A stretch of DNA of 64,000 nucleotides, taken from positions 1 through 64,000 of the forward strand of contig JAFSTC010000093.1 of NCBI GenBank assembly GCA_017450705.1, in the 5' to 3' direction. The position numbers were made by a program, and so were the translations under genes. The notes under the pieces are model-generated. The model was not told the origin of the DNA. It saw nothing but the letters and a program-made list of their open reading frames with translations, and ran no database searches. Source of the stretch: Lentisphaeria bacterium. Its GTDB lineage: Bacteria > Verrucomicrobiota > Lentisphaeria > Victivallales > Victivallaceae. Positions 1 to 64,000 of the stretch are shown one piece after another. Every line of letters begins with the position of its first letter. Within the stretch, counting starts at the first letter, position 1.

Positions 1-90
1 AAAACTTTTTTTCACGTGAAAAAAAGTTTTTCCCTTCCCCCGGCCCCCATCCTTTTTCAAAAAAAGCGGCGTATTTTTTTGGGGGGTCTG
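1..90. repeat. Palindromic intergenic repeat, copy A (cut by window edge)
   Basis: Positions 1-30 form a perfect inverted repeat centred on CACGTG (1-15 pairs with 16-30); its left arm probably continues beyond the window. It is followed by a conserved tail (about 31-90) containing CCCTTCCCCC, CCCCCATCC and AGCGGCGTATTTT. The same palindrome-plus-tail arrangement recurs at 7758-7860. The arm sequences differ between the copies but each stays self-complementary. It could be a REP/MITE-like element or a structured RNA. No coding potential was seen in it. Confidence 0.75.
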
Positions 91-148
91 CGGGCCTCCG
101 GAAAAAACCGTTTTTTGTACCGAATCGACCGAAGATCAGGAGGGAACC

Positions 149-1228
149 ATGAGACTGAAAAGAACCTTTTCGCTGTCGATCCTGCCGCTGGCGCTGCTGG
201 CCGGATGCTGTTCCGATCATGAGGCGCTGGAAAAACAGAACGCCGCGATCCTCGCCGAAATGAAAAAAATCAACGCGCGGCTGGAACGGCTGGAAAAGCA
301 GTCGAGGCAAAACCGGATGAACACGCAGACCTTTGTGAGCCGCTCCGTTCCGGCGGACAGAAGCAAACTGTCCCAAATCCGCAAACTCCCGGAAAAGCCG
401 ACCGATGCGCAAATCGTCGAATACATCCGGCAGATCGGCGAAGCCACCGCCGGACAAACCCTGTTCTCCCCCCGGGATCCCCAGGTCGTCCTGTTCTCCC
501 CCCGGGATCCCCAGGTCGCCCTGTTCGAAGAGATCGGTCCGGGACATCTTCCCCTGCTGCTTCCTTATCTGAGAGGGAGAAATCATCGTTACATGGGCCA
601 TCTGCAGTTCGCGCTTCCGAAACTGATCGGCGAGGATGACAAGGAGCTGGTCCGCCGGTCCCTGAAGCGTTATCCGGAACTGCTCAGGAGCGTGATCCGC
701 AAGGGCTGGCAAAAGGAAATGAGCAGGGAGATCCTTTCTCTTCTGGAGCTGCCGCAATACCGTCCTTCAATGCATGAGATCAGCGATTGTCTTCCGGATC
801 TGATCCGGTCTCCCGAGGACTTGAAACTGCTGACCGATGTTTATCTCCACGATCTCAACGGTCACATTCTGCTGGAGGGATTGAAAAAGGTCCCCGGCGC
901 GGACATCCGGAAGCTGGTCAATCAGGCGTGGGCGAAGGCGTCGAGGACGCCGGCGGGAACCACAGAAATGACGATGTCCATTTTCAGCGCAATGAATGTG
1001 ATCCGGGACGGGGGGCCGAATGTCGAAGCGGTCAAATTTCTTCTGAAGCAGCTGAGCGCTTCATCAGGCGGACGGCAGATATACCCGGTGTATCGGATCG
1101 CCCCTTTCCTGACGCCTCTGTGCGATTTCCCGATCCACGGTCCGGACCGTCTGGCGGAATGGTACGAAAAAAACGCCGACCGCATCGTCTTCGATCCGGC
1201 AAAGGGAAAATACGTTTTGAAGAAGTGA
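149..1228 (+). CDS. Putative lipoprotein with N-terminal coiled coil
   Basis: 359 aa. The N-terminus is a lipoprotein signal peptide with a lipobox LLAGC (Cys20), so the mature protein should be lipid-anchored in the envelope. Residues about 24-60 are a charged heptad-like coiled coil (ALEKQNAAILAEMKKINARL). A 10-residue tandem repeat (LFSPRDPQV-V/A) lies at about residues 105-124. The rest is helical and leucine-rich, possibly HEAT-like, with no motif I recognise. A Shine-Dalgarno sequence AGGAGG (138-143) sits 5 nt before the ATG. It stands alone between a repeat and the polymerase cassette. No family was recognised, so only lipoprotein status is claimed. Confidence 0.8.
   Translation: MRLKRTFSLSILPLALLAGCCSDHEALEKQNAAILAEMKKINARLERLEKQSRQNRMNTQTFVSRSVPADRSKLSQIRKLPEKPTDAQIVEYIRQIGEATAGQTLFSPRDPQVVLFSPRDPQVALFEEIGPGHLPLLLPYLRGRNHRYMGHLQFALPKLIGEDDKELVRRSLKRYPELLRSVIRKGWQKEMSREILSLLELPQYRPSMHEISDCLPDLIRSPEDLKLLTDVYLHDLNGHILLEGLKKVPGADIRKLVNQAWAKASRTPAGTTEMTMSIFSAMNVIRDGGPNVEAVKFLLKQLSASSGGRQIYPVYRIAPFLTPLCDFPIHGPDRLAEWYEKNADRIVFDPAKGKYVLKK
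461..526 (+). repeat. 30-bp tandem duplication inside the lipoprotein gene
   Basis: A 30-bp unit (461-490) is followed by a second copy (491-520) with a single T-to-C difference, then by 6 bp of a third (521-526). Because 30 is a multiple of three the frame is kept and the protein gains a second LFSPRDPQV block. The near identity suggests a recent slippage duplication. Confidence 0.9.
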
Positions 1229-1344
1229 CCGCGACAGACAACGACGACCACGACTGCGATCTCGGCTTTCGGCCCGCTCTTGTGCCCGTCGCCCTGCAGG
1301 AAAAATCCGACAAAGAGTCGTGCAGAGATAAGAAATGAACCGCA

Positions 1345-2847
1345 ATGCCAGATCGCACCTGCATCGCCATTGACCTGAAGTCCTTTTACGCCTCGGCGGA
1401 GTGCGCCGACCGGAAGCTCGACCCGCTGACGACAAATCTCGTCGTGGCGGACCAGTCCCGGACGGACAAGACGATCTGCCTTGCGGTCTCTCCGGCGCTG
1501 AAGGCCTGCGGCATCCCCGGACGGCCGCGACTGTTCGAGGTGGTGCAGAAGGTCCGGCAGGTCAATGCCCAGCGGCAGCACCTGGCGCCCGGCAACAGGT
1601 TCAGCGGCAAATCCTGCGACGCGGCCGAACTTGCGGCGGACCCGGCGCTGGAACTGGACTGCATCGTCGCCGTGCCCCGCATGGCGCGTTACATCGAAAT
1701 CAGCTCGCAGATCTACGGCATTTACCTGAAATACGTCTCGCCGGACGACATCCACGTTTATTCCATCGACGAGGTGTTCATCGACGCGACACCGTATTTG
1801 AAACTCTACAAACTCTCCCCCCGCGACTTCGCCATGAAGCTGATCCGGGAAGTCCTCTCCGCCACAAGGATCACCGCCACGGCGGGCATCGGCACGAACC
1901 TGTATCTGGCCAAGATCGCCATGGACATCGTGGCGAAACACATTCCCGCCGACAGGGACGGCGTCCGCATCGCCGAACTGGACGAACCGTCCTACCGGGA
2001 GAAGCTCTGGCCGCACCGGCCGCTGACCGACTTCTGGCGCATCGGGCCCGGCTACGCCGCCCGGCTGGAATCCCTGGGCCTGCGGACGATGGGCGACGTC
2101 GCCCGGATGTCGGTCAAGGCCGAGGACGTCCTTTACCGCACCTTCGGGGTCAACGCGGAACTCCTGATCGACCACGCCTGGGGCTGGGAACCTGTCACCA
2201 TCGCGGAGATCAAAGCCTACAAACCGGAGAACAACAGCGTAAGCTCCGGTCAGGTGCTGCAGACCCCCTATGAATTTGAAAAGGGAAAACTGGTCGCCCG
2301 CGAGATGGCCGACCAGCTGGCGCTGGACCTCGTGGAAAAGCAGCTCATGACCGATCAGCTGGTCCTGACCGTCGGGTACGACGCGTCCAATCTCACCGAT
2401 CCCGACCGCCGCATGGGATATGCCGGGGCGGTGCGGACGGACCATTACGGGCGGCAGATCCCCAGGGAAGCCCACGGATCCGTCGACCTCGGCCGACACA
2501 CCTCCTCCGGCAAGATCATCACGGAAGCCGTGACGGGGCTCTTCGACCGCTGCGTCGACCCGAATCTGCTGATCCGCCGCATCACGGTCGCGGCAAACCG
2601 CGTTCTCGGCGAGAAAGACGTTCCGGCCGCTCCGGAGGAACAACTCGATCTTTTCGCGGACCGCGAGGCGGAGGAAAAACGCAAGGCGGCAGAACAGGCG
2701 GAACTGGACAAGGAGAAGCGTCTGCAGCAGGCGGTCATCGGCATCAAAAAACGCATGGGAAAAAACGCCATTCTCAAAGGCATGAATCTCAAGGAAGGCG
2801 CGACCGGCAAGGCCCGGAACGAGCAGATCGGAGGACACAGGAAATGA
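1345..2847 (+). CDS. Y-family DNA polymerase (UmuC/ImpB/UvrX type)
   Basis: 500 aa; predicted error-tolerant translesion DNA polymerase acting on damaged templates. The N-terminal catalytic core has the metal-binding motif IAIDLKSFYAS (Asp10) and the second carboxylate motif YSIDEVF (Asp142/Glu143), both diagnostic of the Y-family. The palm/fingers are followed by a helix-hairpin-helix-like segment (about 220-260, LTDFWRIGPGYAARLESLGL) and a little-finger domain. A charged C-terminal tail (about 430-500) contains EEQLDLFAD, which resembles a sliding-clamp-binding peptide (QLxLF). The stop codon overlaps the next start (ATGA), so it is translationally coupled to the TIGR04076-like gene. No LexA-type operator was recognised upstream. 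The exact subfamily is less certain than the family. Confidence 0.92.
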   Translation: MPDRTCIAIDLKSFYASAECADRKLDPLTTNLVVADQSRTDKTICLAVSPALKACGIPGRPRLFEVVQKVRQVNAQRQHLAPGNRFSGKSCDAAELAADPALELDCIVAVPRMARYIEISSQIYGIYLKYVSPDDIHVYSIDEVFIDATPYLKLYKLSPRDFAMKLIREVLSATRITATAGIGTNLYLAKIAMDIVAKHIPADRDGVRIAELDEPSYREKLWPHRPLTDFWRIGPGYAARLESLGLRTMGDVARMSVKAEDVLYRTFGVNAELLIDHAWGWEPVTIAEIKAYKPENNSVSSGQVLQTPYEFEKGKLVAREMADQLALDLVEKQLMTDQLVLTVGYDASNLTDPDRRMGYAGAVRTDHYGRQIPREAHGSVDLGRHTSSGKIITEAVTGLFDRCVDPNLLIRRITVAANRVLGEKDVPAAPEEQLDLFADREAEEKRKAAEQAELDKEKRLQQAVIGIKKRMGKNAILKGMNLKEGATGKARNEQIGGHRK

Positions 2848-3152
2848 AGAAAATCAAAATCACCGTCATGCGTATGGCCTGTTACAGGGACTTGATGGCA
2901 AAGTATGAAAATCCCATCGAGCACGCCTGCGGTCTGCATGAGGGACAGGTCTTCATCGCCGACGGCTGGCAGAAACCGGAAGGACTCTGCGACAGCGCAT
3001 GGGAAAGCATGTCCGCCTTTGTGATGACGCTGGCCCACGGCGGGGAGAATTTCTACGACGGCTGGATGAAGGATCCGAAATCCGCCATGATCTCCTGCAA
3101 CGACGGTTTCCGGCCGGTGAGTTTTCTCATCGAAACCATCGAGGATGCGTGA
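2844..3152 (+). CDS. TIGR04076-like small protein
   Basis: 102 aa, soluble, with no signal peptide. It begins MKKIKITVMRM and contains two Cys residues near conserved-looking positions (ACYRDL, HACGL), plus GENFYDGWMKDP. This pattern fits the TIGR04076 family of unknown function. The start codon overlaps the polymerase stop codon by 4 bp and is preceded by AGGA. Its own end overlaps or abuts the YolD-like gene, so the three genes form one coupled unit. A role accessory to lesion bypass is inference from context only. Confidence 0.7.
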   Translation: MKKIKITVMRMACYRDLMAKYENPIEHACGLHEGQVFIADGWQKPEGLCDSAWESMSAFVMTLAHGGENFYDGWMKDPKSAMISCNDGFRPVSFLIETIEDA

Positions 3153-3153
3153 A

Positions 3154-3561
3154 ATGACTGCCTACGACGACATCATCCGCCTGCCGCACCACGTTTCGCG
3201 GAACCATCCGCAGATGCCGATGCATGACCGGGCCGCCCAGTTCGCGCCGTTTGCCGCCCTGACGGGTTACGGAGCGGCGGTGGAGGAAACGGCCCGGCTG
3301 ACCGCCGAAAGGCGCGAACTTTCCCCGCAGGAGGCCGAGGAGTTGGACCGCCGTCTGGCCGCGCTCATCGCCCATCTGCCGGAGCATCCGGACACGACCG
3401 TGGAGTATTTTGCCCCCGATGACCGGAAGGCCGGGGGCGCGTATGCAACCGCGACCGGACGGGTGCGGCACATCTCCCTGTCGGAAAAGATCCTGGTCAT
3501 GGAGGACGGTGCCGTCATTCCGCTGGAAGACGTCATTTCGATGAATGACGGGATGTTCTGA
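3154..3561 (+). CDS. YolD-like protein
   Basis: 135 aa from ATG 3154. An alternative ATG at 3145 lies inside the previous gene and leaves no room for a ribosome site, whereas GAGG (3141-3144) is 9 nt from 3154. The N-terminal motif DRAAQFAPFAALTGYGAAV followed by a helical segment (ETARLTAERRELSPQEAEEL) matches the YolD-like family, whose members sit next to UvrX-type Y-family polymerases in Firmicutes. The C-terminal half (RVRHISLSEKILVMEDG) looks like a small beta-rich domain with a short loop. Its position directly behind the polymerase supports a UvrX-YolD type functional pair. The partner relationship is known for the family, not shown here. Confidence 0.72.
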   Translation: MTAYDDIIRLPHHVSRNHPQMPMHDRAAQFAPFAALTGYGAAVEETARLTAERRELSPQEAEELDRRLAALIAHLPEHPDTTVEYFAPDDRKAGGAYATATGRVRHISLSEKILVMEDGAVIPLEDVISMNDGMF

Positions 3562-3583
3562 CCCTTCCGATCCGGCAGATTTG

Positions 3584-3604
3584 ACCGCGTTCCCGGGAAG
3601 CGGT
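3584..3604 (+). terminator. Inverted repeat after the polymerase cassette
   Basis: ACCGC-G-TTCCC pairs with GGGAAGCGGT, giving a 10-bp stem with one bulged G, 22 nt after the YolD-like stop. No U-run follows, so it is at best a weak intrinsic terminator. Confidence 0.35.
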
Positions 3605-3605
3605 T

Positions 3606-3654
3606 TCACTTGGCCGTGTAACCGCCGTCCACCGGAATGACCGTGCCGGTCACG
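3606..3654 (-). pseudogene. Duplicated 3' end of the SDR gene (49-bp relic)
   Basis: These 49 bp are identical to 4546-4594, the last codons and stop of the intact SDR gene on the same strand (encoding VTGTVIPVDGGYTAK-stop). Upstream of position 3654 the match stops abruptly. Because it keeps the orientation of the intact gene and lies on the left side of a zone that also contains a larA 5' relic (4416-4508), it looks like one border of a decayed cluster copy. Confidence 0.85.
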
Positions 3655-3668
3655 CTCGCCGTCGGCAG

Positions 3669-3695
3669 AAAAAAGGGGCTTCCGGAGAAGCCCCT
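3669..3695 (-). terminator. Rho-independent terminator of the small secreted protein gene
   Basis: An 8-bp stem AGGGGCTT/AAGCCCCT (3674-3681 with 3688-3695) with a 6-nt loop is followed, in minus-strand direction, by a run of six U (complement of 3669-3674). It lies 22 nt beyond the stop of the minus-strand gene 3718-4275. Confidence 0.85.
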
Positions 3696-3717
3696 CGCTT
3701 GTGGACAGGGATCCGGG

Positions 3718-4275
3718 TCATTCATTGTCGGCCGGCGGACGGTGACCGCGCTTGGCGCCATCCTTACGGGGACCGCGGGGACCGCGGGGACCGTCGCCGT
3801 CCCGACGGGGACCGCGCCGGTCGCCGAACCCCGGACGATCGCCGGCCAGCAGCCGTTTGGCCTGCATATCGAGCATCTGATCGCGTCTCTGCTCCATCAT
3901 TTCGAGCATTTTCTCCGCTTTGGCCCTGTCCTTTTTATCGGTCAGACGGCCCGCCGCAGCCTTCAGCGTCTTGATCCGCTCGTCGAACGCCTTCCCGAGG
4001 ATCGTCTTGATCTCGGCCTGGGCTTTTTCGCGGACGGCCTTGATCTGCGTCTTCGTCTCGTCGTCACTCGCTTTCAGCGCGGCCTTTTCCTCGTCGTTCA
4101 GCTGAAAGGCCTGATTCATGCGTTCCATCATGCCGGGACCGCCGGGACCGCGCCGACCGCCGCGCATCGCGGGCTTGCCGCCTTCGTGTTTCGGGGCGTC
4201 GGCGGGATCCGCCGCACAGAGACCGGCGCCGACCAGCGCCGCGGCCATCAACATCGCGATCTTACTCATACTCAT
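3718..4275 (-). CDS. Small secreted helical protein with Gly/Arg/Pro-rich ends
   Basis: 185 aa. Residues 1-21 form a signal peptide ending in GLCAAD, so the product is exported, probably to the periplasm. Residues 30-48 are Gly/Arg/Pro-rich (GGRRGPGGPGMMERM). The central part (about 50-140) is charged and helical with Met/Lys/Glu repeats (KKDRAKAEKMLEMMEQRRD), and the C-terminus is again a disordered RRGPRRDGDGPRGPRGPR tract. This resembles Spy/LTXXQ-like periplasmic helical proteins, but I see no firm LTxxQ motif. AAGGAG lies 8 nt before the ATG. The gene has its own terminator and sits between two gene relics, as if inserted into or surviving in a decayed locus. Confidence 0.72.
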   Translation of the reverse strand: MSMSKIAMLMAAALVGAGLCAADPADAPKHEGGKPAMRGGRRGPGGPGMMERMNQAFQLNDEEKAALKASDDETKTQIKAVREKAQAEIKTILGKAFDERIKTLKAAAGRLTDKKDRAKAEKMLEMMEQRRDQMLDMQAKRLLAGDRPGFGDRRGPRRDGDGPRGPRGPRKDGAKRGHRPPADNE

Positions 4276-4415
4276 TTTATTTTCTCCTTTTGAGATTGCC
4301 GGGAATGCCCGGGGACTGATTCGGACGGCTCGTCCGTCTTCATCCGGTAAAACGTCATCCGGCGGAGATTTATTGTATCACTCCGCAAAAAAAGTTCGTT
4401 CCGGGGCGATCTTTG

Positions 4416-4508
4416 TCATCAGCCGCAGGCGGTCTTCCGGATCCCGAAGAAAAAACTATCCGGGAGGGCACCCCCATAAACCGCTCCCCGCGGCGGCCGA
4501 TCCGGCAA
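4416..4508 (+). pseudogene. Degenerate 5' fragment of larA
   Basis: Two blocks match the start of the intact larA: 4424-4442 is identical to 6486-6504 and 4487-4506 to 6548-6567. The distance between blocks differs by only 1 nt, and the sequence between them is diverged. The fragment has no open frame continuing into the rest of larA. The upstream GATTTAT block near 4367 also resembles the larA promoter region. Together with 3606-3654 it suggests a decayed second copy of the SDR-Gfo/Idh-larA cluster. Confidence 0.75.
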
Positions 4509-4545
4509 GGGGAAATACGTTAAATGAGCGCGGCGGACAGCGGGG

Positions 4546-5322
4546 TCACTTGGCCGTGTAACCGCCGTCCACCGGAATGACCGTGCCGGTCACGTAGGCG
4601 GAGGCGTCCGAGGCCAGAAAAACCAAAATGCCTTTCAGATCTTCGTCCCCGGCGAGGCGGCCGAGCATGGTGTTGGCGCTGTACTGCCGCACGAAAGGTT
4701 CGGGCTGGTGGTTGAAGTAACCGCCGGGCGCGATGCAGTTGACCCGGATGTTCCAATGGCCCAGCACGCTTGCGGCGAAGCGGGTGAAATTGCTCATGCC
4801 GCCCTTTTCGTAATAATAGATCGGAGAGGCTTTTTCGAAGCTGAACATCTCCGTCCCCGTATAATTGCCCGGATTGGGCCCGAGCAGTCCCATGTAGGAC
4901 CCGATATTGACGATCGAGCCTGACCGCCGTTTTTTCATTACTTCGCCGACGCGCCTGGTGAGGACGAACAGCGCGGAGGCATTGGTGTGGAGCGAACGGT
5001 CGAAGAAATCCATGTTCTCCGCCCATGCTCCGCAGGCGCTGCGCGAGACGGCGTTGTTCACGAGAATGTCGATCTTGCCGGAGCGTTTCACGATCTCATC
5101 GACGGCGGAAGCAATGCTTTCATCGGAATCCAGATCCAGACGCAGCGCCGTCGCACCGATCCGGTCGGCCTCGGACTGAAGTTTCTCCAGATTGCGGGAG
5201 GCGATATACACCTCCGCCCCCGCCTCGCGGAGCGCCTGTCCCAGCTGCCTGCCGTAAAGGCCCGCCCCGCCGGTCAGCAGCGCCGTCTTGCCCTTCAGGG
5301 AAAACGAATCCATCACATTCAT
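4546..5322 (-). CDS. Short-chain dehydrogenase/reductase (SDR)
   Basis: 258 aa, predicted NAD(P)-dependent oxidoreductase in the cytosol. The Rossmann motif TGGAGLYGRQLG (the TGxxxGxG element) is near residues 16-27, followed by NNA (DILVNNAVSR). The active-site Ser is in VNIGSYMG; the expected YxxxK is seen as YYYEKGGM. The C-terminus SAYVTGTVIPVDGGYTAK is typical of gluconate 5-dehydrogenase-like classical SDRs. Start 5322 was chosen because AAGGAG (5331-5336) precedes it and it overlaps the upstream Gfo/Idh stop as ATGA. Together with that gene and divergent larA it probably handles a sugar acid or polyol; the substrate is unknown. Its 3' end is duplicated at 3606-3654. Confidence 0.88.
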   Translation of the reverse strand: MNVMDSFSLKGKTALLTGGAGLYGRQLGQALREAGAEVYIASRNLEKLQSEADRIGATALRLDLDSDESIASAVDEIVKRSGKIDILVNNAVSRSACGAWAENMDFFDRSLHTNASALFVLTRRVGEVMKKRRSGSIVNIGSYMGLLGPNPGNYTGTEMFSFEKASPIYYYEKGGMSNFTRFAASVLGHWNIRVNCIAPGGYFNHQPEPFVRQYSANTMLGRLAGDEDLKGILVFLASDASAYVTGTVIPVDGGYTAK

Positions 5323-6263
5323 ATCAGGATCTCCTTGCCGTTCTGTTCGCGGCTTTCGATGCCGCCGATCAGCAGTTTCATCAGCTCGACGGTCTCCTGC
5401 CACGGGAACGGGCGTTCGCCGGTCCGGAGAAAGTGGATGAAGGAAACCAGCTGATTGCGGAAACTGCGGTAGCTGTCATGGGTGTAGATCGCCACGGTCC
5501 GGGACGTGCCCCCGACGACGAGAGGGATGGGGCCGGCGTGATCATAGATCCCGGTCAGGATCAGATCGGCTCCGGAACGGTGCTTGAGGTGGACGATGTT
5601 GCGCCGTTCCGAACCGGTGTTGCGGACGCTGTAAAATCCGGGGCCGACGATCGGATAGACCGCTTCCAGCGAATGGATCCCGTAGGTCTCCCACTTCTTC
5701 GGCATGCCGTACTGAACGAGACGCAGCGCACCCAGTTCGCGGGTCGCGCCGTGATGATACGGCATGATCTCCTTGCAGAACCGCATCGAACTGGAGGAAA
5801 GCAGCGGATAGCCGGATTCGAACAATTGCGTGAAATACGCCAGATCGGCGCGGTTGTCGCACAGCGGCTTGTCGATGAAGAGCGGCAGTCCGGCCTCGAT
5901 GAACGGCCTGGCGCGTTCGACGTGTTCGCCGCCGATATCCGTTGCGATGATGACCGCGTCGACCTTGCCGATCATCTCTTCGGGCCGGTCGGCCACGTGC
6001 GGGATCAGCGAGAGCGCGGCCACGTGCTCGGCGTCGCGCCGGTCATTGCAGCAGATATATTCCATCCGGGCGCCGGGGATCCCCATGGTATCGTAGTCCT
6101 CTTTCGCCAGATAGACCGGGATCACCGGGAACGGGCATTCCGCCGGCATCCGTTCCCGGTCGAATTTGTTGAACATGGCGCTCCAGCTGTAAGGATGGCC
6201 GTTCCCTTCGGTCATTCCGATTATGCCCAGCCGGATATGGTCCGGATCCGAAACATATTTCAT
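5319..6263 (-). CDS. Gfo/Idh/MocA-family oxidoreductase
   Basis: 314 aa, predicted NAD(P)-dependent sugar or cyclitol dehydrogenase. The N-terminal Rossmann domain begins IRLGIIGMTEGNGH. The segment VDAVIIATDIGGEH followed by GLPLFIDKPLCDN contains the family's EKP-like element, here DKP. The C-terminal alpha/beta domain is shorter than the family's usual 330-380 aa. GAGGT lies 8 nt before the ATG. It is the first gene of a two-gene minus-strand operon with the SDR (4-bp overlap), reading from the promoter at 6313-6341 and divergent from larA. Confidence 0.85.
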   Translation of the reverse strand: MKYVSDPDHIRLGIIGMTEGNGHPYSWSAMFNKFDRERMPAECPFPVIPVYLAKEDYDTMGIPGARMEYICCNDRRDAEHVAALSLIPHVADRPEEMIGKVDAVIIATDIGGEHVERARPFIEAGLPLFIDKPLCDNRADLAYFTQLFESGYPLLSSSSMRFCKEIMPYHHGATRELGALRLVQYGMPKKWETYGIHSLEAVYPIVGPGFYSVRNTGSERRNIVHLKHRSGADLILTGIYDHAGPIPLVVGGTSRTVAIYTHDSYRSFRNQLVSFIHFLRTGERPFPWQETVELMKLLIGGIESREQNGKEILI

Positions 6264-6312
6264 CTTTTTTTACCTCGTCGAAAGTTACCTCGCAGCGGCG
6301 TAAACCGGTCCA

Positions 6313-6341
6313 AATATAGCACCTGCCGCCCCCTTTTGCAA
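6313..6341 (-). promoter_or_regulatory. Sigma-70-like promoter for the Gfo/Idh-SDR operon
   Basis: Minus strand: TTGCAA (6336-6341), 17-bp spacer, TATATT (6313-6318). It lies about 50 nt upstream of the Gfo/Idh start codon. Confidence 0.65.
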
Positions 6342-6376
6342 GCTCATTCGATGTCCCCGGCTGCGGACGGAACCGC

Positions 6377-6405
6377 TTGTCTTTCCGCGGAAACCGATTT
6401 ATATT
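6377..6405 (+). promoter_or_regulatory. Sigma-70-like promoter for larA
   Basis: TTGTCT (6377-6382), 17-bp spacer, TATATT (6400-6405), 50 nt before the larA start. It is divergent from and about 35 bp apart from the Gfo/Idh promoter, so one operator could control both. Confidence 0.55.
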
Positions 6406-6454
6406 ATAAAACGAGGAAAGGGTTCAGGAACCAAATCCGAAAGGCGGACACATC

Positions 6455-7741
6455 ATGATCGAAGCAGCGGTGCCTTGTCATAAGTCGCAGGCGGTCTTCC
6501 GGATACCGGAGGAAAACTTTTTGGGGAGTTTCGCGCCCCAAAGCGAACCCGCGGCGGCCGATCCGGCGGCGGAGGTCCGGCGCGCGCTGGCGCATCCCAT
6601 CGGATCGGAGCCGCTCCATGAGCTGGCAGCAAAGGCGAAAACCTGCGTCATCATCTGCAGCGACCATACCCGCCCCGTCCCCAGCCGCCATATCATCCCC
6701 GCCATGCTGGCGGAGCTGCGCCGGGGACGCCCCGACATCGACGTCACGCTGTTGATCGCCACCGGCTGTCACCGGGGAACGACCCAAGAGGAGTTGATCG
6801 GCAAGTTCGGCCCCGAGATCGCCGCCCGTGAAAAGATCGTCATCCACGACAGCCGGGACGATTCGACCCTCGCCGACGCCGGGATCCTGCCCTCCGGCGG
6901 CCGGCTGATCCTCAACAAACTCGCCCTCGAGACCGATCTTCTGATCGCCGAAGGCTTCATCGAACCCCACTTCTTCGCCGGTTTTTCCGGCGGACGCAAA
7001 AGCGTCCTGCCCGGGATCGCCTCCCGGGAGACCGTCCTTGCCAACCACTGCGCCGAATTCATCGCCGATCCCCGCGCCCGCACCGGGATCCTGGACGGCA
7101 ATCCCATCCACCGCGACATGGTCTACGCCGCCGAAAAGGCGAATTTGAAGTTCATCGTCAACACCGTGATCGACGCCGAAAAACGCATCGTGCGCGCCTT
7201 CGCGGGAGATACGAAAGCCGCCCACGCCGCGGGCGTGGCGTTCTGCCGGAAACAGGCCAATATCGAGGTCCCCGAAGCCGACATCGTCATCACCACCAAC
7301 GGCGGTTACCCCCTGGATATGAACGTCTACCAGTCGGTGAAAGGCATGACCGCCGCCGAAGCGGTCTGCCGCCCGGGCGGCGTCATCATCATGGCCGCCG
7401 GATGCGCTGACGGCCACGGCGGCGAAAGCTTCTTCAAAGCCCTCTCCCAAACCCCCTCCCCCGAAACGCTCCTCGCCGAGGCCCTCCAACGCCCCCGCAA
7501 CGCCACGGTCCCCGACCAGTGGCAGTATCAGATTTTGGCCAGGATCCTCAAGGACTTCAAGGTCATCATGTACGCCCCCCAATGCTCCCCCGAAATGCTC
7601 CGCGCCATGAAACTCGATACCGCATCTTCCCCCGACGAGGCCCTCGCCAAAGCCTTTGCCCTCTGCGGCAAAAACGCCCAAGTCGCCGTCATCCCCGAAG
7701 GCGTCTCCGTCATCCCCGTCAAAAAACCCCGTTCACGATAA
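6455..7741 (+). CDS. larA: Nickel-pincer-dependent lactate racemase family protein (LarA-like)
   Basis: 428 aa. LarA interconverts stereoisomers of 2-hydroxy acids using a covalently bound nickel-pincer nucleotide. The family signatures SDHTRPVPS (about 68-76), GCHRG and EPHFFAGFSGGRKSVLPGI are present. His106, His172, Lys182 and His198 sit exactly two positions before the catalytic His108, His174, Lys184 (cofactor attachment) and His200 of Lactobacillus plantarum LarA, so the enzyme looks fully active. No larB, larC or larE cofactor genes are in the window. Divergence from a Gfo/Idh-SDR pair suggests a sugar-acid or other hydroxy-acid substrate rather than lactate, since many LarA homologues use other acids. 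That assignment is inference. Confidence 0.9.
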   Translation: MIEAAVPCHKSQAVFRIPEENFLGSFAPQSEPAAADPAAEVRRALAHPIGSEPLHELAAKAKTCVIICSDHTRPVPSRHIIPAMLAELRRGRPDIDVTLLIATGCHRGTTQEELIGKFGPEIAAREKIVIHDSRDDSTLADAGILPSGGRLILNKLALETDLLIAEGFIEPHFFAGFSGGRKSVLPGIASRETVLANHCAEFIADPRARTGILDGNPIHRDMVYAAEKANLKFIVNTVIDAEKRIVRAFAGDTKAAHAAGVAFCRKQANIEVPEADIVITTNGGYPLDMNVYQSVKGMTAAEAVCRPGGVIIMAAGCADGHGGESFFKALSQTPSPETLLAEALQRPRNATVPDQWQYQILARILKDFKVIMYAPQCSPEMLRAMKLDTASSPDEALAKAFALCGKNAQVAVIPEGVSVIPVKKPRSR

Positions 7742-7757
7742 GGACGGCGGGGAATCC

Positions 7758-7860
7758 GGGGGAAGGGAAAACCTCTTTTCCACGTGAAAAGAGGTTTTCC
7801 CTTCCCCCGAGCCCCCATCCTTTTCGAGAAAAGCGGCGTATTTTGAGGGAGGCCTGTCCG
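7758..7860. repeat. Palindromic intergenic repeat, copy B
   Basis: A perfect 22-bp inverted repeat (7758-7779 with 7787-7808) with a 7-nt centre containing CACGTG starts 16 bp after the larA stop. The tail 7802-7860 repeats the tail of copy A (CTTCCCCC, CCCCCATCC, AGCGGCGTATTTT, then GGCCT), including a small secondary hairpin CTTTTC-GA-GAAAAG. Arm differences between copies are compensatory. It could double as a larA terminator, although no U-run follows the stem. Confidence 0.8.
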
Positions 7861-7892
7861 ACTTGTCAGACTTGTCGGACTTGTCGGACTTG
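7861..7892. repeat. 9-bp tandem repeat
   Basis: Three copies of ACTTGTC(A/G)G (7861-7887) plus a partial fourth (ACTTG) and a degenerate flanking TGTCCG. It lies between the palindromic repeat and the operon promoter. Position about 100 bp upstream of the promoter allows a regulator-binding array, but plain slippage is equally possible. Confidence 0.8.
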
Positions 7893-7989
7893 GGGCAGTT
7901 TGCTTATCTGCCGTCACGCCGACGTTCGGCAGCGCCGTCACGATACGGCACCGGCCGGGAAAAATTTTCCGATTTTTTCGAAAAGGGCC

Positions 7990-8019
7990 TTGACTTTTCA
8001 TAATACCTGAATGTATACT
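7990..8019 (+). promoter_or_regulatory. Sigma-70-like promoter for the GH9 operon
   Basis: TTGACT (7990-7995), 18-bp spacer, TATACT (8014-8019), 44 nt before the regulator's GTG. This is the best promoter match upstream of the 8064-15663 operon. The 322-bp gap 7742-8063 otherwise contains only the two repeats listed. Confidence 0.7.
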
Positions 8020-8063
8020 GAGGACCTGGTAGAACTTGAATAGAACTTGGGGTCCATTCCTCC

Positions 8064-9191
8064 GTGGAACGCGTCGTAAAAAAAATGCAGGTGTACGGTC
8101 TCCTGAAAGAGCGGATCGGCAGCGGATACTATCCGCCGGGCGGCCGGCTTCCGCGAGAGGTCGAACTTGCCGCAGAGCTGAAAGTGGCCCGCATCACGCT
8201 GCGTTCCGCGCTGGAGCTGCTGGAGATGGAAAAACTGATCAGTCGGGTGAAGGGACAGGGCACCTTCGTGCGGAACGAAAAAGACGCTCAGACCCGGATC
8301 CTGACGATCATCGACAGGGACGATCCCCGCCGGACAGACAGGGCGAGCAATCCTTTTCTCTATATCCTGCCCTGTATCCGGCTGGCGGCGGAGCGGATGA
8401 ATGTCGTTCTGGAGATCTGCGATCCCCAGTCCCTGGAGACGGCTCCGCCGGAGCAGTGTGCCGCCCGGATCCGTTCGCGCGGCGTTCAGGGCATTTTCTG
8501 GTTGGGGAACAATTTCACCGGCCGGGAACCGTTGCTGGAAACGGTGCGGAGGACCGGACTCCCGGTGCTGCTGCCCCACGCGGTTTGTTCCGACGCGGAA
8601 GTCACCGGCTTCACCGTCATGGGGACCGATTACCGGGAGCTGACCCGCGACGGGTTAAAATACTTCGCGGCGCAGGGTCACAGAAGAGTGGCTTACATCG
8701 GGGGGCGCGGCATGCACGGCATGGCTCCGTCGGACTATCTCGCCGACGTTCGGGCCCTCTGTCTGGATCCCGCGCCGGAACTGCTGAAACTGATCGAGTG
8801 GCGGGACGGGAAGGAGATCGTTTTCGATGCCGTCGCCTCCCTGATGGCTCTGCCGGAGCCGCCCACGGCCGTCATCAGTTACTCCGACTACCTGTCTTTG
8901 CAGATCTACGAGTATCTGCACGAAAAGAATTTCCGGATCCCCGAGGACGTCTGTGTCTTGACGATCGGCGGTCAGATCGGCTGCGACTTTCTGGATCCGC
9001 CCCTGAGCGCGCTGGAATACATGGACTCCGAGATCGGAGAGGCTGCGGTGAAGACGATGCTGGAAATGATCCGCGGCCGCAGCCGGCTCAGATTCATCGT
9101 GACGCCCCATCGGCTTCGCGTCCGAGAAAGTACGGAGAGAGTTTTACTTCGCCACAGCAAATCCAAAACCCGAAAGGAGAAACGAAAATGA
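8064..9191 (+). CDS. GntR/LacI-type transcriptional regulator (AraR-like architecture)
   Basis: 375 aa. Residues about 8-75 are a GntR-type winged helix ([20 protein letters not shown], then GQGTFVRN). Residues about 90-355 form a LacI-type sugar-binding domain ([44 protein letters not shown]). This chimera is the AraR layout, in which a sugar ligand releases DNA. The start is GTG 8064 or ATG 8085; neither has a clear Shine-Dalgarno sequence, and I list the longer form. The stop overlaps the prepilin start as ATGA, so the regulator leads its own target operon and probably controls it autogenously. The ligand is unknown; a product of the GH9 enzyme is the obvious guess. Confidence 0.85.
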
Positions 9192-9955
9192 AAAACGATG
9201 CGCGAAAATTCACCTTGATAGAACTTCTTGTGGTGATCGCCATCATCGCGATCCTCGCCGCCATGCTGATGCCCGCGCTGCAGCAGGCTCGGGCCCGCGG
9301 CCGCACCATTTCCTGCGTCAACAATCTCAAGCAGATCGGCGGCTATCTCGGCAGTTACGCCAACGATTACGACGATTATCAGATCTGCTTCAACATGAAT
9401 TACATCAACGGCAACTTCGCCGCGCTCATCACCTCTTCCGGCGGATTCGCCTGCGGTACGGACGGTTTCACGACCCGGTGGCACAACGTGCTGGCCTGGC
9501 GGGGATACTGCGGCAAGAAACCGCGGGCCGGGATGGGTGAAAACGAATTTTTCTGTACGGAGACCCTCGGCGTGAACAGGCCGCCCCAGTACCGCTGGTC
9601 GTGGGGCTACGTGTACGGGATCTCCTACGGGACGTACAAGGAAAAGTGGAACTCCAGCGAAAACGTCCTGGCAAAGTTGCAGAACTGGCGCATGCCTTCC
9701 AAGTCGATCTACGCCGCCGATTCCGGCCAGCTGGACGGACTGCCCGCGGTGGAGATGAATTCCGGGCTGAGCAAGTCTTCCACCACGAAGACCTCGACGG
9801 GCATGGCGTGGCCGCGTCACAACGCTTCCTGCAACGTCTTGTGGGCGGATCTCCACGTGGGATCGGTGCTGTCGACCAGCGGCACGGCCGCCGGGCTCTA
9901 CGCCGACGGGTCGCCGCTGGAAGGGAATCTCAAAGGCGTCTGGAACCGTAAATGA
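9188..9955 (+). CDS. Prepilin-type N-terminal domain protein, cluster 1
   Basis: 255 aa. After a short basic leader the type II/IV prepilin motif [16 protein letters not shown] follows, with the conserved Glu at position +5 of the mature protein. A prepilin peptidase would be expected to cleave before Phe; none is in the window. The remaining 220 residues form a Gly/aromatic-rich globular domain like those of the large DUF1559/H-X9-DG type II secretion-like families of PVC bacteria. Near the C-terminus [13 protein letters not shown] shows the spaced motif shared with the two other prepilins here. AAAGGAGA precedes the start. Both ends overlap neighbouring genes by 4 bp (regulator and GH9), so all three are translationally coupled. 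Confidence 0.88.
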
Positions 9956-12900
9956 AGCGGCTGGCTGTCTTAGGCTGTGCCGTCCTTCTGGGCGTCCTCT
10001 GGGGAGTTGAGATCACCGTCGAAGCGGAGTCCCTTGCCGGAAAAAGCGCCATCCGGAAGCGTTCCGGTTTTTCCGGCGGCGCGTTCAGCGGCAAGTGGGC
10101 GGAACTCTCCGGCAGCGCGGAGATCCCCGAGGCGGGCCTCTGGTACGTGTGGGTGCGTTACAGCACTGACTGGAAACGCTGGGAAAACAAATTCGGAACG
10201 GCCGGCGCCAGAAAACTGCGTTCCTTCCGGCTGGTCGCCGGGGACAATTCGGAACTTTTCGAAGCGATCGACGGCTCTCCGTGGAGCTGGGGATGCCGCC
10301 GGATGGCGCTGCCGAAGGGCAAAATCCCCCTCAAACTGCAGGCGGTCGGCGGCGATCCCTATGTGGATGTCATCGTTTTCACCCAGGATCCCGAGTTCGT
10401 TCCCAAACGCGATTTCACGAAAATACAAGACGTCATCGACGGGGCGGCAGTCATCCCCCGTGCCCGGCATTCCATTGCCGTCCCCCGGGGAAAAATTTTT
10501 GCCGAGACGCAGGATTTCGTCATTCGCGGCGGCGGAAAATCCCGAAAGAAGACCAGCGCCTTTCTCCGGCATGACGGACGGACGCTCTTCGTCCGGATCC
10601 GCTGCGAACAGGACAAGTCCACTCTCCAGACCCGCGGCGGGGCGATGTGGCATCAGGACGGCGTTGAGTTCGTACTGGACGGCAACCGCTCCCTGAGCGG
10701 TCTCCGGCACGTCATCGTAAGCCCGGACAATAAAATTTACGCCGAAAAAGATGGTTCCGCGTGGCAGTGTCCGTGGTCCCGCAAGGTCGAAGTCCGCGAT
10801 GACGCATGGAGTGTGGAACTGGCCGTCCCTCTGGCCGATCTGCTGGACACCCTGCCGCGGACTCCCGGCCGGATGCGGGCCAATTTCTGCCGCCGGATCC
10901 AGGCCTGCGGGGAAAATTCCAGCTGGGTCGCCTTCGGCAGGGGATTCGCCGATCCGCTGACCTGCGGCGAGCTGGTCTTTCAGGGAATGTCGGATGCGGA
11001 GTGGAACGCCGTCTATCTGGCTTCCCTCAACGGAAAGGCGTCGGCCCTCGGAGAAACGCCTCTGGCCGCCGGGGCCTCCGCCGGGGAGATCCTGAACTTC
11101 GAGCGCCGACTGGACGACGTCCTCCGGCGCCGGTTCGCCCCGCCGCCCGGGATGAAGTTCGTCTTCGAAGGAACCAATCTTCTGCCCAACCCCGGCTTCG
11201 AGTACGGTCAGGTCAGGGGCGGAGCGGTCGCGCCGTTCAACTGGAATGCCCGCGGCACGGGCCGTGCCGCGATCGCCCGCGGGGGATACCGCGGAAAGCA
11301 CGCCCTTCGAATCGACGGGGCGGGAAAGGACTTCCGGCTCGCGCCCGAGACCAGACCTTACATCGACAGCACGCTGGAATACGAGTGGAGCGGATTTTTC
11401 AAAACCGACTCTCCGGGAAGCAAATTGACGCTCAAGGTGGTCTGGTACGCGCTGGATCTCGAAGCCGCGAGCGGTTGGGGAGCGATCCGCAAAAGCGGCG
11501 AGAACACCCTTGTCGTCGAACCGGGCAGAGAGTGGCGGCGCGCCGCGATGAAAATCCGTCCGCCCCGGGGCACGGTCAACTGCGGGTTCGAGATCGCCTG
11601 TTCCGGACAGGCGTGGTGCGACGAGTTTTGTTTCGACGGCATGGGGACCGCCGACGTCGAGTTTCTGCTGCCCCAGCCCGGGTTCGACGCCGACGCTTCC
11701 AAAAAGGTCGTTATCTGGAGCAAAAGTCCCCTCTCCGGTCCGGTGAAACTTTGTTCCGGCGACAGGGTCGTCTCTTCGGTTTCTCCCGTGAAACACGGCC
11801 GATCCCGCTGGAAGGGCGACGTCTTTTTCGCCGATTTCAGCGGCGTGACCGCTCCCGGGACCTATCATCTGGTCTGCCGGGCCGGAGAGCGGGCGGTCAA
11901 GTCGCATGATTTCACCATCGAAAAAGAATTGTATATGCGTCTGGCGAAATTCGCCTCGCGTTTCTACTTCATCCAGCGTCAGGGGGTCGACCTCCCCGGG
12001 TGGCACAAGGCGAATTTTCTCGATGACGCCGTCGTCGTCGACCGGAAGACCGGCAAAGTTTCCGGACACCGGGACGTCTCCGGCGGCTGGCAGGACGCGG
12101 GCGATCCCTCCAAGCAGGCTCCCGCGGACCTGTCGATCTTCGGTCTGTCGGAGTTTTTCGAAAACACCGGGTGCGCCGAATACAGTCTCAAGGAGAAATA
12201 TCCCGACATCCTTGCGCTGGCCTGGCCGGAGGTCGACCGGCAGATCAGCAAGTGTTACGCCGGGAACGGTCTCTTCATGGGGATCGCCGTCAACAACATC
12301 AACGGCGTGCACTACCGCATCCGCAACGCCGACGTCGGGGAACGCCGCACCCGCCCCATCCACGGACTGCCTCCCGAAAAGTGGACGGACAACATTCCCG
12401 GCACCTGGGACGACCGTTACATCTCCGGCCCCCCCGGACTGCAGTGGATGGTTTCCGGGCTGACCAAATTCGCCCTCTCCGTCCGCAAGTACGATCCCGC
12501 CGTGGCGGAGAAGATCGCCCGCATCGTTTCCGAGGATTACCCTGTGCGGCAGGCGCGCCAGCGCCTCTGGGAGAAGCGGCCTCTCGAACGGATCGCCCGC
12601 GGCGACGGCGAGTTGGCGAAGATCGCCTCGCACCTTTTTCTGCTGACGGGCAAAGAGCAGTACCGGACCGATCTGGAGAACTACATCGGCGAGATCGTCA
12701 AAGTCTATGAGGCGGGTCTTTACCGGTCGGAGAAGAAGAGCCTCCTCAACTCCTGCGAAGAACGCTACAATTTCTTCAACCAGTCCATGACGCTGTTCGA
12801 TTATCTGCGTTACTTCCCGCGGGGGAGGCACCGGGCCGCGGCGGAAAAGGCGCTGAAGGGTTTTGTCGATTACATCTTCAAGCGCTCCCGCGACAACGAA

Positions 12901-13386
12901 TTCGGGATCGTCACCCACATTTACGCCGGTCCCGGGTTCCGGTTGAGCGCGCCCGCCTGGTACAACGAGGACAACGGTTCCAACCGCCGGATCGCCCGGC
13001 TGGGCTATCTCGCGGCCCGGGCCGCCCGGGTCTTCGGAGAGCCGCGGTATCTGGCCTACGCCGATTGCGCCGCCCAATTCATCCTCGGGCGCAATCCCAA
13101 AAATATGTCCATGCTGATCGGAAACGGCTGGAAATTCGCCGCGACCGCGACAACTTTGCGTTTCTGCGAGGGGCATGGCGACGGGGTGGTCCCCGGCGCC
13201 GTCATCCGGGGCATGACCGCCATGCCCGATTCGCCGCCGGATTTCCCCGCACTCAACGCAAGTTCCGATCCGGGCGGCTGCGCCAAGGGGACGATGCACG
13301 AGGTCTGGCAGGAGGATACCAACGCCTTCATTCTGCTCTGTCAGGAGCTTGCCATGGCAAGGCGGGAGGAGACCGTAAAAAAATGA
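9952..13386 (+). CDS. Secreted multidomain GH9-like glycosidase
   Basis: 1144 aa with a signal peptide (about 1-19). Order of domains: an N-terminal beta-sandwich (20-150) starting [11 protein letters not shown], as in CBM-like modules; a DOMON/CBM9-like domain (about 165-345, [12 protein letters not shown]); a CBM4-like sandwich (about 400-560, [12 protein letters not shown]); an Ig-like cellulase N-terminal domain (about 565-665); and an (alpha/alpha)6 catalytic domain (670-1135). GGWQDAGD at about residues 709-716 corresponds to the GH9 DAGD base/nucleophile motif, and Glu1117 in [14 protein letters not shown] matches the GH9 general acid. This predicts hydrolysis of beta-glucan-type chains at the cell surface; substrate specificity is uncertain. 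Coupled by ATGA overlaps to the prepilin and the MBL-fold gene. Confidence 0.85.
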
Positions 13387-14144
13387 AGATCACTCTGCTG
13401 GGAACGAGTCATGGCGACCCCACATCGAGCCGTCTGCAGTCAGCCTCCGTGATCGAGACAGGGGACCGGCGCTATCTCATCGACGCCGGAGAGGGGGTCA
13501 GCACCACTTTGATCCGCCGGGGGACCGGACCGGAGACGGTCGACGCCGTCTTCATCACCCACATGCATCTCGACCACACCGGCGGTCTGCCGGAATTGCT
13601 GGAACTCGCTCTCAAATACCGCTCCCGGAGACCGGAGCTGAAACTGCCGGTCTTCCTGCCGGAAGCCCGGGGCGGGGAGATCATGAGAAACTGGCTGGAG
13701 GCCAATTACATGCGGGATCCCGGTGCCAATGAGTTCCGGGTCTACGCCGAAGGGACCGTCTTCGACGACGGGGTCCTGCGCGTCGAAGCGTTCCCCACGC
13801 GTCACTTGGCCTGGAGTTCCGGCGTCCCCGACGCGAAAAGTTACGGATTCCGCATCACTTCCTGCGGGAAAAGGGTCTTTTTCACCGGGGATCTCGTCGG
13901 GGATTTCTCGGACTTTCCCTTCGAGGCGGCCTCGGGCTGCGACGCGCTGATCTCGGAACTGGTGCACTTTTCTCCGGAGGCCGCCCGTGAGAGGATGCGG
14001 GGACTGACCGTCGGACGCCTGATCTTCAACCATCTGGGCAACCGCTGGCAGACGGAGGAGGGCGCTTCGACAGTCCTGAAACTTTTCGCCGATTCGGGCT
14101 TCCCCGTGATTGTCGGATCCGACGGGTTGGCCTTCGACGTATGA
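13383..14144 (+). CDS. MBL-fold (beta-lactamase-like) metal-dependent hydrolase
   Basis: 253 aa, no signal peptide, so cytosolic. The motif THMHLDHTGG is the HxHxDH zinc site of the metallo-beta-lactamase/RNase Z fold. Further elements are FPTRHLAWSSG, GKRVFFTGD and FNHLGNRW. The family includes RNase Z-like and phosphodiesterase-like enzymes, and the substrate cannot be told. It starts 4 bp inside the GH9 gene end and is the fourth gene of the coupled operon. A role in processing an imported degradation product is possible but unsupported by sequence. Confidence 0.85.
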   Translation: MKITLLGTSHGDPTSSRLQSASVIETGDRRYLIDAGEGVSTTLIRRGTGPETVDAVFITHMHLDHTGGLPELLELALKYRSRRPELKLPVFLPEARGGEIMRNWLEANYMRDPGANEFRVYAEGTVFDDGVLRVEAFPTRHLAWSSGVPDAKSYGFRITSCGKRVFFTGDLVGDFSDFPFEAASGCDALISELVHFSPEAARERMRGLTVGRLIFNHLGNRWQTEEGASTVLKLFADSGFPVIVGSDGLAFDV

Positions 14145-14187
14145 AATTCCCCGCTGCGGCGGAGGATCGAAAAAAGGAGGAGGAAAC

Positions 14188-15663
14188 GTGAAAAAAGTGT
14201 TCCCGTTGTTGCTGATGCTCTGTTTCGCGTCGGCGGAAGTGTTTTCGGAAGTGACGCTCGACAGGGTGTTTTCATCCTGTATGGTCCTTCAGCAGCAGAA
14301 GCCGGTCGTCTTTTTCGGGACGGCTTCCCCGGGGGAGGACGTCACGGTGGAATTCGCAGAAAAAAAGATCACCGCGAAGGCCGGGAACGACGGCGTCTGG
14401 CGGACCGTCTTCCCCGCGATGCCCGCCGATCTTACCGCGCGGACCGTCACCGTTTCGGGCGGCGGGAAAAAGATCGTCCTGAAGGACGTGCTGGTCGGCG
14501 AGGTGTGGTTCTGCTCGGGACAGTCCAACATGGCGCTTTTCATCGGCCGCAAGTACGTCAGGGGCAGGAGCGTCTTCAACTGCGAGGAAGAGGTGAAAAA
14601 CGCCGATCATCCCTGTCTCCGCTACGCCTATCAGCGTTACGCCGCCTCGGGGAAAGCCTGTCCGGCCCGCTACATGTGGAGCAGCCGCTGGCTGGTGTGC
14701 AAGCCGGACCGGGCGTTTTTCTTCAGCGCGGCGGCTTATTTTTTCGGACGGGAGCTCCAGCGTGAGCTGAAGATCCCCGTGGGGCTGATCGTAGCCGCCG
14801 CCGGCGCTTCCCGGATCCAGGCGTGGATCCCCGACGACTGTCTCGACGGTCTCGGTCCCGAGAGCAAAGCGCTCCGGAAATTCAAGGCCGCGGGCGCGGA
14901 GATCCCGGAAGCCACGCCGCCCCAAAAACTGCCTCCCGGGTCGCTCTTCAACGGCATGGCCGCCGCCTGGACGAAACTGCCCGTTCGGGGCGTTGTCTGG
15001 TATCAGGGCGAATCCAATCACGGCGAAAAGCGTTACGGCGCGCTGCTGGAACGGTTGATCACCAGCTGGCGCGGCAAGTGGAACGATCCGGAGATGCCCT
15101 TCCTTCTCGTTCAGCTGGCGGGGTTTGACCGGGCCCATGCCGCCGACTGGGACAAACTGGATCCGAACACCGACAACGGCTGGGCGCTGATCCGCGAGTT
15201 CCAGAGAAGTATGCTCAAACTGCCCCATGTCGGCCTGGCCACGGCCGTGGACATCGGCGAATGCGACAATATCCACCCGGGCAACAAGCTGGATGTGGGG
15301 CTCCGTCTCGCGCTCGAGGCGAAAAGAATGGTCTACGGCCGGAAGATCGTCAGCCGCGGACCGCTGTTCAAGGCGGTCTCTCCCGAGGGGAACCGCATCC
15401 GGGTGAGTTTCGACAACGCCGAGGGGCTGCGCACCGCGGACGGGAAAAGTCCCCGGGCCTTCGCCGTGGCCGGGGCCGACGGGCGGTTTTTCCGCGCCGA
15501 CGCGGTGATCGACGGCGATACGGTGGTCCTTTCGGCGCCTCAAGTCGCTTCTCCGCTTCGGGTCAGGTACGCCTATGCCGGGTTCCGGGGAGACCTCAAT
15601 CTGCGCAATGCCGCCGGTCTTCCCGCATATCCGTTCGACTCGGCATTCGGCGGCGTCCGGTGA
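14188..15663 (+). CDS. Secreted sialate O-acetylesterase-like carbohydrate esterase
   Basis: 491 aa from GTG 14188, chosen because AAGGAGG (14174-14180) sits 7 nt upstream and a signal peptide (about 1-20) follows. After an N-terminal beta domain the SGNH/SASA catalytic domain contains block I FCSGQSNM (Ser113), GVVWYQGESN (block III) and NIHPGNK (catalytic His). Such enzymes remove acetyl groups from sugars in the periplasm or outside the cell. As last gene of the GH9 operon it probably deacetylates the polymer attacked by the GH9 enzyme. Only 43 nt separate it from the MBL-fold gene. Confidence 0.9.
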   Translation: MKKVFPLLLMLCFASAEVFSEVTLDRVFSSCMVLQQQKPVVFFGTASPGEDVTVEFAEKKITAKAGNDGVWRTVFPAMPADLTARTVTVSGGGKKIVLKDVLVGEVWFCSGQSNMALFIGRKYVRGRSVFNCEEEVKNADHPCLRYAYQRYAASGKACPARYMWSSRWLVCKPDRAFFFSAAAYFFGRELQRELKIPVGLIVAAAGASRIQAWIPDDCLDGLGPESKALRKFKAAGAEIPEATPPQKLPPGSLFNGMAAAWTKLPVRGVVWYQGESNHGEKRYGALLERLITSWRGKWNDPEMPFLLVQLAGFDRAHAADWDKLDPNTDNGWALIREFQRSMLKLPHVGLATAVDIGECDNIHPGNKLDVGLRLALEAKRMVYGRKIVSRGPLFKAVSPEGNRIRVSFDNAEGLRTADGKSPRAFAVAGADGRFFRADAVIDGDTVVLSAPQVASPLRVRYAYAGFRGDLNLRNAAGLPAYPFDSAFGGVR

Positions 15664-15711
15664 ACGGTTTCATTCCCTTATCGGGAAACAGAGCCGCGGA
15701 AAAAGCCGATA

Positions 15712-16377
15712 TCACGGAACGGGGTCTTGGGTGACGGCGAGGAGGGCGGCTTCGACTTTTTTGCGCCAGAACTCCAGCCCGGCGTCGTCCAGATCGGGAG
15801 GGACGTCGATGCCTTCGCCAATGACGAGAGTCAACTTCGAAAAGGGCTTCGGTATTTGAAAACCGTCCCAGCTGTGAAGCGCCCAGCAGGAACCGGCGTT
15901 GATGGCAAGGGGAACGATCTTCGTCCCGGTGAGGCTGGCCAGCTGGACGGGACCGCGCTTGATCTCGTAGCGGGGGCCCCGGGGACCGTCGGGGGTGAAG
16001 ATCACGTTCTTCCCCGCTTTGATCGCCTGGATGGCGGCCCGCTGGGCCGACGCGCCGCCCCGGGTGGAACTGCCCCGCAGAGAGCCCAGTCCGAACTGCG
16101 CGGCAAAGTCGGCGATGTACTGTCCGTCGCGGGAGGCGCTGATGACCGCAACCGTGTGACGCCGGGTCTCCGGCGGGAACAGCACGGGGAAAAACAGCAG
16201 CCGGTTGTGCCAGGCAAGGCCGATCATGCCGCGCCCCGTGGGCCGGTAGTTCATGGGATCGACGATCTCCACCCGGTAGAAGCACTTGAAAATGATCCGG
16301 TAGATCACCGCCAGCACCCAGAAGATCCAGTCCGGCAGTTTTTTCACGGAGCGGAATTTCTGCTTGAAGAATCCCAT
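15712..16377 (-). CDS. DUF374-type lysophospholipid acyltransferase family protein
   Basis: 221 aa. The start ATG 16377 (MGFFKQKFRSV) leaves 5 nt after the nth stop; upstream in-frame codons fall inside nth. A hydrophobic segment (about 20-38, WIFWVLAVIYRIIFKCF) anchors the protein at the inner membrane. IGLAWHNRLLFFP stands at the place of the acyltransferase H-x4-D block, and IFTPDGPRGPRYEIKRG is the diagnostic DUF374 motif, matching the LPLAT/KDO-transferase-associated family. It probably transfers an acyl chain to lipid A or a phospholipid precursor. It is the last gene of a minus-strand group with nth. Confidence 0.85.
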   Translation of the reverse strand: MGFFKQKFRSVKKLPDWIFWVLAVIYRIIFKCFYRVEIVDPMNYRPTGRGMIGLAWHNRLLFFPVLFPPETRRHTVAVISASRDGQYIADFAAQFGLGSLRGSSTRGGASAQRAAIQAIKAGKNVIFTPDGPRGPRYEIKRGPVQLASLTGTKIVPLAINAGSCWALHSWDGFQIPKPFSKLTLVIGEGIDVPPDLDDAGLEFWRKKVEAALLAVTQDPVP

Positions 16378-16382
16378 GCCCT

Positions 16383-17033
16383 TCACCTGACGCCCTTTTT
16401 GGAACAGAGGTCGCTCAAAACACACTCGCCGCACCGGGGACGCCCGGCGTGACAGACTCTTCTGCCATGGGTGATGAGGAGATGCGAGAAATTGGTCCAA
16501 AGTTCACAGGGAACGAGGCCGTTGACAACAGCTTCGATCTTCTCCGGATCCTGCGTTGAAACCGCACCGAGGCGGTTCAGCAGACGGCGCACATGGGTGT
16601 CCACGGGAAAGCCCGGGATGCCGAAGACATTCCCCAAAATCACGTTGGCGCTCTTGCGCCCGATCCCGGGAAGACGGGTGAGTTCCTCCATGGTCCGGGG
16701 AACGCTCCCGAAGGTGCCGCAGATCATCTGCGCCGCCGCCTGGATGTTGCGGCTCTTGGCCTTGTGCAGACCGCAGGGCTGGACGATCTCTTCGATCCGC
16801 TCCACGGGCATGCGGGCCATAGCTGGCGCGTCGGGAGCCGCGGCGAACAGAACTTTGGTCACCTGATTCACCCGGTCGTCCCGGCACTGCGCCGAGAGCA
16901 TGACCGCGACCAGCAGCTGGAAGGCGTCGGCGTGCTCCAGCGGGCACGTGCAGTCGCCGTAGACCCCGTACAGCCTGTCGTGGATCGCCCGCAAGTGGTA
17001 CGCCAAACCGGCTTTGCCGCCTTTCATTCCCAT
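16383..17033 (-). CDS. nth: Endonuclease III (DNA glycosylase/AP lyase)
   Basis: 216 aa. It removes oxidised pyrimidines and nicks the abasic site in base-excision repair. The helix-hairpin-helix LPGIGRKSANVILG carries the catalytic Lys, the Asp is in FPVDTHVRRL, and the C-terminal 4Fe-4S cluster C-x6-C-x2-C-x5-C is complete. Start 17033 (MGMKGGK) has AGGAAG about 10 nt upstream. Size is normal (E. coli Nth 211 aa). It lies behind the rpsT terminator and in front of the acyltransferase gene. Confidence 0.95.
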   Translation of the reverse strand: MGMKGGKAGLAYHLRAIHDRLYGVYGDCTCPLEHADAFQLLVAVMLSAQCRDDRVNQVTKVLFAAAPDAPAMARMPVERIEEIVQPCGLHKAKSRNIQAAAQMICGTFGSVPRTMEELTRLPGIGRKSANVILGNVFGIPGFPVDTHVRRLLNRLGAVSTQDPEKIEAVVNGLVPCELWTNFSHLLITHGRRVCHAGRPRCGECVLSDLCSKKGVR

Positions 17034-17050
17034 GAGACACGCTTCCTGAA

Positions 17051-17088
17051 ACAAAACAGATCCGGATCCACAGGGGAACCGGATCTGT
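17051..17088 (-). terminator. Terminator downstream of rpsT
   Basis: ACAGATCCGG (17056-17065) pairs perfectly with CCGGATCTGT (17079-17088), a 10-bp stem with a 13-nt loop, followed on the minus strand by TTTTGTTT. It ends the rpsT transcript just upstream of nth. Confidence 0.8.
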
Positions 17089-17114
17089 CCGAAAAACTTT
17101 TCACCAGATCGAAA

Positions 17115-17384
17115 TTACTTCGCGGCGAGGGAGTTGACCAGCTTGTCGGCCTGAGATTTCTTGTTGGCCGCGCGGTTGGGATGGATCGTTCCCGCCTTGG
17201 CGACTTTGTCCAGCTTGCTGGTGAACTTTTTGGCCAGCTCCCCGGCGGAAGCGGCATCGCCGGAAGCGACGGCGGCGCGCAGATTCTTCTCGATGGTTTT
17301 GAGTTCGCTGACCCGGGCACGGTTGCGGAGATTGGCCGCCTTGCTGGTGCGGTTGCGCTTGATGGCGGATTTGATGTGAGCCAT
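17115..17384 (-). CDS. rpsT: 30S ribosomal protein S20
   Basis: 89 aa, the usual length. The N-terminus MAHIKSAIKRNRTSKAANLR and the basic helical body (AGTIHPNRAANKKSQADKL) are diagnostic. S20 binds 16S rRNA early in 30S assembly. AAGGAAG precedes the ATG. It is monocistronic, with its own promoter (17529-17556) and terminator (17051-17088). The leader is about 140 nt; I see no recognised autoregulatory structure in it. Confidence 0.97.
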   Translation of the reverse strand: MAHIKSAIKRNRTSKAANLRNRARVSELKTIEKNLRAAVASGDAASAGELAKKFTSKLDKVAKAGTIHPNRAANKKSQADKLVNSLAAK

Positions 17385-17528
17385 TTTTGTTCTTTCTTCC
17401 TTGATTTTGACGATGTTATCTCTTCAGAAAAAATCAACTTCTCATATTTTCGAACGCCGCTCCACGGCCGCTCCGGAATATAGAGGATGAGATATTCCCG
17501 GAACCGTCCTGAAACAAGTTCGCCTTAT

Positions 17529-17556
17529 AATATACTCCCCTTTTGCAAAATTGCAA
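17529..17556 (-). promoter_or_regulatory. rpsT promoter
   Basis: Minus strand: TTGCAA (17551-17556), 16-bp spacer, TATATT (17529-17534). It lies directly beside the stop of the upstream minus-strand gene and leaves a leader of about 140 nt before the rpsT ATG. Confidence 0.65.
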
Positions 17557-17560
17557 GCGC

Positions 17561-18514
17561 TCAGAGCGACGCCAGTTCGTCGCGGAAGATGACGAGCAGT
17601 CCCTCCTGAAAGCGCCCGCCCCTGGCGAGATGCGCGGCGACGCCTCGCTCCATGGAGGTCCGGACGGGGAGCTCCGACGGCGCTTTGCCCCGCCCGGGGA
17701 CGCCCCACAGACGCCAGATCACCTCGTTGGTCTGATCCCGGCCGGGACAGACGAGGTTGTGCCCCAGCGCCTGGAATTTGAGGATGTTCGAGCTCTCCGG
17801 CAGGAATTCCCGGAACTGCGGATCCAGCAGCCACGAGTAGCAGACCACCGCCCGGAAATCGTAGTCGGGGTGAAACTCCTTCGAGAAACGGCACATCCGC
17901 CGGATGGAGTCGAGGCAGTCCCCGGCCTTCAGCGGCCCGCTGGCGGGGATATGCAGACTGATGGCCTTGTCCCGGAAGGTGAGGTCCGGATGCGGCGGAT
18001 TGCCCTTTTGGAACGCGGGCAGCGCCTTCACCGAACCGTCGGACTGCCGGTAAAGCGAAAGCGGAAGCTCGAAGAAGTGGATGTCGTTGCACTGCAGACG
18101 CCCGAACTGCTTGACCTCGCCTGTGAAGCACTGGGCCAGCCACGAGAAAATCCGGGGCGAAAGGCCGCAGAACCCGAAGTCGCGCAGACCGGTCTTTTCC
18201 CACAGCCGGAAGTCGTTCCGGATGTCGTCCAGCATTTCCCGGGGCCAGCCGTGCGCCCGGTAGATCTCCTCCGCCCGGTGATAACTGGCCGTGATGCAGA
18301 GGAAGAGGAATTTTTCGAAGTCCCCCGGCTTCACCTTTGCCCGCACGTCGTCCAGAGGGAAATCCGCCTCCAGCGCCCGCGCGGCGCAGGCCTCGAAAAA
18401 AACGGCGTCCCACGTCCGGAACGCCTCTTCGAGCCGGGCAAATTGCGCCGGATCGAGCCGGAAGAGTCCGGCATTGGCGCACAACTCGCGCCAAACGCGA
18501 TCATGTTCACTCAT
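17561..18514 (-). CDS. Putative N-acyltransferase (DUF5596-like)
   Basis: 317 aa, cytosolic, no membrane segments. The N-terminal 110 residues are helical (RTWDAVFFEACAARALEADF). The C-terminal half contains LHIPASGPLKAGDCLDSI and YSWLLDPQFREFLPESSNIL, which I associate with the GNAT-like acyltransferase proteins carrying DUF5596. No catalytic residue can be named with certainty. It is 3 nt downstream of tsaC and probably co-transcribed with it and the symporter. Confidence 0.6.
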   Translation of the reverse strand: MSEHDRVWRELCANAGLFRLDPAQFARLEEAFRTWDAVFFEACAARALEADFPLDDVRAKVKPGDFEKFLFLCITASYHRAEEIYRAHGWPREMLDDIRNDFRLWEKTGLRDFGFCGLSPRIFSWLAQCFTGEVKQFGRLQCNDIHFFELPLSLYRQSDGSVKALPAFQKGNPPHPDLTFRDKAISLHIPASGPLKAGDCLDSIRRMCRFSKEFHPDYDFRAVVCYSWLLDPQFREFLPESSNILKFQALGHNLVCPGRDQTNEVIWRLWGVPGRGKAPSELPVRTSMERGVAAHLARGGRFQEGLLVIFRDELASL

Positions 18515-18517
18515 TTT

Positions 18518-19129
18518 TCACCTCGAATTTTGGAATTTCGTCAAAAAGTCGTCAAGCTCCAGCGCGCCCCGGCGCAGAATGACGGGCTCGGCCCCGGAGC
18601 AGTCCACGACGGTGGAGGCCAGCGCATCGGCCGGGATGGCTCCGCCGTCGGCGGCGGCGTCGGGCGTCCCCTCCAGCATGGCGAGGGCTTCGGCGCAGGT
18701 CAGCGCGTTGGGGAACCCCGAGCGGTTGGCGCTGGTCTGGAACACCGGCTCCCCCAGTTCCTCCAGCAGGGCCCGCAGCAGCGGATGGTCGGGGATGCGG
18801 AAGCCCGTCGTGTCTCCCCCTGCCCTGCGGGCGATGACCGTGAGGGGCCCCGGCATGAAGTCTTCCACCAGGCGCCGGGCCGCCGGACTCAGCCGGAAAC
18901 CCTGCCGGTCCAGTTCGTCCGGAGAGGCGAGAAACCACCCCAGCGGCTTGGCGCCGTCCCGGTGCTTGAGGGCGTAGATCTTTTCCCGGCAGGCGGGATC
19001 GGAGACTCTTCCGATGAGACCGTAGACCGTCTCCGTGGGCACGACGGCGACCGCGCCGGGCCGCCGCAGGATCCGGGCCAGCTCCGGGATCGAGCCTTTC
19101 GCCTCCGCGTGCTGCCAGTCGAATCGCAT
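18518..19129 (-). CDS. tsaC: Threonylcarbamoyl-AMP synthase (Sua5/YrdC family)
   Basis: 203 aa. It makes threonylcarbamoyl-AMP from Thr, bicarbonate and ATP for the t6A37 modification of ANN-decoding tRNAs. Motifs VVPTETVYGLIGR, KHRDGAKPLGWFL (the KxR-type substrate loop), MPGPLTVIARR and FQTSANRSG are typical. Length matches YrdC/TsaC rather than the longer Sua5. The next pathway enzyme, tsaD, lies 3 kb away at 22205 on the other strand. It sits between the symporter (7 nt) and the DUF5596-like gene (3 nt). Confidence 0.92.
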   Translation of the reverse strand: MRFDWQHAEAKGSIPELARILRRPGAVAVVPTETVYGLIGRVSDPACREKIYALKHRDGAKPLGWFLASPDELDRQGFRLSPAARRLVEDFMPGPLTVIARRAGGDTTGFRIPDHPLLRALLEELGEPVFQTSANRSGFPNALTCAEALAMLEGTPDAAADGGAIPADALASTVVDCSGAEPVILRRGALELDDFLTKFQNSR

Positions 19130-19136
19130 GACGCCC

Positions 19137-20687
19137 TCAGGACCGCTCGATTTTGGCGGTGAGCCGCTCGCCCAGATAGGCGAAAAGGAAGGTCACGACC
19201 CCCGCGGCGAACCCGTAGACCGCACCGCAGGTGAGCGACCGCTCGAAACGGCTGCTGTTGAGGATCTCGCTGAAGCTCCCGCCGGAACCGCAGGAGGCGA
19301 TGAAGGTGTAGACCACCCATACCGCCGTCGAAACGATCATGGTCGCCCAGACGCTGGAACGGCTGGCCTTCTTGACGTAAATGGCGATGACGACCGGCAG
19401 GAACACCACCACCAGCTGCGACGCCCAGCAGTTGACCATGAGGGCGTAAATGCTGTTGGCGTTGAAGGCGAAATAGACGGCGATGAGGGCGAGGATCACC
19501 GTGGCCGCCCGGGTCTCGACCAGCAGCGCGCGGCTGCTCTGCTTCGGACGCAAAGCGCCGATGACGTTCCGGACGAGCAGGGAGGAACCGGCCAGAAGCG
19601 AGCTGTCGGCGGAGCTCATGATCGCGCTGACGAGGGCGGCGAGGAACAGCGTCATGAGCACCGGGTGGATGTTGCCGAGGATGATCATGGCCATGCGGGG
19701 CATGACCTGATTGCCCAGATTGTCCCCCATGGTCTCGGCGGTGATGCCGTGCTTGGCCAGCACGAACCGGGCGGCGAACCCGATGGTGATGGGCACGAAT
19801 CCCAGCGCGGCGTACATGAAGCCCGAGATGATGGAGCTGGAAATGGCGACCTTGGCGCTGCGGCTGGAGAGGGACCTCTGGATCAGGTCCTGCCCCACCA
19901 TGCACCCCAGCCCCATGATGATCCAGCTGCCGATGTAGTAGGTGACGTCGTTGGCGCACTTGATCTCCCCCGGGCCCATGGAGAGATCCCCGGGCTTGAG
20001 CTGCGCGGCGATGGCCTCGAATCCCCCCGCCTGACTCACGGCGTTGGGCATGATGATGAGGAGTCCGATGACGATGAGGCCCACCTGGACGATGTCGGTG
20101 ATGGTCACCGCCCACATGCCCCCCGCGAAGGTGTAGAAAAGGATGATGGCGCTGCCGATGAGCGTGCCCTTCCACACGGCCATGCCGGTGATGACGTGGA
20201 GGATCGTCCCCATGCCGAGGAACTGGGCGGCCAGCCAGCCGATGTAGACCGGGATCATCCAGATGGAGGCGTACATCCCGGCCGCCCCGCCGAAACGGCT
20301 GGCAATGATGTCGGTGACCGTGAGACACTTGAACTTGCGCAGCATGCCCACGATGAACACGCCCGCCAGCACGAGGCTGATGGAGGCGCCGAAGGGATCG
20401 GCCAGGACGCTGCCGATGCCTTCGCTGTAGACCGTGGCGCAGACGCCCATGCTGGAACCCGCGCCGAACCAGGTGGCGATGAGGGTGCCGGTGGCCATCC
20501 ACAGGGGCAGACGCCTGCCCGCGACGAGAAAGTCCTTCATGTTTTTGATCTGTTTGCCCGACCAGATGCCGATCCCCAGCATGACGGCAAAGTACACGGC
20601 GATCCCGACCCACAGGATCATGAGCGAGTTGTCGGACAGTCCCGTCGTCAGGGGTCCCGGTTTTGCGGCTGCAAGAAGAAGATCCAT
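19137..20687 (-). CDS. Sodium:solute symporter (SSS family)
   Basis: 516 aa from ATG 20687; a TTG at 20708 is an alternative. About 13 membrane helices span the protein. The family signature region is seen in WSGKQIKNMKDFLVAGRRLP and ATWFGAGSSMGVCA, and the sodium-site region in SAIMSSADSSLLAGSS. It imports a small solute with sodium across the inner membrane; the substrate (sugar, proline or monocarboxylate) cannot be deduced. It begins the minus-strand unit symporter-tsaC-DUF5596, reading from the promoter at 20778-20805. Confidence 0.9.
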   Translation of the reverse strand: MDLLLAAAKPGPLTTGLSDNSLMILWVGIAVYFAVMLGIGIWSGKQIKNMKDFLVAGRRLPLWMATGTLIATWFGAGSSMGVCATVYSEGIGSVLADPFGASISLVLAGVFIVGMLRKFKCLTVTDIIASRFGGAAGMYASIWMIPVYIGWLAAQFLGMGTILHVITGMAVWKGTLIGSAIILFYTFAGGMWAVTITDIVQVGLIVIGLLIIMPNAVSQAGGFEAIAAQLKPGDLSMGPGEIKCANDVTYYIGSWIIMGLGCMVGQDLIQRSLSSRSAKVAISSSIISGFMYAALGFVPITIGFAARFVLAKHGITAETMGDNLGNQVMPRMAMIILGNIHPVLMTLFLAALVSAIMSSADSSLLAGSSLLVRNVIGALRPKQSSRALLVETRAATVILALIAVYFAFNANSIYALMVNCWASQLVVVFLPVVIAIYVKKASRSSVWATMIVSTAVWVVYTFIASCGSGGSFSEILNSSRFERSLTCGAVYGFAAGVVTFLFAYLGERLTAKIERS

Positions 20688-20777
20688 GGTCTCACGCGTC
20701 TCCGTCAAAAAAATGGTTTTCGCCTCTCTTTCCGTCCCCGGCGGCGCTTCGGGCGCCGGGCGGGGCGTTGAAATAAA

Positions 20778-20805
20778 AATATAGTCCCTGTCCGCGATTA
20801 TTCAA
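20778..20805 (-). promoter_or_regulatory. Promoter for symporter-tsaC operon
   Basis: Minus strand: TTGAAT (20800-20805), 16-bp spacer, TATATT (20778-20783), about 90 nt upstream of the symporter start. Confidence 0.6.
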
Positions 20806-20817
20806 GCGCAACAGCGG

Positions 20818-20846
20818 TTGAAAAACAGCCGTTGTGCAGTTATTTT
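20818..20846 (+). promoter_or_regulatory. Promoter for the DUF1015-tsaD operon
   Basis: TTGAAA (20818-20823), 17-bp spacer, TATTTT (20841-20846), 99 nt before the DUF1015 start. It is back-to-back with the symporter promoter. Confidence 0.5.
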
Positions 20847-20945
20847 ATAAGCGTAGCAGGATTTCGGGACCGCACGTTCCGCCGTGGACGGGCGCGGGGC
20901 CCCTTTTCGGAACGGATCGCAACGCAGAACAGGAGCGTGAAAACA

Positions 20946-22178
20946 ATGGCAGTGTTTCTTCCCTTCAACGGTCTTCTTCCGGTGCCGGAGAAGGCGGATA
21001 AAGTCGCGGCTGTGCCGTACGACGTGGTGGATTCGGCGGAGGCCGCGGCTCTGGCGGCGGGCAATCCGTATTCCTTCCTTCACGTGTCCCGCCCCGAGAT
21101 CGATCTCGAGCCGGGCATCGATCTTCACGACGACCGGGTCTACGCCCAGGCGAAGACCGCCTTCGACCGGCTGTGCCGCGAAGTCCCCCTGATCACGGAC
21201 AGGGAGAAGCATCTCTACATCTACCAGCTTGAAATGAACAAGCGCGTGCAGACCGGCGTCATCGGCGCGGCCGCCGCGGCGGATTACCGTTCCGGCGTCA
21301 TCAAAAAACACGAACGCACCCGCGCCGACAAGGAGGACGACAGAACAAGGCACGTGATGACGCTGCGCTCCCACACGGGCCCGGCGTTCTTCACCTACCG
21401 GGATTCCGCCGCCATCGACCGGGTCGTCGCCGAAGAGACGGCGAAAAAGCCGCTGGTCAACTTCACCGCTCCCGACGGGATCCGCCACACCCTGTGGCGG
21501 GTCGACGCCGGAAAGAGCCGGGAACTGGCCGCGCTCTTCGAAAAGGAAGTCCCCGTGTTCTACATCGCCGACGGCCATCACCGCAGCGCCGCCGCCGCCC
21601 GCACCGCGGCGGAATGCGCCCCCAAAAATCCGGCCCACACGGGGAAGGAGGACTACAATTTCTTCCTCGCCGTGGCCTTTCCCGCCGACCAGCTGGCGAT
21701 CCTGCCCTACAACCGGGTGGTGAAGAGCCTCAACGGGCATACGAAGGAGCAGTTCCTCAAGGCGCTGGACTGGGATTTCGCCGTCACGCCCGCGCCGGAC
21801 GGGGAAGTGGCACGTCCCGGGGAGTTCAAGTTTTATCTCGACCATGCCTGGTATCTGGCCCGGCCGAGATTCGACATCGCGAAACTCGGGGTCATCGGCA
21901 GTCTCGACGTGAGCTGGCTCCAGGACCGGGTCCTCGCCCCGCTGCTGGGGATCGCGGATCCCCGCACCAGTCCCGACATCGACTTCATCGGCGGCATCCG
22001 CGGCACGGGCGAACTGGTGCGCCGGGTGGATTCCGGGCGCGGCGCCGTCGCCTTCTCGATGCACGCCGTGACCGTTGACCAGCTCATGGCCATCGCCGAC
22101 GCGGGGGAGATCATGCCCCCCAAATCCACCTGGTTCGAACCGAAACTGCGGGACGGACTGGTGTCGCACAACTTCTGA
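20946..22178 (+). CDS. DUF1015 family protein (possible serine kinase)
   Basis: 410 aa, cytosolic. The start MAVFLPFNGLLPVPEKADKV, the motif AAVPYDVVDSAEA, the YIYQLEM/HERT region and the invariant FYIADGHHRSAAA are hallmarks of DUF1015. Members are discussed as free-serine kinases (SerK-like), often next to serA/serC, but no serine biosynthesis gene is here. GGAG lies about 10 nt before the ATG. It heads a plus-strand unit with tsaD and gph. Confidence 0.88.
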   Translation: MAVFLPFNGLLPVPEKADKVAAVPYDVVDSAEAAALAAGNPYSFLHVSRPEIDLEPGIDLHDDRVYAQAKTAFDRLCREVPLITDREKHLYIYQLEMNKRVQTGVIGAAAAADYRSGVIKKHERTRADKEDDRTRHVMTLRSHTGPAFFTYRDSAAIDRVVAEETAKKPLVNFTAPDGIRHTLWRVDAGKSRELAALFEKEVPVFYIADGHHRSAAAARTAAECAPKNPAHTGKEDYNFFLAVAFPADQLAILPYNRVVKSLNGHTKEQFLKALDWDFAVTPAPDGEVARPGEFKFYLDHAWYLARPRFDIAKLGVIGSLDVSWLQDRVLAPLLGIADPRTSPDIDFIGGIRGTGELVRRVDSGRGAVAFSMHAVTVDQLMAIADAGEIMPPKSTWFEPKLRDGLVSHNF

Positions 22179-22204
22179 CGATCCCGGAGCGGTTTGAAAG
22201 GAAA

Positions 22205-23269
22205 ATGAGTCTGATCCTCGGCATAGAGAGCAGCTGCGACGAGACCGCGGCGGCGGTGGTGGAAGACGGTTTCACCGTGAGGTCCAGCGTCATCGCGTCC
22301 CAGATCGCGACCCACGCGCCCCACGGGGGCGTCGTCCCCGAACTGGCGGCACGGGAGCATCTCAAGGCCCTCACCCCCGTGGTGACGGCCGCCCTCGAAC
22401 AGGCCGGGACATCCCTGAAAGAGCTCGACGCCGTCGCCGTCACCCAGGGCCCGGGGCTCATCCCCGCGCTGCTGGTGGGACTCAATTTCGCCAAGGGGCT
22501 GGCCGCCGCCAACAATCTTCCCCTCATCGGCGTCAATCACTTCATGGCCCACATCTGCGGCGCATTCCTCGACGGCGGCGCGGAACAGCTCCGCTCGCCC
22601 GAAACCTATCCGCTTCTCGCGCTGGTGGTCTCCGGCGGACACACCTCTCTTGTGCTCATCAGATCCGACGGAGAGGCCTCCCAGCTGGGGTGCACCATCG
22701 ACGACGCCGCGGGAGAGGCTCTTGACAAGGGCGCGAAACTGCTGGGACTGCCCTACCCCGGCGGACCCTCCATCCAGAAGGCCGCCGTCTCGGGCGATCC
22801 CGAAAAGTACGACTTTCCCCGGCCCCTCACCGGAGCGGCGGGCAAGGCCCTGAGCCGGGAAAACCTCTACAATTTCAGTTTCAGCGGCATCAAAACGGCC
22901 CTGCTGTACCACATGAAAGGCAGTGCCGGAAGCGATGATCCGCAGTTCATCGCCGACACGGCGGCCTGTTATCAGCGCGCCGTGGTGGACTGTCTGGTGC
23001 GCAAGACGCTCCGGGCGGCCCGGGACACCGGCGCGCGGACCATCGTCGTCGCGGGCGGCGTCGCCTGCAACGCCGAACTGCGGCGCCTGATGGCCGAAAA
23101 ATGCCCCCGGAACGTCGCGCTGCGCATCGCGAAACCGGTCTTCTGCACCGACAACGCCGCCATGGTCGGGGGGATCGCGTGGCACAGCTTCAGGAGAAAA
23201 GAGTTCTCCCCCCTCAACGCGGATTCGTTCGCCCGGCTGCCGCGGTTCGTCCGCGTCCCGTTCATCTAA
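22205..23269 (+). CDS. tsaD: tRNA threonylcarbamoyltransferase TsaD
   Basis: 354 aa. It transfers the threonylcarbamoyl group to A37 of ANN-decoding tRNAs. ILGIESSCDETAAAVV is the ASKHA nucleotide-binding start, and the iron site is VNHFMAHICGAF (His112, His116). GGHTSLVLI, FSGIKTAL and VAGGVACNAELR follow in canonical order. Full length. It is preceded by AAAGGAAA. tsaC is at 18518, but tsaB and tsaE are not in the window. Confidence 0.96.
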   Translation: MSLILGIESSCDETAAAVVEDGFTVRSSVIASQIATHAPHGGVVPELAAREHLKALTPVVTAALEQAGTSLKELDAVAVTQGPGLIPALLVGLNFAKGLAAANNLPLIGVNHFMAHICGAFLDGGAEQLRSPETYPLLALVVSGGHTSLVLIRSDGEASQLGCTIDDAAGEALDKGAKLLGLPYPGGPSIQKAAVSGDPEKYDFPRPLTGAAGKALSRENLYNFSFSGIKTALLYHMKGSAGSDDPQFIADTAACYQRAVVDCLVRKTLRAARDTGARTIVVAGGVACNAELRRLMAEKCPRNVALRIAKPVFCTDNAAMVGGIAWHSFRRKEFSPLNADSFARLPRFVRVPFI

Positions 23270-23290
23270 CAATCTTTTCTAGAGGAAGAT

Positions 23291-23929
23291 ATGCCGAAAC
23301 TTGCTGCATTTGACCTTGACGGAACATTGATCGACTCCCATCTGGACCTGGCCGGGGCGGTCAATTACATGCGTTCCACCATGGGCCTGGAACCCCTGGA
23401 AGCGGAGCGGATCGTTCATTTCATCGGCGGCGGCGCCGTCTCCATCGTGCGCCGGGCCATCGCCGACGCGGAGATCGACTTCAACGAGGCCTTCCGCCGC
23501 ATGCGCTCCTTTTACTACGACCACATCACCGACACGACGACGCTCTATCCCGGGGTCACCGCGGGGCTGAAACAGCTCGCCTCCGCCGGGACGAAGGTGG
23601 CGCTGGTCACCAACAAACCCGCCGGAGAGACCGAGAAGATCCTGCGCCAGCTCAACATCGCGGAGCTCTTTTCGGACGTCATCGGCGGCGATTCGGATTT
23701 CGCCCTCAAGCCGGAGCCGGACGCGCTGCTCTTCCTCAAAAACAAATACGGCTTCTCCAACGACGACTGCTGGATGATCGGCGACCATTACACCGATCTC
23801 GAAGCAGGCCGCCGGGCCGGATTCCGGCGGATCTTCGTCACCTACGGCTTCGGCGAGACCGGGAGCGAGACGCCCGACTACACCGCGGACTCCTTCCCCG
23901 ACGTCAACCTCATCCTGAGCGGATTCTGA
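23291..23929 (+). CDS. gph: HAD phosphatase, phosphoglycolate phosphatase-like
   Basis: 212 aa. HAD motif I is FDLDGTLIDS, motif II ALVTNKPAGETE, motif III the Lys in FALKPEP, and motif IV MIGDHYTDLEAGRRAG. A helical cap lies between motifs I and II. It fits phosphoglycolate phosphatase and related phosphosugar phosphatases; the substrate is not fixed by sequence. AGAGGAAG precedes the ATG. Its stop abuts the start of the CCA-adding enzyme gene. Confidence 0.85.
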   Translation: MPKLAAFDLDGTLIDSHLDLAGAVNYMRSTMGLEPLEAERIVHFIGGGAVSIVRRAIADAEIDFNEAFRRMRSFYYDHITDTTTLYPGVTAGLKQLASAGTKVALVTNKPAGETEKILRQLNIAELFSDVIGGDSDFALKPEPDALLFLKNKYGFSNDDCWMIGDHYTDLEAGRRAGFRRIFVTYGFGETGSETPDYTADSFPDVNLILSGF

Positions 23930-25303
23930 ATGTTCGGCGATCCTCTCAAACGGGAGACCCTGTCGGCGGTCAGGAGCCTCGCCGCCCGGTTCCGGGAGCG
24001 GGGATACGCCCTCTGCGTCGTCGGCGGAGCGGTACGGGACATGGTCTCCGGCCGGACGCCGGCGGACGTGGATCTCGTCACCTCCGCGACACCCGATGAG
24101 ATATTCGCCCTCTTTCCCGAATCGAAGCTCACCGGCGCCTGTTTCGGCGTGGTGCGTCTGCGCGCGGAGGGCCGGGAGTTCGAAGTCGCCTCGGCCCGCC
24201 TCGAGCGCGGCAGCATGGACGGCCGCCATCCGGAAAAGGTCCGGTACACCCGGGACCTGGACACCGACGCCCTGCGGCGGGACTTCACCGTCAACGCCAT
24301 GCGCTGGGACCCTCTCTCGGAGGAGCTTTCCGACCCCGCGGGCGGTCAAAAGGATCTGGCCTGCGGCCTCATCCGGACCGTCGGAGATCCCGGGATCCGG
24401 TTCGAAGAGGACTATCTGCGCATGCTCCGGGCGGTGCGCTTTGCCTCCACGCTCGGTTTCGAGATCGAACCGGCCGCCTTCGCCGCGATCCGCGCCCTGG
24501 CTCCCCGCTGCGCGGAGCTCTCCGGAGAACGCATTCGGGAGGAACTGACCCGCATGCTGACCGGCCGCTTCCCCGACCGGGCCCTGACGCTCCTCGAGGA
24601 AACGGGCCTGCTTCAGGCCGTTCTGCCCGAAGCGGCGGCGATGAAGGGCGTCCGGCAGCCGGAAGAATTCCACCCCGAGGGCGACGTCTTCGAGCACACC
24701 CGGCTCATGCTGCGCCGCATGGTCTGTCCCGACGAGCTTCTCGCCTGGAGCGTTCTGCTCCACGACGTCGGCAAGCCCGGGACGGCCTCGGTCGATCCCG
24801 ACGGCCGGATCCGCTTTTTCGGCCACGAGGAACTGGGGGAAAAGATCGTGCATGCCGTCGCCGAAAGGCTGCATTTCTCCACCGCCGCCCGGGACGCGAT
24901 CGGTCACGCCGTGAGAAATCACATGCGCATGGCCTCCGTCCGCGACATGCGGGAGCCGAAGCTGAAAAGACTGCTCGCGGAAGAGCATTTCGGCATGGAG
25001 CTGGAACTGCACCGGCTGGACTGTCTTTCGAGCCACGGCTTCATGGAGACCTTTCTCTTCCTCCTCGATGCGCTGTCGGAAAGACCGGACCGCGCCCTGC
25101 CCGACCCCTGGGTCCGGGGCCGGGATCTGCTGGCAGAAGGGTTCCGGCCCTCGCCCGCCTTCGGGAAAGTCCTTTCATCCGTATTCGACCGCCAGCTCGC
25201 GGGCGGATTTGCCGACCGCGCCGCGGCGCTGGATTTCGCCTGCCGCGCCCTGCGGGAGGCCGCAGATGTTTCAGAAAAATGTTCCGTAAACACTCAACTA
25301 TAA
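23930..25303 (+). CDS. tRNA nucleotidyltransferase/poly(A) polymerase with HD domain
   Basis: 457 aa. The class II nucleotidyltransferase head has CVVGGAVRDMVSGRTPADVDLVT, with the two metal-binding Asp in DVD, RRDFTVNAMRWD and EEDYLRMLRAVRFA. The HD phosphohydrolase domain (LLHDVGKPG, about residues 277-285; then GHEELGEK) resembles E. coli-type CCA enzymes with phosphatase activity. It adds or repairs the tRNA 3' CCA end, or acts as PcnB-like poly(A) polymerase; sequence alone does not separate these. It starts immediately after gph, without a gap. Confidence 0.88.
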   Translation: MFGDPLKRETLSAVRSLAARFRERGYALCVVGGAVRDMVSGRTPADVDLVTSATPDEIFALFPESKLTGACFGVVRLRAEGREFEVASARLERGSMDGRHPEKVRYTRDLDTDALRRDFTVNAMRWDPLSEELSDPAGGQKDLACGLIRTVGDPGIRFEEDYLRMLRAVRFASTLGFEIEPAAFAAIRALAPRCAELSGERIREELTRMLTGRFPDRALTLLEETGLLQAVLPEAAAMKGVRQPEEFHPEGDVFEHTRLMLRRMVCPDELLAWSVLLHDVGKPGTASVDPDGRIRFFGHEELGEKIVHAVAERLHFSTAARDAIGHAVRNHMRMASVRDMREPKLKRLLAEEHFGMELELHRLDCLSSHGFMETFLFLLDALSERPDRALPDPWVRGRDLLAEGFRPSPAFGKVLSSVFDRQLAGGFADRAAALDFACRALREAADVSEKCSVNTQL

Positions 25304-25325
25304 CAAAAGGGGGGCTTTCGTCATC

Positions 25326-26321
25326 ATGGAAAGGAAACTCAAACTTGCGCTCATCGGCGCCCGGGGTCACGTGGGATATGTCTTCAAAGCCCTTCCCGAT
25401 CTGCCCGAAGTGGATCTCTGCGCCGTCTCGTCCGGCAGCGGGGAATCCGCCGAACCGCTGGTGAAGAACGCGGAGGCCAGGGGGTTTTCGCCCCGGGTCT
25501 TCGACGATTACCTCGCCATGCTGGATGCGGAAAAGCCCGACGTCGTCTCCGTCTGCGGCCCCTTCGAGCTCCACGCGAAAATGTGCTGCGAAGCTCTGGA
25601 ACGCGGCATCAGCGTCTTCTGCGAAAAGCCCATCGCCCTCGAACTCGGGGACCTCGACCGGATCCGCGCCGCCTACGACCGCTGCGACAAGGAAAAGACA
25701 AAGATCATTTCCATGGTGGGCTACCGGGGCGAGGCCCCCTTCCGGACCGCTTACGACGCCGTGAAGCGCGGTCTCGTCGGCAAGGTGAAGATGGTCAACA
25801 CCCGCAAATCCTACAAGCTGGGGGTCCGCCCGGATTACTACCACGCCCGGGCCACCTACGGCGGGACCATCCCCTGGGTCGGCAGCCACGCGCTGGACTG
25901 GATCTACTGGATGGGCGGCAACGCCAACTTCAAAACGGTCCAGGCCATCCACGACACCGCGGACAACCGCGGCAACGGCGATCTTGAAATGACCGCGCTG
26001 TTCACCTGCGTTCTGGAGAACAACGTCATGGGCAGCGCCTCCATCGACTACCTGCGTCCGGCGGCGGCGCCGACCCACGGCGACGATCAGGTCCGGGTCG
26101 CGGGAACGCTCGGCGTCGTCGAAGTCATGCACGGCAAAGTCACGCTCATCACCGAAACCGAGGCAAAAGAGCTGGAACTTCTCCCGGAACGCGGCATCTT
26201 CTACGATTTCGCGCGGCATCTTCTTTACGGCGAGCCCTGCGTGGTGGACGCGGAAGCGACCTTCGAACTCACGCGGGCGTGCCTCGCGGCCCGGGACTGC
26301 GCGGACAGAAACCGCATCTGA
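25326..26321 (+). CDS. Gfo/Idh/MocA-family oxidoreductase
   Basis: 331 aa. Rossmann motif LALIGARGHVGYVFKAL, then VVSVCGPFELHAKMC and SVFCEKPIALELGD carrying the family EKP. ATYGGTIPWVGSHALDWIYW is the active-site region with His, as in sugar/inositol dehydrogenases. It presumably oxidises a sugar or cyclitol with NAD(P). The start is 22 nt after the CCA gene, preceded by a GGGGGCT tract, which is a poor ribosome site. It shares the family with 5319-6263 but little obvious identity. Confidence 0.85.
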   Translation: MERKLKLALIGARGHVGYVFKALPDLPEVDLCAVSSGSGESAEPLVKNAEARGFSPRVFDDYLAMLDAEKPDVVSVCGPFELHAKMCCEALERGISVFCEKPIALELGDLDRIRAAYDRCDKEKTKIISMVGYRGEAPFRTAYDAVKRGLVGKVKMVNTRKSYKLGVRPDYYHARATYGGTIPWVGSHALDWIYWMGGNANFKTVQAIHDTADNRGNGDLEMTALFTCVLENNVMGSASIDYLRPAAAPTHGDDQVRVAGTLGVVEVMHGKVTLITETEAKELELLPERGIFYDFARHLLYGEPCVVDAEATFELTRACLAARDCADRNRI

Positions 26322-26343
26322 CGAAAGACCGGAGGGGGGAATC

Positions 26344-27072
26344 ATGGACAGCTCCGGACACCGTCAGCGTCTGCGCAACCGCTTTTCCTCCCGCGGGATC
26401 GACAGTCTTCAGGAGTACGAGCTCATCGAGCTCCTGCTCACCTATGCGATCCCGCGCCGGGATGTCAAACCGCTGGCAAAACTCCTGACCGAGCGTTTCG
26501 GGGATGCTTCGGGCGTCGTCAACGCCTCGGCGCAGGAGCTTCTCTCCGTTCCGGGCATGGGGCCCGGCGCGGTGACGTTTCTCGTCTTCATCCGCTCACT
26601 GCTGACCAAATGTCTGGAGAAAAAACTGCGGAAGCAGAAGGAGATCAACTCCGTGGACGACGTCGGCGATTTTCTCCGCATGAAGATCGGCAGCGGAAAG
26701 AAGGAAACGCTCATGGTCCTCTACCTGGACTCCCGCCGTCATCTGATCGACTACGAACTCTACCCGGGAACGGTGGATCACACGTCGGTCTACGCACGGG
26801 AGATCACGGAGCGCTCCCTGCTCTGCCACGCCTGCGGCATCATTCTGGCGCACAACCATCCCAGCGGGAACTGCGAACCGTCGGAGGAAGACATCTCCCT
26901 CACCCGGAATCTCAAGGAGACCCTCGCCCGGCTGGGCATAACCCTGGTCGATCACGTGATCGTTTCTCCGGGAGAGTGCCGCAGTTTTGCACGGCTGCTC
27001 AAGGATATCCCGATGCCGCTGAACATCTGCGCCGTCTGCGGCGACACCCCGGAGAAAAAGGAGCTTTCCTGA
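26344..27072 (+). CDS. radC: RadC-family JAB/MPN domain protein
   Basis: 242 aa. An N-terminal helix-hairpin-helix region (LLSVPGMGPGAVTFLVFI) is followed by the JAB domain with the zinc motif HNHPSGNCEPSEED (first His is residue 170) and preceding Glu-rich strand. The family is named for DNA repair, but its biochemical role is unresolved. GGAGGGGG precedes the ATG. It is the last gene of the 20946-27072 unit and convergent with the DciA-like gene, with 13 nt between stops and no clear terminator. Confidence 0.92.
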   Translation: MDSSGHRQRLRNRFSSRGIDSLQEYELIELLLTYAIPRRDVKPLAKLLTERFGDASGVVNASAQELLSVPGMGPGAVTFLVFIRSLLTKCLEKKLRKQKEINSVDDVGDFLRMKIGSGKKETLMVLYLDSRRHLIDYELYPGTVDHTSVYAREITERSLLCHACGIILAHNHPSGNCEPSEEDISLTRNLKETLARLGITLVDHVIVSPGECRSFARLLKDIPMPLNICAVCGDTPEKKELS

Positions 27073-27085
27073 ACTCCGTTCCCGG

Positions 27086-27517
27086 TCAGCGCCCCCCGGG
27101 GACGGAACGCCCCTTCCGGCCCCCGCTGACCAGCCGGATCTCGCGGCAGAAATCCTGTCCGAAATCGGCGGCGATCCGAGAGCGGATCAGCTCGAGACTG
27201 GGGGAGAGCATGCTCATCAGGCCGCTGTGGGGGACCGTCAGCGTGAGAACGCCGTCCCTGAGACCGCCCAGGGTCAAATATTTTTCCAGCGCCTCGCCGC
27301 AATAGGTGTGCCAGTCGGCGGCAAGCCGGGCGTAATCGGCAAGCTCGTTCCCCCGGAGACCGTCCAGCACCCTGTCCAGCGCATCGGCCAGCGGAGCTCC
27401 GGGGGCGGTGTGAGCGGCCATCTCCGTGCGGGCGGCCTCCTCGCCGTACCAGTCCCGGAGCAGTCCGTAGCGGACGGCGCGGTCCCTCCGGCGGCGGCTG
27501 TTGATCCTGATATCCAT
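27086..27517 (-). CDS. DUF721/DciA-like protein
   Basis: 143 aa from ATG 27517. The C-terminal half, LGGLRDGVLTLTVPHSGLMS followed by LSPSLELIRSRIAADFG, matches the KH-like DUF721 domain of DciA, the helicase-loading partner of DnaB in bacteria lacking DnaC. The N-terminal 60 residues are charged and variable. It is the last gene of the long minus-strand cluster. DciA assignment is moderate; the fold assignment is better. Confidence 0.65.
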   Translation of the reverse strand: MDIRINSRRRRDRAVRYGLLRDWYGEEAARTEMAAHTAPGAPLADALDRVLDGLRGNELADYARLAADWHTYCGEALEKYLTLGGLRDGVLTLTVPHSGLMSMLSPSLELIRSRIAADFGQDFCREIRLVSGGRKGRSVPGGR

Positions 27518-27522
27518 CGCCG

Positions 27523-27894
27523 TCACATGTTGACTTCCACGCCGATCATGTACACCGGCAGAAGAAGCGTGTGCACCACCAGCTTGCAGGGAGCGATGCA
27601 CCCCTTGATGGTGTAGATCACCCCCGAACGGAATCCGCCGAAGGGGTACCCGAAGGACATTTTGCCCAGACCGTAGGGAAGATAGACCAGTTCGAGAACG
27701 TCCTTGCCCATCTTGACAAGTCCCGTCCCCGTGTTTTTGGCGGCGCGCAGAACATACGGCGAGGCCGCCTGGGCCACCTTGATGGCGATGGGGGCGAGGA
27801 TGGCGATGGTCACGGGGTCGATCGCCCGGGCCGGCTGCGGGCAAAGCAGCAGCAGAGACACCGTCAGCAGCAGGATTTTCAAAGATCGATTCAT
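27523..27894 (-). CDS. Small membrane or secreted protein of unknown function
   Basis: 123 aa. A signal peptide or first membrane helix (SLKILLLTVSLLLLCPQPARA) is followed by a hydrophobic helix (TIAILAPIAIKVAQAASPYV) and a glycine-rich amphipathic part (LPYGLGKMSFGYPFGGFRSG). Two Cys (GCIAPC) lie near the C-terminus. I do not recognise the family. It lies 5 nt before the DciA-like gene and 13 nt after the thioredoxin-fold gene. Confidence 0.65.
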   Translation of the reverse strand: MNRSLKILLLTVSLLLLCPQPARAIDPVTIAILAPIAIKVAQAASPYVLRAAKNTGTGLVKMGKDVLELVYLPYGLGKMSFGYPFGGFRSGVIYTIKGCIAPCKLVVHTLLLPVYMIGVEVNM

Positions 27895-27907
27895 GGACCG
27901 CTGCTCC

Positions 27908-29032
27908 CTATTTCAGTTCCTTTGAGAGTTTTTCGATGACGAGGAAATGCTTTTTCACCATTCCCGCAAGAGCCTTGCTCTTGCCCGTGAGCAACTCCTC
28001 GGCCCGGGCCGCCTCGGCCGCCGCGAGTCCCGGACGGCCGCAGTAGTGGAGGAGCCGCGCGTAGGACAAGTGGGCGAACCCTTCCTCCCGGGCGTCCTTG
28101 AACTTCGGGGAAGAGGCCGCCGTCTTCGCAAGGAGAAGCGCCCCCTCGGGGCACATGTTTGCGATGGGCGTGTTCATCTCCCGGGAGACCTGGGCCATGA
28201 GCAGCGCGGGCTTGTCCCGGAATTTTTCGGCCATGGTCCGGAAGACCGGCAGAACGGGCCGCTCCGGAGCCGCCTGCCGCTGGAAACGCAGTTTGAAGTC
28301 GTACAGCGCGAAAGCCGAGGGATCCGCCGCGATGGCCCGGTCGATCTCCCGGAAGGCGGCATCCGCATCCTTGAGCCGGCGCCACAGGAGATTGCATTTG
28401 AGCCCGACCAGCTCCGCGTTGGCCGGCTCGAACTTCTGCTCTTTTCCGATGGCCTCGACCGCCTCGCGGTATTTCCGGGCCTTGAGCAGACCGTCCAGTT
28501 CCACCGTGAACTTCTCCCGCCGGGAGGCATCGGCGATCCGGTACTTTCCCGACGCCATTTCACCGAGCAGAACGGGCAGCTGCTCGAATTTGCCGCGCCA
28601 CGCAAGCTCGCCTTTGGCCGTGATGACCGCGGCGAAGGGGATCCTTTCGAACTTGCCGCTCAGCAGGCCGAAAAGATCCGACTTGAGGTCGAACATCACC
28701 GGGATGGAGACATCCTTCCACGCGGGCACATCGCCGGGATTTTTGGGGAGCCCCGGAGAGGAAAAGAAAACGCCGATCCCCTGCTTCCGCAGATTTTCGG
28801 CCGTCTTCACGACCCGGCCGAGCGTCAGCACATCCGGGACGGCGGGCGTGATGAAGAGCACCGCCATGGTCTTTTTACCGAGCCACTGCTCCACGGGAGC
28901 CGGGACATTCCTGTACCAGACGCCGACGGGGAACTTCTCCACCCGGTCCCCGATGGCCAGAGGCGCCGAAAAGCACGTGCCCGGCAGCAGGATCAATGCC
29001 GCGATGACCGCAGCTGGAAACACCCTTTTCAT
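27908..29032 (-). CDS. Exported thioredoxin-fold protein with helical C-terminal half
   Basis: 374 aa. Signal peptide 1-22. Residues about 25-165 look like a redoxin-type domain (KKTMAVLFITPAVPDVLTLG, ERIPFAAVITAKGELAW with the cis-Pro-like IPFAAV), but the usual CxxC is absent, so a redox role is doubtful. Residues 170-374 are helical, TPR-like (AVEAIGKEQKFEPANAELVG, ARLLHYCGRPGLAAAEAARA). It overlaps the murB-ddl stop by 4 bp (ATGA), so it is coupled to it. Function unknown. Confidence 0.65.
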   Translation of the reverse strand: MKRVFPAAVIAALILLPGTCFSAPLAIGDRVEKFPVGVWYRNVPAPVEQWLGKKTMAVLFITPAVPDVLTLGRVVKTAENLRKQGIGVFFSSPGLPKNPGDVPAWKDVSIPVMFDLKSDLFGLLSGKFERIPFAAVITAKGELAWRGKFEQLPVLLGEMASGKYRIADASRREKFTVELDGLLKARKYREAVEAIGKEQKFEPANAELVGLKCNLLWRRLKDADAAFREIDRAIAADPSAFALYDFKLRFQRQAAPERPVLPVFRTMAEKFRDKPALLMAQVSREMNTPIANMCPEGALLLAKTAASSPKFKDAREEGFAHLSYARLLHYCGRPGLAAAEAARAEELLTGKSKALAGMVKKHFLVIEKLSKELK

Positions 29033-31101
29033 CTCTTCCCCACAGCCTTGAGAAACGTGAAAATGCCCTCCGCCAGAACCATCAGCACCGCGGCCAGGAT
29101 CAGAGGCCAGCCGGGCAGACCGGTGAAGAGGGCGACGAGACCGCTGGTCGCGAGGACCAGCGCGCAGAGGACCAGTGCCAGCCGGAACAGCCAGGTGCAG
29201 ACACAGGCGAGGCGTCCGGTCAGGACCTCGCCGCCGGATGCCTCCCGCACCTGGAAGACCGGGCGGCGCATGGCGGAATACACCATGCCGGCCGTCAGCG
29301 CCTCGAAGGAAACGCCCCGCACCCGGGCGGCCTTCGGCACGAGACTGGTGGCGGTGCAGCCGGGCAGCGCATTGCCTTCGAGGATGAAGGGCGTCCCGTC
29401 TTCCGCCACGATGAAATCCACCCGCACCAGATCGCGGCAGCCGGTGACGAAATAGAAGGCCTCGGCCAGCTTCTTCGCCCGCTCGATCTCCTCCGGTTTC
29501 AGGGATTCGGGAGGGCAGAAGTACTGGGTGTGACCGTTTTTGTAAATGTATTTCGCATCGTAGTCGTAGAACCCGCTGGGACTGCGGATCTCGATGGCGT
29601 CGTAGGCGATCCCGCCGATGACGGGGATGGAGATCTCGATCCCCCTGATGAAGGATTCGACGAGAAGCTCGTCGGCCAGCTTGAACTCGCTCTCCAGCGC
29701 CTTGGGCCAGTCCTCGCGGCTATCCACCTTGACGATGCCCACGGTGGAGCCCTCGCAGGGGACCTTGAGGATCAGCGGCAGCCCCAGCTCCTCGGGGAAA
29801 TCGCAGTTGTCCCGGGTGACGATCCGCCAGGGGGCCGTGGGCATTTTGGTCTTGTCCATCAGGCGCTTCGTAACGATCTTATCCATGACCGCCGCGCAGG
29901 CCGCCGAGCCGGAACAGGCGAAACGCAGTCCCGCCCTCTCCATCAGCTTCTGGATGCGGCCGTCCTCGCCGAATCCGCCGTGGAGCACGGGGTAGATCAC
30001 GTCGCAGCGCCGCATGGAGGGCGTGATCCGGCAGCGGGTCACGTCGGTCAGCTCCACGTCGAACCCGCCGTTGCGCAGGGCATCGGCCACCGCGGCTCCG
30101 CTGCGCAGGGAGACCTCGCGTTCGCTGCTGACGCCGCCGCAGAGCACGTTGACCTTGATGGCGGGCACTTCGCGGTACAGCGTCTCCTCGAACTCCGGAT
30201 CGATCGGTATCTGCTCCAGCTTGAGGAAAAAGCCGCTGCGGTCGCTCACGGCGCGGCGGATGAACACCAGGAGCCGCAGGTAATCCGCCGCCATGGTCTC
30301 GCCGGAAAGGTTGACCATGTAATTGGCGTGCTTGTCGCTGATCTGCATATCTTCGCAGCGCAGACCCTTGAGACCGCACTGGTCGATGAGCTTGCCGGCG
30401 GGGTCCGTGCTTGAAACGTTGCGGAAGGCGCACCCGGCGGTGCGGCCTCTCGGCTCCCGTTCCCGCCGGGCGGCCAGCACCTCGGAAATGATGCGGCGCT
30501 CTTCCTCCGGCGTGGAGGGCGCGAGCTTGAACACGACGGAGGTGACCACGGCGCCGTCGGGGACCGGCCCCCGGCGGTACACCCACTTCAGGGCCTCGCC
30601 CTCGAGAGCCAGCGGACGGCCGTCGGCGGTGAACCCGTAGATGCCGGTGACGGCAGTGCCGGTCTCGACGCCGTTGGCGCCGGCGTTCATCCGGGCGGCG
30701 CCGCCGACGGTCCCCGGGATCCCGGCCAGACCGGAAACGCCCGCGAATCCGGCGGCGGCGGCGGCGGAAACCAGTTCCGACAGCTGGAGTTTCGCGCCGC
30801 AGGTGAAGACGCCGTCGCGGTTCTCCAGACGGCTGAACTCCTCCCCGGCCAGCCGGATGCCCAGCCCCCGGTAGGGCAGATCCATGCCGATGACGTTGCT
30901 GCCGGAACCGAAGACGAAGTAAGGCGTCCGGGTCCTGTGGACGAAACGGAGCAGTTTTTCAAGCTGTTTAGCCGATTCCGGTTCGGCGAGGAGCGGCAGA
31001 GTCGTCCCCACGCCGAGGGTGGTCAGCTCCTTGTACGACACGTTTTCGCGCAGCCGGATGCCCGGAACGGCGGATGCCACGGCACTTTTAAGATCGCCCA
31101 T
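29029..31101 (-). CDS. MurB-Ddl fusion with C-terminal membrane segment
   Basis: 690 aa. Residues 1-300 are UDP-N-acetylenolpyruvoylglucosamine reductase (MurB): FAD-binding FGSGSNVIGMDL, GLAGIPGTVGGAARMNAGAN, and GCAFRNVSS at the catalytic Ser/Cys loop. Residues about 316-630 are D-alanine-D-alanine ligase: NVLCGGVSSEREVSLRSG, LHGGFGEDGRIQ, LKVPCEGSTVGIVKV, RVDFIVAEDGTPFILEGN and LPGCTATSLVPKAA. Residues about 630-690 add two hydrophobic helices. Both activities feed peptidoglycan precursor synthesis, the second and third committed branches meeting at MurC-MurF. Fusions of Mur enzymes with Ddl are known (MurC-Ddl in chlamydiae); a MurB-Ddl fusion with a membrane tail is less familiar to me. 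Coupled to the thioredoxin-fold gene. Confidence 0.92.
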   Translation of the reverse strand: MGDLKSAVASAVPGIRLRENVSYKELTTLGVGTTLPLLAEPESAKQLEKLLRFVHRTRTPYFVFGSGSNVIGMDLPYRGLGIRLAGEEFSRLENRDGVFTCGAKLQLSELVSAAAAAGFAGVSGLAGIPGTVGGAARMNAGANGVETGTAVTGIYGFTADGRPLALEGEALKWVYRRGPVPDGAVVTSVVFKLAPSTPEEERRIISEVLAARREREPRGRTAGCAFRNVSSTDPAGKLIDQCGLKGLRCEDMQISDKHANYMVNLSGETMAADYLRLLVFIRRAVSDRSGFFLKLEQIPIDPEFEETLYREVPAIKVNVLCGGVSSEREVSLRSGAAVADALRNGGFDVELTDVTRCRITPSMRRCDVIYPVLHGGFGEDGRIQKLMERAGLRFACSGSAACAAVMDKIVTKRLMDKTKMPTAPWRIVTRDNCDFPEELGLPLILKVPCEGSTVGIVKVDSREDWPKALESEFKLADELLVESFIRGIEISIPVIGGIAYDAIEIRSPSGFYDYDAKYIYKNGHTQYFCPPESLKPEEIERAKKLAEAFYFVTGCRDLVRVDFIVAEDGTPFILEGNALPGCTATSLVPKAARVRGVSFEALTAGMVYSAMRRPVFQVREASGGEVLTGRLACVCTWLFRLALVLCALVLATSGLVALFTGLPGWPLILAAVLMVLAEGIFTFLKAVGKR

Positions 31102-31104
31102 GAT

Positions 31105-31266
31105 TTACTTTTCCCTCCTGTCCCCGCAATCCCGCCGGGGTTCGAATACGATGTCCGCGCCGGGACCGACGAAACCGTCGCAGCCGGCGTGTGTTAAGAA
31201 ACGATCGACACGGCACGCCGCGGCGGCGGCTTCAACCGCCGTCCGGCCGAAAACAAGCTCGCTCAT
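31105..31266 (-). pseudogene. Truncated SpoU-type rRNA methyltransferase N-domain relic
   Basis: 53 codons. The start MSELVFGRTAVEAAAAACRV resembles the substrate-binding N-domain of RlmB/TrmH 2'-O-ribose methyltransferases (usual form: VxGRxAVxEAL). The SAM-binding knot domain of about 150 aa is missing; the frame ends 3 nt before murB-ddl. GGAGGAG lies about 9 nt upstream of the ATG, so the short peptide may still be translated. It could instead be an unrelated small protein; the family resemblance is short. Confidence 0.5.
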
Positions 31267-31273
31267 AGCGTTT

Positions 31274-31693
31274 TCACTCCTCCCGGCTGCCGTTCCATTT
31301 CCACAAAACGAACCCGTCCTTGCGCTCGAAGCCGAGACGGGCGTAAAAATTTTCCGTTCCCGGTTCGCCGACGAGGGCGATCCAGTCCACGCCGCGGGCC
31401 TGCAGTTCCCCGACGAGGAACATGACGATCCGGCCGCCGATCCCCCGGCCGCGGAAGCCGGGATCGACCACCACATCCTGGATGTAGGCGTCGGAACACC
31501 CGTCCGAAAGGACGCGTCCCATGCCCACCAGCTGCTCCCCTTCGAAGGCGCCGGCGGCCAGAAAGGATCCGGCCACGGCGGCCCGGACGAAGGAGCAGTC
31601 CCCGCCCTCCCCGGTCCAGCCGGCCGCCGCGTAGAGCCGGGCGGCACGGACCGTTTCGCCGTCGGAAAGCGTGGAGAGCAGACGGATAAGCAT
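31274..31693 (-). CDS. GNAT-family N-acetyltransferase
   Basis: 139 aa, cytosolic. Motif A is VVVDPGFRGRGIGGRIV (acetyl-CoA pyrophosphate loop RGRGIG), and the C-terminal motif is GTENFYARLGFERKDGF. The acceptor substrate is unknown. The ATG directly follows the V-ATPase D stop codon, with no gap, so it is part of the same transcript. In chlamydial-type operons this position would be occupied by subunit I. Confidence 0.88.
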   Translation of the reverse strand: MLIRLLSTLSDGETVRAARLYAAAGWTGEGGDCSFVRAAVAGSFLAAGAFEGEQLVGMGRVLSDGCSDAYIQDVVVDPGFRGRGIGGRIVMFLVGELQARGVDWIALVGEPGTENFYARLGFERKDGFVLWKWNGSREE

Positions 31694-32302
31694 TTACGAC
31701 GCCCGTTTCTCCGCCTTGCTCTTGGCGATCTTGCTCCGGGCCACGGAGCTTGTGTTCATATCGCCGAGGTAAATGCCGATCTTGCGGATGTTCTCGCGGC
31801 ACTCCGGGATCTTGACTTTTTCGAAGAGATTGACCCGCTGACTGGTGGTCCGCAGTTCCGCGGAAAGCAGTTCGTACTGCTCCTGCAGGACGCGCCGGGC
31901 TTCCCGCAGAGAGGCCGCGCTCTTCAGGGCCGCCACCGCGTCGTCGACGTACCAGTCGGTGGTCATGAGATCGATATTCCCGGGCTCGAACTCCACGTGG
32001 TCGAAGGTGGGGATATTGATCCCCGCGATGTTCGCCGTCCCGGTGACGACCTCTTTGACGACAACGTTGGAGGCAACGGCCTCGGACACCGCTCCGTCAC
32101 CGAAAAAGGCGATGCAGACGGCCAGCTCCTTCTCCAGCTTCTCCTGCTCCCGGAGATTCTCCTCCAGCGCCTCGGCGCTCTGGCGCACCTCCATCTGGAG
32201 CTGCTGCTTCTTGAGCTGGAGCGTCGGCAGGAAGCGCTCGAACTGTTTCTTGTTGTCCTGCTGTTTTTTCAGCTCGGTCTTGGTGAATTTGATCTTGGCC
32301 AT
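31694..32302 (-). CDS. atpD: V-type ATP synthase subunit D
   Basis: 202 aa. The N-terminus KIKFTKTELKKQQDNKKQFE and long antiparallel helices (LPTLQLKKQQLQMEVRQSAE) are typical of the D subunit, the central rotor axle. It lies 2 nt after subunit B. Its downstream neighbour is a GNAT gene, not subunits I and K. Confidence 0.92.
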   Translation of the reverse strand: MAKIKFTKTELKKQQDNKKQFERFLPTLQLKKQQLQMEVRQSAEALEENLREQEKLEKELAVCIAFFGDGAVSEAVASNVVVKEVVTGTANIAGINIPTFDHVEFEPGNIDLMTTDWYVDDAVAALKSAASLREARRVLQEQYELLSAELRTTSQRVNLFEKVKIPECRENIRKIGIYLGDMNTSSVARSKIAKSKAEKRAS

Positions 32303-32304
32303 GA

Positions 32305-33600
32305 TCAGTTCCCGGGCCAGTACTGGTCAAGCAGATCGGTCTTGATGCCGACCTCGGTCTTGTCGAAACAGTCGGCGAGGATCTTCCACCCCAGATCCAG
32401 CCCGGTCTCCAGCGGGATGTTGACCGAAAGGGACATCATCTCCTCCTCGAAGCGGGCGCCGTACTTCAGCAGCTTGCTGTCCCACGCGGACATCTTGAAC
32501 CCCATGGACTTCTTTTCGAGGGTGCTCTTGTATTCGGCGTAGAGACGGATCATGGCGTCCATGATGGCCCGGTGGTCGGGCCGGGTCTTGCCGTTCACCT
32601 GCTGTTTGAGACGCGAGAGCGAACCGAAGGGCTCGATGCGTCCGTTGCGCAGATAGAACTGCCCCTCGGTGATGTAGCCCGTGTTGTCCGGCACGGGGTG
32701 GGTGACGTCATCGCCGGGCATGGTGGTCACGGCGAGGATGGTGATGGAACCCGCGCCGTCGAAGTCCACCGCCTTCTCGTAGCGGGAGGCCAGCTGGCTG
32801 TACAGATCCCCGGGATAACCGCGGTTGGAGGGGATCTGCTCCATGGTGATGGAGATCTCCTTGAGGGCGTCCGCGAAGTTCGTCATGTCGGTGAGCAGAC
32901 AGAGAACGCGCTTGCCCCGCAGCGCGTAGGCCTCGGCCACGGCGAGGGAGAGGTCGGGGACCATCAGGCACTCCACCACGGGATCCGCGGCGGTGTGGAT
33001 GAACATCACCGTGCGGGAGAGCGCCCCCCGTTCGTCGAGGGTGCGGCGGAAGATGAGATAATCGTCGTACTTCATGCCCATGCCGCCCAGCACGATCACG
33101 TCCACCTCGGCCTGCAGGGCGATGCGGGCCAGAAGCTCGTTGTAAGGCTCGCCCGCCACGGAGAAGATGGGCAGTTTCTGGGATTCCACCAGCGTATTGA
33201 AGAGGTCGATCATGGGGATGTTCGTCCGGATCATGTTCCGGGGGATGACGCGCTTGGCCGGGTTGACCGACGGCGTGCCGATCTCAACGAGTTCGCTGGT
33301 GACGTCGGGCCGTCCGTCCCGGGGAACGCCCCGGCCGTTGAAAACCCTTCCCAGCAGATCGTCGGAGCCGGAGACCTGCATCTCGTGCCCGAGGAAACGC
33401 ACCTGATCGCCGGTGCTGATGCCCCGGCTGCCGGCGAAGACCTGGAGCGAAACGGACTTCCCGTTGAGGCGGATCACCTGAGCCAGGGAGACGCCCCGGG
33501 AGCTTTCCACCTCGGCCAGTTCGTTGTAGGCCACATCGTCGGCCTCCACGGTGATGACGTTGCCCGCGATGTGACTGATTTTGTGATAGACCTTGCGCAT
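32305..33600 (-). CDS. atpB: V-type ATP synthase subunit B
   Basis: 431 aa, the non-catalytic nucleotide-binding-fold subunit of the V1 head. The P-loop position reads [18 protein letters not shown], which lacks a Walker A Lys, as expected for [38 protein letters not shown] and [17 protein letters not shown] are conserved blocks. The start overlaps the subunit A stop as TAATG. Confidence 0.95.
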
Positions 33601-35345
33601 TATTTCACCTCCGCGGCGGCGCCGGCGAGTTTGCTGTCGATGGCCTGTTCCTGCACCTTGAAGGCCTCGCTCTTCCACGCGATGTAGTTCCAGTCGAGGA
33701 AGAGCTGGCGCAGTTCGAGGAACCAGCGCCGCGCCGTCTCCTTGTCGGCGAAGGAAAAGGAGCTCTCCAGAACGCCGCAGACCTTGTCGAACACGTAGCA
33801 CTGCCGGTCGGCGCACGTGCTGGCGTCCACGGGATCGAAGGTGTTCTGCTGCAGAAACACGTAATCGAGAAATTCACTTTTGAGATAGATGATGTAGTCG
33901 TCGGTGCTGGTCCCCTCTTCGCCGATGACCTTCATCATCTGGTTGACCTCGCTGCCCCGGGCGAGGACGCGCCGGGCGAGAGCGAGTTTTCCGGGCTCGA
34001 CGAGACTCTTGTACTTGCTCCAGCTCTCCAGCGGGTGGATGGCCGGGTACCGGCGGGCGTCGGAGCGCTCGCGGGAGAGACCGAGGAACGCGCCCACGAC
34101 CTTGAGGGTGGCCTGGGTCACCGGCTCCTCGAAGTTGCCGCCGGCGGGACTGACCGCGCCGCCGATGGTGACCGAACCCGTCTCTCCCGTGCGCAGCCGG
34201 ACGAGACCGGCCCGCTCGTAGAAGTCGGAGATGCGGGATTCCAGATAGGCCGGGAAGGACTCCTCCCCGGGGATCTCCTCCAGACGGCCGGACATCTCGC
34301 GGAGGGCCTGCGCCCAGCGCGAGGTGGAGTCGGCCAGCAGCAGGGTGTTGAGCCCCATCTGCCGGTAGTATTCCGCCAGCGTCACGGCGGTGTAGACGCT
34401 GGCCTCCCGGGCCGCCACCGGCATGGAACTGGTGTTGCAGATGATGATGGAGCGGTCCATGAGGGAACGCCCCGTGCGGGGGTCTTCGAGCTCCGGATAC
34501 TCCCGCAGGATCTCCACCACCTCGCCCGCGCGTTCGCCGCAGGCGGCCACCACCACCACGTCGGCCTCGGCGTAGCGGCTGAGGGAGTGCTGGAGCACGG
34601 TCTTGCCCGCGCCGAAGGGCCCGGGGGTGCAGAACGTGCCGCCCACCGCCACGGGGAAGAAGGTGTCGATGGTCCGCATCTGGGTGACCATGGTCCGCTC
34701 GGGCAGCAGTTTCTCTTCGTAGTCCGAAATGGGGATCTTCACCGGCCAGAACTGGGTCATGGTGACGCTGCGTTTCGTTCCCTGCTCGTCCACGGCCACG
34801 GCCATCACGTCGTCGACGGTGTAGTCCCCCTCGGCGGCGACGGACTCCAGACGCCACGACCCCGGCCACGAGAAGGGGATCATGATGCAGTGCTTGACGA
34901 TGCCCTCGGGCACGCTGCCGATGCGGTCGCCGGCCTTCACGACGGCCCCGGCTTCGGCGCCGGGGGTGAAGTGCCACCGTTTTTTCCGGTCCAGCGCCTG
35001 CAGATAGACGCCGCGCTTGAGGAAGAAGCCGGAGTGCTCCGCCAGCAGTTTGAGGGGGTTCTGCAGACCGTCGTAGACCTGCGTCAGGAGTCCCGGCCCC
35101 AGCTCGACGGAGAGCAGTTCGCCGGTGAACTCCACCTCGTCGCCGACCTTGAGACCGTTGGTGCTCTCGAACACCTGCAGATCGGCCACGTCGCCGCGCA
35201 CGCGGATGACTTCGGATTTGAGCCGGGCGCCGCCGACAAGGGCGTAGGCCACCTCGTTCTGCATGACACGGCTGGAGTATTTCACGGTGACGAGGTTGCC
35301 GTTGACGCCGACGACCTTCTCTTTGGCGGTGGGAGATTCTGTCAT
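33600..35345 (-). CDS. atpA: V-type ATP synthase catalytic subunit A
   Basis: 581 aa. It hydrolyses or makes ATP in the V1 head. Walker [16 protein letters not shown] is at about residues 240-254, and Walker B-like and arginine-finger regions follow ([20 protein letters not shown]). The non-homologous insertion typical of V-type A subunits is present ([19 protein letters not shown]). ATG 35345 overlaps the DUF2764 stop as ATGA. Upstream in-frame extension belongs to the preceding gene. Confidence 0.96.
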
Positions 35346-35899
35346 GATAAGGTTAAAGACTCCTTTGCAGCTTTGTCCGCGGCGCCGGAGATCCGTTCCA
35401 GCGCGGCTGAGAAATTGACTGTTCCGGCCTCCTTTTGGAAGTCGTTGTATTTGTTGATGATGACAAGCTTCGTTCGGTAGATGCACAGGGCGTCGAAATC
35501 GAAGTCGTGCCCCAGGGCCAGCTCGTCGAGCCTCGCCCAGCGCAGCCGGTCGACGAGGAACTCCCGCTCGAGGGGGTTCGCGCACGACGACGCCTGGGAG
35601 AGGCCGTAGTCGACTTCACCGAAATACACTTCGGGATCCGGCGGGGAGAAGGAAATGCCCGCCCGCTCGGCCCGCTTCTGCGCGATGCGGGTACGCAGAT
35701 AGGTCTCGAAGACCGCCATTTCCCGGTACACCCGGCAGGTGGCGGGGAACGCCCCTCCCCCGGCGTAGGCCTGGATCGCCCGCAGCCGGGACTCGGGGAG
35801 CGTCTCCGCAAGCATCTCGTCCAGCGCGGCCGTCGTCAGAGGCGCGGCGCCGCCGATCTCGAGATGGGGAAGTGACGCGACGAGGAAGTAATACTGCAT
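35342..35899 (-). CDS. DUF2764 protein of the V-ATPase operon
   Basis: 185 aa, soluble and mostly helical, starting MQYYFLVASLPHLEIGG. DUF2764 proteins occupy the place between subunits E and A in V-ATPase operons of chlamydiae and relatives, and may act as a C-like stalk subunit. No catalytic motif is seen. It lies 5 nt after subunit E and overlaps subunit A by 4 bp. Confidence 0.8.
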   Translation of the reverse strand: MQYYFLVASLPHLEIGGAAPLTTAALDEMLAETLPESRLRAIQAYAGGGAFPATCRVYREMAVFETYLRTRIAQKRAERAGISFSPPDPEVYFGEVDYGLSQASSCANPLEREFLVDRLRWARLDELALGHDFDFDALCIYRTKLVIINKYNDFQKEAGTVNFSAALERISGAADKAAKESLTLS

Positions 35900-35904
35900 G
35901 AAAG

Positions 35905-36507
35905 CTACCTGTTTTCCAGAATGCGGGCCAGTTTCTCCCCGGCGTAGGCGCCGACGAGTCCCGTGATCGCCTCCTCGGAGAAGTCGAAGAAGACATCGTT
36001 CCCGCTGAAGCTCACCTGGAGACCGCTCTTGACGGAGCTGTCGGCCAGGACCTGCGGCTCGGCCTTGAAACTTGCGCCGAGGGTGTCTTTGACGGCCGCG
36101 GCAAGGGCCTCGGCGTCGCGGGAGGAGGCGAGAACGGTGATCTGCACACCGGGATCCTTCGCAAAATCCGCCGCCATGGTGCGGATGAGTTCGGCCATGA
36201 ACGCGGGGGTCATGGCCTCCTTGACGGAGGAGGAGACCGCCCGGCGGAGCCGGGTTTCCAGCTCGGCCTTGAGTTTCAGGACGATGTCCCTCGCCGACTG
36301 CCGGATGGTGTTTTCGGCGCGGGTCTGCAGGGACGCCGCCTCGGCCGCCGCGGCGGCGCCGATCTCTTTGGCCTTGCTTTCGGCCGCTGCGACGATCTCC
36401 CCGGCCTCGGCGCGGGCCTTTTTCAGAATTTCCTCCCGCTCCGCCTCGGCCTTTTCGATCCCGTCGGCGCGGATCTTTTCCAGAAGACTCTGCAGTTCTT
36501 CAGCCAT
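35905..36507 (-). CDS. atpE: V-type ATP synthase subunit E
   Basis: 200 aa from ATG 36507 (MAEELQSLLEK), chosen because GGAG lies 6 nt upstream; ATG 36519 would add four residues. The N-terminal half is an Ala/Glu/Lys-rich coiled coil (KAEAEREEILKKARAEAGEI), the peripheral stalk; the C-terminal domain ends in FDFSEEAITGLVGAYAGEKL. It heads the operon behind the promoter 36592-36620. Confidence 0.9.
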   Translation of the reverse strand: MAEELQSLLEKIRADGIEKAEAEREEILKKARAEAGEIVAAAESKAKEIGAAAAAEAASLQTRAENTIRQSARDIVLKLKAELETRLRRAVSSSVKEAMTPAFMAELIRTMAADFAKDPGVQITVLASSRDAEALAAAVKDTLGASFKAEPQVLADSSVKSGLQVSFSGNDVFFDFSEEAITGLVGAYAGEKLARILENR

Positions 36508-36591
36508 GTCCCACTCCATTTCTTTGCCCGGTGAGCGCCGTTTTCCGGCCCCGTTCCGGATTCCTGTTGTCCCGATTTTTACAATCGCAAT

Positions 36592-36620
36592 AAAGTAGCT
36601 TCTCTTTCGGTTTTTTTCAA
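36592..36620 (-). promoter_or_regulatory. Promoter of the V-ATPase operon
   Basis: Minus strand: TTGAAA (36615-36620), 17-bp spacer, TACTTT (36592-36597), about 85 nt upstream of the subunit E start. Confidence 0.6.
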
Positions 36621-36724
36621 GCTCCTTTGCCGACGAAATCGCGCCAAAATCTCCCGCCGCGGCAATTTCGGGGACGATCGGTTGTCATTCCCGCAAAATA
36701 ATCCTTTTCGGACCGGAAAAGCGA

Positions 36725-36753
36725 TTGATTTGCGTTCTCAGTGGAGGTATAGT
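36725..36753 (+). promoter_or_regulatory. Promoter of the gpsA-relic/araD unit
   Basis: TTGATT (36725-36730), 17-bp spacer, TATAGT (36748-36753), 40 nt before the relic start codon. It probably still drives araD. Confidence 0.65.
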
Positions 36754-36793
36754 AGGAACAGGCAAAAAAACGACACGCAGGGAGGAAAGAACA

Positions 36794-37197
36794 ATGAGCA
36801 TCGTAACGATCATCGGCGCGGGAATGATGGGGTCGGCCATGGCGCGGCCGGCCTCGGACAACGGACACTCTGTCCGTCTGATCGGATCTCCGCTGGACGG
36901 CGCGATCATCGACGCGCTGAAGGCGGGCAAGGACCACCCGACCCTCAAGCGCAGTTTTTCCGCCGTCTGGGGACCCTGCTGGGTCGCGGCATGAAGTACG
37001 CGCAAGTCAAGGAAGTCCTGAGCGGCGTCACGCTGGAGGCCGTTGCCATCATCACCCGGGTGGCGGAGTTCCTGCGCCGCGCCGAAAAGGCGGGACGGGC
37101 CGAGACGAAAAAATTTCCGCTGATGATGCACATGGATTCGATCCTGAACGCCGAGGCCCCCGTGGCCCTCGACTGGGATTCTTTCGGGGAGTTTTGA
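36794..37197 (+). pseudogene. GpsA-like dehydrogenase with internal deletion
   Basis: The first about 53 codons encode the Rossmann N-terminus of a glycerol-3-phosphate dehydrogenase-like protein (SIVTIIGAGMMGSAMARP) after a good GGAGGAAAG site. At about 36950-36965 the reading jumps to the extreme C-terminal part in another frame (LGRGMKYAQVKEVLSGVTLE through DWDSFGEF, ending 37197). About 200 residues of the usual 330 are missing. The first frame stops at 36992-36994, overlapping an ATG at 36991 in the second frame (ATGA), so a 68-aa C-terminal peptide could still be made by coupling. It stands 3 nt before araD, and homologues of this dehydrogenase probably worked with it. Confidence 0.8.
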
Positions 37198-37200
37198 AAA

Positions 37201-37902
37201 ATGTACGACGATCTCAGAAAACAGTGTTTCGAACTCAACATGCGCCTGGCGGCCTCGGGGCTGGTCAAGCAGACCTTCGGCAACGTCAGCGTGGCGGACC
37301 GCGAGCGCGGCGTCATGGCGATCAAGCCCTCCGGCGTGCCGTATTCCGGGCTCAAGGTCGAGGATATCCCCGTTCTCTCCATCGCGGACGGTCGCGTCCG
37401 GGTGGGCAAGTTCCGCCCCTCCAGCGACACCAAGACCCATCTGGTGCTCTACCGGGCGTACCCGCAGATCGGCGGCATCGTGCACACCCACAGCACTTTC
37501 GCGACGTCCTGGGCGCAGGCCGCCCGGGACGTGCCGCTCTACGGGACCACCCACGCCGACTGCATGCACGTGCCGATCCCCTGTACGGACTTCATGGAGG
37601 ACGCCAAGATCGAGGGCGACTACGAGGTCGAAACGGGCCATCAGATCGTGCAGATATTCTCCCGCCGGCAGCTGGATCCCGGGGAAGTGCAGATGGTCCT
37701 CGTGGCGGGCCACGGCCCCTTCGCCTGGGGAAAGACCGGCGGTTCGGCGCTGGAACACGCCGAACTTCTGGAGGAGTTGTGCAAGATGGCCTTCCTCACG
37801 GAGCAGCTCCGCCCCGACGCGCCCCCGCTCAAGGACGCGCTGGTCAAAAAGCACTATCTGCGCAAGCACGGTCCCGGCGCTTACTACGGTCAGAAACGGT
37901 GA
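37201..37902 (+). CDS. araD: L-ribulose-5-phosphate 4-epimerase
   Basis: 233 aa. It converts L-ribulose-5-phosphate to D-xylulose-5-phosphate by a retro-aldol step. Zinc ligands His95, His97 (IVHTHSTFA) and His171 (VAGHGPFAW), with Asp76 (SSDTKTH), Asp120 (THADCMH) and Tyr229, fall at exactly the E. coli AraD positions. No araA or araB is in the window. It follows a broken dehydrogenase gene and is convergent with the AraC-type regulator, 4 nt between stops. Confidence 0.93.
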   Translation: MYDDLRKQCFELNMRLAASGLVKQTFGNVSVADRERGVMAIKPSGVPYSGLKVEDIPVLSIADGRVRVGKFRPSSDTKTHLVLYRAYPQIGGIVHTHSTFATSWAQAARDVPLYGTTHADCMHVPIPCTDFMEDAKIEGDYEVETGHQIVQIFSRRQLDPGEVQMVLVAGHGPFAWGKTGGSALEHAELLEELCKMAFLTEQLRPDAPPLKDALVKKHYLRKHGPGAYYGQKR

Positions 37903-37906
37903 CCTC

Positions 37907-38683
37907 TCAGCGCATCAGCGTTGGCGGAGCGCCCGCGGCGCGCCGGATGACCTTGGAGAAATAATCGGCCGAGGCAAAACCGCACCGGGAGGCGATCTCC
38001 TTGACGGAGAGAGAAGTCGTACCGAGCAGAGCCATCCCCGCCTGAACGCGCCGGGAAGCGAGATACGCACCGGGCGGAATGCCGAAGCGCTGACGGAACA
38101 TGCGGCTGAGGGAGACCCGGTGGAGATGGAAGTGCCCGGCGATGCCGGCAACGTCCAGCTCCGGGCGGCGGAACTCGCCGTCGATGAAGCTCTTCACCTG
38201 TTCCAGGAGGGAGAGTTTCTCCGGCCGGGGCGAAACGATGCGCGTGAGGATCTCGAAGGCGGTGTTCAGCGCCTTGAGCTGGAATTCCTTGACGCTGTCC
38301 TGCAAATACTCCTCCAGCCGGGAAAACAGCTCTTCGGGACAGGGACCGGCGTCGGCGAGCCCGGGACCGATCCCCAGAGACTCGAAGAGCACGGCGGCGC
38401 GGGGGCCGTCGATGGACAGCCAGTGATAGTCAAGATAGGGCGCCCCCGGCGTGATGTCGTGGGCGGAGCCCGGCGGAAAGTAGAAGACGCTCCCCGGCTT
38501 CAATGCGTACGTCCCGTCCCCGTACCGTACAGTGCCCGTCCCTCCGGCGCACCAGAAGATCTCGCAGTAGGGGGCCGTCTTCACGTTTTCTTTCAGTCTT
38601 ATGACGAAATGTCCCGTCCCGCGAACAAAAAATCCGGTCGCAAGACACCGGGGCGCCATGACGTAGTGCCGTTTCAATTCCAT
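37907..38683 (-). CDS. AraC-family transcriptional regulator
   Basis: 258 aa. The N-terminal half is an AraC-type cupin ligand domain (LKPGSVFYFPPGSAHDITPG). The C-terminal double helix-turn-helix (about 155-255) contains VAGIAGHFHLHRVSLSRMFR and VKEIASRCGFASADYFSKVI. AGGAG precedes ATG 38683. It is divergent from the 38870 glycan-degradation unit across 186 bp and is the likely regulator of that unit. The ligand is presumably a sugar; none is shown by sequence. Confidence 0.9.
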   Translation of the reverse strand: MELKRHYVMAPRCLATGFFVRGTGHFVIRLKENVKTAPYCEIFWCAGGTGTVRYGDGTYALKPGSVFYFPPGSAHDITPGAPYLDYHWLSIDGPRAAVLFESLGIGPGLADAGPCPEELFSRLEEYLQDSVKEFQLKALNTAFEILTRIVSPRPEKLSLLEQVKSFIDGEFRRPELDVAGIAGHFHLHRVSLSRMFRQRFGIPPGAYLASRRVQAGMALLGTTSLSVKEIASRCGFASADYFSKVIRRAAGAPPTLMR

Positions 38684-38701
38684 TTCCCATCTCCTGAAGA
38701 T

Positions 38702-38730
38702 AATATAAATCAACTTGTTGCGGAATGCAA
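38702..38730 (-). promoter_or_regulatory. Promoter of the AraC-type regulator gene
   Basis: Minus strand: TTGCAT (38725-38730), 17-bp spacer, TATATT (38702-38707), giving a very short leader with the AGGAG site. Confidence 0.5.
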
Positions 38731-38808
38731 GGGCCGCCGCGCCCCCCGCGGTCCCGCCGCCTGTTGCAAAAGCTCTTGATTTTGTTACAAAATTACTTGA
38801 TTCCCCTG

Positions 38809-38836
38809 TTGCCCCCGAAAAAATTTCGGCTATATT
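38809..38836 (+). promoter_or_regulatory. Possible promoter of the large glycan-degradation unit
   Basis: TTGCCC (38809-38814), 16-bp spacer, TATATT (38831-38836), 34 nt before the start at 38870. The weak -35 would suit an activator such as the divergent AraC-type protein. Confidence 0.4.
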
Positions 38837-38869
38837 ATTAGGTGCGGACCGAAGGAGGGTCCTCATTTT

Positions 38870-40012
38870 ATGGATAAAACTTATCGGCATCTCGAAAAGC
38901 GCCTGACGCCTCAGGACGCTCACTACTTTTTCGGCTACTTCGACAAGTACCCGTGGAACGCGGCGGGGGACCACCCCGTCCACCGGGTAAGTTTCGCGGG
39001 GAAGCATCCCCGCTTCGGGGACAAGGCCCAGATCGGCGTGATCCGCGGCGGAAAATTCGAGAAGACCGCCGAAACTTTCGCCTGGTGCTGGCAGCAGGGC
39101 TCCATGCTGGAGTTCTTCGACGAAGAGCGGCTCATCTGGAACGACATCGAGGACGATCACTTCGTGGCGCGCCTGTCGGGCGGCACGGTCTTTCCCCGGG
39201 CGGTGTACACCCTTTCGGCGGACCGGAAACACGCGCTCTCCCTCAACTTTTCGCGGCTGGACGTCGAGCGCCCCGGCTACGGCTACCCCGGCGGGGCCGA
39301 TCCCTCCTCCTCATGCGCCTTCCCTGACGACGACGGCATCTTCCTCATGGACCTCTCTTCCGGAACGTGCCGTCTCGTCGTCTCCCTGCGGCAGCTGGTG
39401 GACGACTTCTACGCGCCGGGCGCAGATTCCAACGTCAACTGGGTCAATCATCTCACCATCAGTCCCAATGGGAAGCGCATGGCCTTTCTGCACCGCTTCC
39501 GCTGTTTCGGTCCCTGGGGCCGGGGCGTCAAAAGCTACGTGACGCGGATGTTCACCGCCGACATCGACGGGAAGAACCTTTGGAAACTCCCCATCGACTT
39601 CCACGCCTCGCACTACACGTGGAAGAACAACGAGGAGCTGATCGTCTACTCCCGGCTGCCCGCCGGGGGCGACCAGTACCGAATCTACAAAGTCGGCGAC
39701 GGCTCCCCCCGCATCTTCGCCCGGGACCGGCTCCCCGCCAACGGCCACTGCTCCTTCTCGCCCGACGGGAAACTGCTCCTCACCGACTCCTACACCGAAC
39801 CCGACGGCTGCCGGGAGCTGGTGGTCTACGACGAGGCCAAGGACGCCCGGTACTCGCTGGGACGCTATCACTCGCCGGACATCCTGCAGTGCACCCGGTG
39901 CGATCTGCACCCGCGCTGGTCACGGGACGGAAAACGCATTTCCTTCGATTCCTTCCACGAAAAATACCGCGGCACCTACTGCATCGACCTGCCGGAGGAG
40001 ATCTTATGCTGA
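38870..40012 (+). CDS. Cytosolic beta-propeller protein, TolB/oligogalacturonide lyase-like fold
   Basis: 380 aa, no signal peptide. Repeated propeller blades are marked by LTISPNGKRMAFLHRF, GHCSFSPDGKLLLTDSY and HPRWSRDGKRISFDSF. The early DAHYFFGYFDKYPWNAAGDH and the HxxxH-rich blades resemble PL22 oligogalacturonide lyases and related WD40-like proteins, but I cannot assign a catalytic set. It is the first gene of the plus-strand unit and overlaps the GH2 gene by 7 bp. Confidence 0.7.
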   Translation: MDKTYRHLEKRLTPQDAHYFFGYFDKYPWNAAGDHPVHRVSFAGKHPRFGDKAQIGVIRGGKFEKTAETFAWCWQQGSMLEFFDEERLIWNDIEDDHFVARLSGGTVFPRAVYTLSADRKHALSLNFSRLDVERPGYGYPGGADPSSSCAFPDDDGIFLMDLSSGTCRLVVSLRQLVDDFYAPGADSNVNWVNHLTISPNGKRMAFLHRFRCFGPWGRGVKSYVTRMFTADIDGKNLWKLPIDFHASHYTWKNNEELIVYSRLPAGGDQYRIYKVGDGSPRIFARDRLPANGHCSFSPDGKLLLTDSYTEPDGCRELVVYDEAKDARYSLGRYHSPDILQCTRCDLHPRWSRDGKRISFDSFHEKYRGTYCIDLPEEILC

Positions 40013-41583
40013 ACTTGGACGGCCTTTGGGAATTCGCCTGGACCGAGAGCCTTTCGGAGACGCCCCGTTACGACTCTTTTGCGGCCGTGCCCGGGTGTTT
40101 CGACGCCGCGGGCCTGCGCTTCAACCGGCGGGGCGTCGGCTGGTACCGGAGAAAGATCGCCGTCCCCGCGGGGAAGCAGCGTCTTGTCATCGGTTCCTTC
40201 GGTCTGCACGCCGCCGTTTTTCTCGACGGGAAGAAACTGGCCGAGAGTTTTCTTGCCTGGTCGCCCCTCGAAGCGGACTTCACCGCGGCGCCGGGAGAGC
40301 ATGAACTGGTCATCCGGACGGACAACTTCATCGCGGGCCATCCGCTTTTCATGGACCGCTACGACTTCTACGGCTTCGGGGGCATCTTCGACCACGTGAC
40401 CCTGTGCCCGGTCCCCGCCCGGGAGATCCGGCGTCTGGAGGTCCTGCCCCTGGACCACACCACGGGGGAAATTTTGCTCCGGATCGACACCGACGCGCCG
40501 GTTTTGACGGTCTCCTTCGACAACGGTCCGGTGCGGCGTTTCGAGAACGCCCGGGAACTGCGTCTGCAAGTGCCGGACTTCAAAGTCTGGAGTCCGGAGG
40601 ATCCCGTTCTGCACACCGTCCGGGTCAACGAACGGAGCGAGACGTTCGGACTCCGCACGCTGGACTGGTCCGGGCCCCGGCTGAAACTGAACGGAAAGGA
40701 AATAAAGCTCCTCGGCGTCAACCGCCACGAGAGCCATCCCGAGTTCGGCGCGGCCACGCCGGATTTTTTGATCGCCTCCGATCTTCTGCGGATCAAACAG
40801 GCGGGACTCAACTTCGTCCGCGGCTCCCACTACCCCCAGAGGAAATTTTTCTTCGACATGTGCGACCGATTGGGACTTCTTGTCTGGGAGGAACCCCTTT
40901 CGTGGGGCAACCGCAGCGAGGAACTGGCCGTACCGCGCTTCCTCGACACGCTGGCGGAACAGCTGGAGTTGACGATCCACACCTCCTTCAACCACCCCTC
41001 GCTCATCATCCACGGCTTTCTCAACGAGTGCGCCAGCGACAGCGACGAGGGCGTCCGGGCCGTGGGGCGCATGATGGAGATCTGTCACAAGCTGGATCCC
41101 ACCCGCCCGGCCACCTTCGCCGGCAACCGGCCTCTGCGGGACCGGTGTTTCGATCTGGTGGACATCGTTTCCATGAACGTCTACCCCGGGTGGTACGGCG
41201 AGGAACCCCTCGATGCCGTTCCGGCGAAACTGGCGGAATTTGCCCGCCTGTGTCCCGAAAAACCCCGGGTCGTCAGCGAGATCGGCGCGGGGGCGATCTG
41301 GGGCTGTCACAGCGAAGAGCCCTTCGTCCCGTGGTCGGAAGAGTTTCAGGCAAAATACACCGCTTCCGTTCTCAGATCCGTGATGGACGACCCCGGCTGG
41401 TCCGGCGTGATGCTGTGGCAGTTCTGCAACGCCAACACCTACACGGGAACGGTTTTCAAAACCGGCCGTCCCCGGGGGTTCAACAACAAGGGGCTCCTGG
41501 ACGAATACCGCCGCCCCAAGGCGGCGTGGCGGGCCCTCAAAAACGTGATCGAAGAGTGGAAAAACAGCTCTTCTTCAAAATAA
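40006..41583 (+). CDS. Glycoside hydrolase family 2 (beta-glucuronidase/galactosidase-like)
   Basis: 525 aa, no signal peptide, so cytosolic. Order: sugar-binding jelly roll (1-150, starting LDGLWEFAW), Ig-like domain (about 150-230), TIM barrel (about 235-520) opening LKLNGKEIKLLGVNRHESHP. The acid/base is Glu341 in IIHGFLNECAS and the nucleophile Glu425 in RVVSEIGAG. It should cleave a terminal beta-linked sugar or uronic acid from oligomers brought into the cell. Length is at the short end for GH2, similar to glucuronidases. Overlaps the beta-propeller gene by 7 bp. Confidence 0.92.
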   Translation: MLNLDGLWEFAWTESLSETPRYDSFAAVPGCFDAAGLRFNRRGVGWYRRKIAVPAGKQRLVIGSFGLHAAVFLDGKKLAESFLAWSPLEADFTAAPGEHELVIRTDNFIAGHPLFMDRYDFYGFGGIFDHVTLCPVPAREIRRLEVLPLDHTTGEILLRIDTDAPVLTVSFDNGPVRRFENARELRLQVPDFKVWSPEDPVLHTVRVNERSETFGLRTLDWSGPRLKLNGKEIKLLGVNRHESHPEFGAATPDFLIASDLLRIKQAGLNFVRGSHYPQRKFFFDMCDRLGLLVWEEPLSWGNRSEELAVPRFLDTLAEQLELTIHTSFNHPSLIIHGFLNECASDSDEGVRAVGRMMEICHKLDPTRPATFAGNRPLRDRCFDLVDIVSMNVYPGWYGEEPLDAVPAKLAEFARLCPEKPRVVSEIGAGAIWGCHSEEPFVPWSEEFQAKYTASVLRSVMDDPGWSGVMLWQFCNANTYTGTVFKTGRPRGFNNKGLLDEYRRPKAAWRALKNVIEEWKNSSSSK

Positions 41584-41599
41584 AGGGATCTACCGGAAA

Positions 41600-43084
41600 A
41601 TGAAAACACTCTCTTCTCTCCTCCTCTTCGCCGCGGCCTTGGCGCTCACGGGCGCGGAAACGCTGACCGTCAGCCGCCGAGGCGACGATTTGTCGATAAA
41701 GAGCCCCTTCCCCGGCGGCTGGACATTGACCCGGACCGCGGGCGTCGGCGGCCCCAGCCGGCTGTTCAACTTCAGATCCGCGACTCTTGGCAAGGAGGGA
41801 ACGAAGGAGTTCGTCGTCAAGGGCAGTTCCGACGACATCTGCCCGTGGAACTTCAACGGCACCTACATCGGGGCCAACCACGGCGATTTCCTCGCCTCGG
41901 CGGTCATCTGTTCCGCGCCCCACGATCTCTCGACCAGGGACTGCGGCAGCGAGTGGCGCGACAGCAAAGGGAAAAAGTTTTACGTAGTACGGATCGAAAG
42001 CCCCTCCATCCTCTGGGTCCTTTCGGAAAATCTCTCAAAAGAGAAGGATATCTGGGTCTTCTCCCGGCCCGCGGCGGGTGAGACGCTGACCCATGCCGAC
42101 GGGCGGGTGCTCAAGGACTTCAAAGTCCAGTTCCGCCAGCTCCGGCCCCAAGTCCGGGTCGTGAGCCGGAAGTATCTCGCCGACGGCAAGGAGCTGGCTG
42201 ACAAAACCACCGTCGAGTGCGGCGTCTTCACCGTCGAGGAGGAGTACGACATCATCGCCACCGACGCCGTTCTCAAACACGTCACTGCCAACCCCGGGAA
42301 GGCGGTCTCCTTCAACGCCCCGGGGCTCGACCCCGTGCTGACGCAGAAAATCGTGTACACCTATTACCCCGACGGCTCGTGCCTCGTCGAGCACCGCGCC
42401 AAGTTCCACCGGGACGTCCGGCCGAACTACATGGGCTTCATCCAGGCCGGGCAGATGGCCAAAGGCCGCTACGCCAAACACCTGTACTACATCCCCAAGA
42501 CGAAGCCCTTCACCTGCGAAAACGAGGAATGGGACTTCGCGAACATGGTCGATTTCACCCGGCCGATCAAGGGCTCCATCTATTTTTCGGCCAAGATGTT
42601 CGACGATCCGAAAAACCTGCCCGACCGCTTCGTCCAGTATCTGAAAGACGCCCCGGGACAGCCCGACGCGGGGTTCGTCTGCGGCTACTCGCGATTGACC
42701 GGGTGCACCGTGCCGGAACAGCGCGCGAAAAACTCCCGGATCGCCCTCTTCCTCTACAAAACGCACAAGAGCTATCCCCACGCCCTCGACAACGGGAAGA
42801 TGCGGCTCATCAAGGCCGGGCAGACTTTCCACTGCCTTGCCTACCGGCAGTATTTCGACCCCGCTCAGGGGTATTATCTCAACCGGCAGGGCGACGCTTA
42901 CGTGATGTATGTGGACTTCCACGCCCCGGTCAAGGGCAAAGTCGTTCCGCTCCCGGAGAAACTGCGGGCGCTCCGCACGACGCTCCTCGAAAAATCCCCC
43001 GGCGTCGAATACCGCCGAAACGAAGGGTCGCTCCTTTTCGACTCCACGGGGAAAAACGGATATTGCGTTTTGAAGTTCCAGTAA
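41600..43084 (+). CDS. Secreted protein of unknown function
   Basis: 494 aa with a signal peptide (1-19, ending LTGAE). The body is beta-rich with many aromatic strands ([37 protein letters not shown]) and looks like a large sandwich domain, perhaps a galactose-mutarotase or polysaccharide-lyase-like fold. No catalytic motif was recognised. It is 16 nt behind GH2 and 47 nt before a prepilin gene. Confidence 0.65.
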
Positions 43085-43131
43085 GTTCTCGAAAAAGCGA
43101 TCCCAACAACAACCGATCAGGAGGGTTTAGC

Positions 43132-43944
43132 ATGAAAAAATCAAATCACCCCCGTACCCCCGTCGCGGCAAAACGCCGCGGGAAGTTCACGTTGATTGAA
43201 CTTCTTGTCGTCATCGCCATCATCGCCATTCTGGCGGCGATGCTGATGCCCGCGTTGCAGCAGGCCCGGGAGGCCGGTTACAGCGCTTCCTGCGCCAACA
43301 ACGTGAAACAGTGCGGGATGTTCCTGCAGGGCTACCGGGGAGACTACAACGATTACATCTACGCTCCGAAGTCCAACAACAGCAACAAAAATGTGGAAGA
43401 CGACCCCTCGCGCATCGTCTCGTGGTGCCAGATGCTTTACAACAAGAAATACTTCAACAAGCGGGCGGACGTGAGATGCCCCAAAAACCTGATCCACCAA
43501 GTCTCCAAAGCGGCGGACGATCTTTACTGGGCACAATCCACGCTGGGCATGTTCTTTGCCGAAAACGGGCCCTACGTCCCCATGAACGGGGGAGCTGTCA
43601 GAAAATACGCATTCGGGAGCGTCAACCTCTCCAATCTCTCGCCGTCACAGCTCTTTCTGCTCGGGGACAGCCGGGATACGGTCATGAAGGGGCAGGCCTC
43701 GTGCATCAACGCCAGCAACAGCACGAGCACCGTCCAAAGCGAGTACGGTCCCTGCCGGCTCTATATGGCGCACAGGGAGGCCGCCAACATGCTGATGGGG
43801 GACGGACACGCCTCGAAGATCACCCAGCACAGCGGGAGAGTCCCCTACCCCGCCATGTACGGAGCCGACCGGGTCTGCCGCCCGGTGGTCAGGATACTGC
43901 TCCCCGGCAGTGATTCCCACGTTGCCCGCGAGCCGTACAACTGA
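43132..43944 (+). CDS. Prepilin-type N-terminal domain protein, cluster 2
   Basis: 270 aa. A basic leader of 19 residues ends in Gly-Lys before [16 protein letters not shown]. Cleavage and methylation by a prepilin peptidase are expected; no such gene is in the window. The globular part ([17 protein letters not shown]) contains the motif [13 protein letters not shown], identical in spacing to the two other prepilins. CAGGAGGG precedes the ATG. It lies between two secreted-protein genes in the large glycan unit. Confidence 0.87.
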
Positions 43945-43967
43945 GGGCAGGCGATCGAGGCGATATC

Positions 43968-46900
43968 ATGTCCCTCCCGAAAAAATTTTTTCTTCTGCCG
44001 ACGTTCCTCTCCGCCTTCCTCCTGACGGCGGGGACGCCGCTGGGCATGAAAGACCTGATCTTGCATGACGGCGCGTCCCTCCGCGACGGAGTTCTGCATC
44101 TGGACGGGAGATCCGGTTACGCCACGGTGCGGGACGGCCGAAACATCTCCGTCGGCAAAGAGGGGCTGACCGTGGCCATGAGCGTCAAACTCGACGACCG
44201 GGGCCTGAAAGACACTCTTCCCGAGGGCATCGATATGCTGGCCGCCAAAAGGAACGTCTGGCTCCTGGGACGTCACGCGGGGCGGATCTACACAAATTTC
44301 CACGACGGCAAAAAGTGGTGCGGCCCGCTGAATCCCCCGTGGAAGTACAAGCCGGGGAAATGGTATCACGTGGCGGCGGTCTTCGAACCCTACGACGAAA
44401 AATCCGAGGGGGAAGTGGGCTGCATCTCGACGATCTGGATCGACGGCAAAGCGGCGGCGCAGAAGAGATTTCCCCATCGGCTCCCCGCGGCCAACGGCAG
44501 CGAGATCCGGGTGGGACATCTGGAGGGCTGGAACAAAAACTGGCTCGCCCGCGGCGAGATCGCCGATTTTCATCTGGAAAACAGGGCGCTGAATCCCGCC
44601 GAGATCGAAAATCTGGCGGCGAAATCGACCAAGGTGAAGATCGCCGGGCTCCGCCCCCTGATCCCGGAGCTGGAGCGGGCGAAGGCCGACACGCCGGAAA
44701 ACCGCTGGGCCGTCCGGATCCTCCGCGCCGTTCCCCGGGAGACCGCCGCGGCGCTGGCCAAAGAGTTCGGTCGGGATCTCTACAAAAATCTCCAGCAGGA
44801 ACGGAAAGGGATCCAGATCGTCTCCCTGGGCGATCTGAAAGTTGCCGTCAACTGGGGGAAAGGTTCTTCCCACCCGATCCTCGGCCTGTACGACGCCAAG
44901 GCCCGGCGGGCCGTCGCCGTGACGTCCCCCTTCCACTGGTGCGCCGAACTCCGCAAGGGAAAAATCGCAAAGAATGCAAATTCCGAAACGATCCGCTGTT
45001 CTCAAGTCGTCCGCGAAAAAGACGGTCTCCGGGTCAAGTGGAAAAGCGACGCCCCCTGCCCCTTCACGGCGGAGAGCAAAATCGTCTTCGGAAAGGACCG
45101 GCTGGAAGCGGATCTTGCGTTCCGGCCCCTCGACCCCGGAACGGTGACGGATTTCGTGAACTTCCCCTGCGCCGCTTTCGAAAGAGCGGGCAAGGACGAC
45201 AAACTGCTGTACCCCTTCCAGTGCGGCGTGCTGATCGACGATCCGACCGAAAAACGCTTCGTCTTCGGGCAGAACGGCTGGTATCCGAGTTTGAAAGCCA
45301 CGATGCAGTTCGACGCCTATTTTGCCGGACGACGGGGCATATATCTCGGCATGGAGGATCCGGAAGCGAAACTCAAGGAACACCACGCCGTCGGCAGGAG
45401 CGGCAAACTCAGTCTCCGCTGGCGGCACCCCGCGGCGCTGCCGCCGGGGACTTCGGGCGGAAACAAGTTCGTCTCCCCGGGGAAAGCCGCGCTGGAACTC
45501 TACGACGGCGAGTGGTTCGAACCCGCCATGATCTATCGGCGTTTTCTCGAGGGATCGCGCGTCCCGTGGTTCTGCCGGGAACTGCCCCGGAGCGACACGC
45601 CGCAGTGGTACCGGGACATGACGCTCAATATCCATTTCAACACGTGGAATCGGCAGATGGCTGAGGAGGCTTTCCGCGAGACGGCCTATCTGCGGGAATA
45701 TTTCGAACTTCCCGTCAACGCCCGCTGGAGTTTCGACTGGTTCGACGTCCGGAAAGGCTGCTGGCCGGTGTTCCGGATGTACGACTGGGGGCTCCCGCTC
45801 CTGAAACGGTACGCAAACGCGGGCTTCTATCTGCACCTTTATCTGGACTACTATCTCTGGAAGCATCTGGACGGGCCGAAGGGCAAGGGCGACCTCCGGT
45901 ATTCGACCCACGGCAAGCGGTTCGAAGTCAGGCGGTCCGACAAAACGCCGCCGACCCATTTCTACAAGACGGGCGCTCACGCGGGGTATCACTCGGTCAT
46001 GTGTCCGGGGGCCGCGGGCTGGCGGGAAAACTCCCGGCAGCTGATCCGCGACACCATCAAGGATTACGGCCCTCAGGGCATTTACCACGATCAGGTCGCC
46101 TGCTGCACGGGGTACCCCTGTTATGCGGCCGATCACGGCCACGCCCTCAACGATCCCGCCGTCTGGATCAAAGGCTACCGGGAGCTCCTCATGTCCGTCC
46201 GCCGGGAGTTTCCGGGGATCCCCCACGATTCCGAAGACATGTCCGAACCCTACGTCGAGATGTTCGACGGCGCGGGGATCTGGCGCTGGACCCTCCCCGG
46301 ACAGGTTCCCGCCTTCAACGCGATCTACTCCGGAAGAGTCCAGTTCGTCGGGCGGATGATGGACCAGCATTTCAAAGGCGAACCGCGGTCCTTCTTCATA
46401 AAACTTGCCTACGAACTCATTTACGCCGAGCAGCTGGGCTTCTTCAACCCCTCCGAGCTGTGGCAGGCGGATTTCAGGCGGCTTTATCTGAAACGCCTGA
46501 TGCACCTGAGAAAACTCCTGCTGCCCTACTTCAACACGGGGCGGATGCTTCCCCCCGTCCGGTTCAGGACCGCCGTTCCCGAGATCACCACGCAGTGGGG
46601 ATCCTACTACCCCAAGCCGATCTCCCTCATCGCGACCCCGAAGCTGCTGGCCAACGCCTATCGGGCGCCCCTCGGCACCTGCTGGATCTTCGTCAACCCG
46701 CTGGATGAAAAGCAGACGGCAGAACCGGTGCCGGACGCCGCGGGGGGGACCGTCCGGCGCTGTCTTGCGGGCGCGGAAAAGCCCGTCCCGTGGAAGAGCG
46801 GCGACAGGATCGAACTTGCCCCCTATGCCTTCGAGGTCTGGGTCACGGGCGAAGCCGAGGCGGCGCGGATCCAGGCGGGACTGAACGCCATTTTCAAAAT

Positions 46901-47372
46901 GACCGACAAAGGCAAGTCCTTCGACAAGCTCTTCACCTTCTCCGCCCCGAGCCGCACCCTGAAAATTGAGCCGCTCGAGATCGTCGGCCCGGAGAAGTCG
47001 GCGGGGCATTACAGGTGTTCCATCGCGGAGCCGAACAAATTTTTCGGCTGGTTCGCCCCCGGCGCCGTCGTCTATTACGGAAGAGTCGATTTCGGTGAGA
47101 AGCCGGTGACGGAGATCACCCTCCGGGCGGGCGTGAACCCGAAATACGCCGGGGCAAAAGTGGAGTTCATCACGGGCCGCGAGGGCGACGACGTCGCGGG
47201 CGGTACGATCCTGACCTCCACCGGCGCGTTCGGCAATTACCGGAATTTCCGGATCAAGCTGGAAAAACCGCTTTCCGGCGTTCAGGAGATCCGCGTCCGT
47301 TTCCACGGCAACAGCTGCTGCAACTTCATCGGCTGGGCCGTCGGCTGGCAGCCGGATCCCGCCGGGAAATGA
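43968..47372 (+). CDS. Secreted LamG plus DUF6259-like glycosidase candidate
   Basis: 1134 aa. Signal peptide about 1-22. Residues about 30-215 are a LamG/concanavalin-like domain (KPGKWYHVAAVFEPYDEKSE). Residues about 300-530 form a beta-sandwich, and 540-930 a TIM-barrel-like domain of DUF6259 type (NARWSFDWFDVRKGCW, GPQGIYHDQVACCTGYPC, EDMSEPYVEMFDGAGIWRW). The C-terminal 200 residues are beta-rich. Asp in IYHDQ and Glu in DMSEP are possible catalytic carboxylates. Probably surface-acting on a polysaccharide. Confidence 0.68.
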   Translation: MSLPKKFFLLPTFLSAFLLTAGTPLGMKDLILHDGASLRDGVLHLDGRSGYATVRDGRNISVGKEGLTVAMSVKLDDRGLKDTLPEGIDMLAAKRNVWLLGRHAGRIYTNFHDGKKWCGPLNPPWKYKPGKWYHVAAVFEPYDEKSEGEVGCISTIWIDGKAAAQKRFPHRLPAANGSEIRVGHLEGWNKNWLARGEIADFHLENRALNPAEIENLAAKSTKVKIAGLRPLIPELERAKADTPENRWAVRILRAVPRETAAALAKEFGRDLYKNLQQERKGIQIVSLGDLKVAVNWGKGSSHPILGLYDAKARRAVAVTSPFHWCAELRKGKIAKNANSETIRCSQVVREKDGLRVKWKSDAPCPFTAESKIVFGKDRLEADLAFRPLDPGTVTDFVNFPCAAFERAGKDDKLLYPFQCGVLIDDPTEKRFVFGQNGWYPSLKATMQFDAYFAGRRGIYLGMEDPEAKLKEHHAVGRSGKLSLRWRHPAALPPGTSGGNKFVSPGKAALELYDGEWFEPAMIYRRFLEGSRVPWFCRELPRSDTPQWYRDMTLNIHFNTWNRQMAEEAFRETAYLREYFELPVNARWSFDWFDVRKGCWPVFRMYDWGLPLLKRYANAGFYLHLYLDYYLWKHLDGPKGKGDLRYSTHGKRFEVRRSDKTPPTHFYKTGAHAGYHSVMCPGAAGWRENSRQLIRDTIKDYGPQGIYHDQVACCTGYPCYAADHGHALNDPAVWIKGYRELLMSVRREFPGIPHDSEDMSEPYVEMFDGAGIWRWTLPGQVPAFNAIYSGRVQFVGRMMDQHFKGEPRSFFIKLAYELIYAEQLGFFNPSELWQADFRRLYLKRLMHLRKLLLPYFNTGRMLPPVRFRTAVPEITTQWGSYYPKPISLIATPKLLANAYRAPLGTCWIFVNPLDEKQTAEPVPDAAGGTVRRCLAGAEKPVPWKSGDRIELAPYAFEVWVTGEAEAARIQAGLNAIFKMTDKGKSFDKLFTFSAPSRTLKIEPLEIVGPEKSAGHYRCSIAEPNKFFGWFAPGAVVYYGRVDFGEKPVTEITLRAGVNPKYAGAKVEFITGREGDDVAGGTILTSTGAFGNYRNFRIKLEKPLSGVQEIRVRFHGNSCCNFIGWAVGWQPDPAGK

Positions 47373-47407
47373 CCGGCGGATCGAAATAACACGGAAGGTA
47401 TGCTCTC

Positions 47408-49816
47408 ATGAACACGAAATTGCTTTTTGTTCTGGCGGCGTCCGTATTCGCTTCCGGACTCTTCGCGGCGGACTTTGCGCTGGTCCGCGGGAACCGGCCG
47501 GAAAGCGCCGTCGTCCTGAGCGCCGACGCGCCGCCTCTTGTCGCGGAAGCGGTGGACAACTTCAACCGGACGCTGAAAACCATCACGGGAACCGCCCTTC
47601 CGGTGGTCCGGCGGGAGACTGCCGGAAACCGGATCGTGCTCGCCGTCCGCAAAGCGGATTCCCTGATGACGGCGGATCATTTCTCCATCACCTTCCCGGA
47701 CAGCCGGACGATGAAGATCGAAGGGACCGAGTATTCGGTGCAGTGGGCGTTCAACCATCTGATCCGCGAATTCGCGAAAGCGGAGTGGGTCATGCCGGAG
47801 AGTTGCGGTCTGAGCTACACGCCCCTGAAAGACCTGACCGTTCCCATCCGAAAGATGGAAGTGAAAAGCGCCGCCTGGCCGATCGGCCGTCTCCACAGCA
47901 ACAAAAAGATCTTCTGGAACCAGAATCTGCGCGAAGGCATCCGGAGCGGCCACTTTCTCACCCGTTACGCTTTTCCGGCGGAGAAATACGGCAAGGACAA
48001 TTCCTGGCCCGCGGCGATCATGCCCGTTCACAACGGGAAGAAGCTCACGGCGCTGCCGGATCCCAAGTCTCCCATCCAGTTCTGGCAGCCGTGCTATTCG
48101 AACCCGGAAACGGCAAAGATCGCCGTGCGGAACATTCTGGAATATCTGGAGAAACACCCCGGAACCCTGAGCATCTGCCTCTCCTCCAACGACGTCACGG
48201 GATTCTGCGAATGCGCCGAATGCATGAAGCTGGACAAAAAGCGCAACACCCGGTCGGAATCCTACTTCACCTTCATCAACCGGGTCGCGGCCGAACTCCT
48301 GAAAACCCATCCCGGACTGATCATTCTGGCGGACGCGTACACCTACAACGACCTTCCCCCCAGTTTCAAACTGCATCCGAACGTGCTGGTGGAGATCTCC
48401 ATCGACTTCAACTCCTGCGTGTCGGAAGAGTGTCTGGCACACCACAAAAAGAATATCGCCGCATGGAGCGAAAAGGCCTCCATGCTCGGCTTGTGGGATT
48501 ACTCCTGGGGATACCCCTACCCCGTGCCGCGCATGTATCTGCCCGTCCACCTGGACATGCTGAAATACATGGCGGCGCACAAGGCGAAATTCTATTACGG
48601 TCAAAGCTGGACCGTGGACGCCCACGAAGGGCCGAAACAATATCTGATCGCAAAACTGCTGTGGGACGGCAGTCAGGACGTGAAGAAGCTGGAGGAGGAG
48701 TGGTACGTCCGCTGCGTCGGGGAAAAGGCCGCGCCTTACCTGAAAGCCTATTTCAAGGTCTGGAACGACTATTTCACGGGACGGGCCAAACTGACCCCCT
48801 GGTTCAAAAGCGCCCCGACGGTGTACATGACTTACAACGACGTCTCCTGCGTTTACGCCTTGCGTGAGGCGGATATCCAGACTGCGGCCCGGGCGATGGA
48901 ACAGGTCGCCGCGCTGGCCGGGACGGATCAGGAAAAACAGCGGGCGGAGGTGTTGATGCGTCTCTGGCGGCACACGTTCCTCAGGCTCCGTCTGCTGGGG
49001 GCGGGCATTTACGATCACTCCGGCGTGATCCGGACGGCGGAACAGGCGAAAAAACTGCTGGAAACCGTGCTGGCGTCTCCGGAATATCTGAAAGAATACG
49101 ACGAGATCAGCCGCCGGCTCGCCGGGGAAAAAGACATCCGGCACCTCTACCTCTCCCAGGCGTGCATCCGTCAGGGCGCGTCCCCGGTGGACAGAAAATT
49201 CGATTCGAATCTGGAAGGGCACATCCTCGCCGCCGCCGAATTTCACGACCGGCCTGAAGTGAAAGATTTGATGCGTAAGATCGCCGCCGATCCCCGTCAG
49301 ACCGGGACGATCCGCACGCTCTGCCGTCTGCTGAGCGAGCCGGAGCGCCATAAAAATCGCCTGCCGGACGGGAGCGCCGAAAACGGCGTCACGGAAGTAT
49401 TTCACATCCGTCCCGGTTCCGGTTCGGACGGGGAAATCTCCGTCACGGATAAATTCGCCGCTTCCGGAAAAAAATCTTTCCAGGTCGAGGTCAAGTCGCG
49501 CAATGTCGTGTTTCAAATCGCCGCCTCCGGACTCAAACCAGGAAAAAAATACGCGTTCACCTTCAAATCCTTCATTCCCTCCCCCAGCGGAGAGGGGTAT
49601 TTGCAGATATGGTGCATCGGCAGCAGGAATGCGAAACACAACAAGTCACGCGGGCTCACCCCCTTCAAACTTTCGGGAAGCGTCTGGCAGACCTTCTCGC
49701 ACCTTTCCCCTGCGCTGACTTCCGACAGGCTGTATATCCGCATCTATCTGCGGAACTACGAGATCGGCGACAAGGTCTTTTTCGACGATCTGAAACTTAT
49801 GGAAGTGGAAGAGTAA
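47408..49816 (+). CDS. Secreted DUF4838-like protein (GH20b/alpha-glucuronidase-like N-domain)
   Basis: 802 aa. Signal peptide about 1-20. The N-terminal 110 residues have the zincin-like GH20b/GH67 fold signature (EYSVQWAFNHLIREFAKAEW). The central barrel has SICLSSNDVTGFCECAECMK, with the Cys-x-Cys-x2-Cys cluster typical of DUF4838. Residues about 660-802 form a CBM-like sandwich (VFFDDLKLMEVEE). DUF4838 proteins are frequent in Lentisphaerota glycan loci and thought to be glycosidases of unknown specificity. A second member is at 55077. Confidence 0.78.
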   Translation: MNTKLLFVLAASVFASGLFAADFALVRGNRPESAVVLSADAPPLVAEAVDNFNRTLKTITGTALPVVRRETAGNRIVLAVRKADSLMTADHFSITFPDSRTMKIEGTEYSVQWAFNHLIREFAKAEWVMPESCGLSYTPLKDLTVPIRKMEVKSAAWPIGRLHSNKKIFWNQNLREGIRSGHFLTRYAFPAEKYGKDNSWPAAIMPVHNGKKLTALPDPKSPIQFWQPCYSNPETAKIAVRNILEYLEKHPGTLSICLSSNDVTGFCECAECMKLDKKRNTRSESYFTFINRVAAELLKTHPGLIILADAYTYNDLPPSFKLHPNVLVEISIDFNSCVSEECLAHHKKNIAAWSEKASMLGLWDYSWGYPYPVPRMYLPVHLDMLKYMAAHKAKFYYGQSWTVDAHEGPKQYLIAKLLWDGSQDVKKLEEEWYVRCVGEKAAPYLKAYFKVWNDYFTGRAKLTPWFKSAPTVYMTYNDVSCVYALREADIQTAARAMEQVAALAGTDQEKQRAEVLMRLWRHTFLRLRLLGAGIYDHSGVIRTAEQAKKLLETVLASPEYLKEYDEISRRLAGEKDIRHLYLSQACIRQGASPVDRKFDSNLEGHILAAAEFHDRPEVKDLMRKIAADPRQTGTIRTLCRLLSEPERHKNRLPDGSAENGVTEVFHIRPGSGSDGEISVTDKFAASGKKSFQVEVKSRNVVFQIAASGLKPGKKYAFTFKSFIPSPSGEGYLQIWCIGSRNAKHNKSRGLTPFKLSGSVWQTFSHLSPALTSDRLYIRIYLRNYEIGDKVFFDDLKLMEVEE

Positions 49817-49833
49817 GGCCGCGTTTCGAAATC

Positions 49834-51657
49834 ATGGATCTTCAAAAGCTCTACCGCCGGTTCGACAAACTTTATTCAGCGGAAGACGTTGCGGAAAATG
49901 CGCACGAACTTTACGAGCTGGAAAAAAAAGTCTGTCACCGCGACTTCCCCCGTTCCACACGATGGCTCGCCGAAACCTTGCGCAAGGCCGGATTCGAGCG
50001 GGTCGAACGCATCGCACATGCCGCCGACGGCGTGACTTCCTCTTACGACGCGACGATGCCGGAAGCCTGGGATCTGGAGGGACGGGCCTATTTGGAAGTG
50101 CTTTCCCCGTGGCCGGAAGCGGGACGGATCATCGCCGACACGGACGAGATCGCCTTCGCCGCCGCCACGTGGTGCGGCTCCACCCCGGACGGGGGATCGA
50201 CCGGTGAACTCACCCTTTACGATCGGGAACACCCGGGAAAAGCCCGCGGGAAATGGGTCTTTTACGACACCATGCCCCGCGGCGCGATGATCGGGGAGCT
50301 GGCCCGCGCCGGGGCGCTGGGGATCGTCGCAACCGATTTCGAGCAGGGCTGGCGCGACCCCGACGCCACCCGCTGGATGAACGGTCCGGGGCAATGGGGC
50401 TGGTACTATGTGAAAGACGACTTGCGTCTGCCGGTCTTCGCCGTCACCCCGCGCCGGGCGCTGAGGCTCAAAAACGAACTGCGGAACGGTCGGACCGTGC
50501 TCCTGCACGGCGTCCTCAAGGCGCGGATCGGCAAGGGAGAGATCTACACGGTGACAGGGGTGATCCCGGGAGAAAGCGACGAAGAGTACGCGATTTTCGC
50601 GCATCTGTACGAGCCCTTCCTCTCCGACGACGCATCCGGGGTCGCCGCAGGGATCGAGGTAGGCCGCATGCTCAAAAATTCGGGACTGAAACTCAAGAAG
50701 AGTCTGCGCGTCGTCTTCTCCATGGAGCATTACGGATTTCTGGCCTATCTGGCGCAGGGGACCCACCGTATCCGGGCCGCGATGAACATGGATATGCCCG
50801 CCTCGCTCATGTACCGCGATCTGGGACTGCCGCTGCACTGGCGGATGAGCACGGTCGGTCTGCCGTTTTTCACCGATCTGCTGATGCTGAAGATCATCGA
50901 GGAATGCGAGGCCGGACTTTCGATCGACTGTCATCCGGGGACCCTCTCCGACGACACCATGGCGGGCGAACCGATTTTGAACATCCCGACCAACTGGCTT
51001 TTCGTGGAGATATCCCCCGCGCCGCTGCACCACACTTCCAGTGCCGTCTACGCCGAGGTGGACTGGGAACTTGCGGGCATCGTCACGAAACTGGTGACGA
51101 CTCTTGCGGCATTCATGCTGACGGCGGAACGGGAGGATTTCGAAACTCTCCTCGACGATCTCCGGCGTCTGGCGCGGTCGCAGGCCGGACGTCGCGCCGA
51201 CGATACGCCGTTCGAGCGGAAAGTCCATTGCGATTTCGCCGCGGGAGAACTGCTGTCGGTCGACAGCTGGATGCCGGGACTCGTGACGGCGGAAGAGGCG
51301 GAAGCTGCGGTGGCCGATCTGCGTCTGCCGGATCCGGAACTCGCGCCGCGGACGCCGAACGAAAAAAAAGCCGCGCAGATGACGGTCAGGAGGCTTTGCG
51401 GAGGAACGCCGTGGAGTCTGGCGAAGATCCCCTATGATGAGCGGATCGATTTCGGCAAACCGGTCGAACGGCTCTATTTCACCCTGCTGGACGGGAAACG
51501 GACGGTTTTCGAGGCCGTCCGGATGACCGACGCCATGCTCGGGACCGTCACGTCCGACGAAAACATCGGGAGAGCCGTCGCGCATCTGCGCTACCTTGCC
51601 CGTTACGGGTATTTCGAGATCCTGCGGGACGGCAGCAAGACGGCTTCCCGCCGGTAA
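49834..51657 (+). CDS. M28/DUF4910-like metallopeptidase with PA-like domain
   Basis: 607 aa, no signal peptide. Residues about 110-235 resemble a protease-associated insert (GKWVFYDTMPRGAMIGELAR, AGALGIVATDF). The catalytic domain has His257 in IFAHLYEP, the Asp pair SDDASG (265-266), Glu in FSMEHYGFL and a late His in LHHTSSAVYAE. The canonical HxD of M28 reads HLY, as in DUF4910-type members (H..HP..xDDxSG). It may remove an amino acid or N-acyl group from a glycopeptide or act on an amide-linked sugar derivative. A peptidase-like gene inside a glycosidase unit is unusual. Confidence 0.72.
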   Translation: MDLQKLYRRFDKLYSAEDVAENAHELYELEKKVCHRDFPRSTRWLAETLRKAGFERVERIAHAADGVTSSYDATMPEAWDLEGRAYLEVLSPWPEAGRIIADTDEIAFAAATWCGSTPDGGSTGELTLYDREHPGKARGKWVFYDTMPRGAMIGELARAGALGIVATDFEQGWRDPDATRWMNGPGQWGWYYVKDDLRLPVFAVTPRRALRLKNELRNGRTVLLHGVLKARIGKGEIYTVTGVIPGESDEEYAIFAHLYEPFLSDDASGVAAGIEVGRMLKNSGLKLKKSLRVVFSMEHYGFLAYLAQGTHRIRAAMNMDMPASLMYRDLGLPLHWRMSTVGLPFFTDLLMLKIIEECEAGLSIDCHPGTLSDDTMAGEPILNIPTNWLFVEISPAPLHHTSSAVYAEVDWELAGIVTKLVTTLAAFMLTAEREDFETLLDDLRRLARSQAGRRADDTPFERKVHCDFAAGELLSVDSWMPGLVTAEEAEAAVADLRLPDPELAPRTPNEKKAAQMTVRRLCGGTPWSLAKIPYDERIDFGKPVERLYFTLLDGKRTVFEAVRMTDAMLGTVTSDENIGRAVAHLRYLARYGYFEILRDGSKTASRR

Positions 51658-51686
51658 ACGGTCATTCGCGAAAGGACGGAGCAAAA

Positions 51687-54131
51687 ATGAACGGAAAAAA
51701 TGCAAAAGTCTTTCTTCTCTGCCTTGCGTTTCTCCCCGGGCTCCTGCCGGGCGGGGGGATCGAAAGCGCCCGGCATCTGGAAGCTGCGGAAGGTCTGCTG
51801 CGCCCGGAAAAGGTTCCGGAGCAGCTCCTGCTGCTGGACTTCTCCCGGGGCGCGAAGTGGGATGAAGTCGTCAACTTCGAAGACCGGCTCGAAACGGGGT
51901 ACGGGGAAAAAGCGGGCAGGAGAGGGTTCTACCTCGCCGGACCGGAAAAACACACCGACACGGCGTGGCAGCTGCGGTCGGCCAAGTTCCCCCTCCGTGG
52001 CGCGGGCGAACTGGCCGGACGGATCGACCTGTCCGTCCAAGGCCCCCTCAGGGGCAAACTCGCCCCCCACTGGGAAAAGTACACCAGCGCCGTCCACTGG
52101 TTCTCAGCCGACGGCAGCCCCCTCGGGCGGACGGCCTTCGCCGCCGCCGTCGCGAAAGATGGGGCCGACAGCATCTCATTCCGAATGACCGTCCCCCCGC
52201 GGGCGGCCGCGGGACGGCTCTCTCTGGGCGCGGACAGTCCCAACCTCGGGCGCGGCGACGTTCTGCTCGTCACGCAGGTCCGCGTGGACGGCATCCCCCC
52301 CGGGGAGAGCCGCTGTTTCACCGACGCGGAAGCCGTCCTGCCGCCGGTGCGCTTTGCTCCGACAGATCCGGTCTGCACGCTTTCGGCGGAAACCCCGGAA
52401 GGGACTTCGGTCGCCGCCGAGACCGCCTTCGCCGCCGACAAAAACGGGGTCCCCGGAAAATTCTCCCCCTTCGGTCCCGCGGCGCGGCCCGTTCCCGAAG
52501 GCACGGGCTGGGTCAAATGCCGTGTAAAATTCGTGACCGACGGGAAACGCCGTCCCGCCCTCCGCGCGGCGACGGTGTGCGGCAGGACCCTCTCGAAATG
52601 GAACTCCCTCTCCGCGGGCTCCGCCGTCATCCGCCGGGTGTCGGTCTCCCCCTCGCCCGACCCGGCGCAGCCCTTCGTCTTTTCCGTCGGCCACGGTTTT
52701 CCCGTCGACCGGAAGAGCCTGCGCGTCGTCCTCGACGGAAAGGACGTCACGGCGGAGCTCCGGCGGCGGGACGTCGTCCCCGAACCGCCCGAAATGGAGG
52801 CCGCCGTCTTCACGTACAAGCCCGACAAGCCCTTTGCCATGCGGCAGGTCCACAAGGCCGTCGTCTCCTTTTCGGACATCTGCGGGAAAACTTTCTCGAA
52901 ACCCCTGTACTTTTTCTTCGACGAACCGCTGAAAACGGGCGCGGTGACGCTCCGGGATGACGGCGTCATCCTGACGGACGGCAAGCCCTTCTTCCCCGTC
53001 GGCGCCTGTTTCGTCACCCCCTGCCCCGAGAACGGCAACAGCCTCGACAACGCTTATCTCTGGCTCAAAAAGGCGGGGGTCAACGTCATCGCCTTCAATC
53101 CGACGCTCCACCGCAAGGATCCCCGCGGAGCGCTGGACAAGATCGCGAAATACGGTCTGCGGGTCTATTTCCCGCCCGGGGACCGCAAAGGGGCCAACTG
53201 TCAGGACCTCGACGCGATCCTGCGGACCGTGGCGGAACACTACCGCCATCCGGCTCTGCTGGCCTGGTACATCGGCGACGACACGATCCTCCACAACACG
53301 CCGGAACAGGTGGCGCAGAAGGCCGAAGCCATCCGGGCCGTCGATCCCTGGCACCCCACCTGTCAGGCGGACGCGGTGCTTCCCTTTCACCCGCCCGTGT
53401 TTTCCCCCGCCGCGAGCGCGGACGATCCGTCGCGCTTCCGCCCCTTTGTCAACTGCACGGACATCTTCCGCGCCGAACTCTACCCCGTCCGCAACGACTC
53501 CGAAAAGAACGCAAAAGACTGCGTACCGGGCCTGATCGTCTGCATGCGGACGGTCAAGCGGGATCTCCGGGACCGGGCGGAAGCGCCCAAAAGCATCTGG
53601 GGGATCGTCCAGTATTTCGAGGGCTGGGGCAAGACGAAAGAAAAGTCCACCTGGAAACGCTATCCCACATGGCAGGAGCTCCGCGCCATGACCTGGGCCG
53701 TGATCATCCACGGCGCGAAAGGTCTCAACTGGTACACCTGTCACTATTACCCCAATCTGTTCGCCCACGGCTTCATGTACACGGAGGAGACCCGGCGCAA
53801 TATCCTGCGGATGACGGCCGAGATCGTCCCCCTCGTCCCCGTGCTGACGGAACGGGACAACGCTCCCCGCCCGGAAGCTGCGGTCCTCTCGGGACCGGCG
53901 AAGGACGTGCTGGGGAACGATTCACTGAGCGTCATGGCGCGGAAACACGGCGGGCATCTTTATCTTTTTGCCCTCAACTCATCCGCGGAGACGATCCGCG
54001 CGCGGATCGCCCTCCCCGGCGTCTCCGGAGGGACCGTCCTCTACGAAAACGGCCGCAGGATCGCGGTCCAAAACGGCTTCCTCACCGACGATTTTCCGCC
54101 CAAAGGGGTCCACGTCTACAAGCTGAAGTGA
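51687..54131 (+). CDS. Secreted GH-A clan-like TIM-barrel protein
   Basis: 814 aa. Signal peptide about 1-22. The first 440 residues are beta-rich, including an Ig-like part. A barrel begins at about 430 with GVILTDGKPFFPVGACFVTP, typical of GH2/GH5/GH42-like barrels. At the expected acid/base the sequence is LLAWYIGDDTILHNTPEQ, where relatives usually show GDEP with Glu; here Asp follows Asp. The C-terminal domain is a small sandwich (MARKHGGHLYLFALNSSAE). It may be a diverged glycosidase or a binding protein. Last gene before the promoter at 54197. Confidence 0.68.
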   Translation: MNGKNAKVFLLCLAFLPGLLPGGGIESARHLEAAEGLLRPEKVPEQLLLLDFSRGAKWDEVVNFEDRLETGYGEKAGRRGFYLAGPEKHTDTAWQLRSAKFPLRGAGELAGRIDLSVQGPLRGKLAPHWEKYTSAVHWFSADGSPLGRTAFAAAVAKDGADSISFRMTVPPRAAAGRLSLGADSPNLGRGDVLLVTQVRVDGIPPGESRCFTDAEAVLPPVRFAPTDPVCTLSAETPEGTSVAAETAFAADKNGVPGKFSPFGPAARPVPEGTGWVKCRVKFVTDGKRRPALRAATVCGRTLSKWNSLSAGSAVIRRVSVSPSPDPAQPFVFSVGHGFPVDRKSLRVVLDGKDVTAELRRRDVVPEPPEMEAAVFTYKPDKPFAMRQVHKAVVSFSDICGKTFSKPLYFFFDEPLKTGAVTLRDDGVILTDGKPFFPVGACFVTPCPENGNSLDNAYLWLKKAGVNVIAFNPTLHRKDPRGALDKIAKYGLRVYFPPGDRKGANCQDLDAILRTVAEHYRHPALLAWYIGDDTILHNTPEQVAQKAEAIRAVDPWHPTCQADAVLPFHPPVFSPAASADDPSRFRPFVNCTDIFRAELYPVRNDSEKNAKDCVPGLIVCMRTVKRDLRDRAEAPKSIWGIVQYFEGWGKTKEKSTWKRYPTWQELRAMTWAVIIHGAKGLNWYTCHYYPNLFAHGFMYTEETRRNILRMTAEIVPLVPVLTERDNAPRPEAAVLSGPAKDVLGNDSLSVMARKHGGHLYLFALNSSAETIRARIALPGVSGGTVLYENGRRIAVQNGFLTDDFPPKGVHVYKLK

Positions 54132-54142
54132 CGCACGAAACG

Positions 54143-54183
54143 CCGCCCGTCCGGAAAGAAAATCCGAAACCGGAGGCGGGCGG
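54143..54183. repeat. Inverted repeat between gene units
   Basis: CCGCCCG-TCCGG (54143-54154) pairs with CCGGA-(GG)-CGGGCGG (54170-54183), a 12-bp stem with a 2-nt bulge and 15-nt loop just after the 814-aa gene. It may terminate or attenuate that transcript, but no U-run follows. Confidence 0.5.
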
Positions 54184-54196
54184 TGCCTCCTGCCGC

Positions 54197-54225
54197 TTGA
54201 AAAAGGGCGGGGGGAATGCTATCTT
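54197..54225 (+). promoter_or_regulatory. Promoter of the third prepilin/DUF4838 unit
   Basis: TTGAAA (54197-54202), 17-bp spacer, TATCTT (54220-54225), 56 nt before the prepilin ATG. It marks a separate transcription start within the region. Confidence 0.7.
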
Positions 54226-54281
54226 ATCGCGGTCGTAAATTTTGCGTCAACAGGGAAATCCCGACAAAAAAGGAGGTCGTC

Positions 54282-55055
54282 ATGTCACGTTTCACAGCAT
54301 CCGCGGACACGCAAGGATCCAACCGGAAAGAGAGCCGGGCTTTCACGCTCATCGAGCTGCTGGTCGTCATCGCCATCATCGCCATTTTGGCCGCCATGCT
54401 CATGCCCGCTTTGCAGCAGGCGCGGGAGCGGGGCCGCGCCGCCAGCTGTCTCAACAACCTCAAACAGCTGGGACTCAACGCGTTCATGTACATCGACGCC
54501 TCCGACGGGACCCATTATCTCCACGACAGCAACGGCCAGTGGGCCGGGTGGTTCATCAACAAGGGCATCTTCACCAAGAAACCCGACTTCGTGGCCTGCC
54601 CCACGATCCCGCCGGGCAAGTTCACCACCACGAGCACGCTCAACAACGCCTACAACACCTACACCTGCCGCGTGCGCAACAACATTCCCGGCGGCATCGG
54701 CTACATCCAGTCCAATACGGACTTCCTGCTGGCCACCAAGCGCATCGCCTATCCCGTGAAATTCATGATCTTCGCGGACTCGGTCGGCACCGCCAGCCGC
54801 ATGCAGAACTCCTGGTCCTTCATCCACACCAGTTCCACCATCACCTCCGGCGTCTACATGGCCCACGGCGGCTCGGCCAACATGGTCTTCCTCGACGGCC
54901 ACGCGGGCTCTCTGCGCAACTGGCACGAGTGCTACTCCACCTGGTTCGCCGAATACGGCAAAAACGGTTCCGCCTCGGAACGGGGCGGGTTCACGTTCCA
55001 CTACATCGACCCGAATTTCTCCGCCGTGCGCTTCAACGGCGGCGGTCTCAAGTAG
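54282..55055 (+). CDS. Prepilin-type N-terminal domain protein, cluster 3
   Basis: 257 aa from ATG 54282 (AAGGAGG just upstream). A leader of about 20 residues precedes [16 protein letters not shown], as in the two other prepilins. The C-terminal domain contains [13 protein letters not shown], the shared spaced motif, and ends in an aromatic/Gly-rich tail. The gene leads its own unit and is followed 21 nt later by a secreted DUF4838 protein. Confidence 0.88.
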
Positions 55056-55076
55056 AACGGAAAGGAGCGTCCCCCC

Positions 55077-57830
55077 ATGCGTTTCGCCTTTGTCCTCGCT
55101 CTGGCGGCGACGGGTCTCGCCCTCGCCGCCGCGCCGCTGAAACTGGCTGAAAACGGCAAGACCGACTACAAGATCGTCGTACCGGCTTCCTCCTCCGCCG
55201 TGGACAAGTTCGCGGCGAAGGAACTGCAGTTCTTCCTCAAAAAGATCACCTCGGCGGATTTTCCCGTCGTTTCCGAGGGCAAGTCCCCCGCGATCTTTAT
55301 CGGGGGATCCGAGGGCAAAAGCCTGCCCGATCAGGAAAACGTCATCGAGACCCGGGGGAAGGATCTGCACCTCTACGGCGGCGGTCTCCACGGCGCGCTG
55401 TGGGCGACCTATGAACTGATCGAAAACGAACTGGGGTGCATCTTCTTCAACGCCCACGGCGATCTTTTCGTGCCGGAGCAGAAGACCCTCGTCCTGCCCG
55501 AAATGAAAAAACGCAGACGCTACGCCTTTGCCTCCCGGTCCGTCATGAACTGGTTTTACGTCGACAAGGCAACCATGACGCTGGCGCTGTACCGCAACCG
55601 CCAGAATCTGCTGCTCCACGGCATCACCCAGCCCCGTTACCCGGGCAAGGAGCCGGGGATCGTCTGCCGCGCCGAGACCTTCGTGGGCGAGCACTCCTTC
55701 TCCATGCTTCTGCCCAGCGGCCTCGCGGCCCAGAAAGGCTGGACGAGCCACAACGCCGCGCTGCCCTTCCTCAAGGACAAGCAGTATTTCAAGGAACATC
55801 CCGAATATTTCTCCATGGACGGCACGGGCAAGAGGGTGCCCAACTGGCATCTGTGCCTTTCCAACCCCGAACTGCGCAAGGAGCTGACCAAAAACGCGCT
55901 CCTGTTTTACGCCGCCGAAAAGAAGCGCACCGGGGTGGACGGCGTCATCCAGATCAGCGCCAACGACATCGCCTACCGGCTGTGCTTCTGCAAACCCTGC
56001 ATCGCGCTGGAGGAAAAGTACGGCACCCGCGGCGGGCCGCTGTTCGACTTCATCACCGAGCTCGCCCGGAACAATCCGCAGATCAAGTTCCGCACCACGG
56101 CGTACCAGCGCAGTCTGACCCAGACGCCGCCCGGGATCAAAGTCGACTGGCCGAAGAATCTCCAGCTCATCTTCGCGCCCATCAACGGCGACTTCGCCCG
56201 CTCCTTTGCGGACAACAAAAAGGATCCCACCGACTTCGACAACTTCGTCGACTGGACGAAGATCACGCGCGACATCCTCGTGTGGTACTATCCCAACCCC
56301 TACAACCGGGACCGGGAAAAATTCTTCATCGAGCCCCCGACCTTCATCCTCGACCGGGTGGCCGCCGACATCCGGCTCATGGCCGAAAAGGGCATCGAGG
56401 GCACCTACTTCGAGCATGACTCGGGCGGCATCCGGTACGGGACGAATTTCTCGGAACTGCAGACCTACGTCATGCTCAAGCTCTTTCAGGACCCGAGCCT
56501 CGATCCCGGAAAACTCGCCGAAAAGTACATCCGCGCCTTCTACGGTCCCGCGGCGGAGCATGTGCTCAAATACCACGATTCCCTCGCCTCCGCCATGCGG
56601 GAATTCGTCGAAAAAGGCGGCAGGTGGAACTACCGCAGCATGGATTCGGATTTCCTCGACAAGGACCATCTCATGGCCTGGGACAAGATGCTCGACGACG
56701 CCGAAAAGGCCGCGCAGGGCGTCTACGGTTTCCGGGTGCGTCTGCTCCGGCTCGGTCTCGACAGCACCATCGTGACCAAACTGGGCGACGCCGCGGAACG
56801 CCGCATCGGCCGCATGCGCGCCACGCTCGACGAACTCAAAAATATGCGCAAGGTCAACGTGGACCGGAAGGGCTTCGAAGCCTGGAGCAAAACCATGCTC
56901 TCCCGGGGCAAAGTCCTGCCCCTGCCCTCCGAACTGGCCGCATTGAAGGGCGCCGTCGTCATGGAGACCCCCGAGAAGGGCAAGACAATCGTCTTCCACG
57001 AGGGCGCCAATCTCAACCGGGCTTTCCGCGAGGAGGCCGCGCCGGGCAAGAGCTTCGCCATGGGCCTCTTCGACAAACAGGCGAAAAAGTATCTCGCGAG
57101 ACGCTCCTTCGCGCCGGGGGAGATCCGGGGAAAAGCCTTCAACTGGTACCTGCTGAGCAAGACCCCCCTGGCCATCACCCGCGGCACGGTCCTCAACGGC
57201 GGCAGCTGGTGGCTCAACTTCAATGTCGGGAACAAATGCATCCAGCTGGACGACTCTTCGACTTTGAAGCAGAAGTGGTACTTCTTCGTTTCGCTCAAGG
57301 CGGATAAGGACGCGCTTTTCTGCGACAGGATCCTGATCGTCCCGGCGGAAAGCTGCAAAGCGGAACTCCTGCGGGATCTCGTTTCGGAGCCGCTGCCGCC
57401 GCAGTTCGACGGTGTTTCGGGCGTCGTTCCCGTCAAGATCACCTTCGGCATCAAAAACGCCGTCGCCGATCCCCGGTCCGCCGACGGGAAGGCCTTCCCC
57501 GAAGCCTGGGACGGCAAGGCGAATTTCCGCATCGGACTTTACGAGAGGGTCGAAAAGAAATACGTTTTCTCGCGCTTCCTCAAGGCGGAGGAAGTCCCCG
57601 CCGACGGCGCATACCATCTCGTCCTCCTCAGCAAAAAGCCCCTGCCCTTCACCACAGGGGCCACCGTGATCGGCGGCCGCTGGACGCTTCTCTTCAGGGC
57701 GGGAGATCACGCCGTTCCCGGACAGTCGTACCACGTTTTCCTCTCCCTCCTCAGGGAAAACGGCCGCCTGCTGTGCGACAAAGTCTTTCTCGTCCCGGCG
57801 GAGAAGACCCCGGAGACGCTGCTGAAATAA
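55077..57830 (+). CDS. Secreted DUF4838-like protein
   Basis: 917 aa. Signal peptide 1-18. The N-terminal GH20b-like domain (30-135) has AAKELQFFLKKITSADFPV and GALWATYELIENELG. The central DUF4838 barrel contains VIQISANDIAYRLCFCKPCI (Cys-x-Cys-x2-Cys) and IEGTYFEHDSGGIRYGTN. The C-terminal 250 residues form two similar beta domains (KSFAMGLFDKQAKKYLARRS and FRIGLYERVEKKYVFSRFL). Likely a surface glycosidase of unknown substrate. GGAAAGGAG precedes the ATG. It shares architecture but only motif-level similarity with 47408-49816. Confidence 0.8.
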   Translation: MRFAFVLALAATGLALAAAPLKLAENGKTDYKIVVPASSSAVDKFAAKELQFFLKKITSADFPVVSEGKSPAIFIGGSEGKSLPDQENVIETRGKDLHLYGGGLHGALWATYELIENELGCIFFNAHGDLFVPEQKTLVLPEMKKRRRYAFASRSVMNWFYVDKATMTLALYRNRQNLLLHGITQPRYPGKEPGIVCRAETFVGEHSFSMLLPSGLAAQKGWTSHNAALPFLKDKQYFKEHPEYFSMDGTGKRVPNWHLCLSNPELRKELTKNALLFYAAEKKRTGVDGVIQISANDIAYRLCFCKPCIALEEKYGTRGGPLFDFITELARNNPQIKFRTTAYQRSLTQTPPGIKVDWPKNLQLIFAPINGDFARSFADNKKDPTDFDNFVDWTKITRDILVWYYPNPYNRDREKFFIEPPTFILDRVAADIRLMAEKGIEGTYFEHDSGGIRYGTNFSELQTYVMLKLFQDPSLDPGKLAEKYIRAFYGPAAEHVLKYHDSLASAMREFVEKGGRWNYRSMDSDFLDKDHLMAWDKMLDDAEKAAQGVYGFRVRLLRLGLDSTIVTKLGDAAERRIGRMRATLDELKNMRKVNVDRKGFEAWSKTMLSRGKVLPLPSELAALKGAVVMETPEKGKTIVFHEGANLNRAFREEAAPGKSFAMGLFDKQAKKYLARRSFAPGEIRGKAFNWYLLSKTPLAITRGTVLNGGSWWLNFNVGNKCIQLDDSSTLKQKWYFFVSLKADKDALFCDRILIVPAESCKAELLRDLVSEPLPPQFDGVSGVVPVKITFGIKNAVADPRSADGKAFPEAWDGKANFRIGLYERVEKKYVFSRFLKAEEVPADGAYHLVLLSKKPLPFTTGATVIGGRWTLLFRAGDHAVPGQSYHVFLSLLRENGRLLCDKVFLVPAEKTPETLLK

Positions 57831-57869
57831 CCGGGCTCCCGCTTCGGATGGGAGGCCCCCGACAACAAG

Positions 57870-57907
57870 ACCGGAGCCGGCGCGATCGGCCGGTTCCGGT
57901 GATTTTT
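57870..57907 (+). terminator. Rho-independent terminator after DUF4838
   Basis: A 12-bp stem (57870-57881 with 57889-57900, one G-U wobble) with a 7-nt loop is followed by GATTTTT. It closes the prepilin-DUF4838 unit begun at 54197; any GH31 expression needs read-through or an unseen promoter. Confidence 0.75.
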
Positions 57908-57953
57908 GCCGGATGATCGGAAGATCCTCCGGAACGCAAAGGAGAAGATCGTT

Positions 57954-60155
57954 ATGCAGATGGATTTTGCCGGCGCGGAGGGAATGACCGCCGCCGTCAC
58001 CGTCTTCCGGGGCGGGGTCTTCCGCATCGAAGTCGCGCCGGGCGGCGGAAGAAAGCGGGTCAGCGCTCTGGAGAAATACGGCTATCTGGAGACCCCTGAA
58101 GAAGACGACGCCCAGGTTTCGGAAGAGGGCCGCACCGTTCGGTTCCGGACCGGCAAAGGCTCCCTGATCCTGAACCGGGACACCTTCTGTTTCTCACTGG
58201 AAAACAGCGCGGGAGAAACGCTCCTTGCACAGGAGAAGCTGGATTTTGCCGGGGAAAAGACGGAAGCGGTCTTTTCGGTCGAAAAGGAAGACGACTTCGT
58301 CGGACTGGGAGACGTCAGCCGGGAACGATTTTTCCATCGCGGCAGCAAGATCACCTGCTGGATACGGAACGTGAAAAGCTACATCTGCGTTCCCTTTTTC
58401 ATGGCGCTGAAAGGCTACGGGCTTCTGCTGAACTCCACGCACAAAAGCGTTTTCGACATGGCCTGTTCCGATCCGGACCGCGTGCGGATCACGGCAAACG
58501 GCGGCGCCTGGGACGTCTACCTGTTTCTGGGAGCGGACTTCAAGGAACTTCTGACCGCCTGCACCTCCGTCACGGGGAGACCGCCGATGCCGCCGGTCTG
58601 GAGCTTCGGACTGTGGCATATCTGCAACAACATCTCCAATGCGAGAAACGTGCTGGAAGACGCCCGCCGCTACCGGGAACTCGGGATCCCCTGCGACGTC
58701 ATCGGACTGGAGCCCGGCTGGATGGAGAAGCCCTACGATTACTCCACGGAAAAAACCTGGAACGGGGAAAGATTCCCCCTGATGCTGGAATCCTTCAAAT
58801 TCAGGAAACGGACCTTCATCGACGCCCTGAAATACGGCATGGGGTATCACTTCGAACTCTGGCTCTGCGACGACTACGATCTGACCTATGAAGAGGAGCG
58901 GCGCCGGGACAGGAATTACCGGATCCGCGAAGAGGAGGTCATCCGCGACACCGAGGAATTCGACCGGCGTCTGGGGGTCGACAAGCGTCAGGACAAGATA
59001 ACGAAGCCGGAGACGCCCTGGTTCGAGCATCTGAAAAGTTTCGTGGACTGGGGCGCCGACTTCTTCAAATGCGACGCGTCCGATCAGGTGAACAATCACC
59101 CCGACCGTCTCTACGGGAACGCCATGACCGACGACGAGTGCCACAACTTCTACCCGCTGATGCTCATGCGCCAGATGTGGGAGGGGTTCGCCGAGCATAC
59201 GAACCGGAGACCCTTCGTCTTCACGCCGTGCGGATGGACCACGCTCCAGAAGTGGGCCGCCACCTGGACGGGGGACACCGGCGGCGGCGCCGCCACGCTG
59301 TGCGGGATGTTCAACACCTGTTTCGCCGGACACGGACTCACCACCAACGACATGTCGGCCAACACGGTCGAAGGGATCCACTTCGGCTATCTGCTCCCCC
59401 TGAGCCAGATCAACAACTTTTCCTGCTGGAAGATGCCGTGGCTGTGGGGACCGGAGATCCTCGCGCTCCACAGATACTATGCCTCGCTGCGGTCCCGGCT
59501 GATCCCCTACCTTTATTCCTGCATGCGCAAAACGACGCAGGACGGGATCCCGTTTCTGCTCCCGCCGGCCATGGAGTTCCCGCTGGACCCCCGGTGCCGG
59601 ACGCTGAAAAACGAATATCTGCTGGGGCCCTCGCTCCTGGTTTCCGCCTTCACCCGGGAAGTCTATTTCCCGGAGGGGGAGTGGAAAGATTACTGGACCG
59701 GCGGATATTTTTCCGGCAAACAGACGCAGACCGTCGGCCGGCCGGACGGACGGGGCGGCGGCCTGTTCGTCAGGGAGGGCGCGATCATTCCTTTCGGTCC
59801 CGTGATGCAGTACCGCGGGGAACGGCCCGTCGACGAGGTGGATCTTTATCTCTATCCCGGGAAACGGCCGACCTGTTTCGAATACTACGAAGACGACGGG
59901 ATCAGCTTCGACTACCTCAAAGGGAAATACGCCCTTTCCGTCATCCGCATGGGAAGGACGGAACGGGAAGCGGTCCTGACCCTGGAGCCCGATGCGGAAA
60001 GCCGCGTGACGAAGTGGAGCGCGACGGTCGCCTGCCGGAAGGCGCCGGAAAAAATCCTTGCCGACGGGAAGGGACTGGATTTCACCTGGGACGGGGCGCG
60101 GCGGGAAATCCGCATCCCCCGTCTGCCCCGCGGGACCGTCAAAATCGTTTTCTGA
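57954..60155 (+). CDS. Glycoside hydrolase family 31
   Basis: 733 aa from ATG 57954 (AAAGGAG upstream), no signal peptide, so cytosolic. The N-terminal beta-sandwich contains FVGLGDVSRERFF; the barrel begins PPVWSFGLWHICNN. The nucleophile is Asp374 in FFKCDASDQ and the acid/base Asp441 in WTGDTGGG, both typical of GH31. The C-terminus has LREGAI-like FVREGAIIPFGPV. It should release alpha-linked glucose or xylose from imported oligosaccharides. Confidence 0.93.
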   Translation: MQMDFAGAEGMTAAVTVFRGGVFRIEVAPGGGRKRVSALEKYGYLETPEEDDAQVSEEGRTVRFRTGKGSLILNRDTFCFSLENSAGETLLAQEKLDFAGEKTEAVFSVEKEDDFVGLGDVSRERFFHRGSKITCWIRNVKSYICVPFFMALKGYGLLLNSTHKSVFDMACSDPDRVRITANGGAWDVYLFLGADFKELLTACTSVTGRPPMPPVWSFGLWHICNNISNARNVLEDARRYRELGIPCDVIGLEPGWMEKPYDYSTEKTWNGERFPLMLESFKFRKRTFIDALKYGMGYHFELWLCDDYDLTYEEERRRDRNYRIREEEVIRDTEEFDRRLGVDKRQDKITKPETPWFEHLKSFVDWGADFFKCDASDQVNNHPDRLYGNAMTDDECHNFYPLMLMRQMWEGFAEHTNRRPFVFTPCGWTTLQKWAATWTGDTGGGAATLCGMFNTCFAGHGLTTNDMSANTVEGIHFGYLLPLSQINNFSCWKMPWLWGPEILALHRYYASLRSRLIPYLYSCMRKTTQDGIPFLLPPAMEFPLDPRCRTLKNEYLLGPSLLVSAFTREVYFPEGEWKDYWTGGYFSGKQTQTVGRPDGRGGGLFVREGAIIPFGPVMQYRGERPVDEVDLYLYPGKRPTCFEYYEDDGISFDYLKGKYALSVIRMGRTEREAVLTLEPDAESRVTKWSATVACRKAPEKILADGKGLDFTWDGARREIRIPRLPRGTVKIVF

Positions 60156-60197
60156 TCATTTTTTCAGCCGGAAGCCACCGAAAAGAGAATCGCAGCC

Positions 60198-62861
60198 ATG
60201 GATATGAAACACATCGCGGATTTCGCCGCGATCCCGCAGATCCCCCGGGAGAAATGGGGCTTCATCGACGACCTCAAGGCCCCCGTTTCCTACGCGCCGA
60301 ACGACGCAAGAGCCTGCGACGCGGGGCGGAACGCGGACTGTCTCGCAAAGGGGATCCGCCTCGTCTTCGAGGCCGGTCCGGAACTTGTCCCCCCGACGGC
60401 CCTGCGCTCCCTCGAACGGGTGCTGGCGGCGAAAAAGATCGAAAAGCAAGAAGCGGGGTACCCCGTCGTCTTCCGCCGCGCCCCGGAGTTTGCTTTCGAG
60501 GAGTTCGAAGTCGTCTGCGATCCCGGGGAGACTCTGCTGCGGGCCGCGGACACCGAGGGCATGCGCCGGGCAGTCTTCTTTTTCGAGGACCGTCTGCGGG
60601 AGGCCGCGGGCAAGTCCGTCATGCCCTGCGCCTGCCGTAAAAAGCCCTTCGTCCGGCACCGCATCTCCCGCTGTTTCTTCGGCCCCACCAACCGTCCGCC
60701 CTTTTTCATCGACGAACTGACCGACGATCTGGATTACTATCCAGAGGCCTATCTCGACAAACTCGCCCACGAGAGCGTCAACGGCCTGTGGCTCACCGTC
60801 TATCTGCGGGACTACCCCACCACCGTCATGCCCGGCCACGGCAAGGACGCCGAAAAGCGTTATGCGAAACTCCGGCAAGTGGTGGAAAAATGCCGGGCTT
60901 ACGGAATCAAAATATATCTCTTCATGAGCGAACCCAAGCTGTGGGGAAACGCCCCCTTCTGCGTGCCCGAGGCCGATGCGGCAAAATATCCCGAGATGAT
61001 CGGCTTCAAACACGGCCCCTACGGTCTCTTCTGCACCTCGAGCGAGGCGGGGAAACGGTATTTCGAGGAGACTGTGGGCGGGCTCTTTTCCAACGTGCCG
61101 GGACTGGGCGGCGTCATCAACATCATGTACGGCGAAGACAACGGCAGCTGCGCCTCCTCCTCCCTGATCTTCCCCGGCACGCCCGTCAACCGGGACTGCC
61201 CCCGGTGCAGCCGCTTCGAAGTCACCGAACTCTATGCGGAACAGGCGCGCCTCATCTGCGGAGCGATGCACAAATACAACCCCGAAGCCGAGTACATCGG
61301 CTGGTTCTACGCCCCCGGCCAGCGGGACGGCTCCGCCCAGTCGGAACAGCTCCGCGCCATCGCCGAAAAGTTTCCCGAAAACTGCACCTTCATGCTCAAC
61401 TTCGAGTCCGGCGTCGCCATCGAACAATTGGGCAAGGTGCGGACGGTGTTCGACTACTCCCTCGCCTGCGTGGGGCCCTCCCGGCTTTTCGGTGCCTGCT
61501 GTGGGGCCGCAGGGAAAATGGGGGCGAAGCTCCAAGTGGGCTGTTCCCACGAAAACGCGGCGATCCCCTTCATGCCGGTCCCGGAAAATCTCTACGACAA
61601 GTACCGTTTCATGGCGTCGCACAACGTTTCCGCCGTCATGCAGTGCTGGTACTTCGGGAACTACCCCGGGCTGATGAACAAGGCCGCGGGGAGCCTGTCG
61701 TTCCTCCCCTTCCCCGAAGACGCCGGGACCTTCCTCGAAGACCTGGCCCGGCCGGACTGGGGAAAAGAAGCCCCCCTCGTCGCCGAGGCGTGGCGCGACT
61801 TCTCCCGGGCCTACCGGAATTTCCCCGGGAATCTGGCCTTCGAGTGGTACGGGCCGCTGCACAACTGCATCGCGTGGCCGCTCCACCTGTTCCCCGTGAA
61901 CGAGCCCATCGCCCCCAGCTGGATCCTCAAAAACTATCCCGAAGTCAGCGGCGACAGGATCGGCGAGTGTCTGGGCTTCGGCCACACGCTGGAAGAGGCC
62001 CTCACGCTGTGCCGCACCATGAGCGCCCTGTGGCGGCAGGGACTGGAAAAACTCCTTTCCGCGGGGAAGCTCCACGCGGAGGATCCCGCCCGCGCGGCGG
62101 ACACGGGTCTCGCCCGCGCCATCGGTCTGCAGATGAAAAGCGTCTGCAACGTGCTGGAGTTCTATTTTCTGCGGCAGGAGATGTTCTACACGAAGCGGAA
62201 TCACCTGGACCGCATGGCGGAGCTGGTCCGGGCCGAGATCGGGAACGCCCGGGAGATGATCTCCCTCTGCGAAAAGGACTGCCGTCTGGGCTACCACTCC
62301 GAGGCCGAGGGCTATCACTTCTGGCCGGAGAAGCTCCAGGCGCGGATCGGACTTCTCGAGGAACTCCTCGCAAAGGACTTCCCCGCCTTCGATCTCGACA
62401 GTCCCGAGATCGACGCCTGGACGGGGCGGTGCATCACGGGCAGGAGCGCCCGCTGCGGAACGCGGGTCGAAATGGCGCAGAACACCGCGTGGCGGTGCAC
62501 GGCGGAAGGGAGAAAACTCCGCTTCGAGCTGGAGGGCGTCCGGGGGAAAAAGTGCGTCTTTTTCCTCGAGCTCAACCGGATCCACCCGCCGCTCAAAGTC
62601 ACCTTTTATCCCGACGGCAGGCACGACGTCGGCGGCGCGTGTTTTTCGCAAGTCCCCGATCTCGAATTCCGCGAGACGGAAACGGGCGCCGCCTTCACCG
62701 TGGATCTGGAAGTTTTTGCCGACTTCCTCGTTCCCGGCGCCCCGTTGCGGCTCAACGTGTACGGAGACGGTTTCGCGTGGGTGGAACACACCCCGCTCCC
62801 TCCCCGGCTCACCTACGGGGACACAAACTGGAACTGCGCGGGCTGGCTCCTCCTGCCCTGA
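60198..62861 (+). CDS. Cytosolic GH20-like barrel protein
   Basis: 887 aa, no signal peptide. The first 140 residues resemble the zincin-like GH20b domain (FEEFEVVCDPGETLLRAADT, then EGMRRAVFFFEDRL). A barrel follows (KLAHESVNGLWLTVYLRDYP, IKIYLFMSEPKLWG, GGVINIMYGEDNGSCASSS, where Glu-Asp could be the GH20-type DE pair reversed). Residues about 640-740 are helical and the last 130 a beta-sandwich. It is probably an exo-glycosidase, but the family is not certain. 42 nt behind GH31 and followed by an SGNH gene with its own promoter. Confidence 0.65.
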   Translation: MDMKHIADFAAIPQIPREKWGFIDDLKAPVSYAPNDARACDAGRNADCLAKGIRLVFEAGPELVPPTALRSLERVLAAKKIEKQEAGYPVVFRRAPEFAFEEFEVVCDPGETLLRAADTEGMRRAVFFFEDRLREAAGKSVMPCACRKKPFVRHRISRCFFGPTNRPPFFIDELTDDLDYYPEAYLDKLAHESVNGLWLTVYLRDYPTTVMPGHGKDAEKRYAKLRQVVEKCRAYGIKIYLFMSEPKLWGNAPFCVPEADAAKYPEMIGFKHGPYGLFCTSSEAGKRYFEETVGGLFSNVPGLGGVINIMYGEDNGSCASSSLIFPGTPVNRDCPRCSRFEVTELYAEQARLICGAMHKYNPEAEYIGWFYAPGQRDGSAQSEQLRAIAEKFPENCTFMLNFESGVAIEQLGKVRTVFDYSLACVGPSRLFGACCGAAGKMGAKLQVGCSHENAAIPFMPVPENLYDKYRFMASHNVSAVMQCWYFGNYPGLMNKAAGSLSFLPFPEDAGTFLEDLARPDWGKEAPLVAEAWRDFSRAYRNFPGNLAFEWYGPLHNCIAWPLHLFPVNEPIAPSWILKNYPEVSGDRIGECLGFGHTLEEALTLCRTMSALWRQGLEKLLSAGKLHAEDPARAADTGLARAIGLQMKSVCNVLEFYFLRQEMFYTKRNHLDRMAELVRAEIGNAREMISLCEKDCRLGYHSEAEGYHFWPEKLQARIGLLEELLAKDFPAFDLDSPEIDAWTGRCITGRSARCGTRVEMAQNTAWRCTAEGRKLRFELEGVRGKKCVFFLELNRIHPPLKVTFYPDGRHDVGGACFSQVPDLEFRETETGAAFTVDLEVFADFLVPGAPLRLNVYGDGFAWVEHTPLPPRLTYGDTNWNCAGWLLLP

Positions 62862-62875
62862 CGGGAAAACGGAAC

Positions 62876-62903
62876 TTGAAAAAACGCCGTTCCAAGTTAT
62901 ATT
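62876..62903 (+). promoter_or_regulatory. Promoter of the SGNH hydrolase gene
   Basis: TTGAAA (62876-62881), 16-bp spacer, TATATT (62898-62903), 34 nt before the ATG. Confidence 0.6.
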
Positions 62904-62937
62904 AGGCCTGTCGTCTCAACGCGAGGAGTCCCGCCGT

Positions 62938-63810
62938 ATGAAAGTTTTCATGATCGGAAACAGTTTTTCCATCTGCGTCGGCAAATATCTGCCTTCGGTC
63001 GTCCGTGCGGAGGGGAAGCACCGGCTCCATCTCACCAGCGCCTACATCGGCGGGTGTTCCCTTCAGACCCACGCGGAACATCTGGCCGCCGCGGAGAAAG
63101 AGCCGGACTGCGCCCCCTGCCGCATCAGCGTCTGGGACTCCGGCGACATGAGGAAGCACAGTTCCCGTCCCGGCAGCGTTTGGAGTGTCCTGAAAGGAAA
63201 TTCCTTCGACGTCGTGACCCTCCAGCAGGCCAGTCACGAAAGCTGGGATTTTTCCACCTACTTTCCCTGGGCCGAAACCGTGATCTCGTGCGTGAAGAAG
63301 TTCAACCCCAAGGCGAAGATCATGATCCAGCAGACCTGGTCCTACCGGGCCGACAGCCCGCGTCTGGCGGCGTGGGGCTTCGACGGGGACGAGATGTTCC
63401 GCCGCATCGTCGGGGCTTACGAGACCTTCGCCGCCCGCACGGGTTTCGAACTCATCCCCACGGGGACCGCCGTCGATCTCTTCCGCCGGGAGTCGGGCGA
63501 GACTTACGTTCCCCTGCCCCCGGCCCGCCGAGCCGCGTACCGCTGCCCCGATCTGCCCCCCGCCGCCGCGGACGTGGTCGGCCGGGATTACTGGACCAAG
63601 GATGAAACGGGCGTCATGCACCTTTCGGCCGACACGATCCACCTCAATCCCCGGGGAGAATACCTTCAGGCCTGCGTCTGGTACGGCGCGCTTTTCGGCG
63701 AAGATCCCCGCCGCATCGCCTTCGAACCCGCCGACATGGGGTCCGACGAGTGCCGCCTCCTCCGGCAGTGCGCCGCGAAAGCCCTTGAAAAATACGGAAA
63801 GGTTTTTTGA
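62938..63810 (+). CDS. SGNH hydrolase (DUF4886-like)
   Basis: 290 aa, no signal peptide. Block I is FMIGNSFSICVG with the catalytic Ser; the late Asp-x2-His block is SADTIHLNPRGEY. The middle has VVTLQQASHESWDF, typical of DUF4886. Predicted esterase, perhaps deacylating sugars. It ends 2 nt before the sirtuin gene. Confidence 0.82.
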   Translation: MKVFMIGNSFSICVGKYLPSVVRAEGKHRLHLTSAYIGGCSLQTHAEHLAAAEKEPDCAPCRISVWDSGDMRKHSSRPGSVWSVLKGNSFDVVTLQQASHESWDFSTYFPWAETVISCVKKFNPKAKIMIQQTWSYRADSPRLAAWGFDGDEMFRRIVGAYETFAARTGFELIPTGTAVDLFRRESGETYVPLPPARRAAYRCPDLPPAAADVVGRDYWTKDETGVMHLSADTIHLNPRGEYLQACVWYGALFGEDPRRIAFEPADMGSDECRLLRQCAAKALEKYGKVF

Positions 63811-63812
63811 AT

Positions 63813-64000
63813 ATGTCCACCTCTCTCGAACAATTTCTCCCCTGTTTTCAGGCCCTCGAAAAGGCGCGGAAGGTCTCGGTCCTGACCGGCGCGGGAGTCT
63901 CCACCCTCTCCGGCATCCAGGATTTCCGGGGCGAAAACGGCTTCTACACCCAGAAGGGGCTCCTCTACGGCGTCAGCCGTGAACAGCTCTTCGACATCGA
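63813..64000 (+). CDS. Sir2-family NAD-dependent deacylase (5' part only)
   Basis: The first 62 codons are inside the window; the gene continues past the edge. VLTGAGVSTLSGIQDFRG is the NAD-binding Sir2 signature (GAGxSxxSGIxDFR). It would remove acyl groups from lysines using NAD. The start ATG 63813 lies 2 nt after the SGNH stop. Confidence 0.9.
   Translation, partial: MSTSLEQFLPCFQALEKARKVSVLTGAGVSTLSGIQDFRGENGFYTQKGLLYGVSREQLFDI

Follow-up and report, generated by a model that had tools for sequence, protein, structure and literature searches.

A MurB-Ddl fusion with a predicted C-terminal membrane hairpin in the Lentisphaeria order Victivallales

A gut bacterium of the class Lentisphaeria encodes MurB and Ddl in a single open reading frame that ends in two strongly hydrophobic helices. 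The product is probably a cytoplasmic enzyme that catalyses two steps of peptidoglycan precursor synthesis and is tethered to the inner membrane through a hairpin that it has captured. The gene lies on the minus strand at 29029..31101 of the 64,000-nucleotide stretch of DNA analysed here (the window); it starts with ATG and encodes 690 amino acids plus stop. A Shine-Dalgarno-like AGGAGG, read directly, is found upstream of the ATG (31114..31119, minus strand). Genes resembling V/A-type ATPase subunits, judged by eye, lie upstream of the fusion (31694-36519, minus strand). Three plus-strand genes (9188-9955, 43132-43944 and 54216-55055) encode proteins with a prepilin-like FTLIELLV near the N-terminus, also noted by eye.

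The two enzymatic halves

Pfam recognises domains of both enzymes in the one reading frame, and relatives share the architecture, so the fusion put forward in the original prediction is real. The MurB half (about residues 16-296; 30214..31056, minus strand) contains FAD_binding_4 (PF01565, residues 38-162) and MurB_C (PF02873, 205-296). A short junction (about residues 297-315; 30157..30213, minus strand) leads into the Ddl half (about residues 315-611; 29269..30156, minus strand), an ATP-grasp D-Ala-D-Ala ligase with Dala_Dala_lig_N at 362-396 and Dala_Dala_lig_C at 415-607. All four domains score above the curated cut-offs. In NCBIfam, the Ddl part passes the subfamily model NF002378 (287.7 bits against a cut-off of 243); the MurB part scores 208 bits with NF010480 and 116 bits with TIGR00179, both below cut-offs set for whole-protein equivalogs. 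The window protein has no Pfam match to Mur_ligase and therefore has neither the chlamydial MurC-Ddl nor the MurB/C layout. AlphaFold2, given 36 sequences, produced a model with mean pLDDT 92.4 and pTM 0.84. In it the MurB and Ddl domains are followed by a low-confidence stretch (622-628) and by long helices at 629-659 and 665-689. Foldseek matched the model best to the Ddl structure 4c5a (TMt 0.89), with the MurB structure 9dtk at rank 46 (TMt 0.88).

The motifs of both families are present; the roles given to the residues are those commonly assigned to them. An alignment to 67 further MurB rows shows that the MurB half retains the family motifs: the GSN loop for FAD, IPGTVGGAARMNAG, YR, AGCAF and the C-terminal Glu, which lies in FLKLEQ and aligns with that of other MurBs. 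We take the catalytic set of MurB to be a Ser or Cys proton donor, an Arg and this Glu. The proton-donor position is a Cys (TAGCAFRNV), where E. coli MurB presumably has Ser. In the Ddl half, all seven blocks inspected are kept, with ER, HGGFGEDG, EGST, FYDYDAKY, RVD and LEGN among the motifs. The Tyr of the YDY motif is, we assume, that of the D-Ala type, the D-lactate type having Phe.

The Cys, together with the faster evolution of the MurB half relative to the Ddl half, could suggest that one of the two halves, most likely that of MurB, has degenerated, that only the other activity counts, and that the missing step comes from an undetected enzyme. Two genomes of the order (G022 and G037) that have Mur ligases and transpeptidases yet no MurB_C match would fit such a replacement. 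We consider this improbable, because most Lentisphaeria rows have the same Cys, as does the crystallised MurB 2gqt (presumably that of T. caldophilus), which likewise reads AGCAF; every other MurB motif is kept, and dN/dS is about 0.16. On the sequence evidence, the prediction that the fusion has both MurB and Ddl activity is well supported: the MurB half would reduce UDP-GlcNAc-enolpyruvate to UDP-MurNAc, and the Ddl half would join two D-alanines. The two reactions share no intermediate, and their products meet only later, at MurF; the likeliest effect of the fusion is therefore to keep the two activities in one place and in constant proportion, and not to channel a common intermediate.

The fusion halves are also the only copies found in the genome (3.97 Mb in 117 contigs, 97.4% complete). 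The single MurB_C match is that of the fusion, and among six Dala_Dala_lig_C matches only that of the fusion is strong (138.5 bits); the other ATP-grasp reading frames begin like what we take to be CarB, AccC and PurT, labels given by reading and not by a scan. At this level of completeness, neither a second MurB_C protein nor a second true Ddl was found, and the separate murB and ddl genes that the original prediction had named as evidence against it did not appear. The likely MurC is a separate 413-residue reading frame on contig C37 (L220), MurD, MurE and MurF (named by reading) are encoded elsewhere, and an FtsQ-type POTRA protein is encoded on contig C17, so that the genes of the dcw cluster are scattered over the genome.

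A reading frame on contig C1 (L167, 257 bits with TIGR01082, below cut-off) was considered as the MurC of this genome and rejected, as it falls in a separate clade. It (L167:6415-7812) and its homologues (L170-L198) form a second MurC/Mpl-like ligase family distinct from MurC (clade support 100/100, 11 rows), and members of this clade co-occur with fused MurC in genomes that have the triple fusion described below. A search with the L167 ligase matched 37 of 37 genomes, some of the matches being MurC itself. The label Mpl for this clade is a guess.

Distribution and origin of the fusion

The fusion was used to search 288 genomes of the phylum, 75 of which belong to the order of the window, here called Victivallales because related records bear the name Victivallaceae. 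Matches were obtained in 72 of the 75, and in 69 they spanned both halves. From these 69, 53 loci were fetched (one of them, L036, cut by a contig end), and both domains lie in one reading frame in every one. This is the outcome of the search for the same domain order that the original prediction called for, and it bears on whether the reading frame is a frameshift or assembly artefact, or a chance readthrough of adjoining genes. The assembly is fragmented and MAG-like, and murB adjoins ddl in many bacteria, both of which could produce such a frame. Against this, 53 of 53 loci from separate assemblies have the same architecture, which argues that there is no assembly error; the MurB-Ddl junction is conserved and the tail is under constraint. 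None of these 53 loci shows a split into separate reading frames, and the artefact reading, whose probability we regard as negligible, is refuted.

Among the six remaining genomes of the order, three gave only partial or weak matches (G241, G037 and G040) and three gave none (G022, G126 and G211). In G040, MurB_C lies on a protein of its own and there is no strong Ddl; G037 lacks both; and G022, with no MurB_C match, has another Ddl-like match. G022 and G037 are an estimated 97% and 95% complete, respectively, and keep their Mur ligases and transpeptidases; either a contig is missing or an enzyme not recognised as such has taken the place of MurB.

Outside Lentisphaeria, 72 loci fetched with the fusion protein were examined. 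MurB and Ddl are adjacent reading frames in 40 of the 41 that hold both. As the query was the joint protein, the set over-represents loci with adjacent genes. The remaining locus, L052:7905-9713 from a Methylococcaceae MAG, holds a MurB-Ddl fusion of 603 amino acids that appears to be independent. The original prediction had described the partners as coming from different branches of the pathway. This is right biochemically; genomically it is not, as the genes are neighbours in those 40 loci, and the pairing is explained by fusion of neighbours.

Two sister orders carry a larger protein, MurC-MurB-Ddl, as a single reading frame at 13 loci (1021-1115 residues; L118-L122 and L200-L207). It occurs in five of six genomes of the first order (1021-1030 residues) and in eight of 47 of the second (1052-1115 residues). 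In one case (L122) Pfam sees MurC and Ddl and not MurB. In the 12 with a detectable MurB, the MurB-Ddl junction is colinear with that of the Victivallales doubles: a brief segment is similar in both and follows the pattern ...PEV.F.....PP.V.VLKGG.SSERE. The MurC-MurB junction is likewise colinear across the triples of both orders. These triple fusions are arguably more striking than the window protein. Four other fetched genomes of the second order (L208-L211) encode MurC-MurB with Ddl absent from that reading frame, and in the fetched members of family f9 MurC and MurB are both free and the Ddl is a different one. Elsewhere in the class, in another family (G046, L137:4151-6385), murC is followed directly by ddl with no murB between them. 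In G275 (L134:4690-8259) MurB-Ddl is joined to a 578-residue hydrophobic C-terminal region for which Pfam gave no family (best TgpA_N, E 8.5). Among ten verrucomicrobial loci from outside the class, eight have fused MurC-MurB followed by a separate ddl; at the other two (L126 and L153) the MurB/Ddl search found Ddl alone. The MurC-MurB arrangement with a separate ddl is described for relatives of V. spinosum (PMC4803751).

In the MurB tree, a 100/100 branch separates the Lentisphaeria rows from those of Verrucomicrobia and other bacteria. One clade (98/95) comprises the Ddl halves of 31 doubles and 12 triples, and another (100/100) all Lentisphaeria MurC rows, whether free or fused. Within the latter, 12 of 13 free Victivallales MurCs adjoin the MurC domains of the triples from the first sister order (90/84). 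As far as phylogeny goes, the trees are compatible with a single ancestral MurB-Ddl fusion, which would have arisen when two adjacent genes of the dcw cluster were joined in some ancestral member of Lentisphaeria. One family counts against a simple history: the MurB halves of f2 (L128, L129, L131, L147, L149 and L151) group with the free MurBs of f9 (100/99), whereas their Ddl halves stay with Victivallales. One half of the fused gene may have been replaced in this family. A hand count on the MurC tree gave about the same number of changes for an ancestral triple from which MurC split off as for two separate fusions of MurC; the colinear MurC-MurB junction in the triples of both orders favours a single origin. 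A tentative reconstruction, which we would not yet favour, is that MurC-MurB-Ddl was ancestral to Lentisphaeria, that MurC split off, and that the clade of the window then captured a membrane micro-protein that tethered the precursor enzyme to the membrane. If so, the proteins of the cell-wall pathway in this phylum were split and fused again several times, always along the ancestral order murC-murB-ddl.

The C-terminal tail

The tail that follows the Ddl match (29032..29256, minus strand) is 75 residues long and consists of a disordered linker and a predicted transmembrane hairpin. Two 17-residue windows have mean hydropathies of 2.60 and 2.41 and are separated by an 8-residue loop; together with the AlphaFold2 helices, these bear out the strongly hydrophobic, two-helix C-terminus that had been noted. 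The tail is fused to MurB-Ddl in 25 of the 28 rows of one clade (99/97; genera g1 and g2). It is absent from the other three (G034, G067 and G109), a distribution that requires two loss events. All 25 fused tails have two hydrophobic segments, with a net positive flank on the N side in 23 and on the C side in 23, which predicts that both ends of the hairpin are inside. The tail of the window protein itself combines hydrophobic helices with positive flanks, as expected of a membrane protein.

MurB-Ddl has no tail in two genomes of sister genus g4 and in one of sister genus g11. In these three (G238, G019 and G173) a separate 70-residue reading frame with two predicted helices overlaps the MurB-Ddl stop by ATGA, and an exported protein is encoded downstream of it. 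When a profile HMM built from the 25 fused tails was run against 26,931 reading frames from other loci, the separate frames were the top three hits (L033, L030 and L037), with E values of 3e-12, 6e-12 and 1e-6; the next hit had an E value of 0.026. Profile comparison thus shows the fused tail to be homologous to the separate two-helix gene. Loci L013 and L036 lack the hairpin, and there the stop of MurB-Ddl directly overlaps the ATG of the next gene. In the window, the next gene (27908..29032, minus strand) overlaps the fusion stop by four bases (ATGA). Its product has a signal-peptide-like N-terminus and no Pfam family at E 0.01; similar exported proteins occupy the slot downstream of MurB-Ddl in several relatives.

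Tail sequences diverge strongly. The nearest relative (L038, a Lentisphaeria MAG from sheep colon) has 71% identity. Compared with it, the helices have dN 0.22 and dS 1.54 (57 codons; dS is near saturation) and the linker has dN 0.83 (20 codons). By this codon comparison the helices evolve under constraint. Pfam gave no family for the tail, and an origin in a known small membrane family was rejected, as DUF6343 (E 0.058) and others fell below the cut-offs. The gene for FtsQ is the usual neighbour of ddl, and the tail was also considered as an FtsQ remnant. This was rejected, the POTRA domain being in the separate gene on contig C17 and the tail having no Pfam match.

The hairpin was originally proposed to act as a membrane anchor. 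This is plausible given its form and the positive flanks of most tails, but anchoring must be dispensable, since the tail is absent in three of the 28 clade members. Nor does the enzyme need the hairpin, which is confined to one clade, is lost there in those three, and is a separate gene in two sister genera. The separate 70-residue proteins with their ATGA overlap suggest that the hairpin may have a role of its own. It could be a small binding partner of some other membrane protein, perhaps with a regulatory effect on the supply of precursors, and fusion to the bifunctional enzyme would merely keep it close. We regard this as the less likely explanation: the hairpin matches no family, and its sequence varies while its hydrophobicity is conserved, which suits an anchor. 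In the anchoring model that we prefer, a two-helix membrane micro-gene just downstream of MurB-Ddl would have been joined in frame in the clade of the window, and the N-in/C-in hairpin would keep both enzymatic halves close to the inner membrane, the site of action of MraY and MurG.

Comparison with known Mur fusions

A natural MurB-Ddl with a hairpin bears on the question whether the cytoplasmic Mur enzymes, which as a rule are soluble, work in a complex at the membrane. Relatives in which the hairpin is fused, separate or missing provide a ready-made comparison set. Our literature search, which covered mostly journals outside subscription, turned up neither MurB-Ddl nor MurC-MurB-Ddl, nor a membrane hairpin attached to one of them. 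Fusions of Mur enzymes as such are already known, as MurC-Ddl, MurB/C and MurE-MurF.

The chlamydial MurC-Ddl fusion was reportedly described by McCoy and Maurelli in 2005, and we know of no membrane tail on it. Like the window protein, it joins two cytoplasmic precursor enzymes with Ddl at the C-terminus, in PVC bacteria; its partner is MurC, whereas that of the window protein is MurB. The NCBIfam model for MurC-Ddl (NF011171) matches the window protein over the Ddl part only. The Chlamydia fusion is cited in PMC4803751 and PMC12283558. MurB/C of V. spinosum (MurC-MurB) comes from the same phylum and also joins MurB to a neighbouring dcw enzyme. According to PMC4803751, it complements E. coli murB and murC; its MurB activity could not be demonstrated in vitro despite the complementation of murB in vivo, a point against the predicted bifunctionality of the window protein. 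Unlike in the window protein, MurB follows MurC in the polypeptide and ddl is a separate gene, and verrucomicrobial and Lentisphaeria MurBs form separate clades in the MurB tree. Bordetella has a MurE-MurF fusion (PMC6420597); to our knowledge, it bears no transmembrane hairpin. It resembles the window protein in joining adjacent Mur enzymes of the dcw cluster, but the enzymes differ.

The closest counterparts are the MurC-MurB-Ddl proteins of the sister orders, which share with the window protein a colinear MurB-Ddl junction and sister Ddl halves. They differ in carrying MurC in front, and the five whose tails were listed have no membrane tail. Such fusions present two or three antibiotic targets on a single polypeptide. 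With MurC-MurB, MurB-Ddl and MurC-MurB-Ddl in one phylum, one ancestral gene order appears to have been made into proteins in several ways.
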